33,635 bases of DNA from Kiloniellales bacterium. GTDB taxonomy: Bacteria; Pseudomonadota; Alphaproteobacteria; Kiloniellales; JAKSBE01. The notes beneath the pieces are model-generated. The model was not told the origin of the DNA and searched no databases. It was given only the letters and a program-made list of their open reading frames with translations. The stretch is taken from contig JANQGU010000357.1 in the NCBI GenBank assembly GCA_028282935.1, positions 1 to 33,635 on the forward strand, given 5' to 3'. This document shows, one piece after another, positions 1 to 33,635 of the stretch. Each line of letters begins with the position of its first letter. The stretch's first letter is position 1. The translations under genes and the position numbers were made by a program.

Positions 1-3000
1 AGGTGCTCGGCGCCGCGGCTGACCTGGCGCAGCAGGTCGGTGCGGCCGATCACCTCGTCGAGGGTCCGCGCGCCCAGGGACGCCAGGATCTCGCGGACCT
101 CCTCGGCCATGAAGGAGAAGAGGTTGACCACCTTCTCGGCGGTGCCGGTGAAGCGCTCGCGCAGCGCCGGATCCTGGGTGCAGACCCCGACCGGGCAGGT
201 GTTGGAGTGGCACTGGCGGACCATGATGCAGCCCATGGCGACCAGCGAGGCGGTGCCGACGCCGAACTCCTCGGCGCCCAGCATGGCCGCGATCACCACG
301 TCCCGGCCGGTCTTGATGCCGCCGTCGGTGCGCAGGCGGACCCGGTGCCGCAGGCGGTTCAGGGTCAGCACCTGGTGGACCTCGGCCAGGCCCATCTCCC
401 AGGGCACGCCGGCGAACTTGATCGAGGTCTGCGGGCTGGCGCCGGTGCCGCCGGAATGCCCCGAGACCAGGATCACGTCGGCCTTGGCCTTGGCGACGCC
501 GGCGGCGATCGTGCCGATGCCCGAGCGGGCGACCAGCTTGACGCAGACCTGGGCCTTGGGATTGATCTGCTTCAGGTCGTAGATCAGCTGCGCCAGGTCC
601 TCGATCGAGTAGATGTCGTGGTGCGGCGGCGGCGAGATCAGCATGACGCCCGGCGTCGAATGGCGCAGCTTGGCGATCATCTCGGTCACCTTGAAGCCGG
701 GCAGCTGGCCACCCTCGCCGGGCTTGGCGCCCTGGGCGACCTTGATCTCGATCTCGCGGCAGTTGTTCAGGTACTCGGCGGTGACGCCGAAGCGGCCGGA
801 GGCGATCTGCTTGATCGCCGAGTTCTCGTTGTCGCCGTTGGGATGCGGCTTGAAGCGCTTCGGATCCTCGCCGCCCTCGCCGGAGTCCGACTTGGCGCCG
901 ATCCGGTTCATGGCGATGTTGAGGACGCCGTGGGCCTCGGCGCTGAGCGCGCCCAGGGACATGCCGGGGGTGACGAAGCGCTTGCGGATCGCGGTGATCG
1001 GCTCGACCTCGTCGAGCTCCGCCGGCTCGGCCCGCTCGGTCCGGAAGTCCAGCAGGTCGCGCAGACTGACCGGCGGCTGGGCGCGCAGCCCGTCGGCGTA
1101 CTTCTTGTAGTTGGAATAGGAGTCCTTGGCGACCGCGCCCTGCAGGGTGTGGATCAGGTTGGCCTCCCAGCCGTGGCGCTCGCCGCCGCGGCGGTAGCGG
1201 TAGAAGCCGCCGACCGGCAGGGTGGTCACACCCTCGGTCCAGGCCTTGGTATGCAGCTCCAGCACCTTCTGCTGCAGGCCGGGCAGGCCGATGCCCGAGA
1301 TCCGGCTCTGCATCCCCGGGAAGTACTGGTCGACCATGGTGCGCGACAGGCCCAGGGCCTCGAAGTTGTAGCCGCCGCGGTAGGACGACAGCACCGAGAT
1401 GCCCATCTTCGACATGACCTTCAGCAGGCCGTCGTCGACCGCCTTGGTGTAGCGGTTGACGCAGTCCTCCAGCGACAGCTCCCCGAAGAGGCCGCGGCGA
1501 TGCCGGTCGGCGATGGATTCCTGGGCCAGGTAGGCGTTGACCGTGGTCGCGCCGACCCCGATCAGGACCGCGAAGTAGTGCACGTCCAGGCATTCGCCGG
1601 CGCGGACGTTGAGCGAGGCGAAGGTGCGCAGCTTCTGCTGCATCAGGTGCACGTGGACCGCGGCGGTCGCCAGGATCATCGGTATCGGCGCGGCGCCGGG
1701 GCCGATGTCGTCGTCGCTGATGATGACGTGGGTGGCGCCGCCGCGCACCGCGTCCTCGGCCTCCTGCTGGATCCGGTCGAGGCCGGCCTTGAGCGCGAAG
1801 TCGCCGCGCGCCGGATCGAAGCCGCAGGCGATCTCGACCACGGTCTCGCCCAGGTAGGCGCGCATGGCCGCGAACTCGGCGTTGGTCAGCACCGGCGAGT
1901 CGAGCTGCAGCAGCCGGCACTGGCTCTCATCCTCGTCGAGGATGTTGCCGAGGTTGCCGAGCCGGGTCTTCAGGGTCATGACCCGGCGCTCGCGCAGGGA
2001 GTCGATCGGCGGGTTGGTGACCTGGCTGAAGTCCTGCCGGAAGAAGTGGTGCAGCCCGCGGTAGCGGCCCGAGAGCACGGCCAGCGGCGTGTCGTCGCCC
2101 ATCGAGCCGATGGCCTCCTTGGCGTCCTCGACCATGGGATGGAGGATCAGCTCCAGGTCCTCCATGGTCAGGCCGTAGGTCAGCTGCCGGCGGCGCAGCT
2201 CCTCGCGCTCCAGCTCGGCCGGCTCGCCGTGGTCGGGGCGGATCAGGTCGTCGATCACCGTGATCCCCTTGGTCCAGCTGCCGTAGGGCGCCTGCTTCGC
2301 CAGGTGATCCTTGATCTCGTGGTCGTGGTAGAAGCGGCCTTCCTGGAGGTCGACGGCGATCATCTGGCCCGGCCCGACCCGGCCCTTCTCGACGATCCGG
2401 GTCTCGTCCAGGCGCACCATGCCGGTCTCCGAGCCGGCGAAGAGCAGGCCCTCGTCGGTGATGGTGTAGCGCAGCGGCCTGAGGCCGTTGCGGTCCAGCC
2501 CCGCCACCGCCCAGCGGCCGCCGAAGCCGCAGATCGCCGCCGGGCCGTCCCAGGGCTCCATGACCGCGTTGGAATAGCTGTAGAGGTCCTTCAGGTCCTG
2601 CGGGATGCTCCGGTTCTGCTCCCAGGCCTCGGGGATCAGCATGGCCTTGACCATGGGCAGGTCGCGCGCGGCCCGGACCATCAGCTCGAAGACGGCGTCC
2701 AGGGCCGCGGAATCCGAGGAGCCCGGCTGGACCACCGGCTTCAGGTCCTCGATCCGCTCGCCGAAGACCTCGTGGCCCAGGCGGCACTCGTGCGCCTTCA
2801 TCCAGTTGACGTTGCCCTTGAGGGTGTTGATCTCGCCGTTGTGGGCGAGCACCCGGAAAGGCTGGGCCAGCCACCAGGTCGGGAAGGTGTTGGTCGAGTA
2901 GCGCTGGTGGAAGATCGCGAAGTTGGAGACGAAGCGCTCGTCCAGCAGGTCCGGGTAGAAGGCGGTGAGCTGCTCGGCCAGGAACATGCCCTTGTAGATG

Positions 3001-3650
3001 ATCGAGCGGCAGGACAGCGAGCAGACGTAGAAGTCCTTGATCGACTCGCGCTCGGCCGCCTTCTCGATCCGGCGCCGGATGGTGTAGAGGTCGACCTCGA
3101 ACTGCCGGGCCGGGGTCTGCTTGACGTTGTCGACGATGATCTGCTCGATCTCGGGCCGGGTCGCGTTGGCCTTCTCGCCGATGATGTCGACGTTGATCGG
3201 CACCTGGCGCCAGCCGTAGATCCGGTAGCCGAAGTTCAGGATCTCGCGCTCGACGATGACCCGGCAGCGCTCCTGCGCGGCGTAGTCGGTGCGCGGCAGG
3301 AAGATCATGCCGACCGCGATCCGCCCGGGATGCGGCTCGAAGCCGCTGCGCGCGATGTGCGCGCGGAAGAAGTCCTGGGGGATCTGCAGGTGGATGCCGG
3401 CGCCGTCGCCGGTCTTGCCGTCGGCGTCGACGGCGCCGCGGTGCCAGACCGCCTTGAGGGCGTTGATGCCGGCCTCGACCACCTCGCGCCGCGGCTTGCC
3501 GTCGATCGAGGCGACCAGGCCGACGCCGCAGGCGTCGCGCTCGTGAGACGGGTCGTAGAGGCCCTCTGCAGCAAGCCGCGCGGCTTGCTGCGCCTGGTCC
3601 GAAACCGCCAGGGAGGAGGTTCGAGCCGCCGACCCTTTCAACTCATCCAT
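1..3650 (-). CDS. gltB: Glutamate synthase large (alpha) subunit, 3' end cut by window
   Basis: This is the large subunit of NADPH-dependent glutamate synthase (GOGAT). It releases ammonia from glutamine and adds it to 2-oxoglutarate, making two glutamates with GltD. The visible 1216 residues begin with a 40-residue propeptide followed by Cys41 in the sequence ERDACGVGL. Cys41 is the expected N-terminal nucleophile of the class II amidotransferase domain. The central and FMN-binding domains follow. Cys1141, Cys1147 and Cys1152 (C-x5-C-x4-C) match the family's [3Fe-4S] ligands. The family is about 1500 residues long, so roughly 300 residues (mainly the C-terminal GXGXG beta-helix domain) lie beyond the left edge. 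The ATG at 3650 is the only good start, because the ATG just upstream in the leader reaches a stop after six codons. It is the last gene of a gltD, DUF2059, gltB series. Confidence 0.97.
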
Positions 3651-3695
3651 GCTCAATCCTCATCTTGTTCCCAAAGGCGAACGGCCCGGCGGCGC

Positions 3696-4214
3696 TTACA
3701 TCGCCGGTGCGGCAAGTCCCCGTTGTTCGAAGGCGCCGCGGGTCTCGCGGACCGCCAGCTTGGTCGCATCGCCCAGCCATTCCGAGCCGATCTGCATCGG
3801 CCCGACAGCCAACTCGGCGACGTTGCTGACCCATTTCTGTCCGGTTGCCGTGCGATAGAAGGCAATCGACTCCTCGATCTCGCCGACACTGAGCTTCTCG
3901 CTGTAGTAGCGCACCATGCGCTCCAAGTAGTCCGCCTGATAGCGCCGCACCGCCGGCAATATCTCCTGACGCACCAGTTCCAGGGCCTCAGGCTCGCGGC
4001 CGGGGTTGGCCCGGCTCGCCAGGCTGTCGAGCAGCAGACTGGCGTCCCCGGTCAACGCCTCGGCGACGGCTTGGACCTTCATCACCTCCGCGAGCTCCCT
4101 GGCCTTCTCGAGCCTTGAATCATCCTGCGCGGCACCCGCCTGCGGAAGCCAGGCGGCCAGCAGCAGGGTCAGCGTCAAGGCTGGACCACGTGCCTTCACC
4201 ATCGCGCGGCGCAT
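3696..4214 (-). CDS. DUF2059 family exported protein
   Basis: The 172-residue product has a signal peptide (basic MRRAMVKARG, then a hydrophobic stretch, with likely cleavage after AGAA near residue 29). The mature part is helical and of DUF2059 type, with family-like segments such as YLERMVRYYSEKLS and EESIAFYRTATGQKW. No enzymatic function is established for the family, and members are usually periplasmic or membrane-associated helical proteins. The ATG at 4214 has GGGGAG six bases upstream, which favours it over the in-frame ATG at 4202 and over the longer reading frame from 4325. The gene lies between gltD and gltB on the same strand, 45 bases before gltB, so it is probably co-transcribed with them. 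Whether it has anything to do with glutamate synthase is unknown. Confidence 0.85.
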   Translation of the reverse strand: MRRAMVKARGPALTLTLLLAAWLPQAGAAQDDSRLEKARELAEVMKVQAVAEALTGDASLLLDSLASRANPGREPEALELVRQEILPAVRRYQADYLERMVRYYSEKLSVGEIEESIAFYRTATGQKWVSNVAELAVGPMQIGSEWLGDATKLAVRETRGAFEQRGLAAPAM

Positions 4215-4351
4215 AGCGTCTCCCCATTCCTGGTCAAGGACTCCGGCGTTCGGCACGTTTGTCGTTCCCACATGAGCCCGGCCAGCGCCACAAGACCGAG
4301 CAGCCGCCAGGCCTCCTCCGGCCAAACCTCCGGCTCCCGGCTGGGGCCCAT
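4196..4351 (-). CDS. Possible 51-residue small membrane peptide between gltD and the DUF2059 gene
   Basis: The ATG lies four bases after the gltD stop, with GGAG seven bases upstream. The frame ends 19 bases inside the DUF2059 gene, as expected for translationally coupled genes. The peptide has one hydrophobic segment (AWRLLGLVALAGLMW, about residues 14-28) flanked by acidic and basic residues. The first 28 codons have mostly G or C at the third position, as in neighbouring genes. The last codons do not. I recognise no family. It could equally be chance reading of spacer DNA, so this is a weak call. Confidence 0.3.
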   Translation of the reverse strand: MGPSREPEVWPEEAWRLLGLVALAGLMWERQTCRTPESLTRNGETLCAARW

Positions 4352-4355
4352 GCGC

Positions 4356-5807
4356 TCACTCCGCCGCCACGGCCGGCACGGCATCGCCGGCGGTCTTGGC
4401 CGTCAGGTACTTGTGGATCGAGGCGGCGGCATCGCGGCCGTCGCGGATCGCCCAGACCACGAGGGAGGCGCCGCGCACGATGTCGCCGGCGGCGAAGACG
4501 CCCTCCATCTCGGTCATCATGGTCTTGAAGGAGATGCCGAGCGTGCCCCAGCGGGTCACCGGCAGCTCCGGCGCGTCGAAGAGCTTCGGCAGGTCCTCCG
4601 GGTCGAAGCCCAGGGCCTTGAGCACCAGGTCGGCCTCGACCGTGAAGCTGGAGCCCTCGATGACCTGCGGCGTCTGGCGGCCGGTCGCGTCGGCGACGCC
4701 CAGATGGACCTTGGCGGCTCGCACCGCGGTCACCGCGTCGTCGCCGAGAAAGGCCTCGGGCGCGGCGAGCCAGACGAACTCGACGCCCTCCTCCTCGGCA
4801 TGCTTCACCTCGCGCTGCGAGCCCGGCATGTTGGCCCGGTCGCGGCGGTAGAGGCACTTGACCGACTTGGCGCCCTGGCGCACCGCGGTGCGCACGCAGT
4901 CCATGGCGGTGTCGCCGCCGCCGATGACCACGACGTTCTTGCCCGCCGCGTCCAGCCGGCCGTCGTCGAAGGCCGGCACGGCATCGCCCAGGCCCTTGCG
5001 GTTGGAGGCGGTCAGGTAGTCGAGCGCCGGAACGACGTTCTTCAGGCCGACCCCGGGCAGCTTGATGTCGCGGTCCTTGTAGACGCCGGTCGCGATCAGC
5101 ACCGCGTCGTGGCGCTGGCGCAGATCCTCGAGGCTGGCGTCACGGCCGACCTCGAAATCGAGCCGGTAGGTGACCCCGGAGTCGCCGATCAGCTTGGCCC
5201 GGCGCTGGACCACCGGCTTCTCCAGCTTGAAGTTCGGAATGCCGTAGATCAGCAGACCGCCGACCCGGTCGTAGCGGTCGTAGACCGTCACCTGATAGCC
5301 GCGCCGCCGCAGCTCCTCGGCGCAGGCCAGACCGGCCGGTCCGGCGCCGACGATGCCGACCGACTGTTCCAGCTCGCGGGCCGGTTCGACCGGCTTGACC
5401 CAGCCCTCGGCCCAGGCGGTCTCGGTGATGTAGGTCTCCACCGCGCCGATGGTCACCGTGCCGTGGCCGGACTGCTCGATCACGCAGTTGCCTTCGCAGA
5501 GCCGGTCCTGGGGACAGATCCGGCCGCAGATCTCCGGGAAGTTGTTGGTCGCCTGGCTGACCTCGTAGGCTTCCTCCAGGCGGCCTTCGGCGGTCAGCAT
5601 CAGCCAATCCGGAATGTTGTTCTGGACCGGGCAATGGACCTGGCAGAAGGGCACGCCGCATTGCGAGCAGCGGCCGGCCTGGTCGGCGGCGCTGTCCGGG
5701 TCGAAGCGGTCGTAGATCTCCTGGAAGTCCTGCGCGCGCAAGGCGGCCTCGCGCTTCTCGGGCATGTGGTGCCCGCGCTCGACGAACTTCAGCATCCGCT
5801 TGGCCAT
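4356..5807 (-). CDS. gltD: Glutamate synthase small (beta) subunit
   Basis: This 483-residue flavoprotein takes electrons from NADPH and passes them through Fe-S centres to the FMN of GltB. Two cysteine clusters (Cys47, 50, 55, 59 and Cys94, 98, 104, 108) match the two [4Fe-4S] sites of the family. The FAD-binding GAGPAG motif is at residues 154-159, and the NADPH-binding IGGGDTAMD follows from about 295. Length is normal. The ATG at 5807 has GGAGG ten bases upstream, a slightly long spacing. In-frame Met5 and Met15 are less supported. It is the first gene of the minus-strand series, so its upstream region (5808-6076) probably carries the promoter. The order gltD before gltB, with other DNA between, differs from the adjacent gltBD of E. 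coli. Confidence 0.97.
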   Translation of the reverse strand: MAKRMLKFVERGHHMPEKREAALRAQDFQEIYDRFDPDSAADQAGRCSQCGVPFCQVHCPVQNNIPDWLMLTAEGRLEEAYEVSQATNNFPEICGRICPQDRLCEGNCVIEQSGHGTVTIGAVETYITETAWAEGWVKPVEPARELEQSVGIVGAGPAGLACAEELRRRGYQVTVYDRYDRVGGLLIYGIPNFKLEKPVVQRRAKLIGDSGVTYRLDFEVGRDASLEDLRQRHDAVLIATGVYKDRDIKLPGVGLKNVVPALDYLTASNRKGLGDAVPAFDDGRLDAAGKNVVVIGGGDTAMDCVRTAVRQGAKSVKCLYRRDRANMPGSQREVKHAEEEGVEFVWLAAPEAFLGDDAVTAVRAAKVHLGVADATGRQTPQVIEGSSFTVEADLVLKALGFDPEDLPKLFDAPELPVTRWGTLGISFKTMMTEMEGVFAAGDIVRGASLVVWAIRDGRDAAASIHKYLTAKTAGDAVPAVAAE

Positions 5808-5885
5808 GCAGTCCCATCCTCCAGCTTGTTCTTCCCGCGCCGCTTGACCCCGCGGGTTGTCGTCACTGTACCGTCAGCCCGGCCG

Positions 5886-5929
5886 GCGCCCGACAGCCGG
5901 CACCCGACAGCCAAGCACCCGACACAGGG
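5886..5929. repeat. Three tandem 14/15-bp units in the gltD-uppP spacer
   Basis: Three successive units at 5886-5899, 5900-5914 and 5915-5929 share the core CCCGACA, with GCRCCCGACAGCC in the first two. They lie in the gltD leader region, 79-122 bases upstream of the gltD start. No function can be inferred. Confidence 0.6.
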
Positions 5930-5980
5930 GCCTGCGTTGTACCGCCAGATCACCAGGAAAAGCGAGCGAAAAACGCTCAA

Positions 5981-6001
5981 TAGGTCAATTATTATGACCT
6001 A
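5981..6001. promoter_or_regulatory. Perfect inverted repeat, probable operator between divergent gltD and uppP
   Basis: TAGGTCA at 5981-5987 and TGACCTA at 5995-6001 form a perfect 7-bp inverted repeat around an AT-only 7-bp spacer (ATTATTA). It sits in the most AT-rich part of this window's left half, between the divergent genes. That is the layout of a dimeric regulator's binding site. The AT-rich centre recalls Lrp/AsnC-type sites, and Lrp controls gltBD in E. coli, but the regulator here is unknown. Apart from this repeat and the tandem units at 5886-5929, I see nothing firm in the 383-base gap 5808-6190 except a TATGAT -10-like hexamer near 6048 facing uppP. Confidence 0.5.
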
Positions 6002-6190
6002 AATTTTACAAGAACCTCGGGATCGCCGCAAGGCCAATTCTTGCCGCTATGATGGGCTTCACAATATCGTCTCGATTTGAGACTAATTGCCGTCTGGGCT
6101 TCCTTCCTGTCGCAGGCTATAAGCGGGCGCTGCCACGTGCCGGCAGACAATCCGGCCCGAGAGAACCGGCCCAGGAGGGGGCTGCTACCC

Positions 6191-7018
6191 GTGCAATTGC
6201 TGCAAATCCTGATCCTGTCGCTGGTCCAGGGCCTGACCGAGTTCCTGCCGATCAGCTCCTCGGGCCACCTGATCCTGGTGCCGCTCTTCACCGGCTGGGA
6301 CGACCAGGGGCTCGCGATCGACGTGGCGGCCCACGTCGGAACCCTGCTGGCCGTCCTGATCTATTTCTGGCGCGACGTCCTGCGCATGCTGCTCGGCCTC
6401 GGCCGCCTGCTGACCGGACGCCTGGACGGCGGCGGGCGCCTTGCCCTGCTGCTGCTGCTGGGCACCTTGCCGGCCCTGGCCGTCGGCTTCCTGATCGACC
6501 AGTACTTCGGCGGGCCGCCGCGCTCGCCGCTGATCGTGGCCCTGGCCCTGATCGGCTTCGGCATCGCGATGTTCCTGGCCGATCGGATCGGCATGACCAT
6601 CCGCAAGGTCGACCATATCGGCATCGGCCACGCCCTGGTGATCGGCTGCGCCCAGGTCCTGGCGATCATCTTCCCGGGCACCAGCCGCTCGGGCATCACC
6701 ATGACCGCGGCGCGGGTCCTCGGCTACGAGCGCACCGAGGCGGCCCGCTTCTCCTTCCTGCTGTCGATTCCGGCGATCTCGGCCGCGGGCATCTGGCAGG
6801 GCTGGAAGCTCTACCAGGTCGGCGACACCTCGATCATCAACGACGCGCTGCTGACCGTCGCCTTCTGCGCGCTGGCCGGCTTCCTCGCGATCGCGATCAT
6901 CATGGCCTGGCTGAAGCGGGCCGGCTTCGGCCCCTTCGTGGTCTACCGCCTGCTTCTGGGCGGCTTCCTGCTGTGGCTGATCTACAGCGGCCAGATCGGC
7001 GGCGCAGCCGCGGGCTGA
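6191..7018 (+). CDS. uppP: Undecaprenyl-diphosphate phosphatase
   Basis: This integral membrane enzyme of the BacA/UppP family removes a phosphate from undecaprenyl diphosphate. It regenerates the lipid carrier for peptidoglycan and other envelope polymers and gives bacitracin tolerance. The GTG at 6191 gives a 275-residue protein of normal length. It follows GGAGG at suitable spacing, while the longer frame from 6077 adds an unlikely hydrophilic extension. Two family motifs are visible: QGLTEFLPISSSGH at residues 13-26 (with the glutamate-rich active-site motif) and PGTSRSG at 162-168. Several hydrophobic membrane segments follow. It stands alone, divergent from gltD and convergent with the NDUFA9-like gene. 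Confidence 0.95.
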   Translation: MQLLQILILSLVQGLTEFLPISSSGHLILVPLFTGWDDQGLAIDVAAHVGTLLAVLIYFWRDVLRMLLGLGRLLTGRLDGGGRLALLLLLGTLPALAVGFLIDQYFGGPPRSPLIVALALIGFGIAMFLADRIGMTIRKVDHIGIGHALVIGCAQVLAIIFPGTSRSGITMTAARVLGYERTEAARFSFLLSIPAISAAGIWQGWKLYQVGDTSIINDALLTVAFCALAGFLAIAIIMAWLKRAGFGPFVVYRLLLGGFLLWLIYSGQIGGAAAG

Positions 7019-7027
7019 GCCGGGATC

Positions 7028-7041
7028 GCGCCAGAGGGCGC
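7028..7041. terminator. Weak hairpin between convergent uppP and the NDUFA9-like gene
   Basis: GCGCC and GGCGC pair around an AGAG loop ten bases after the uppP stop. It is short and has no T run. It is listed because it lies in the 40-base convergent gap where a terminator is expected. Confidence 0.3.
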
Positions 7042-7058
7042 TGCGCCGGGAGGGGCGG

Positions 7059-8006
7059 TCAGGCGGCGAGCGGGCTGACCCGGCCGCCCGGGCAGTAGCG
7101 CTGCAGGTAGGTCGGCAGGATCAGCTCGGGATGGGTCGCCTCGATCCCGAGATCGGCCAGGGTCAGGGCCTCGGCGGCGACCACGTTGTCGCTCTTCAAC
7201 AGGCGCACCTGATCCCGGGTCAGGGGCGGCGTCGGCAGCCATTCGAGGACAGCGCCCTGCAGGCTGGCCAGGGCGAAGGGCAGCGGCAGCAGCAGGCGCC
7301 GGCGCCGGATCTGCCGCAGCAGCAGCTCCATCAGCTCCTTGAAGCTGTAGACCTGGGGTCCGCCCAGCTCATAGACCTGGCCGCGGCAGGCGGGATCGGA
7401 CAGGGCCTTGACCACGGCGTCGGCGACGTTGCCGACGAAGACCGGCTGGAACCGAGTCTTGCCGCCGCCGATCAGAGGCAGGGCCGGCGACAGCCGCGCC
7501 ATGGCGGCGAAGCGGTTGAAGAAATCGTCCTCCGGACCGAAGACGATGCTCGGCCGCAGCACGACCGCCTGGGGGAAGCTGCTGCGCACCGCCATCTCCG
7601 CCGCGCCCTTGGAGCGGGCGTATTCGGCTTCGCCCCGAAGGTCGGCGCCGATCGCCGAGACCTGGACCAGGTCGCGGACGGCGGCCGCCTCGGCCGCGCG
7701 GGCGACGTTCGCCGCGCCTTCGGCATGCACGTCCTTGAAGGTCTGCCGGCCGCGCTCGAAGAGGATGCCGACCAGGTTGACGACGGCGTCCGCGCCCTCG
7801 ACCGCGGCCCCGACCCGCTCGGCGTCCTGGATCGGCGCCCGCAGCGGCGTGATCTGGCCGACGTCCCCCAGCGGCTTCAGAAAGGCGGCGCGCCGCGGAT
7901 GCCGGACCGCCGCCCGGATCACCCAGCCCTCGCGCGCCAGGCGTCCGACCACGTAGCGGCCCAGGAAACCCGACGCCCCAAAGACGGTTGCCACGCGTGT
8001 CGTCAT
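7059..8006 (-). CDS. NAD(P)-binding protein of the complex I NDUFA9-like / atypical SDR family
   Basis: The 315-residue protein begins with a Rossmann fold (VATVFGASGFLGRYV, GxxGxxG at residues 10-16). It carries further atypical short-chain dehydrogenase features: VNLVGILFERG, VQVSAIGAD, a Tyr-x3-Lys-like YARSKG, and LRPSIVFGPEDDFFNRFA. The last run is characteristic of the NDUFA9-like family related to a complex I accessory subunit. Bacterial members are thought to bind NAD(P)H in or near the respiratory chain, but the reaction is not established. The ATG at 8006 has GGGGAC upstream at good spacing. The reading frame stays open to 8336 but crosses the tRNA gene on the other strand, so the longer form is unlikely. 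Confidence 0.85.
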   Translation of the reverse strand: MTTRVATVFGASGFLGRYVVGRLAREGWVIRAAVRHPRRAAFLKPLGDVGQITPLRAPIQDAERVGAAVEGADAVVNLVGILFERGRQTFKDVHAEGAANVARAAEAAAVRDLVQVSAIGADLRGEAEYARSKGAAEMAVRSSFPQAVVLRPSIVFGPEDDFFNRFAAMARLSPALPLIGGGKTRFQPVFVGNVADAVVKALSDPACRGQVYELGGPQVYSFKELMELLLRQIRRRRLLLPLPFALASLQGAVLEWLPTPPLTRDQVRLLKSDNVVAAEALTLADLGIEATHPELILPTYLQRYCPGGRVSPLAA

Positions 8007-8089
8007 CGGTAAGTCCCCGTTTCCTTGCGGCGTGATCCGCCACCGCGCCGCTTCCATCTCGGCGGTTATACCGCAGGGCGGCGGGCCTT

Positions 8090-8113
8090 TGACAAGCCTG
8101 CTGACAAGCCTGT
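8090..8113. repeat. Tandem 12-bp duplication upstream of the tRNA gene
   Basis: TGACAAGCCTGC at 8090-8101 is followed directly by TGACAAGCCTGT at 8102-8113, one base different. It lies in the spacer between the NDUFA9-like gene and tRNA-Leu. The TTGACA-like sequence in each copy (TTGACA in the first, CTGACA in the second) may be coincidental. Confidence 0.6.
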
Positions 8114-8160
8114 TCGGGGCGGCGCAGACAAAGTTCTGCACCATCTTGCGTGCCAGGCGC

Positions 8161-8189
8161 TTGACAGGCGCCCGCCGTCGTGGGAAAGC
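8161..8189 (+). promoter_or_regulatory. Possible promoter of tRNA-Leu and RNase D
   Basis: A perfect TTGACA lies at 8161-8166. Seventeen bases on, at 8184-8189, is GAAAGC, a poor -10 match. This would start transcription about eight bases before the tRNA at 8204. The position is right, but the -10 element is weak. Confidence 0.4.
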
Positions 8190-8203
8190 GAGCGCCTGCT
8201 TAG

Positions 8204-8290
8204 GCCCAGGTGGCGGAATTGGTAGACGCGCAGGCTTCAGGTGCCTGTGGGGGCAACCCCGTGGAGGTTCGAGTCCTCTCCTGGGCACCA
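8204..8290 (+). tRNA. tRNA-Leu (anticodon CAG)
   Basis: A complete class II tRNA. The 7-bp acceptor stem is GCCCAGG with CCTGGGC. The D-arm contains GGTAGACGC. The anticodon stem CAGGC/GCCTG encloses the loop TTCAGGT with anticodon CAG at 8238-8240. A long variable arm (GGGG-CAA-CCCC) and a T-arm with GGTTCGAGTCC follow. The 3' CCA is encoded at 8288-8290. It reads CTG, by far the commonest leucine codon in these genes. Confidence 0.97.
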
Positions 8291-8343
8291 TCGCTTCGGG
8301 CGATGGTGCGATCATCGAGGCCGGCGTAAGGTCCACGAAGCCT

Positions 8344-8955
8344 TTGTCCTTCGTTCTTCATCAAGACGATCTCCCGGAAGACGTCGAGTTCGGCGACGCC
8401 ATCGCCGTCGACACCGAGACCATGGGCCTGAACCTGTCGCGGGATCGCCTCTGCCTGATCCAGCTTTCCACCGGCGACGGCAGCAGCCACCTGGTCCAGC
8501 TGCGCAAGGGGTCCTATGCCGCGCCCCGGCTCAAGGCCGTCCTGAGCGACCCGAAGCGGCTGAAGATCTTCCACTTCGCGCGTTTCGACCTGGCGGCGCT
8601 GCAGCGCTACCTGGAGATCGACTGCCGGCCGGTCTACTGCACGCGGACGGCCTCGCTCATGATCCGCACCTATACCGACCGGCACGGCCTGAAGGACCTC
8701 TGCCGGGAGCTGCTGGGCGTCGAGATCTCCAAGCAGCAGCAGTCCTCAGACTGGGGGGCCGCGACCCTGAGCGAGGAGCAGCTGCGCTACGCGGCCGCCG
8801 ATGTCCTCTATCTCCACCGCCTGAAAGAGGTCCTGGACGGCATGCTGGCCCGGGAAGGACGGCGCGAACTGGCGCAGGCCGCCTTCGACTTTCTCCCGGC
8901 GCGCGCGGCCCTGGACCTTGCGGGTTGGGAGAATGTGGATATATTCGCCCATTAA
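8344..8955 (+). CDS. rnd: Short ribonuclease D (DEDDy 3'-5' exoribonuclease)
   Basis: The 203-residue protein is a 3'-5' exonuclease of the DEDD family with only the catalytic domain, lacking the C-terminal HRDC domains of E. coli RNase D. Motif I is DTET (Asp23, Glu25), motif II is FHFARFD (Asp82), and motif III is YAAAD (Tyr149, Asp153), so the catalytic set is complete and of DEDDy type. The likely role is trimming structured RNA 3' ends, including tRNA precursors. There is no ATG near the beginning. The TTG at 8344 gives the usual length of alphaproteobacterial short RNase D, with AAGG about 12 bases upstream. The open frame continues upstream through the tRNA, which cannot be coding. The gene begins 53 bases after the tRNA and may share its transcript. 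Confidence 0.88.
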   Translation: MSFVLHQDDLPEDVEFGDAIAVDTETMGLNLSRDRLCLIQLSTGDGSSHLVQLRKGSYAAPRLKAVLSDPKRLKIFHFARFDLAALQRYLEIDCRPVYCTRTASLMIRTYTDRHGLKDLCRELLGVEISKQQQSSDWGAATLSEEQLRYAAADVLYLHRLKEVLDGMLAREGRRELAQAAFDFLPARAALDLAGWENVDIFAH

Positions 8956-8991
8956 GGTTTGGTTAACGGACCGGCAGAAAACCGCGCGCAC

Positions 8992-9005
8992 CCCCAAAAA
9001 TGGGG
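8992..9005. terminator. Weak hairpin after the RNase D gene
   Basis: CCCC and GGGG pair around AAAAAT, followed by CTCTT, 36 bases after the RNase D stop. This could be a modest terminator before the kdsD operon. The stem is only four pairs. Confidence 0.25.
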
Positions 9006-9150
9006 CTCTTCGGGAACTTCTGCTTTACTTTGATCTGCTATCCAGAACCGCTGAGCCAGAGGTAGCACCGAAAAGTCACACCCGCGATCCCCGCAAAGGC
9101 AATAAATCTGAACATAGCCGCGTACTACGGTTAAAGGACGTCTCGACGCG

Positions 9151-10152
9151 ATGAGCGCTAGCCCACGACCTGCCATGCCTCTCGGCCAGAAGGACATCGA
9201 GGCCGCCCAGCGCACGCTTCGGCTCGAAGCCGATGCGATCTCGGCGCTGAGCGCCGGTCTCGACCAGGTCTTCGTCGAGGCCGTCGACCTGATTTCCCGG
9301 GTCCAGGGGCGCGTCGTGGTGACCGGCATGGGCAAGAGCGGGCACATCGCGCGCAAGATCGCGGCGACCCTCGCCTCGACCGGAACGCCGGCGATCTACG
9401 TCCATCCGGGCGAGGCCAGCCACGGCGACCTCGGCATGCTGACCGTCGAGGATGCGGTGATGGCCCTGTCCAACTCGGGCAACACCGCCGAGCTGTCGGA
9501 CATCATCGCCTTCACCCGCCGCTTCGGCATCTCGCTCGTCGGCATGACCAGCGCGCCGAACAGCACCCTGGCCGAGCAGTCCGACGTCGCCCTGATCCTG
9601 CCCAAGGCCCCGGAAGCCTGCCCCATGGGACTGGCGCCGACCACCTCGACCACGGTCATGCTGGCCCTGGGCGACGCCCTCGCGGTCGCGCTTCTGGAAC
9701 GCCGCGGCTTCACGCCGCAGGACTTTCAGGTCCTCCATCCCGGCGGCAGCCTGGGCAGCAAGCTGGCCCGGGTCAGCGAGCTGATGCAGGGCCGCGACGG
9801 CCTGCCCATCGTCGAAGGTCAGACTCCGGTCGCGGAAGCGATCCTGGTGATGACGCAGAGCTTCGGCTTCCATCGCAGCTTCGGCTGCGTCGGAATCGCG
9901 GACGATGACGGACGCCTGATCGGGATCGTGACCGACGGCGACCTCAGGCGTCACATGAATTCGGGCTTGCTGGATCGGCCTGCGGGGGAGATTATGACTG
10001 CGAGCCCGCAGACAATTCGGCCTCAGGCCTTGGCCGCCGAAGCATTGGGCTTGATGAACGCTAAACAAATCACCAGTCTATTCGTTGTCGAAGACGAGCG
10101 ACCGGTCGGATTCTTGCACATACACGACTGCCTTCGGGCAGGCGTCGGTTGA
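9151..10152 (+). CDS. kdsD: Arabinose-5-phosphate isomerase (KdsD/KpsF/GutQ family)
   Basis: This enzyme converts ribulose 5-phosphate to arabinose 5-phosphate, the first step towards Kdo for LPS. The 333-residue protein has a SIS sugar-isomerase domain in the first half (GMGKSGHIA, HPGEASHGDLGML, LSNSGNTAE). Two CBS domains fill the C-terminal third (roughly residues 205-330, with IVTDGDLRRH ending the first). The ATG at 9151 has AAGGA about 12 bases upstream. An ATG at 9175 is possible but would trim the N-terminus. It heads a run of envelope genes, 13 bases ahead of lptC, which fits a role in LPS rather than capsule or sugar-alcohol use. Confidence 0.93.
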   Translation: MSASPRPAMPLGQKDIEAAQRTLRLEADAISALSAGLDQVFVEAVDLISRVQGRVVVTGMGKSGHIARKIAATLASTGTPAIYVHPGEASHGDLGMLTVEDAVMALSNSGNTAELSDIIAFTRRFGISLVGMTSAPNSTLAEQSDVALILPKAPEACPMGLAPTTSTTVMLALGDALAVALLERRGFTPQDFQVLHPGGSLGSKLARVSELMQGRDGLPIVEGQTPVAEAILVMTQSFGFHRSFGCVGIADDDGRLIGIVTDGDLRRHMNSGLLDRPAGEIMTASPQTIRPQALAAEALGLMNAKQITSLFVVEDERPVGFLHIHDCLRAGVG

Positions 10153-10165
10153 GAAGGACAAGCCG

Positions 10166-10849
10166 ATGGCACCAGGGTCACAGATGACCCAAGGGACTGC
10201 GACGGAATACGCGCTGCGTCGGGAGACGCCGGCCGCGACCGTGCGCCTGCGCCCCGGACGCAGTGCCTATGCCGTTCTCATCGGCGTGCTGAAGACCCTG
10301 CTGCCCAGCTTCGCCATCGGCATGGTGCTGCTGATCTTCGCCTGGCCCCAGATCAACGTCGAGAGCGAGCGCTTCGGCATCGACATCGGCGTAACGGAGC
10401 TGGCCGCGGACTACGCCGACAGCCTGTCGATGCTCAACGCACGCTTCGACGGCGTCGACGCGGAAGGACGGCCCTTCTCGCTGTCGGCGGACGAAGCCTC
10501 GCAGCCCTCGAGCGTGAACGAGATCGTCGATCTCTCGCTGCCGAAGGGCGACATCACGCTCAACGACGGGACCTGGCTCGCGCTGACCGCCAAGACCGGC
10601 AAGTACGACCGCCAGGGCAACACGCTTGACCTGGCCGGCGCGGTCAGCCTGTTCCACGACCAGGGCTTCGAGCTGCAGACCGCGACCGCAGCCGTCGACC
10701 TGGAGGCCGGCCGCGCGGAAGGTTCGGATCCGGTGAAGGGTCATGGGCCTTTCGGTCGGCTTCGCTCGGAAGGGTTCCGCGTCGAGGACAACGGCGACAC
10801 GATCGTCTTCACCGGGCGTAGCCGGATGATCCTCCCACCCAGCCGATAG
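10166..10849 (+). CDS. lptC: LPS export protein LptC
   Basis: The 227-residue bitopic inner-membrane protein is anchored by one N-terminal segment (about residues 36-60, YAVLIGVLKTLLPSFAIGMV and onward). Its periplasmic beta-jellyroll domain receives LPS from LptB2FG and passes it to LptA. Weakly conserved family features include FSLSADEA and LSGAV-like LAGAVSLFH. The ATG at 10166 has AAGGA eight bases upstream. An earlier in-frame start overlapping kdsD lacks this. Its place directly before lptA and lptB supports the call. Confidence 0.88.
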   Translation: MAPGSQMTQGTATEYALRRETPAATVRLRPGRSAYAVLIGVLKTLLPSFAIGMVLLIFAWPQINVESERFGIDIGVTELAADYADSLSMLNARFDGVDAEGRPFSLSADEASQPSSVNEIVDLSLPKGDITLNDGTWLALTAKTGKYDRQGNTLDLAGAVSLFHDQGFELQTATAAVDLEAGRAEGSDPVKGHGPFGRLRSEGFRVEDNGDTIVFTGRSRMILPPSR

Positions 10850-10860
10850 GAATTCCTGAG

Positions 10861-11697
10861 GTGAAACCACGCCTGCCAGCCCTGCGGCGACTCGCCGCGC
10901 TTGCGCTGGCGACGGCGTTGCTGCCGAGCGGCCTCTCCGCGCAAGGCCTGCTTGGCGCCGGGCAGGACAAGATGCCCCTGGAGATCAACGCCGACCAGGG
11001 CATCGAATGGCGCCGGGATCAGAACACCTACGTGGCCAGCGGCAACGCCCACGCGAGCCGCGGCGACTTCGACCTCTTCGCCGACGAGCTGACCGCGCAC
11101 TACCGCGACGCCCCCGACGGCAGCAGCGAGATCTACAAGATCACGGCCAACGGCAACGTCCGCATCGTCTCGCCCAACGAGCAGGCGCAAGGCGACCGGG
11201 GCGCCTACGACGTCGACAACGGGGTCGTGGTCCTGCTCGGCAAGAACCTCCGCCTGACCACGCCGGAGGAGGTGATCACGGCCCGCGACAGCCTGGAGTA
11301 CTGGGAACAGAAGCAGATGGCGGTGGCGCGGGGCGAGGCCCTGGCCAGGCGCGAGGACCGGCGGATCAGCGCCGACGTCCTGGCCGCGCACTTCCAGCCG
11401 GGCAGCGGCGAGTCCCTCGAGCTGCAGCGCATCGAGGCCTACGGCAACGTCGAGGTCGAGACCGACCAGGAGTTCGCACGCGGCAACCGCGGCACCTATT
11501 TCGCCGACACCGAGCTGGCGACCCTGCAGGGCGCGGTCAAGATCACCCGGGGCGAGAACCAGATGAACGGCGACTATGCCGAGGTCGACCTGGCGACCGG
11601 CGTGAGCCGCCTCTTGAGCAGCGGCTCCGGGGTCAAGGGCATGATCCTGCCGAAGGACACGACGGGGGACTCCGACACCGCCCCGACGGTGCAATGA
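10861..11697 (+). CDS. lptA: Periplasmic LPS-binding protein LptA (OstA family)
   Basis: This GTG-initiated protein of 278 residues has a signal peptide cleaved near SGLSA (residue 27). Mature LptA forms the periplasmic bridge carrying LPS between LptC and LptD. The typical beginning of the OstA domain is visible (PLEINADQGIEWRRDQNTYVASGNA). The beta-strand pattern GNVRIVSPNEQAQGDRG...VVVLLGKN then repeats in the second half as GNVEVETDQEFARGNRG...LATLQGAV. At 278 residues it is longer than the roughly 185 of E. coli LptA, as is common in alphaproteobacteria. AGGA lies nine bases before the start. Its stop overlaps the lptB start by ATGA. Confidence 0.92.
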   Translation: MKPRLPALRRLAALALATALLPSGLSAQGLLGAGQDKMPLEINADQGIEWRRDQNTYVASGNAHASRGDFDLFADELTAHYRDAPDGSSEIYKITANGNVRIVSPNEQAQGDRGAYDVDNGVVVLLGKNLRLTTPEEVITARDSLEYWEQKQMAVARGEALARREDRRISADVLAAHFQPGSGESLELQRIEAYGNVEVETDQEFARGNRGTYFADTELATLQGAVKITRGENQMNGDYAEVDLATGVSRLLSSGSGVKGMILPKDTTGDSDTAPTVQ

Positions 11698-12470
11698 ACG
11701 AGCCTCAGCAGTTCAAGTCCGGGTCGGTGACGCGTCTGGTCGCGGACAACTCCGGGCTCATGGCGGTCAACCTGACCAAGAGCTTCAAGAAGCGGCCGGT
11801 CCTGCGCGGCGTCTCCATTGCCGTCCAGCGCGGCGAGGCGGTCGGGCTGCTCGGACCCAACGGCGCAGGCAAGACCACCTGCTTCTACATCATCACCGGG
11901 CTGCTGGCCGCCGACAACGGCTGGATCATGCTGGACGGCCACGACATCACCGAGCTGCCGATGTACCGCCGCGCCCGGCTGGGCGTCGGCTACCTGCCCC
12001 AGGAGGCCTCGATCTTCCGCGGGCTGACGGTCGAGCAGAACATCCGCAGCATCCTCGAGGTGGTCGAGCCGGGGCGGCGCGAGCGCGAGGTCATGCTCGA
12101 GAACCTGCTCAACGAGTTCGGCATCACCCATATCCGCAGCACCCCCGCGGTCGCGCTCTCCGGCGGCGAGCGAAGGCGCGCCGAGATCGCGCGCGCGCTG
12201 GCCTCCCGGCCGAGCTTCGTCCTGCTGGACGAGCCCCTCGCGGGCATCGACCCCATCGCCGTGGCCGATATCCGCGACCTGGTCTCCCACCTCAAGGACC
12301 GTGGCATCGGTGTCCTTATTACCGACCACAACGTGCAGGAGACCCTGAAGATCGTCGACCGTGCCTATATCCTGCACGACGGCCACGTTCTCTACGAAGG
12401 ACGACCGGCGGAAATCGTTGCGCATAAGGACGTCAGACGCGTTTACTTGGGCGAAAGATTTAGCCTTTAA
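11694..12470 (+). CDS. lptB: LPS export ABC transporter ATPase LptB
   Basis: The 258-residue cytoplasmic ATPase powers extraction of LPS from the inner membrane with LptF and LptG, which are not in this window. Walker A is GPNGAGKTT (residues 54-62). The signature is LSGGERRRAEIARAL, and the Walker B region is FVLLDEPLAGIDP. The switch histidine follows in ITDHNVQETL, typical of LptB. The ATG overlaps the lptA stop as ATGA, which suggests translational coupling. This gives an N-terminal extension of about 20 residues over E. coli LptB. The ATG at 11760 would remove it, but neither start has a clear ribosome site. Confidence 0.95.
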   Translation: MNEPQQFKSGSVTRLVADNSGLMAVNLTKSFKKRPVLRGVSIAVQRGEAVGLLGPNGAGKTTCFYIITGLLAADNGWIMLDGHDITELPMYRRARLGVGYLPQEASIFRGLTVEQNIRSILEVVEPGRREREVMLENLLNEFGITHIRSTPAVALSGGERRRAEIARALASRPSFVLLDEPLAGIDPIAVADIRDLVSHLKDRGIGVLITDHNVQETLKIVDRAYILHDGHVLYEGRPAEIVAHKDVRRVYLGERFSL

Positions 12471-12481
12471 GGCTCGCCGCC

Positions 12482-14008
12482 ATGGCGTTGACCCAGCGCT
12501 TAGAACTCCGTCAGTCACAAAGCCTCGTGATGACGCCGCAGCTGCAGCAGGCGATCAAGCTGCTGCAGTTGTCGAACATCGAGCTCAGCGAGTTCGTGGA
12601 GGCGGAGCTCGAGACGAATCCGCTCCTGGACAGCGAGGAGCGCCGGGCGAGCGAGGCCGAGGAGCCCATCGCCGAGGAGCGGACGCTGTCGGAGGATCGC
12701 GGCACGGCCCCCGCCGAGGACGCTACGCCCGCCGGGGACAGCGCCAGCCTGACCGGCTCCGACCAGATTCCGGGAGACGCCGACGCGCCGCTCGACACCG
12801 ATCCCGGGGACCTCTACGACCAGGGCCCCGGCGACGGCTACCTCAACGCCACGCCGGGCGGCTCCGGATCCGGCGCCAACGGCTTCGACGAGCTGCCTTC
12901 GCTGGAGCAGCGGCTCAGCGAGACGGTGACCCTGCGCCAGCATCTGCTCGACCAGCTCGCGGTGGAGCTCTCGGAGCCGGTGGACCGCCTGATCGGCGTC
13001 CATCTGATCGACATGCTCGACGAGGCCGGCTACCTCTCCGGCTCCCTGCCGGAGCTGGCCGGGCTCCTCGGCTGCCCCGAGGGCCGGGTCGAGGCCGTGC
13101 TCTCGATCCTGCAAGGATTCGATCCAGCCGGCATCTTCGCCCGCGACCTGCGGGAGTGCCTGGCCATCCAGCTCGCCGAGCGCGACCGCTTCGACCCGGC
13201 CATGCAGGCCCTGGTGGACAACCTGGACCTGCTTGCCCGCCACGAGCTGCCGCGCCTGATGAAGCTCTGCGGCGTCGACGCCGAGGACATGGCCGACATG
13301 ATCGCCGAGATCCGCCAGCTCGACCCCAAGCCGGCGCAGGCCTTCGACCACGAGGCGGCGGAGACGGTCATCCCAGACATCCTGCTCTTCGCCAAGCCCG
13401 ACGGCGGCTGGCGCATCGAGCTGAACCCCGAGACTTTGCCCCGGGTCCTGGTCAACCGCAGCTATCACGCGCAGGTCCAGGCCAAGACCCGGACCCGCCG
13501 GGAACGCGAGTACCTGGCCGAGCGCCTGCAGCAGGCGAACTGGCTGGTCAAGGCGCTGCACCAGCGTGCGACGACCATCCTGAAGGTCGCGACCGAGATC
13601 GTCCGCCAGCAGTCCGGCTTCTTCCAGCACGGGGTCGAGCACCTGCGGCCCCTGACCCTGCGCGACATCGCCGAGAAGGTCGAACTGCACGAATCCACGG
13701 TCAGCCGCGTGACCTCCAACAAGTACATGGCGACGCCGCGCGGGACCTTCGAATTGAAGTACTTCTTCACCGCCGCGATCGCCGGGCTGGGCCGGGAAAG
13801 CCACTCCGCCGAAGCGGTCCGGCACCGGATCCGGGTGCTGATCGACCAGGAGTCCCCCGACCAGATCCTGTCCGACGACACCATCGTGGCGGTCCTGCAG
13901 CGCGAAGGCATCGACATCGCCCGTCGGACGGTGGCCAAGTACCGCGAGGCCCTGCGCATTCCGTCGTCGGTGCAGCGCCGTCGGGAGAAGCGATCCTTGA
14001 AAAAATGA
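12482..14008 (+). CDS. rpoN: RNA polymerase sigma-54 factor
   Basis: This 508-residue alternative sigma factor directs transcription from -24/-12 promoters with AAA+ activators such as NtrC. The glutamine/leucine-rich region I is clear (LRQSQSLVMTPQLQQAIKLL and on). An acidic linker (about residues 50-135) and the core-binding domain follow. The helix-turn-helix is LRDIAEKVELHESTVSRV. The RpoN box ARRTVAKYRE lies at 480-489, so the protein is complete. It begins 11 bases after lptB with AAGG upstream. The location between lptB and hpf/ptsN is standard in proteobacteria. Confidence 0.97.
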   Translation: MALTQRLELRQSQSLVMTPQLQQAIKLLQLSNIELSEFVEAELETNPLLDSEERRASEAEEPIAEERTLSEDRGTAPAEDATPAGDSASLTGSDQIPGDADAPLDTDPGDLYDQGPGDGYLNATPGGSGSGANGFDELPSLEQRLSETVTLRQHLLDQLAVELSEPVDRLIGVHLIDMLDEAGYLSGSLPELAGLLGCPEGRVEAVLSILQGFDPAGIFARDLRECLAIQLAERDRFDPAMQALVDNLDLLARHELPRLMKLCGVDAEDMADMIAEIRQLDPKPAQAFDHEAAETVIPDILLFAKPDGGWRIELNPETLPRVLVNRSYHAQVQAKTRTRREREYLAERLQQANWLVKALHQRATTILKVATEIVRQQSGFFQHGVEHLRPLTLRDIAEKVELHESTVSRVTSNKYMATPRGTFELKYFFTAAIAGLGRESHSAEAVRHRIRVLIDQESPDQILSDDTIVAVLQREGIDIARRTVAKYREALRIPSSVQRRREKRSLKK

Positions 14009-14059
14009 CGCCTGTGCTTGTCTCTCACGGGCCGGTTGTGCTGACATCGTCGGCACGTA

Positions 14060-14088
14060 TTGACACTACCCTTTGCCATCCCTAAGGT
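14060..14088 (+). promoter_or_regulatory. Possible internal promoter for hpf-ptsN
   Basis: TTGACA at 14060-14065 is followed after exactly 17 bases by TAAGGT at 14083-14088. That -10 hexamer keeps the important first, second and last bases. It lies in the 152-base gap between rpoN and hpf, where a separate stationary-phase or growth-linked start for hpf would be useful. Confidence 0.45.
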
Positions 14089-14160
14089 CCGCGCCGCGCG
14101 AGGCGGGGCCCGAAACGAAAGCTTGGCTCACGAGCCTGCGCAAACCCGGATTGTCCGCTG

Positions 14161-14745
14161 ATGCAACTGTCCGTTCAGGGCCGGCAGATCGACGTCAGTG
14201 ATGCTTTTCGCAATCACGTCGAGGACGCCCTTGGTACCATCTTCAACAAGTACTTCGGCGATGCGATCGAGGCCAGCGTGACCCTGTCGCGCGAAGCGCA
14301 TCTCCTCAAGGCGGTGGTCACGGCCCACGTCGGCCGGAACATCCAACTGACCGCCCAGGGGGAGGCCGAGGCACCCTACACCGCCTTCGACATGGCAGCC
14401 GACCGCCTGTCGAAGCGCCTGCGGCGCCACAAGCGGCGCCTGCGGGACCACCACAAGGCCGAATCCGGGCTGGAAAGCATACCGGCGCAGCAATACATAT
14501 TGGCGGGGACTGCGGCCGAGAACGAAGAAGACGTCCAAGCCGACGGCGGACAGCCGGCGGTGGTAGCGGAAATGACGACGGAAATTCCGACCCTGACGGT
14601 CGGCGAGGCCGTGATGCGAATGGATTTGGCAGAGCTTCCGGCGATGATGTTCAGGAACAAGGCCCATGGCGGCCTAAACATGGTCTACCGCCGCCCGGAC
14701 GGGAATATCGGCTGGGTGGATCCGCGCGGAAATCAAAGCGAATAG
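14161..14745 (+). CDS. hpf: Long ribosome hibernation promoting factor (S30AE family)
   Basis: The 194-residue protein is a long-form HPF. The N-terminal S30AE domain (residues 1-100, MQLSVQGRQIDVSDAFRNHV through the basic KRLRRHKRRLRDHH) binds the 30S decoding centre. After a flexible linker, the C-terminal dimerisation domain (about 135-190, MDLAELPAMMFRNKAHGG and VDPRG) lets two ribosomes pair as 100S dimers. Its position between rpoN and ptsN matches the usual rpoN cluster. The ATG at 14161 begins exactly where family members start, though no strong ribosome site is seen. Confidence 0.94.
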   Translation: MQLSVQGRQIDVSDAFRNHVEDALGTIFNKYFGDAIEASVTLSREAHLLKAVVTAHVGRNIQLTAQGEAEAPYTAFDMAADRLSKRLRRHKRRLRDHHKAESGLESIPAQQYILAGTAAENEEDVQADGGQPAVVAEMTTEIPTLTVGEAVMRMDLAELPAMMFRNKAHGGLNMVYRRPDGNIGWVDPRGNQSE

Positions 14746-14767
14746 TATCGATTCTCGGGGCTTGAAA

Positions 14768-15232
14768 ATGGATATTGCTGAACTGATCAGCTCAGAGGAA
14801 ATTGTTCCTAGCCTCCGTGTCGGCAGCAAGAAGCAGGCGCTGCAGGAGCTCTCCAGGCGCGCCGCCGAGCTGACCGGCCAGCCGGAGCGGGCGATCTTCG
14901 AGGTGCTGATCCAACGCGAACGGCTCGGCACGACGGGAGTCGGCCAGGGGATCGCGATCCCGCACGGCAAGCTGCCGGAACTCGACCGTCTCTACGCGCT
15001 TTTCGCCCGCCTCGAGACACCGGTCGACTTCGACGCGATCGACGAGCAGCCGGTCGACCTGATCTGCCTGCTCCTGGCACCGGAGACCGCCGGTGCGGAC
15101 CACCTCAAGGCCCTGGCACAGGTGTCGCGCCTCCTGCGCAACAAAGCGATTTGTGAGAAGATTCGGGGCAGCGACGGCCCCGATGCGATCTACGCCCTGC
15201 TTTCGGAACCCACCGCCAGCCACGCCGCCTGA
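14768..15232 (+). CDS. ptsN: Nitrogen-regulatory PTS protein EIIA-Ntr
   Basis: The 154-residue EIIA of the nitrogen PTS is phosphorylated on a histidine through EI-Ntr and NPr. It regulates potassium, nitrogen and envelope functions rather than importing sugar. The phospho-acceptor lies in IAIPHGKL (His66), and LRVGSKKQALQELSRRAA and LICLLLAPE are family segments. The ATG at 14768 is chosen. A TTG two codons earlier is in frame but unnecessary. It is the last plus-strand gene of the cluster, followed by a strong stem-loop. Confidence 0.94.
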   Translation: MDIAELISSEEIVPSLRVGSKKQALQELSRRAAELTGQPERAIFEVLIQRERLGTTGVGQGIAIPHGKLPELDRLYALFARLETPVDFDAIDEQPVDLICLLLAPETAGADHLKALAQVSRLLRNKAICEKIRGSDGPDAIYALLSEPTASHAA

Positions 15233-15263
15233 GCCCGCGAGGGCTCCGACCGCCGCCAGGCCA

Positions 15264-15302
15264 GCGCCACGCCCAGCTTGCGCGGCCGAAGGGGCGTGGC
15301 GC
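15264..15302. terminator. Strong stem-loop between convergent ptsN and the hsp20-DUF1150 operon
   Basis: GCGCCACGCCC at 15264-15274 and GGGCGTGGCGC at 15292-15302 are a perfect 11-bp inverted repeat with a 17-base loop. It lies in the 73-base gap between two converging genes, so it can serve both. No T run follows on either strand. Confidence 0.65.
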
Positions 15303-15305
15303 CGA

Positions 15306-15521
15306 TCAATGGACGCTGAGCGGCTCCATGTCGTTCTGCTTGACCGCCGCAAAGGCGGCTTCGCGGCTGGGCAGGACCGCAAGCTCGGCGCCGTCCGCCG
15401 CATGGACGGCGAAGACCTGCTGGCCGTCGATCGTCTTCGGCTTGATGTAGGCGATGTCGTGCACACCCAGGGCCGCGAGGTCCTGAGTGGTGATCTGGCG
15501 GATCTGCACGGTCGTGTTCAT
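15306..15521 (-). CDS. DUF1150 family small protein
   Basis: The 71-residue protein of the DUF1150 family is restricted largely to alphaproteobacteria. It contains the typical core LAALGVHDIAYIKPK and ends with a short region after LAVLPSREAAFAAV. Its function is unknown. In several alphaproteobacteria the family is found next to small heat-shock proteins, as here (103 bases after hsp20, same strand), so a role in heat or protein stress is a reasonable inference. The ATG at 15521 has GGAGG at good spacing. The longer frame from 15599 has no such site. Confidence 0.85.
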   Translation of the reverse strand: MNTTVQIRQITTQDLAALGVHDIAYIKPKTIDGQQVFAVHAADGAELAVLPSREAAFAAVKQNDMEPLSVH

Positions 15522-15624
15522 GATCTGTCTGCCTCCTTGAAACGGACGCGACCCCTGGCGCGTGGCGGTGCCGGGCGAAGCTCGGTCCGAGGGCTTCATC
15601 CTTAGAGCTTAGGACATAGTCCAA

Positions 15625-16098
15625 TCAGCCGGAGTTACTTTTGCCACCTTTGCGATTGACCGGCTGGGCCGTCACGCTCCGGCCGTCGCCACCGGTCTTG
15701 ATCGCGACCTGGCGGACCTTGGGCTCGACGATCGGCTGTTCGAGATCGATGTGCAGCAATCCGTTGTCCAGACGGGCATCGACGACCTCGATCCCCTCGG
15801 CCAGGACGAAGCTGCGCTGGAACTGCCGGGCGGCGATGCCGCGATGCAGAAAGACCCGGTCCTTGTCGTCGACCTGGCGGCCGCGGATCACCAACTGGCT
15901 GTCTTCTACCAGGACTTGCAGCTCGTCGCCGGAGAAACCGGCGACCGCGAGCGTGATCCGCAGATGGCTGCTGCCGATCTGCTCGACGTTGTACGGCGGA
16001 TAGCCGTCGCTGGACGCCTTGGCGACCCGGTCCAGCGTCCTTTCGAAATGATCGAAGCCCAGGAGCAAGGGGCTGTCGAAAAGGGAGAGGCGACTCAT
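15625..16098 (-). CDS. Hsp20/IbpA-type small heat-shock protein
   Basis: The 157-residue alpha-crystallin-type chaperone binds unfolding proteins independently of ATP. The N-terminal arm (FDSPLLLGFDHFERTLDRV) resembles IbpA. The alpha-crystallin domain spans about residues 35-135, with YNVEQIGSSHLRITLAVAGF, then RGIAARQFQRSFVLAEGIEV, and the conserved DARLDNGLLHIDL. The start at 16098 has GAGGAGGA nine bases upstream. A competing ATG inside the leader ends after three codons. The leader and promoter show heat-shock-like features, described separately. Probably an operon with the DUF1150 gene. Confidence 0.93.
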   Translation of the reverse strand: MSRLSLFDSPLLLGFDHFERTLDRVAKASSDGYPPYNVEQIGSSHLRITLAVAGFSGDELQVLVEDSQLVIRGRQVDDKDRVFLHRGIAARQFQRSFVLAEGIEVVDARLDNGLLHIDLEQPIVEPKVRQVAIKTGGDGRSVTAQPVNRKGGKSNSG

Positions 16099-16130
16099 CT
16101 GCGCATGTCCTCCTCAGGATTGCGAGCAAG
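16099..16130 (-). promoter_or_regulatory. Candidate ROSE-like RNA thermometer at the hsp20 ribosome site
   Basis: Read on the minus strand, UCCU (16116-16119) can pair with AGGA at the 3' end of the Shine-Dalgarno run GAGGAGGA (16108-16115), hiding part of it in a small hairpin. Just upstream is UUGCU (16125-16129), the pentamer found near the ribosome site in ROSE elements of alphaproteobacterial small heat-shock genes. A predicted leader of roughly 100 bases would match the ROSE size. This is pattern matching only. Confidence 0.4.
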
Positions 16131-16212
16131 GGCTGCGTCCACGAAAGAACTCCCGGCCCGAAGCGGCGCCCGGAGCTCGCGGCCCGCCGAAGCGGCGCCG
16201 CAGACAAGGCTT

Positions 16213-16241
16213 ATTTGGTGAGCCGGGCCGCCGCGGTCAAC
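16213..16241 (-). promoter_or_regulatory. Possible heat-shock-type promoter of hsp20
   Basis: On the minus strand GTTGAC (16236-16241) is followed after 17 bases by CCAAAT (16213-16218). This resembles the alphaproteobacterial RpoH pattern (CTTG-containing -35 and CCATAT-like -10), but with mismatches. It would give a leader of about 105-110 bases. The rest of the gap up to 16400 is GC-rich without a recognisable gene. Confidence 0.35.
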
Positions 16242-16456
16242 TCCCGGCTCCCGAAGAGCGCCGGCCACGGTCATCCAATAGACTGATTTAGAGACGTTTT
16301 CGAGCCAGGGCCGCGCCGCCCGCCGGTCGCCCCTTCCGCACGCCCCGGTCGGCCATTGGAGCGCCCAAATTCAACCGAGTCGGGCGGAATCGTGTCCCAG
16401 GCGTGACATTGCTGTAACATACCCCCGGACGGCCCCGCGCCCCCTGCCCTGGCAAG

Positions 16457-16530
16457 GTTCTGTTAAGAGTTGGCGGTGTCTCCTGAACCCACGCGGAAAC
16501 GCGCAATAGCAGAGGTTCTGGAGCTTTTTT
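16457..16530 (+). terminator. Intrinsic terminator with a possible competing arm (sRNA end or attenuator)
   Basis: CTCCTGAACC at 16480-16489 pairs with GGTTCTGGAG at 16514-16523 (nine pairs and one T-T mismatch). The loop holds a second hairpin, CGCG-GAAA-CGCG (16492-16503). The stem is followed at once by C and six T at 16525-16530, the classic intrinsic terminator pattern. Upstream, GGTTCTG at 16457-16463 repeats the 3' arm. Its GGTTC can pair with GAACC at 16485-16489 and would disrupt the terminator. No plus-strand gene lies between ptsN and here, so the transcript being ended must be a small RNA or the leader of the downstream genes. Confidence 0.6.
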
Positions 16531-16546
16531 GGGGACAAGACCAGAA

Positions 16547-16744
16547 ATGATCGGGCGCAAGAAGAAAGTCTTTAAGATCTACCAGTCACGCATCGTCGTT
16601 TGGGCCGGGCAGGTCAGGCAGGGCTTGGGCCGTGAGCTCCACGCCCTGCAGGTGAGCCATCAGGACGCGGCTTTCCTGGCGACGACCAAGGGGGACGCCT
16701 ACCAGCACCTCATGGTTCGCGACCCGCTTGCCATTAGAGCTTGA
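16547..16744 (+). CDS. Hypothetical 65-residue protein
   Basis: I do not recognise a family. The product starts MIGRKKKVFKIYQSRIVVW and is basic at the N-terminus, with no signal peptide or membrane segment. Over 80 percent of its codons end in G or C, as in the surrounding genes, which supports real coding. GGGGAC lies about ten bases upstream of the ATG, immediately after the T run of the terminator. The gene precedes the DUF2336 gene by 125 bases on the same strand. An opposing frame at 16586-16783 is the main alternative. Confidence 0.45.
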   Translation: MIGRKKKVFKIYQSRIVVWAGQVRQGLGRELHALQVSHQDAAFLATTKGDAYQHLMVRDPLAIRA

Positions 16745-16869
16745 AACCAGAGGATTTTTGACGAAGGGGGGCGTTCGTGACATTGCAGCCCGGCCAGGTA
16801 TTCAGGGCGCGGCATGGCAACGAACACTTAACTCGACAAATCTAGACTGCATTTTGCGGAAAGCGAGCC

Positions 16870-18126
16870 ATGCTAGAAGCAGTCAAGACTGTCACACCGA
16901 GGACGCCAGAGCGGGTACCTGATTTGCTTACTCCCGAAGGTGTCCAGGCTTTCCTAGAGAACCCCTCGCCCGAGGCCCGGGCCGAGGCGGCGGCGGTGAT
17001 CGCCCGCGAGTACGCCCAGGGCGGCTTCTCGGATTCCGAGACGGAGCTCGCGACCACCATCCTCGAGACCCTCGCGGTCGAAGGCGAGGACCAGGTGCGC
17101 GAAGCCCTGGCCGAGCACCTCAAGGACTGCGAGAGCCTGCCGATCAACCTGGTCCGCCAGCTGGCCCGCGACAGCGTCGAATCGGTCGCCGTGCCGATGC
17201 TCCGCTGCGCCACGGCGCTGGACGACGACGACCTGATCGAGATCGCCGGCGCCGGCCAGGTGGCGCAGCTGATCGCCATCGCCAAGCGCGACGAGCTGAC
17301 CCCGGAGGTCGCCGAGGCGCTGCTGGACTCCCGCAACGAGAAGGTCGTCGGCGCCCTGCTGGGCAACAAGGGGGCCGACCTTCCCGAGCCGCTGCTCAAC
17401 CGCATCATCGACGAGTTCGGAACCTTCACCTCGTTCCACAGCCTGCTGGTCGACCGGCCCTTCCTGCCGTTGACGGTGATCGCGCGGGTCCTGCTGCTGA
17501 TCCCGGAAGAGATGAAGGAGCGGCTCCTCGAGCGGCACGAGCTGAACGCCAAGTTCGCCCAGCTCCTGACCCGGGTCAGCCAGGAGGGCTCGATCTCCCG
17601 GGATGCCACGAAGGCGCCGAAGGCCGTCGAGGCGCCGAAGCTGGTCCAGGTGCTGAGCCAGAAGGACGGCCTGAGCCCGGTCCTGATCCTGCGGGCGCTG
17701 CTGACCGGCGACCTCGAGTTCTTCGAGACGGCCATGGCCGTGCGCACCCAGATGACGGTCGAGCCCGCCAAGACCCTGATCTACAGCAACTCGCCGAAGG
17801 GCTTCAAAGGGCTCTACGCGCGCAGCAACATGCCGACGGAGCTGATGCGGGCCTTTCGCATCGCCCTCGACTACATCAACGAGATCGGCCGCGACAACGC
17901 CGCCTTCTGGCGCGCCGAGGACACCCGCGAGATCGTCAAGCAGCTCGGCAACGAGTTCGACGAGGTCTGCCCGGCCGAGCTTCGCCGGCTGATCGGCCGC
18001 CTGCAGCGCCGCCTGACCAGCCCGAACGACAAGGACAAGCGCGGCTCCGTCGAGCTGGCCTTCTCCAAGGCGGGCAACAAGAACCGCGCCGTCCAGCAGA
18101 AGGGCCCCCTGCGCCCCGCGAGCTGA
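16870..18126 (+). CDS. DUF2336 domain protein
   Basis: The 418-residue cytoplasmic protein matches the DUF2336 family, common in alphaproteobacteria and of unknown function. The N-terminal 200 residues are helical and HEAT-like, with recurring segments such as EALAEHLKDCESLPINLVRQLARD and PEVAEALLDSRNEKVVGALLGNKGA. A C-terminal portion contains TLIYSNSPKGFKGLYARSNMP. Such alpha-solenoid architecture suggests a protein-protein scaffold. It has no signal peptide or membrane segment. The next gene on the same strand, 337 bases on, is the HerA-like ATPase, but the long gap argues against a tight operon. Confidence 0.85.
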   Translation: MLEAVKTVTPRTPERVPDLLTPEGVQAFLENPSPEARAEAAAVIAREYAQGGFSDSETELATTILETLAVEGEDQVREALAEHLKDCESLPINLVRQLARDSVESVAVPMLRCATALDDDDLIEIAGAGQVAQLIAIAKRDELTPEVAEALLDSRNEKVVGALLGNKGADLPEPLLNRIIDEFGTFTSFHSLLVDRPFLPLTVIARVLLLIPEEMKERLLERHELNAKFAQLLTRVSQEGSISRDATKAPKAVEAPKLVQVLSQKDGLSPVLILRALLTGDLEFFETAMAVRTQMTVEPAKTLIYSNSPKGFKGLYARSNMPTELMRAFRIALDYINEIGRDNAAFWRAEDTREIVKQLGNEFDEVCPAELRRLIGRLQRRLTSPNDKDKRGSVELAFSKAGNKNRAVQQKGPLRPAS

Positions 18127-18168
18127 CCCGGGAACCCGGTGCCTGCGATGCCGCCGGCGTCGCGAGCG

Positions 18169-18220
18169 CCGACCCTCCTGGTCTGTCCCACTGGCCTGCC
18201 CTCCTGGCCTGCCCTCCTGG
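18169..18220. repeat. Minisatellite of four 13-bp units
   Basis: Four head-to-tail 13-bp units lie at 18169-18181, 18182-18194, 18195-18207 and 18208-18220. The last two are identical (CCTGCCCTCCTGG) and the first two are diverged copies. They fall in the DUF2336 to HerA-like spacer and are strongly strand-biased (pyrimidine-rich on the plus strand). The 337-base gap 18127-18463 otherwise holds only hairpins. Confidence 0.75.
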
Positions 18221-18339
18221 TCCGAGGTCGCGAAAGTACGACGCGGATCACCGGCGCCGCGGCAGCGCTTCGCCCGCCGCCACGCGGCGCGAAGTCGTTC
18301 CGCGACTCCCCGGTCATTGGCCGTTCTCTCAAGCCTTTC

Positions 18340-18373
18340 GGCACCTTAGCTTTCATCAAGCCTTAAGGGTGCC
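18340..18373 (+). terminator. Hairpin upstream of the HerA-like gene
   Basis: GGCACC-TTA-GCTT pairs with AAGC-TAA-GGTGCC around a TCATC loop, with a two-base bulge and a one-base bulge on the 3' side. A second stem, CGGGCCA/TGGCCCG (18386-18407), follows. They could end the DUF2336 transcript or structure the leader of the HerA-like gene. There is no T run. Confidence 0.3.
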
Positions 18374-18463
18374 TCTGCCATCATCCGGGCCACGAGATCA
18401 TGGCCCGACGGGGCAATGCATCGACCATCATCCTTGCAAGATCAAACACAGGAACAGCGACCG

Positions 18464-21346
18464 ATGGACGCAGATCGAGGGCCAGTGCCTGGAGACGACA
18501 TGCCCGCCGAATCGGGTGACAGCGGCAGCGAGTCGGAGGCCCGGTCGCGCTCCCATCCCCTGCGGCGACTGATCGGGCCGGAGCCCGCGGCAGCGGCGAC
18601 ACCGGACCCCGCCGCCGAGGCCGAGGTGCCCTCGCTGGCCAGCGTGTCGATCCGCCGCGGCGCCGGCCGGACGCAGGCTCAGACCCAGCGCCAGGCGCCG
18701 GTTCAGACTCCGGTTCAGGCCCAGCAGCAGGCCCAGCAACCCGCGCCGGCCGTCCAGCAGCAACCGCGTCAAGCCGCCGCGCCGACCGGCGGCAACGGCG
18801 CCGGCGGCCAGCCGCCGGTCCAAGCGCCAGCGCCCGCCGGGCAGGGCGCGGCCACCCGCCCGCCGCAGCAAGCCGCCGCCGCCGCGCAGGCCTCGGCCAC
18901 GACGAACGGCAGCGGCCGGACGCCGAGGCCGGCCTCCAATCCGGCGGCCCCCAATCCGGCGGCCCAGAGTGCTGCGGCCCAGAGCCCCGCCGCCCAGAGC
19001 CCCGCCACCCAGAGCCCTGCAGCCGGCAGCAACGGCGCGGGTCCCGGGGCAGCCGAGCCCACGGCCGTCAGCATCCGCAAGCCGGCGCCGAGCATCCGCA
19101 AGCCAGCGCCCTCCGCAGGGCCCGAAGCCGCGACCTCGGGCGAGAGCGGCGCGCGCGCGGCACCGAGCATCCGCAAGCCCTCGCCGGATCGCGCCGCGGC
19201 GGAGCCCGCCGTTTCGATCCGCCGGCCGGCGCCGCCCCCGGCGGAGCCGCAGGAGCCCCCGGCCCAGCGCCAGGCGCCGGAGCCCGCCCCGTCCACGCCG
19301 GCACCGGCAGCGGTCGAGCGAGTTCAGGCGCCGGCCAAGAAGGCCCCGACCTCGGAACCCCCGATCTCGGAACCCCGGGCCATGGGGCCCCGCGCTATGG
19401 AACCCCAGGTCGCGGAACCCCAGGTCGCGGACTCGCGGGCCATGGAGGCCCCGGCTAGGGAGGCTCCGGCTTCGCGGTCGGCGGTTGCCGAGACCCCGGC
19501 CGTCGAGCCGCCAGCCGCCGAGACGCCGGCAGAAGCCCCCCGGACGGAGCCGCCGGCGGCACCGCCTCGCGCCGAGGCCCCGGCGCCCGCGCCGGAACCC
19601 CTGCGGACCCGGCAGCCCGAACCGCCCGCCGAGCCCGCGCCGCAACCGGCGCCCCAACCCGCGGCGGCAGCGGCGCCGCTTCCCGTCCCCAGCGCGCCGC
19701 CGATCAACGAAGGAGTCTTCGACGAAGACGGCGCCATGCGGATCGGCTACGTGATCTCGGTGTCGGGCCGGAAGGTCTATGGCGTGATGATCCCGGATTC
19801 CGACGTGGCGACCGAGGACAGCATGCTGCACCTGCAGGAGGTCTCGCAGATCGGCGACCTGGTGAAGATGCCGACCTCGCGCTCTGTGGCCTTCGGCATG
19901 ATCTCCAGCCTGGAGATCCGCAACCCCTCCTCCTCGCCGCCGGCCGCGACCGACCAGCGGGTCCTCGAGATCGACCTCTTCGGCGAAGGCGTCTACAGCG
20001 AGGACGGCGAGTTCAAGTTCCAGCGCGGCATCTCGATCTATCCCAGCCTGGGCACCGAGATCCGCGAGACGACGCACCTGGAGCTGGCCCAGATCTACGC
20101 CCGGCCCAGCGATTCCAACGTCCTGATCGGCTCGCTCTACCAGGATGCGGAGCTGCCGGCCTACCTTCTGGTCGACGACCTCCTGGGCAAGCACTTCGCG
20201 GTCCTGGGCACGACCGGCACCGGCAAGTCCTGCTCGACCACGGTGATCCTGCGCTCGATCCTGGACGCCCATCCGAACGGTCATGTGGTCCTGCTCGACC
20301 CTCACAACGAATACGGCCAGGCCTTCGACGAGTACGCCGAGGTGGTGCGCCCGGACAGCCTGAACCTGCCCTTCTGGCTGTTGAACTTCGAAGAGCTGAT
20401 CGAGGTGATCTGTACGCCGGACCAGTCCAGCCGCAAGGCCGAGGTCAACATCCTCAAGGACGCGGTCTATGCCGCCAAGCTGCAGTTCGTCGGTGAGAGC
20501 GACGACGTGATTTCCTGGCTGACCGTCGATACGCCGGTGCCCTATCGCCTGAGCACCCTGGTCCAGCTGATCGAGGACGCCCAGGGCCAGCTCGACCGGC
20601 CCGAGGACTCGGCGCCCTACCAGCGGATCAAGACCCGGATCCAGGCCCTGCGCTCCGACCGGCGCTACGACTTCATGTTCGCCGGACTGTCAGTCAAGGA
20701 CTCCATGGCCGAGGTTCTGGCCCGCCTGCTGCGGATCCCGGTCGAGGGCCGGCCGATCACCATCCTGCAGCTTTCCGGCGTGCCCTCCGAGATCGTCGAC
20801 GTGGTCGTCTCCCTGCTCTGCCGCATGGTCTTCGACTTCGCGATGTGGAGCATGGGCCAGCAGTCGGTCCCGATCCTGCTGGTCTGCGAGGAGGCGCATC
20901 GCTACATCCCGCAGGATCAGGGCACCGGTTTCGCGCCGACCCGCAAGGCCATCGCCCGGATCGCCAAGGAGGGCCGCAAGTACGGCGTCTCCCTCTGCCT
21001 GGTGACCCAGCGGCCCTCGGAGCTCTCGGAAACGATCCTGTCCCAGTGCAACACCATCTTCACCCTGAGGATGAGCAACGAGCGCGACCAGGTCTTCGTG
21101 CGCAAGGCCATGCCGGACAGCGCGGCCGGCATGCTGAACGCCCTGCCGGCGCTGCGGAACCAGGAGGCGATCGTGGTCGGCGAAGGCGTCACGGTGCCGA
21201 TGCGCATCCGCTTCTCGGACCTGGAGTCCTACCAGCGGCCGCAGAGCGACACCGCGATCTTCTCCGACGCCTGGGAGTACGACCAGGACCGCGGCGACAG
21301 CTTCCTGCACGACGTCGTCGACCGCTGGCGCCGCCAGAGCTTCTGA
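18464..21346 (+). CDS. HerA/FtsK-superfamily ATPase (DUF87) with a long disordered N-terminus
   Basis: This predicted 960-residue protein has two parts. Residues 1 to about 413 are Ala/Pro/Gln-rich and disordered, with Q-rich stretches, an AAQSP-type tandem and five SIR(K/R) motifs (S62, S203, S210, S235, S251). From about 415 a HerA-like region begins: a beta-barrel (MRIGYVISVSGRKVYGVMIP), then the RecA-like ATPase with Walker A GTTGTGKS (582-589), DPHNEYG, and Walker B ILLVCEE (804-810) followed by AHRYIP. VTQRPSELSETILSQCNTIFTLR is the typical end of DUF87/HerA motors. HerA usually acts with the nuclease NurA on DNA ends, but no NurA is visible here. ATG 18464 is chosen (AGGA upstream). 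ATG 18500 with GGAG five bases upstream is an alternative. Confidence 0.88.
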   Translation: MDADRGPVPGDDMPAESGDSGSESEARSRSHPLRRLIGPEPAAAATPDPAAEAEVPSLASVSIRRGAGRTQAQTQRQAPVQTPVQAQQQAQQPAPAVQQQPRQAAAPTGGNGAGGQPPVQAPAPAGQGAATRPPQQAAAAAQASATTNGSGRTPRPASNPAAPNPAAQSAAAQSPAAQSPATQSPAAGSNGAGPGAAEPTAVSIRKPAPSIRKPAPSAGPEAATSGESGARAAPSIRKPSPDRAAAEPAVSIRRPAPPPAEPQEPPAQRQAPEPAPSTPAPAAVERVQAPAKKAPTSEPPISEPRAMGPRAMEPQVAEPQVADSRAMEAPAREAPASRSAVAETPAVEPPAAETPAEAPRTEPPAAPPRAEAPAPAPEPLRTRQPEPPAEPAPQPAPQPAAAAAPLPVPSAPPINEGVFDEDGAMRIGYVISVSGRKVYGVMIPDSDVATEDSMLHLQEVSQIGDLVKMPTSRSVAFGMISSLEIRNPSSSPPAATDQRVLEIDLFGEGVYSEDGEFKFQRGISIYPSLGTEIRETTHLELAQIYARPSDSNVLIGSLYQDAELPAYLLVDDLLGKHFAVLGTTGTGKSCSTTVILRSILDAHPNGHVVLLDPHNEYGQAFDEYAEVVRPDSLNLPFWLLNFEELIEVICTPDQSSRKAEVNILKDAVYAAKLQFVGESDDVISWLTVDTPVPYRLSTLVQLIEDAQGQLDRPEDSAPYQRIKTRIQALRSDRRYDFMFAGLSVKDSMAEVLARLLRIPVEGRPITILQLSGVPSEIVDVVVSLLCRMVFDFAMWSMGQQSVPILLVCEEAHRYIPQDQGTGFAPTRKAIARIAKEGRKYGVSLCLVTQRPSELSETILSQCNTIFTLRMSNERDQVFVRKAMPDSAAGMLNALPALRNQEAIVVGEGVTVPMRIRFSDLESYQRPQSDTAIFSDAWEYDQDRGDSFLHDVVDRWRRQSF

Positions 21347-21371
21347 CCCGGCGCTGCAGGCTTGACGCTCC

Positions 21372-21396
21372 GGCCCGGCTTCGTTGAAGTCGGGCC
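21372..21396 (+). promoter_or_regulatory. Hairpin abutting the start codon of the GNAT gene
   Basis: GGCCCGGCTTC and GAAGTCGGGCC pair over 11 positions (one G-U) around a GTT loop. The 3' arm ends exactly at the ATG at 21397, 25 bases after the HerA-like stop. It may be the terminator of the upstream gene, a structure blocking initiation, or both. Confidence 0.5.
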
Positions 21397-22170
21397 ATGA
21401 GCGACGTCAAGACTCCCGACACCGAAGAAGCGCGCTTCCTGGAAGCGCTGGCCGTCTCCGCCTGGCCGCCCGCGACGCGGGAGGAGCTGGCGGGCTGGGA
21501 GCTGAGCTTCGACCGCGGCGTCACCCGGCGGGCCAACAGCACGCTGCCGAACCGCTTGCCGGCGGGGGCCGATCCCGAGGCGCTGATCGCGACGGTCGAG
21601 CAGCGCTACCGGGCACGGGGCCTGCGGCCCTGCTTCAAGATCAGCCCGGCCGCGGCGCCCGCCGATCTCGACCGGCGGCTGGCGGCCCGGGGCTACAGCG
21701 CCGAGGGCCACAGCCTGGTGCTGACCGCCGGGCCCGAAGGAGTCGCCCGACGCGCGGCCCCGGTGCCCGGTATCAGCCTCCAGACGCTGGAGCAGCCGGA
21801 CCGGGACTGGTCCGGCGCCTGCTGGCCGGACGCGGGCTCGGCCGAGGACGAGGCCCGGAGCGCGCTCGCCGGCCGGATCGAGAGCCCCCGCGCCTTCGCC
21901 CTGGCCCGGATCGAGGGGCAGCCGGCCGGTGCGGCGGCGATCGCCTGCCGCGCGGGCTGGGCCTGCATCACCGCGGTCAACACCCCGGCCGCCTGGCGCC
22001 GGCGCGGCGTGGCCTGGACCCTGATGGCGGGCCTCACCGACTGGGCCCGTCGGCAGGGCGCCGAGGGCCTCTATCTGCAGGTGGAGGTGGACAACGGACC
22101 CGCGCGGACGCTCTACGAGCGGCTCGGCTTCGAGGAGGCCTACCCCTATCACTACCGCCGGCTGGCCTGA
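21397..22170 (+). CDS. GNAT family N-acetyltransferase
   Basis: The 257-residue protein is a predicted acyl-CoA-dependent N-acetyltransferase. The C-terminal GNAT domain shows the cofactor-binding turn in VNTPAAWRRRGVAWTLMAGL and the following VEVDNGPARTLYERLGFEEAYPYHYR. This last stretch is typical of motif B. The N-terminal half (WELSFDRGVTRRANSTLPN) is of the kind found in a two-domain GNAT group, but the substrate cannot be told. Start at 21397. No clear Shine-Dalgarno site is visible because the upstream bases form a hairpin. It converges on the ThDP enzyme with only seven bases between stops. Confidence 0.85.
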   Translation: MSDVKTPDTEEARFLEALAVSAWPPATREELAGWELSFDRGVTRRANSTLPNRLPAGADPEALIATVEQRYRARGLRPCFKISPAAAPADLDRRLAARGYSAEGHSLVLTAGPEGVARRAAPVPGISLQTLEQPDRDWSGACWPDAGSAEDEARSALAGRIESPRAFALARIEGQPAGAAAIACRAGWACITAVNTPAAWRRRGVAWTLMAGLTDWARRQGAEGLYLQVEVDNGPARTLYERLGFEEAYPYHYRRLA

Positions 22171-22181
22171 ACCGGGTTCAG
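22167..22181. terminator. Palindrome spanning both stop codons of two convergent genes
   Basis: CTGAACC and GGTTCAG form a perfect 7-bp inverted repeat around one G. The TGA of the GNAT gene lies in the left arm, and the TGA of the ThDP gene (read as TCA) lies in the right arm. It is too tight for a free hairpin without opening the inner pairs, so a terminator role is tentative. Confidence 0.3.
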
Positions 22182-23863
22182 CCCGCCTGCGCCGCCGTCG
22201 CCGCGGCCCGGATCTCGCTCAGGCTCTGCCGTGGAGTCAGGGCCTCCGGGTCGATCCTCAGCTCGAGCAGGGCCGGCGTCCCGGCCGCCTCCGCCCGCTC
22301 GAAGGCCGCGGCGAAGTCCTCGGTGCGCTCGACGACCTCGCCGTGGGCGCCGTAGGCCCGGGCCAGGGCGGCGAAGTCCGGATTGACCAGATCGGTGCCC
22401 AGCACCCGGCCGGGGAACTCCCGCTCCTGGTGCATGCGGATGGTGCCGTACATGCCGTTGTTGATCACCAGGACGATGACGTTCAGGCGGTACTGCACCG
22501 CGGTCGCCAGCTCCTGGCCCGTCATCAGGAAGCAGCCGTCGCCGGCGAAGCAGACCGCCGGGCGGTCCGGCTGGGCGGCCTTGACGGCAATGGCCGCCGG
22601 CAGGCCGTAGCCCATGGAGCCGGAGGTCGGGCCGAGCTGGCTGCGGAAGGCGCCGTAGCGGAAGAAGCGGTGCAGCCAGACCGAGTAGTTGCCGGCGCCG
22701 TTGGTCAGGACCGCGTCCTCCGGCAGGTGCGCGCGCAGCCAGGCCACGACCTCGGCCATCTGCAGCTCGCCGGGGCAGGGCAAGGGCCGGCTCCACTCCA
22801 GGCAGTCGCGGTGCGCGGCCTCGACCTCGGCCGCGCGCGAGGGTCCCGGCGCGGCGTTGAGGCCGCGGGCGGCGGCCAGGAAGGCACGCGGGCTGGCGTG
22901 GATCGCCAGCTCCGGCTGGTAGACCCGGCCCAGCTCCTCCGCGCCCGGATGGACGTGGACCAGGCGCTGGCTCGGCCGGGGCGCCTCGATCAGGCTGTAG
23001 CCGCCGGTGGTGATCTCGCCCAGGCGGGCGCCCAGCACCAGCAGCAGGTCGGCGGCCTGGACTCGCGCCTTGAGCTTGGGATTGATGCCGATGCCGACGT
23101 CGCCGGCGTAGTTCGGATGGCCGTTGTCGATCAGGTCCTGACAGCGGAAGGCGGCGCCGACCGGCAGCGCCTGCACCTCGGCGAAGGCCCGCAGGTCCCT
23201 GGTCGCCTGCTCGTCCCAGGCACTGCCGCCGACCAGGAGGAAGGGCCGCTCGGCGCCGGACAGCAGCTCGGCCAGGCGGCTCATCTCGGCGCCGCCGGGA
23301 TGGGTCTCGACCCTCTGGTAGGGCGCCGGGTCGGCGACCTCGACCCGATCGGTCAGCATGTCCTCGGGCAGGGCCAGGACCACCGGGCCCGGGCGGCCCG
23401 AGGTCGCGGTGTGGAAGGCCCGGCTCAGGAATTCCGGAATCCGCGCTGCGTCGTCGATCTGGGCGACCCATTTCGCCTGCTCGCCGAACATGCGGCGATA
23501 GTCGATCTCCTGGAAGGCCTCGCGCTCGACGTGGCCGCGGGCGATCTGGCCGATGAAGAGGATCATCGGCGTCGAGTCCTGAAAGGCGATGTGCAGGCCG
23601 GCGCTGGCGTTGGTCGCGCCCGGCCCGCGGGTCACGAAGCAGATGCCCGGCTCGCCGGTCAGCTTGCCCTGGGCCTCGGCCATCATCGCGGCGCCGCCTT
23701 CCTGCCGGCAGACGGTGAAGGCGATCTCCGGCACGTCGTTCAGCGCATCCAGCACCGCCAGGTAGCTCTCGCCCGGCACCCCGTAGGCCCGGGTCACGCC
23801 GTGGAGCCTGAGCTGATCGACCAGCACCCTCGCGCCGCTGCGCGCGCTCTTTGCGGATGGCAC
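22178..23863 (-). CDS. ThDP-dependent enzyme of the acetolactate synthase-like family
   Basis: The 561-residue protein has the three-domain plan of the family. The N-terminal pyrimidine-binding domain has catalytic Glu55 (CRQEGGAAM). The central domain and the C-terminal pyrophosphate-binding domain follow, with GDG (441-443) and NN (468-469) as the ThDP motif. The sequence TRGPGATNASAGLHIAFQDS is typical of acetolactate synthase-like members. Whether it makes acetolactate is uncertain. No ilvH regulatory subunit or ilvC is nearby, so a catabolic role (glyoxylate carboligase-, sulfoacetaldehyde- or oxalyl-type) is equally possible. The GTG at 23863 has AGGAGG seven bases upstream. Confidence 0.85.
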   Translation of the reverse strand: MPSAKSARSGARVLVDQLRLHGVTRAYGVPGESYLAVLDALNDVPEIAFTVCRQEGGAAMMAEAQGKLTGEPGICFVTRGPGATNASAGLHIAFQDSTPMILFIGQIARGHVEREAFQEIDYRRMFGEQAKWVAQIDDAARIPEFLSRAFHTATSGRPGPVVLALPEDMLTDRVEVADPAPYQRVETHPGGAEMSRLAELLSGAERPFLLVGGSAWDEQATRDLRAFAEVQALPVGAAFRCQDLIDNGHPNYAGDVGIGINPKLKARVQAADLLLVLGARLGEITTGGYSLIEAPRPSQRLVHVHPGAEELGRVYQPELAIHASPRAFLAAARGLNAAPGPSRAAEVEAAHRDCLEWSRPLPCPGELQMAEVVAWLRAHLPEDAVLTNGAGNYSVWLHRFFRYGAFRSQLGPTSGSMGYGLPAAIAVKAAQPDRPAVCFAGDGCFLMTGQELATAVQYRLNVIVLVINNGMYGTIRMHQEREFPGRVLGTDLVNPDFAALARAYGAHGEVVERTEDFAAAFERAEAAGTPALLELRIDPEALTPRQSLSEIRAAATAAQAG

Positions 23864-23877
23864 TTCGCTTCCTCCTG

Positions 23878-23929
23878 TAGCGCAGATCCCGATCAGACGC
23901 CTTCGCGTCTGGCCGGGAGGAGTGCGCTA
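23878..23929. repeat. Intergenic palindromic element, copy 1
   Basis: A 52-bp hairpin-forming palindrome. The outer arms are TAGCGCA and TGCGCTA. The inner arms are TCCCG-AT-CAGACGC and GCGTCTG-GC-CGGGA around CTTC. It lies one base from the Shine-Dalgarno site of the ThDP gene, so it forms most of that gene's leader. Its minus strand is homologous to copy 2. Confidence 0.75.
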
Positions 23930-23941
23930 ATACATTCAAGT

Positions 23942-24003
23942 TAGGGCATTACATCCGGCCAGATGGATCGCATAGCGATTCCATCTGATCGGATAATGCC
24001 CTA
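23942..24003. repeat. Intergenic palindromic element, copy 2
   Basis: A 62-bp palindrome with outer arms TAGGGCATTA and TAATGCCCTA. Inside are TCCG-GC-CAGATGG and CCATCTG-AT-CGGA, and a terminal ATCGC-ATA-GCGAT hairpin. Its plus strand aligns with the minus strand of copy 1 through TAG-GCA, CCGGCCAGA and TCTGATCGG, so the two are inverted relatives of one family, 12 bases apart. Confidence 0.75.
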
Positions 24004-24101
24004 GACGACCGCCAGAGGCTTACGGAGAACGAGCCGCCTTGTCCACAGCCGCTTGCGCCCGGACCGGACGGCACCACATGCTGGAGGCGGAAAGCCAAGA
24101 A

Positions 24102-25073
24102 ATGGAACGTCCGAACCCCAGCATGGATCCGGGGGCATTGCGCCGGCATCGCCTGGGCAACCTGCTGCAGTCGCTGATCCTGATCGCCGGCATGGCCCTG
24201 CTGCTGGCGGCCTGCGGCTGGATCGTCGCCGGCTGGACCGGCGTCGCCGTGGCCGCGGTCCTGGGCGCCTTGTCCCTGGCGATCAGCGGCCGTCTGTCGC
24301 CCGGCCTCATGCTTCGGATGTTCCGGGCCCGGCACCTGACCCGACAGGCGCTGCCGGAGGCCGTCGACGCGGTCGCCATCCTGGCCCGCCGCGCCGGTCT
24401 GGAGCCGCCGCCCCGGCTCTACTACGTCGCCAGCCCCACTCTGAACGCCTTCTCCCTGGGCCGGGGCCGGGAGGCGGTGATCGCCGTGACCAGCGGCCTG
24501 CTGCAGGCCATGACCCTGCGCGAGCTGATCGCTATCCTGGCCCACGAGATCAGCCACATCCGGCACAACGACATCTGGGTCATGAGCCTGGCGGACGTGA
24601 TGACCCGGATGACCCGCAGCATGTCCTTCCTGGGCCTCTTGTTCCTGGTCCTGAACCTGCCCTTCGCCCTGGCCGGGGTCGCCCAGATCCCCTGGCTGCT
24701 GGTGCTGCTGCTCCTCCTCGCGCCGACCCTGGGCAGCCTGCTTCAGCTCGCCCTGTCGCGGACCCGCGAGTTCGAGGCCGACCTGGGGGCGGCCCGCCTG
24801 ACCGGCGATCCGGTCGGCCTGGCACAAGCCCTGGAGCGGCTGGAGCGCCGCCAGGGACGCTTCTGGGAGGACATCTTCCTGGGCAGCCGGCGGATTCCCG
24901 ATCCGTCGCTGCTGCGCAGCCATCCCAAGACCGAGGAGCGGATCCGGCGCCTGCTGGACCTGAGGGTCGAGACGCCGCCGTTCGAGACCCGGGACGGGGC
25001 GGTCCGGCCGCGCGCGCCGCTGCGCCCGACACCCGGCCGGCCGCGTCAGCGGATCACCGGGCTCTGGTACTAG
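24102..25073 (+). CDS. M48 family zinc metallopeptidase, HtpX-like
   Basis: The 323-residue membrane metalloprotease has two hydrophobic N-terminal segments (about residues 20-65), a cytoplasmic active site HEISH (His148, Glu149, His152), and a third zinc ligand probably Glu225 in REFEADLGAARL. A second hydrophobic region lies between (MSFLGLLFLVLNLPFALAG and on). This is the HtpX plan, a quality-control protease for inner-membrane proteins. It may differ from true HtpX, so no symbol is given. The ATG at 24102 follows GGAGG (about 15 bases) and GGAAAG. The ATG at 24078 would add eight residues. It is divergent from the ThDP gene across the palindromes. Confidence 0.85.
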   Translation: MERPNPSMDPGALRRHRLGNLLQSLILIAGMALLLAACGWIVAGWTGVAVAAVLGALSLAISGRLSPGLMLRMFRARHLTRQALPEAVDAVAILARRAGLEPPPRLYYVASPTLNAFSLGRGREAVIAVTSGLLQAMTLRELIAILAHEISHIRHNDIWVMSLADVMTRMTRSMSFLGLLFLVLNLPFALAGVAQIPWLLVLLLLLAPTLGSLLQLALSRTREFEADLGAARLTGDPVGLAQALERLERRQGRFWEDIFLGSRRIPDPSLLRSHPKTEERIRRLLDLRVETPPFETRDGAVRPRAPLRPTPGRPRQRITGLWY

Positions 25074-25116
25074 TGTGGCGGGAAACGGGACGGAGGGAGG
25101 GGGATCTCGGCAGGCG

Positions 25117-25365
25117 TCAGTGCAGCGGGGTGACCGGGGCGTTGAGCTCCTCGGAGCCCCAGGCCTGATCGGCGACCCAGCTGATCGCTTCGGTCAGCTC
25201 GTCGCGGCCAAACTCGTCGGCGACGATGTCGACCGCCTCGGCAAGGCCGGCCTCGACGTTCTCCGCGTGCTGGTCACGACCGTGCGCGCGCAGGATGTTC
25301 ACGAGGATCGTCGTATTCATGATCCAGAGCGCCGCGACGCGGACGCGATAAGCTTCGTTCTCCAA
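25117..25365 (-). CDS. Hypothetical 82-residue protein with TTG start
   Basis: I recognise no family. The acidic helical product (VEAGLAEAVDIVADEFGRDELTEAISWVADQAW) has no signal peptide or clear membrane segment. The TTG at 25365 has AGGAAGG six bases upstream, far better than the later ATG at 25320. Third positions are mostly G or C, consistent with coding. It is convergent with the M48 gene and divergent from the DUF2147 gene. Confidence 0.6.
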   Translation of the reverse strand: MENEAYRVRVAALWIMNTTILVNILRAHGRDQHAENVEAGLAEAVDIVADEFGRDELTEAISWVADQAWGSEELNAPVTPLH

Positions 25366-25548
25366 GGCGTACCTTCCTGGCTTCTGCCGACAGCGGTACG
25401 GCCTGACTTGGCCGTAAGAACATCGAAACCCTACGGCATTGCCCTTACGATGCAGTTAAGATGACCCTCGCAAAACCGCGTCGAGGAGCGAGCCCGAGGC
25501 GGATTTTCCATTTATATCAATGCCCTAAGTCTGGGGGGAGGAAGAGCT

Positions 25549-25980
25549 ATGGTCAAGGGCAGGCGGCTTTGGGGGCTGGTCCTCCCGGCACTGCTCCTGT
25601 TGCCGGGATGGCCGGCGGCGGCCGGGGAGCCCGATGCCATCCTCGGCACCTATCTGAACGAGAAGCAGACCGCCCACATCGAGATCTTCAAGGACGGCGG
25701 CGCCTATTCCGGCCGGATCGTCTGGCACAAGGAGAACCGCAAGGACTACAAGAACCCCGATCCGGCCTTGCAGGACCGGCCGCTGGTCGGCTTGGTCTTC
25801 CTCAAGGGCTTCGTCTACGACCCCGAGGAGGAGGAGTGGGACAGCGGCGAGGTCTATGCGCCGGACGACGGCAAGACCTACAGCGGCTACCTCTGGCTGG
25901 AGGACGGCGTCCTCAAGATGCGCGGCTATGTCGGTATTCCTCTCTTCGGCCGCACCGCCATCCTGACCCCGCTCGAATAG
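25549..25980 (+). CDS. DUF2147 family exported protein
   Basis: The 143-residue secreted protein has a signal peptide (MVKGRRLWGLVLPALLLLPG, cleavage near AAA-GE at residue 25). The mature DUF2147 domain follows, with IEIFKDGGAYSGRIVWHKE, LVGLVFLKGF, and the end LKMRGYVGIPLFGRT, which is the family hallmark. Function is unknown. Members are small periplasmic beta-rich proteins. A strong GGGGAGG lies seven bases before the ATG. The flavin monooxygenase gene begins six bases after its stop. Confidence 0.88.
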   Translation: MVKGRRLWGLVLPALLLLPGWPAAAGEPDAILGTYLNEKQTAHIEIFKDGGAYSGRIVWHKENRKDYKNPDPALQDRPLVGLVFLKGFVYDPEEEEWDSGEVYAPDDGKTYSGYLWLEDGVLKMRGYVGIPLFGRTAILTPLE

Positions 25981-25986
25981 GCCGCC

Positions 25987-27402
25987 ATGCCGCCCACCGG
26001 TTCGATGGCCCCCAAGCTCGAGGGCCCGAGGCCCGAGGGCCCCGGTAGCGAAGGCGGGCCGCTTCGCAACGGCGCCGAGACCCCGGGCGCCGTCGTGGAC
26101 CGCTCGGAGCGCTACCTCATCGTCGGCGCCGGGCCGGCGGGCCTGGCCCAGGCCCGCGCCTTCAAGCGCGCCGGCATCGCCTTCGACCAGATCGAGCGGC
26201 ACCGCGACCTGGGCGGCATCTGGGACATCGAAAACCCCGGGACGCCGATGTACCGCTCGGCGCGCTTCATCTCCTCCAAGCGGCGCTCGGCCTTCCTCGG
26301 CTTTCCGATGCCGGCCGACTATCCGGACTATCCCGATCACGGCCGGGTCCTGGCCTACGTCAGGCGCTTCGCCGAGGCCGAGGGCCTGGTCGAGGACATC
26401 GCCTTCGGGACCGGCGCCGAATGGATCGAGCCCGAAGGCGAAGGGCTCTGGTCGCTCCGCCTCGACCGAGGGCCGCGGCGGCTCTACCGGGGCGTCGTCT
26501 GCGCCAACGGCATGACCTGGACACCGCAGAAGCCGGAGATCCGCGGCCACTTCGACGGCGAGCTGCGCCACGCGGTGAGCTACAGCGACGCCGCGGCCTA
26601 TCGCGGCCGCCGGGTGCTGGTGATCGGCGGCGGCAACACCGGCTGCGACATCGCCTGCGACCTGACCCAGCAGGCCGTGGCGACGACCCTCAGCCTGCGC
26701 CGCGGCTATCACGTCATCCCCAGGCATGTCCTGGGCCTGCCGGCGGACGTCTTCGGCGCGGCCCTGCCGGGACTGCCGCTGCGCCTGCAGCAAAGCGCCT
26801 CCCAGGGCCTGCTGCGGCTGCTGCGCGGCAATCCCCGGCGCCGGGGCTGGCCCGAGCCGGACCATCGGATCTACGAATCCCATCCGATCATCAACTCCGA
26901 GATCCTGGACCTGGTCGGAAGCGGCAGCCTGCGGCTGAAGCCGGACGTCGAGGCCTTCGACGGCCAGGAGGTCCGCTTCCGGGACGGCAGCCGCGCGGCC
27001 TTCGACGCCGTGCTCCTGGCCACGGGCTACAAGATGGCCATCCCCTTCATGGATCCGGCGCACTTCGCCTGGGCGCAGGACAGGATCGCCGGCTTCCTGA
27101 CCGCCTTCAACGCGCGCCACCGCTCGCTTTTCACCCTCGGCTTCCTGGCGATCAACGCCGGCGTCTTCGGCGACTTCGACCGCCTGGCGCACCTGGTCGC
27201 CCAGCACGTTCGGGACCAAGGCGAGAACCCGGCGCGGGCCGAGGCCTTCCGGCGGATCGTCGAGACCGAGACCCCGGACCTGACCGGCGGGCTCTCGCTG
27301 GTGCCCTCGCCCCGCCACGCCGTCTACGCCCACAACCCGACCTTCCGCGCCTACGTCGAGAAGCTGCGCCGCCGCATGGGCTGGCCGCCCTTTCCGGGCT
27401 GA
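25987..27402 (+). CDS. Flavin-containing monooxygenase family protein
   Basis: The 471-residue FAD- and NADPH-dependent monooxygenase inserts one oxygen atom into a soft nucleophile or ketone. The FAD motif GAGPAG is at 47-52, and the NADPH motif GGGNTG is at 214-219. Between them the family fingerprint FxGxxxHxxxY is intact (Phe189, His195, Tyr199). Tyrosine at the end is more like N/S-oxygenating FMOs than Baeyer-Villiger enzymes. ATGYK near the end of the second Rossmann domain is also typical. The first 40 residues are a low-complexity extension, and the ATG at 26005 would shorten it by six residues. Co-transcribed with the DUF2147 gene, but the functional link is unclear. Confidence 0.88.
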   Translation: MPPTGSMAPKLEGPRPEGPGSEGGPLRNGAETPGAVVDRSERYLIVGAGPAGLAQARAFKRAGIAFDQIERHRDLGGIWDIENPGTPMYRSARFISSKRRSAFLGFPMPADYPDYPDHGRVLAYVRRFAEAEGLVEDIAFGTGAEWIEPEGEGLWSLRLDRGPRRLYRGVVCANGMTWTPQKPEIRGHFDGELRHAVSYSDAAAYRGRRVLVIGGGNTGCDIACDLTQQAVATTLSLRRGYHVIPRHVLGLPADVFGAALPGLPLRLQQSASQGLLRLLRGNPRRRGWPEPDHRIYESHPIINSEILDLVGSGSLRLKPDVEAFDGQEVRFRDGSRAAFDAVLLATGYKMAIPFMDPAHFAWAQDRIAGFLTAFNARHRSLFTLGFLAINAGVFGDFDRLAHLVAQHVRDQGENPARAEAFRRIVETETPDLTGGLSLVPSPRHAVYAHNPTFRAYVEKLRRRMGWPPFPG

Positions 27403-27415
27403 GCGCGCGGCAATA

Positions 27416-27431
27416 CTTGATCTGAATCAAG
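27416..27431 (+). promoter_or_regulatory. FNR/FixK-type binding box upstream of the ABC exporter operon
   Basis: TTGAT-CTGA-ATCAA (27417-27430) is a perfect match to the FNR/FixK consensus TTGAT-N4-ATCAA, and outer C and G extend the palindrome. Its centre is 84 bases before the start codon. A box centred at -41.5 would put the transcript start near 27465 and a -10 near 27453-27458, where TTACTA is found. Confidence 0.7.
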
Positions 27432-27507
27432 GCTGCCGCCCTTCAGGCCCGGTTACTAGGGCTGACCCTTTCGGGCGGGAAGGCAAGAGCGCCAGAGGTC
27501 CTGCAGG

Positions 27508-28266
27508 ATGAGCACAGCCGCCGACGCCCAGTCTCCGGATCCGGCCGAGCCGGCGCGCACGCGCGGGGTGACCTTGCGCGCCTGCGGCCTGACCAAGGTC
27601 TACGGCAGCGGCGAGGTGGCCGTCCACGCACTGCGCGGGGTCGATCTCGATCTCTACGAGTCCGAGCTGCTGGTCCTGCTCGGCGCCTCGGGCAGCGGCA
27701 AGTCGACCCTGCTCAACATCCTCGGCGGGCTCGACCGGCCGAGCGACGGCCGGGTCTGGTTCCGCGACCTGGACCTGACCGCCGCCAGCGAGTCGGCCCT
27801 GACCCGCTACCGCCGCGACCACGTCGGCTTCGTCTTCCAGTTCTACAACCTGATGCCCAGCCTGACGGCGCTGGAGAACGTCGCCCTGGTGACCGAGATC
27901 GCGCCCAAACCCATGGCCCCGGCCGAGGCCCTGGCGCTGGTCGGGCTGGAGGACCGCCTGAACCACTTCCCGGCCCAGCTCTCCGGCGGCGAGCAGCAGC
28001 GGGTCGCCATCGCCCGGGCCATCGCCAAGCGGCCCGACGTCCTGCTCTGCGACGAGCCGACCGGCGCCCTGGACAGCACCACCGGAATCCGGGTCCTGGA
28101 GGCCATCGAGTCGGTCAACCGCAACCTGGGCACGACCACGGCGCTGATCACCCACAACGCGCCGATCGCCAGCATCGCCGACCGGGTGGTGCGCTTCGGC
28201 GACGGCCACATCGTGGAGGTGACCGAGAACCCGGACCGCCGGCCCGCCCACGAGCTGGAGTGGTAG
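27508..28266 (+). CDS. ABC exporter ATPase (LolD/MacB-type)
   Basis: The 252-residue cytoplasmic ATPase is of the MacB/LolD class. Walker A is GASGSGKST (59-67), the signature is LSGGEQQR (158-165), and Walker B is LLCDEP (179-184) followed by TGALDS. The Q-loop region [18 protein letters not shown] is characteristic of this class. It energises the permease that begins four bases after its stop. AGAGG lies about nine bases before the ATG. No substrate can be read from the sequence. Confidence 0.93.
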
Positions 28267-28270
28267 GACG

Positions 28271-30628
28271 GTGCGCGCGCTGAACCGGAAGCTCCTGCGC
28301 GACCTCTGGCGGCTGCGCGGCCAGGTGCTGGCCATCGCCCTGGTCATCGCCTCCGGGGTGGCGGTGCTGGTCATGTCGCTGACCGCCCTGGAGGCCCTGC
28401 AGGGCACCGCCGAGGCCTACTACGAGCGCTACCGCTTCGCCCAGGTCTTCGCCAGCGTCAAGCGGGCGCCCGAGCGCCTGGCCTCGCGGATCGCGGCCCT
28501 GCCCGGCGTCCAGGCGGTGGAGACCCGGATCGTCGAGCTGGCGATCCTGGACATCGAAGGCTTCGCCGAGCCGGTCATCGGCATCCTGGCCTCCATCCCC
28601 GAGCGGGGCGAGCCGCAGCTCAACCGCCTGGCCCTGCGCCAGGGGCGCTTCGTGGCCCCCGGCCGCCCGGACGAGGTGGTGATCAGCGAGTCCTTCTCCG
28701 AAGGCCACGGCCTCGGGCCCGGCGATCACCTGCACGCCATCATGAACGGCCACAAGCGGCGCCTGGACGTGGTCGGGGTCGCCCTCTCGCCGGAGTACGT
28801 CTATTCGATCGGCCCCGGCGCCCTGATGCCCGACGACCAGCGCTTCGGCGTGCTGTGGATGGGCGAGGAGGCGCTGGCCGCGGCCTACGACCTGGACGGC
28901 GCCTTCAACGACGTGGCGCTGTCGCTGCTGCGCGGCGCCGCCTCGGAAGACGTCATCGACCGCCTGGACCTGCTGCTGGCGCGCTACGGCGGGATCGGCG
29001 CCTTCGACCGCAAGGACCAGGTCTCGAACTGGTTCGTCATGAACGAGCTGGACCAGCTGAAGAACCTGGCCACGATCCTGCCGACGATCTTCCTCTCGGT
29101 CGCGGCCTTCCTGACCAACATGGTGCTCAACCGGCTGATCGCGATCGAGCGCAGCGAGATCGGCCTGGTCAAGGCCTTCGGTTATTCCAGCCTGGAGATC
29201 GGCTGGCACTACATGAAGCTGGTCATGGCCATCGCCGGGCTCGGGATCGTGATCGGCTGGAGTCTCGGCTCCTGGCTGGGCAACTTCCTGACCGAGACCT
29301 TGGCCGAGCAATACCGCTTTCCCTTCATCTACTACCGCCCGGGGCCGGCGGCCTATGCCATCGCCGCCCTGGTCAGCCTGGGCGCGGCCCTGCTCGGCAC
29401 CTGGGGCGCCGTGCGCCGCGCGGTGGCGCTGCCGCCGGCCGAGGCGATGCAGCCGCCGGCGCCGCCGCTCTACCGGCGGACCCGCATGGGCGCCCTGGCC
29501 GCAAGGCTGGACCAGCCGACCCGGATGATCTTCCGGCAGATCCTGCGCTGGCCGCTGCGCTCGGCCATGACCTCGCTCGGCGTGGCGCTGGCGATCGCCG
29601 TGCTGATCATCTCGCTGCACTGGCTCGATTCCATCACCCACATGGTCCAGGTCTACTTCTTCGATGCCCAGCACCAGGACGTCACCGTGGCCCTGGTCGA
29701 GCCGCAGTCGAGTGTCGTGACCCGCGAGTTCGCGCGCCTGCCCGGCGTCCTGGCGGTCGAGCCCGGCCGCCAGCTCTCCGTCCGCTTCCGCAGCGGCCAG
29801 CGCGAAAAGCGCGAGTCGATCTCCGGCCTGCCGCGGGACGCCTGGATGCAGCCGGCCTACGACGCCGGGGGCGAGGCCGTGGCGATCCCGCCGGAAGGCC
29901 TGGTGCTGTCCAAGAAGCTGGCCGAGATCCTCGCCGTCGGCCGCGGCGACAGCGTCACCGTCGAGGTCCTGGAGGGCCGCCGCCCGGTCCGCGAGGTGCC
30001 GGTCGCCGGGGTAGTCGAGACCTACATCGGCACCGCGGCCTACATGAGCCTGGAAGCGGCGAACCGGATGATGCGCGAGCGGCCCTCGGTCGACCTTCTG
30101 CACCTCCTGGTGGACCCGCGGCAGCAGGCCGCCCTCTTCGCCGAGCTCAAGGAGCTGCCGGAGGTCTCGGCGGTGATGCTGCGGCGGGCGACCGTGGACA
30201 AGTTCTACGAGACCATGGCGCGGATCATGTACATCTTCATCACCTTCTACATCGTCTTCGCCTGCACCCTGGCGGTCGGCGTGGCCTACAACTCGGCCCG
30301 CATCGCGCTGTCGGAGCGCGGCCGCGAGCTGGCGACCCTGCGGGTCCTGGGCATGAGCCGCCTGGAGATCTCCTATATCCTGCTGGGCGAGGTCGCGATC
30401 CTGGTGTTCATCGGCCTGCCGCTGGGCTGCCTCTGCGGCGCCGGCCTGGCTTGGCTGGTCACCGACCTCTTCGAGACCGATCTCTACAGGGTGCCGCTGG
30501 TCATCGAGCCCTCGACCTTCGGATATTCGATCCTGATCGCGGTCGCGGCGACCGTGGTCTCGGCCGCCCTGGTGCGCCGGCGGGTCGATCGCCTGGACCT
30601 GATCGCCGTTCTGAAAACACGGGAGTAG
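28271..30628 (+). CDS. ABC exporter permease of FtsX/MacB type, duplicated (eight TM)
   Basis: The 785-residue permease is GTG-initiated (AGGACG directly before the start). It contains two FtsX-like four-helix modules. The first has a single helix near residues 15-40, a periplasmic domain (about 45-250), and helices at roughly 270-385. The second has a helix near 430-455 ([21 protein letters not shown]), another periplasmic domain, and three helices at about 645-780. Together with the ATPase and adaptor it forms a tripartite-type exporter, likely moving a molecule across the periplasm. No outer-membrane channel gene is in view. Confidence 0.9.
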
Positions 30629-30634
30629 CCTGGG

Positions 30635-31843
30635 ATGGGCGTTGCAACGCGGCGAATCCTCTTCTGGGGCGTCTTGCTCTTGCTCCTGGCGGCGGGACTG
30701 TTCTACGCCTTCCGGCCGCAGCCGGTGCCGGTCGACTTCGCCCGGGTCGAGCGCGGCCCGCTGGTCGTCACCGTCAGCGAGGAGGGCGAGACCCGGGTTC
30801 GCGACGTCTTCGTGCTCTCGGCGCCCATCGCCGGCCGCTCCAGGCGCATCGAGGCGGAGGTCGGCGACCCGGTCGTCGCCGGCCAGACCGTGGTCGCCGA
30901 GATCGAGCCCATCGATCCCGCCTTTCTGGACGTGCGCAGCGAGGCCCAGGCCAAGGCGGCGATCCGCACCGCGGAGGCGGCGCGCGACCTGGCCGGGGCC
31001 GAGCTCGACCGGGCCCAGGCCGACCTGGTCTTCGCCGAGGCCGAGGTCAAGCGCGCCCGGCGCCTGATCCGCGACGACACCATCTCGCAGCGCCGGCTGG
31101 ACGAGGACGAGCGCGCCTACAAGACCGCCAAGGCCAACCTGGCCACGGCGCAGGCGGCCCTGGACATGCGCGGCGCCGAGCTGGAGCGGGCGCGGGCCGA
31201 GCTGCTGTCGCCGCTGGCGGCCCGCGGCCTGAAGACCAACTGTCCCTGCGTGCCGGTGACCGCGCCGGTCAGCGGCCGGGTCCTGCGGGTGATCCACGAA
31301 AGCGAGGGCGTGGTCTCGCCCGGCCAGCCCCTGATCGAGATCGGCGACCCGGAAGACCTGGAGATCGTCGCCGACCTGCTGTCGACCGAGGCGGTCAAGG
31401 TCGAGCCCGGGCAGCGGGTGATGGTCGAGGAATGGGGCGGCGGCGCCGCGCTCGCCGGCCGGGTCGAGCGGGTCGAGCCCTACGGCTTCACCAAGGTCTC
31501 GGCCCTGGGCATCGAGGAGCAGCGGGTCAACGTCATCATCGACTTCACCGATCCGCCGGCGCAGTGGCAACGCCTGGGCCACGGCTATCGCGTCGAGGCG
31601 CGGATCGTGCTCTGGGAAAGCGAGGATGTCCTGAAGGTGCCGCTGAGCGCGCTGTTCCGGGACGGCGAGGACTGGGCGATCTTCGTCGAGGCCGAGGGCC
31701 GGGCCGAGAAGCGCCGCATCGAGCCGGGCCGGCAGAACGGGCTGGACTCCGAGATCCTCGAGGGCCTCGACGCCGGCCAGCGGATCGTCCTGCACCCCAG
31801 CGACCGGGTGGTCGACGGCGTGCGCCTGACCGCGCGCGACTGA
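30635..31843 (+). CDS. HlyD-family periplasmic adaptor (membrane fusion protein)
   Basis: The 402-residue adaptor has an N-terminal membrane anchor (about residues 7-26) and a split lipoyl domain (VEAEV-type IEAEVGDPVVAGQTVVAEIEP and later VTAPVSGRVLRVIHESEGVVSPGQ). A long coiled-coil hairpin lies between (about 105-200, rich in Ala/Glu/Arg), and beta-barrel and membrane-proximal domains follow. An unusual Cys-Pro-Cys (about residues 206-208, KTNCPCVPVTAP) sits at the tip-proximal end of the lipoyl domain. It starts six bases after the permease stop, so it is the third gene of the operon. Confidence 0.9.
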   Translation: MGVATRRILFWGVLLLLLAAGLFYAFRPQPVPVDFARVERGPLVVTVSEEGETRVRDVFVLSAPIAGRSRRIEAEVGDPVVAGQTVVAEIEPIDPAFLDVRSEAQAKAAIRTAEAARDLAGAELDRAQADLVFAEAEVKRARRLIRDDTISQRRLDEDERAYKTAKANLATAQAALDMRGAELERARAELLSPLAARGLKTNCPCVPVTAPVSGRVLRVIHESEGVVSPGQPLIEIGDPEDLEIVADLLSTEAVKVEPGQRVMVEEWGGGAALAGRVERVEPYGFTKVSALGIEEQRVNVIIDFTDPPAQWQRLGHGYRVEARIVLWESEDVLKVPLSALFRDGEDWAIFVEAEGRAEKRRIEPGRQNGLDSEILEGLDAGQRIVLHPSDRVVDGVRLTARD

Positions 31844-31908
31844 GTCCGCACGCCTCGTACCAGCGAGCCTATGAAAAGTGGCATTGCTGCCCTTAGGCCT
31901 TCGGCCTT

Positions 31909-31977
31909 CTCATGCTTCGACGGGCTCAGCATGAGGAGGGTTCCTCACCTCGTCCTGAGCCTGTCGAAGGGCGAGGT
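31909..31977. repeat. REP-like double palindrome after the ABC operon
   Basis: A pair of inverted units. The first is a hairpin CTCATGCT/AGCATGAG (31909-31935) and the second ACCTCG/CGAGGT (31947-31977). Their cores, CTTCGACGGGCTCAG (31915-31929) and CTGAGCCTGTCGAAG (31955-31969), are complementary to each other with one G-T, so the whole can also fold as one long hairpin. Sequences with a CTTCGACnnGCTCAG core are widespread extragenic palindromes in alphaproteobacteria. A small hairpin AGGCC-TTC-GGCCT (31895-31907) precedes it. Confidence 0.75.
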
Positions 31978-32042
31978 CGGCACGCCCTCGATGATCACGG
32001 GCTGATTCCCTTCGTCAGCTCATTGGAGTAACAAGGACGACG

Positions 32043-32726
32043 TCACGGGGCCCGGACCGGGACCTCCAGGAAGACGCCGAACTCCCGCGCGAAGTTGCAG
32101 CTGACCCGGCCGTGGACCCGGCCCTGCTCGTCGTAGAAGCGGCCGCTGTCCCGCAGCGGGATGATGGCTTCGTGCCAGACCCCGGGGTGGATGTAGAAGC
32201 CCTTGCCGCCGTCGAAGTAGAAGGCGGTGAAGCTCTCCGGCGTCACGTCGTCTCCGGGCAGGGCGGCGATGGTGACGAAGGGGCAGCCGTCCAGGGGATA
32301 GAAGAGCTGGCCGCCGTCGGGGTGGTAGTTGGCGTGCCACAGCAGGAGGCGCGAGCGGTCCGGCGCCGGGTTCTCGGCCGAGGCGGCTTCCGGATCGCGG
32401 CACCAGCCGAAGAGGTAGTGGCCGCCGACCGCCTCGTTGCGGCCGTAGAGCAGGTCGCCCTTCCAGGCGAACTCGAAGTGTCCCGAGGTCGTCCCGCCCT
32501 CGATGCCGGTGCCGGGATCCAGCTTGCGCCAGCCGGCGAGCGGCCAGGGCACGATCTCGATCTCGAAGTCCCGATGGTCCTCGACCAGCTCGCCGTAGCC
32601 GCGCAGCGCCTCCGGCGTCGCCGCGACCAGCGGCACCGGGACCCGCGGCAGGCGGCCCGGCACCTCGGGCTTCAGATAGTCGACCGGATCGGCAAAGGCA
32701 CCGGCGGACCCTTCGACTGATCGCAT
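32043..32726 (-). CDS. Ureidoglycolate lyase (AllA)-like cupin protein
   Basis: The 227-residue protein resembles the AllA family (PF04115). The visible family core is LFYPLDGCPFVTIAAL, followed by FTAFYFDGGKGFYIHPGVWHEAIIPL, with the cupin-like HPGVWH. AllA releases urea from ureidoglycolate in purine and allantoin breakdown. No other allantoin genes are in view, and the protein is about 65 residues longer than E. coli AllA, so the actual substrate is uncertain. The ATG at 32726 has GGGGGAG seven bases upstream, preferred over the longer frame from 32816. It is divergent from the next gene. Confidence 0.75.
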   Translation of the reverse strand: MRSVEGSAGAFADPVDYLKPEVPGRLPRVPVPLVAATPEALRGYGELVEDHRDFEIEIVPWPLAGWRKLDPGTGIEGGTTSGHFEFAWKGDLLYGRNEAVGGHYLFGWCRDPEAASAENPAPDRSRLLLWHANYHPDGGQLFYPLDGCPFVTIAALPGDDVTPESFTAFYFDGGKGFYIHPGVWHEAIIPLRDSGRFYDEQGRVHGRVSCNFAREFGVFLEVPVRAP

Positions 32727-32897
32727 CTTTTCACTCCCCCATCGCCAGGGGCGCAGCTTAGCATCCTCCCGCGCCCGGACCGCTCCCTGCCTAGATTTCT
32801 TCACGAAAAGCCGCAAAGCGACCGCAATCCCGGCGTCCTCCCGCCCAGCTCGTGCTTCGGAATGGGGCCTCGGCTTCGTCCAGCCTCGGGGGGTTCC

Positions 32898-33635
32898 ATG
32901 CGTGCCTTGACGACTTTCTTCCTGGCTCTCTTCATCGTCGCGCCCGTCTCATCGGTCCAGGCGGAGACGCCGCCGCTGATCGACCCGGCCTTCGAGGTGC
33001 CGGACCTCTCGCTCGAAGCCGCCAAGCTGGAGCAGCGCCTGCTGCTGCTGGCCGAGATCCAGGACGCCGAGATCCAGGAGGGGGGCCGCCAGGGCGGCGA
33101 GACCCAGGAGCTTCGGGAAAGGCTGACCCGGCTTCTCGACGCCTCGGGCCTCCGGCGCAGGGGCGCCAGCCAGGCGGAGATCCGGACGATCCGTAACGGC
33201 GCGCGCGCCTCGGACTGGGCGAGCCTGGCACAGACCTATCTGGGCGGGCATCATTTCGAGGACGCTGCGGCGGCGGCCTACCTGAGCTACGAGAAGGCGG
33301 AGACCGAGCTGCGCCGCTCGCGGGCCCTGGGCACCCTGGCCGAGGTCTACCTGCGCCAGGGCGAGGACCGCACCGCAGTCAACCTCTACAACAGGGCGGT
33401 CGAGATCCTCCCGGACAGCCAGAACCGCCGGCGGCTCGAGGTCCTGGTCGAAAGGCTGAAGCTGCGCCTCGTCGAGGTCGACGTGGAAAGCGACAACGCG
33501 GTGCCGCGCGCCTGCGTCGTCTTCTCCCAGAAGCTACGCAAGCCCTTGCCCCTGAAACCGGCCGACTACATCGCGCTGGAGCCGGCCGAGGACGTCGACG
33601 TCTCGGCCTCGGGCGAGCGGCTCTGCCTCCGCGGC
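32898..33635 (+). CDS. N-terminus of a probable alpha-2-macroglobulin family protein (partial)
   Basis: Only the first 246 residues are in the window. There is a signal peptide (MRALTTFFLALFIVAPVSSV, likely cleaved after QA at 22). A helical region with a TPR-like unit follows (SRALGTLAEVYLRQGEDRTAVNLYNRAVEIL). After it comes VDVESDNAVPRACVVFSQKL...ADYIALEPAEDVDVSASGERLCLRG, which resembles the first macroglobulin-like domain of bacterial alpha-2-macroglobulins. These are large periplasmic protease traps, often near a penicillin-binding protein 1C gene. GGGG lies before the ATG at 32898. The thioester and bait regions would be beyond the right edge. Confidence 0.65.
   Translation, partial: MRALTTFFLALFIVAPVSSVQAETPPLIDPAFEVPDLSLEAAKLEQRLLLLAEIQDAEIQEGGRQGGETQELRERLTRLLDASGLRRRGASQAEIRTIRNGARASDWASLAQTYLGGHHFEDAAAAAYLSYEKAETELRRSRALGTLAEVYLRQGEDRTAVNLYNRAVEILPDSQNRRRLEVLVERLKLRLVEVDVESDNAVPRACVVFSQKLRKPLPLKPADYIALEPAEDVDVSASGERLCLRG

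Follow-up and report, generated by a model that had tools for sequence, protein, structure and literature searches.

The window analyzed in this study is the whole contig of 33,635 nucleotides (C256) from the assembly of a Kiloniellales bacterium (G000), which is fragmented (5.2 Mb in 460 contigs) and 81% complete. Two divergently oriented genes frame the locus under study. On the minus strand, positions 22178 to 23863 encode a thiamine-diphosphate (ThDP) enzyme of 561 amino acids (TPP_enzyme N, M and C) with a GTG start at 23863 and the Shine-Dalgarno sequence AGGAGG at 23870 to 23875, and on the plus strand, positions 24039 to 25073 encode an M48-type, HtpX-like metalloprotease. The sequence between them at 23878 to 24003 comprises 126 bp, including a TA at each end and a core of 122 bp. 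Based on copies with common ends and on empty sites in congeners, it is annotated here as a putative complete two-hairpin, CIR-like MITE of the IS630 type.

Architecture of the element

An earlier note, made from the letters of this DNA, had described two homologous palindromes of 52 and 62 bp in inverted orientation with a 12-bp spacer, and their coordinates were confirmed: hairpin 1, delimited by folding, covariation and a covariance model, spans 23878 to 23929, the linker, which differs among copies, 23930 to 23941, and hairpin 2, which contains a bulged N and a GANTC, 23942 to 24003. Compared to shuffled sequences, fold stability reached z values of -5.0 and -5.7 for hairpin 1 and of -9.3 and -8.2 for hairpin 2, and for neither palindrome was it equaled by any of 200 shuffles. 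Searched with a covariance model built from hairpin 2, the minus strand yielded hairpin 1 at 36.5 bits (E 1.5e-7); the model of hairpin 1 yielded hairpin 2, again on the minus strand, at 55 bits (E 8e-12). Since each model finds the other palindrome on the opposite strand, the two are homologous and inverted. The co-variation of paired bases that had been read from the window alone was likewise found across the copies of the element, where two-sided changes occur in 7 of the 27 pairs of hairpin 2 and in 2 pairs of hairpin 1; for hairpin 2, 12 compensatory cells were counted versus 3.4 in shuffles, and none of 500 shuffles came up to this value. Missed by the earlier note was that both palindromes and the spacer together constitute a single repeat unit with exact ends. 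An Rfam search with the element yielded chance matches only.

The left TA (23878 to 23879), a presumed target duplication, stands in the context GTAG, with G at 23877 replacing the C of CTAG. It opens a left terminal repeat on the plus strand (23878 to 23907), TAGCGC-N4-CCCGATCAGACG, which resembles IS630 ends of the form TAGAGC-N4-TCCGATCAG. The right terminal repeat TAGGGCATTATCCGATCAGATGGAATCG, read on the minus strand (23976 to 24003), resembles the IS630 end TAGAGCATAATCCGATCAG, and the right TA with its following G (24002 to 24004) is assigned from flank statistics as one half of a CTAG target. Both outer ends are described by the pattern TAG[CG]GC-N4-CCGATCAG. A GATTC at 23977 to 23981 on the plus strand, i.e., a GANTC (CcrM) site, occupies bases 23–27 counted from the outer TA of hairpin 2. 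On the other side, hairpin 1 forms part of the ThDP leader, and no more than two bases separate its end from the AGGAGG, in line with the earlier note. The note had further regarded ten bases at 25519 as a remnant of the end of hairpin 2. This sequence, AATGCCCTAA, is indeed present there, yet its origin from the element is not supported: the orthologous stretch of the congener G002 reads AATAGCATAAA without any element-sized gap, so that point changes and chance suffice to account for it.

Copies, empty sites and target

The genome-wide search for copies, which had been set beforehand as the refuting test, revealed many further copies in the own genome as well as in a congener. In G000, about 17 full-length copies have both ends in common and are 79–96% identical to the copy of the window, and about 25 more are partial or rearranged. 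Among the candidates scored in G002, about 38 were full-length, while G001, the other congener, contained degraded copies only. The unit is short and has no transposase gene: a length of exactly 126 bp was found in 41 of 44 measured copies. GANTC is intact in 37 of 44, with a variable N. Two rearranged copies were also observed: at L028 (1501 to 1552), a single hybrid hairpin with CTAG at both ends joins the left half of hairpin 1 to the complement of hairpin 2's left arm, and at L015 (1501 to 1633), hairpin 2 is turned around with respect to hairpin 1.

In neither congener does the spacer between the ThDP and protease genes contain the element. The filled locus of the window reads CCTCCTG-TA, core, TA-GACGACC, versus CCTCCTC-TC-GACGACC in G002 and CCTCCTC-TT-GACGACC in G001, which amounts to a net gain of 124 bp, i.e., the 122-bp core and two bases. 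At a further locus (L005), G001 has a single TA within CTAG where the G000 copy is bordered by TA on both sides; two more empty sites read CTAA, and in G002 a CTAG within an older copy has taken up another copy (L067/L288). Out of 49 copies, 46 carry TA at the left and 41 at the right end, and C precedes the left TA and G follows the right TA in 42 copies each. These flanking bases together with the empty sites therefore identify the target as TA in CTAG. A CTAG preference of IS630 and the duplication of TA as the hallmark of this family are both documented (PMC2170065). Sequence alone would fit a TA duplicated on insertion as well as an element that brings one TA and lands beside another; the former appears to be the simpler reading, because the ends are symmetric and IS630 duplicates TA. 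The window copy is intergenic, and open frames across the joined sites were shorter than at random positions (median of 211 versus 273 codons, p 1e-5), a test that is blurred by the high GC content.

Insertion at the window locus is, judged from the two empty congener spacers, recent and lineage-specific. An old regulatory role at this position is thus unlikely, because the element is absent from both congeners; an effect on the expression of the ThDP gene is possible.

IS630-type elements with a GANTC at a fixed position

Elements of the IS630 type of about 1050 bp (DDE_3; NCBIfam IS630) were found in at least 13 genera within this order and class. They sit between CTAG, and both of their ends begin with TAGAGC (C|TA|GAGC). 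In all 16 distinct elements compared, exactly one of the two ends contains a GANTC at bases 23–27 from the TA. As the left end was assigned by the GANTC motif itself, the weight of this observation rests on all 16 having GANTC at one position and in one end. The four specified bases are invariant, N is A in 12, G in three and C in one, and the 16 preceding bases are diverse. One such element of the own genome (L081, 977 to 1898), which belongs to the GAGC group and is cut by a contig end, likewise has the site at offset 23, as GAATC in its left end.

Named plasmid records are in line with this: GANTC is located at offset 23 in nine of ten alphaproteobacterial relatives for which both ends were found, among them ISRm10-1 and ISRm2011-2. 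When the alphaproteobacterial elements of the ISRm10-1/ISRm2011-2 type compared here are pooled, 26 of 27 have one end with GANTC at bases 23–27. The IS630 element of Komagataeibacter (L358) has no GANTC at offset 23, and neither have relatives from Nostoc and Deinococcus, a small non-alphaproteobacterial control of two.

Similarity of repeat ends and IS630 ends

The same offset is found in CIR-like loci: of 65 that were readable, 63 have their GANTC at bases 23–27 counted from the outer TA. To compare sequences beyond this motif, repeat ends were aligned without gaps and anchored at TA against a set of IS630 ends. The mean best agreement was 15.0 of 24 bases versus 9.9 in shuffles (0 of 2000 as good), and it dropped when the ends were slid against each other. 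With the GANTC region excluded, 9.6 of 16 bases agreed versus 7.5 (again 0 of 2000), a result that holds for the group and not for every family singly. Particularly close pairs were the hairpin 1 end from Pelagibius and an IS of G055 (14 of 16, GANTC region excluded) as well as hairpin 2 of G006 and an IS of G013 (13 of 16).

For the element of the window, between 0 and 32 of 20,000 shuffles were as good as the actual ends overall, and the similarity to IS630 extends over TAGNGC and about 13 further bases. The right end, also among the clearest cases, agrees with the Komagataeibacter IS630 end at 12 of the 13 bases after TAGNGC (0 of 20,000 shuffles), over a column range picked after inspection, and the left end matches IS630 ends from Sphingomonas and G005 in register (18 of 20,000 shuffles as good). 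The own genome, at 81% completeness and in its fragmented state, yielded no IS630 element whose ends are nearly identical to those of the repeat; the two IS630 genes present there have different end sequences, and the GAGC-group elements of G000 and G002 continue with other bases after GAGC. The IS630 element at L082 was considered as a parent since it adjoins a repeat copy, but its ends (TGTTCTGATTCC) differ, and it has landed in the CTAG of the repeat.

Relation to known repeats

CIR elements (Chen and Shapiro 2003) are described in PMC2229807 as about 110 bp long and composed of two inverted-repeat arms and a linker; they are intergenic, alphaproteobacterial, terminate in TA and have a GANTC at or near one loop. 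The element of the window shares the two arms, the linker, the TA ends and the position of GANTC at or near one loop, but it measures 126 bp and forms a separate sequence family; likened to CIR by the described architecture, it is filed here as CIR-like. A 2007 review by Delihas entered the target duplication of CIR as a question mark and listed the mechanism of mobility as unknown (PMC2229807); empty sites, a TA/CTAG target and the IS630 link go beyond what was reviewed. ISRm10-1 and ISRm2011-2 from Sinorhizobium have TA|GAGC ends at a TA in CTAG and a GANTC at bases 23–27 of one end, but measure about 1050 bp and encode a two-frame transposase, whereas the window element is geneless and has C or G instead of A as fourth base. 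RUP of Streptococcus pneumoniae (the IS630-Spn1 MITE) is similarly an IS630-related MITE at TA, of about 107 bp (PMC2229807), but it is not two-hairpin, differs in sequence and host, and has no GANTC reported.

Two-hairpin repeats of this kind are not restricted to the genus. In 289 genomes sampled across the class, the model of hairpin 2 had matches in 16, and a pattern built around its GANTC core retrieved two-hairpin repeats bounded by CTAG on either side from Pelagibius, Kiloniellaceae, Ancalomicrobiaceae, Brevundimonas and others. Brevundimonas belongs to the family of Caulobacter, and its locus L194 displays the same two-hairpin architecture.

Origin of the element and weighing of alternatives

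Taken as a whole, the sequence evidence makes it quite likely that the element is a CIR-like, non-autonomous IS630 MITE which is moved in trans by an IS630 transposase of the ISRm10-1/ISRm2011-2 type. The earlier note had proposed a REP- or MITE-like family. Its MITE part stands, since the copies are numerous, the target is fixed, empty sites exist and the insertions are specific to lineages. The REP part would call for mobilization by a RAYT (Y1 tyrosine) transposase, and the own genome does contain two genes for REP-associated tyrosine transposases, with paired inverted palindromes in the window that look like a REPIN. Dispersed paired palindromes are common to both systems; ends, target and flanking transposase set them apart. 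Both RAYT genes are flanked by unrelated palindromes of their own, no copy of the window element is found near either, and the ends of the element are symmetric, lie within CTAG with TA on both sides and match IS630 ends, making a REP/REPIN origin highly improbable. The inverted repeats at the RAYT genes are located at 1424 to 1447 and 2141 to 2164 of L096 and at 1394 to 1426 and 2128 to 2160 of L099. TA at the ends could also stem from another family that targets TA or CTAG, as IS5-type families (IS427/IS1031/IS711-like) do. A MITE of such a family is nevertheless considered unlikely, as opposed by the in-register end match to IS630, the only ends compared, and by the common GANTC offset.

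That the sequence is rather a host structure, i.e., an RNA leader, an attenuator or a CcrM-dependent switch for the ThDP and protease genes, might be suggested by its position adjoining the ribosome site, its strong folding, the compensatory changes and the GANTC in the loop. This is made very unlikely by its absence from the corresponding spacer of either congener, the dispersal of copies over many unrelated loci and the lack of an Rfam match. The hybrid and rearranged copies (L028, L015) would also be compatible with an ancient intergenic repeat dispersed solely through recombination or gene conversion; four precise empty sites, the nested insertion and the common CTAG target leave almost no room for spread without transposition. 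Under the preferred reading of an IS630 MITE, the transposase left unnamed in the earlier note can be narrowed to putative partners, namely those elements of the IS630 family whose ends read C|TA|GAGC.

An IS630 transposase supplied in trans would recognize both outer ends and place the element into a TA within CTAG, with TA being duplicated. Each outer end would have been turned into half a hairpin, giving rise to the two-arm shape, and the right end would have retained the GANTC located at bases 23–27 of the parent IS. At the window locus, a recent insertion would have set hairpin 1 directly upstream of the ribosome site of the ThDP gene. The data establish the repeat family with its ends and target, the empty sites, the similarity of the ends, the GANTC offset and the occurrence of IS630 and CcrM genes in the genus. 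We infer that mobilization would proceed in trans, that it may be under CcrM control and that the ThDP gene may be affected in some way.

An ortholog of CcrM, with 6pbd as the nearest solved structure (E 1e-154), is encoded in the genus, and the GANTC in the element end is for this reason probably methylated. As the four specified bases are conserved while N is free, we hypothesize that methylation by CcrM could tie movement to the passage of the replication fork, with the hemimethylated state licensing transposition after replication. Control of IS10 transposition by Dam via methylation sensing, which serves as the analogy here, is established (PMC5371812), and no report of a CcrM counterpart was found in the open-access literature searched. 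In its general form, this hypothesis holds that an entire group of alphaproteobacterial IS630 transposons and their CIR-type MITEs carry a fixed CcrM site in one end through which hemimethylation licenses cell-cycle-timed transposition, and that the GANTC of CIR is a transposon control rather than a host regulatory site; it is put forward tentatively, as a possibility with somewhat less than even prospects.

Abundant in Alphaproteobacteria, repeats of the CIR type have been on record since 2003, with their movement and the purpose of their GANTC left open (PMC2229807). Empty sites, the TA/CTAG target and the similarity of ends all point to IS630, with whose ends the GANTC offset is shared, and this link and common offset suggest how this long-known class of repeats moves. 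A connection between IS630 and CIR was not found in the open-access literature searched; prior publication elsewhere is possible. Two open questions on CIR are now directly testable, namely whether they are moved by a transposase of the ISRm2011-2 type and whether they are controlled by CcrM methylation of one end.

Further repeats and insertions at repeat copies

A second two-hairpin family of about 105 bp, TAGAGC.../...TTTGATCTAG, has more than 35 matches in G001 (L334–L353) and a GANTC at offset 23. It is also present at the left flank of L293 in G002, and its terminal CTAG has in one case received a copy of the window family. Near position 3977 of L205, a close relative of the window element was detected on a contig labeled as Phycisphaeraceae; this might reflect a binning error or a transfer.

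Palindromic intergenic repeats of Alphaproteobacteria also include Bru-RS1 and Bru-RS2 of Brucella and RIME of Rhizobium, to which the element is likened by description, and Bru-RS repeats are landing sites of IS elements. The repeat copies studied here seem to act as such a landing site as well: other ISs have landed in the CTAG at their ends at L082 (1330 to 2510), L011, L021, L017, L298 and L311, and several of these start with TA-GTGT or GGTGTTTAGTCC, at least one of them belonging to the IS630 family.
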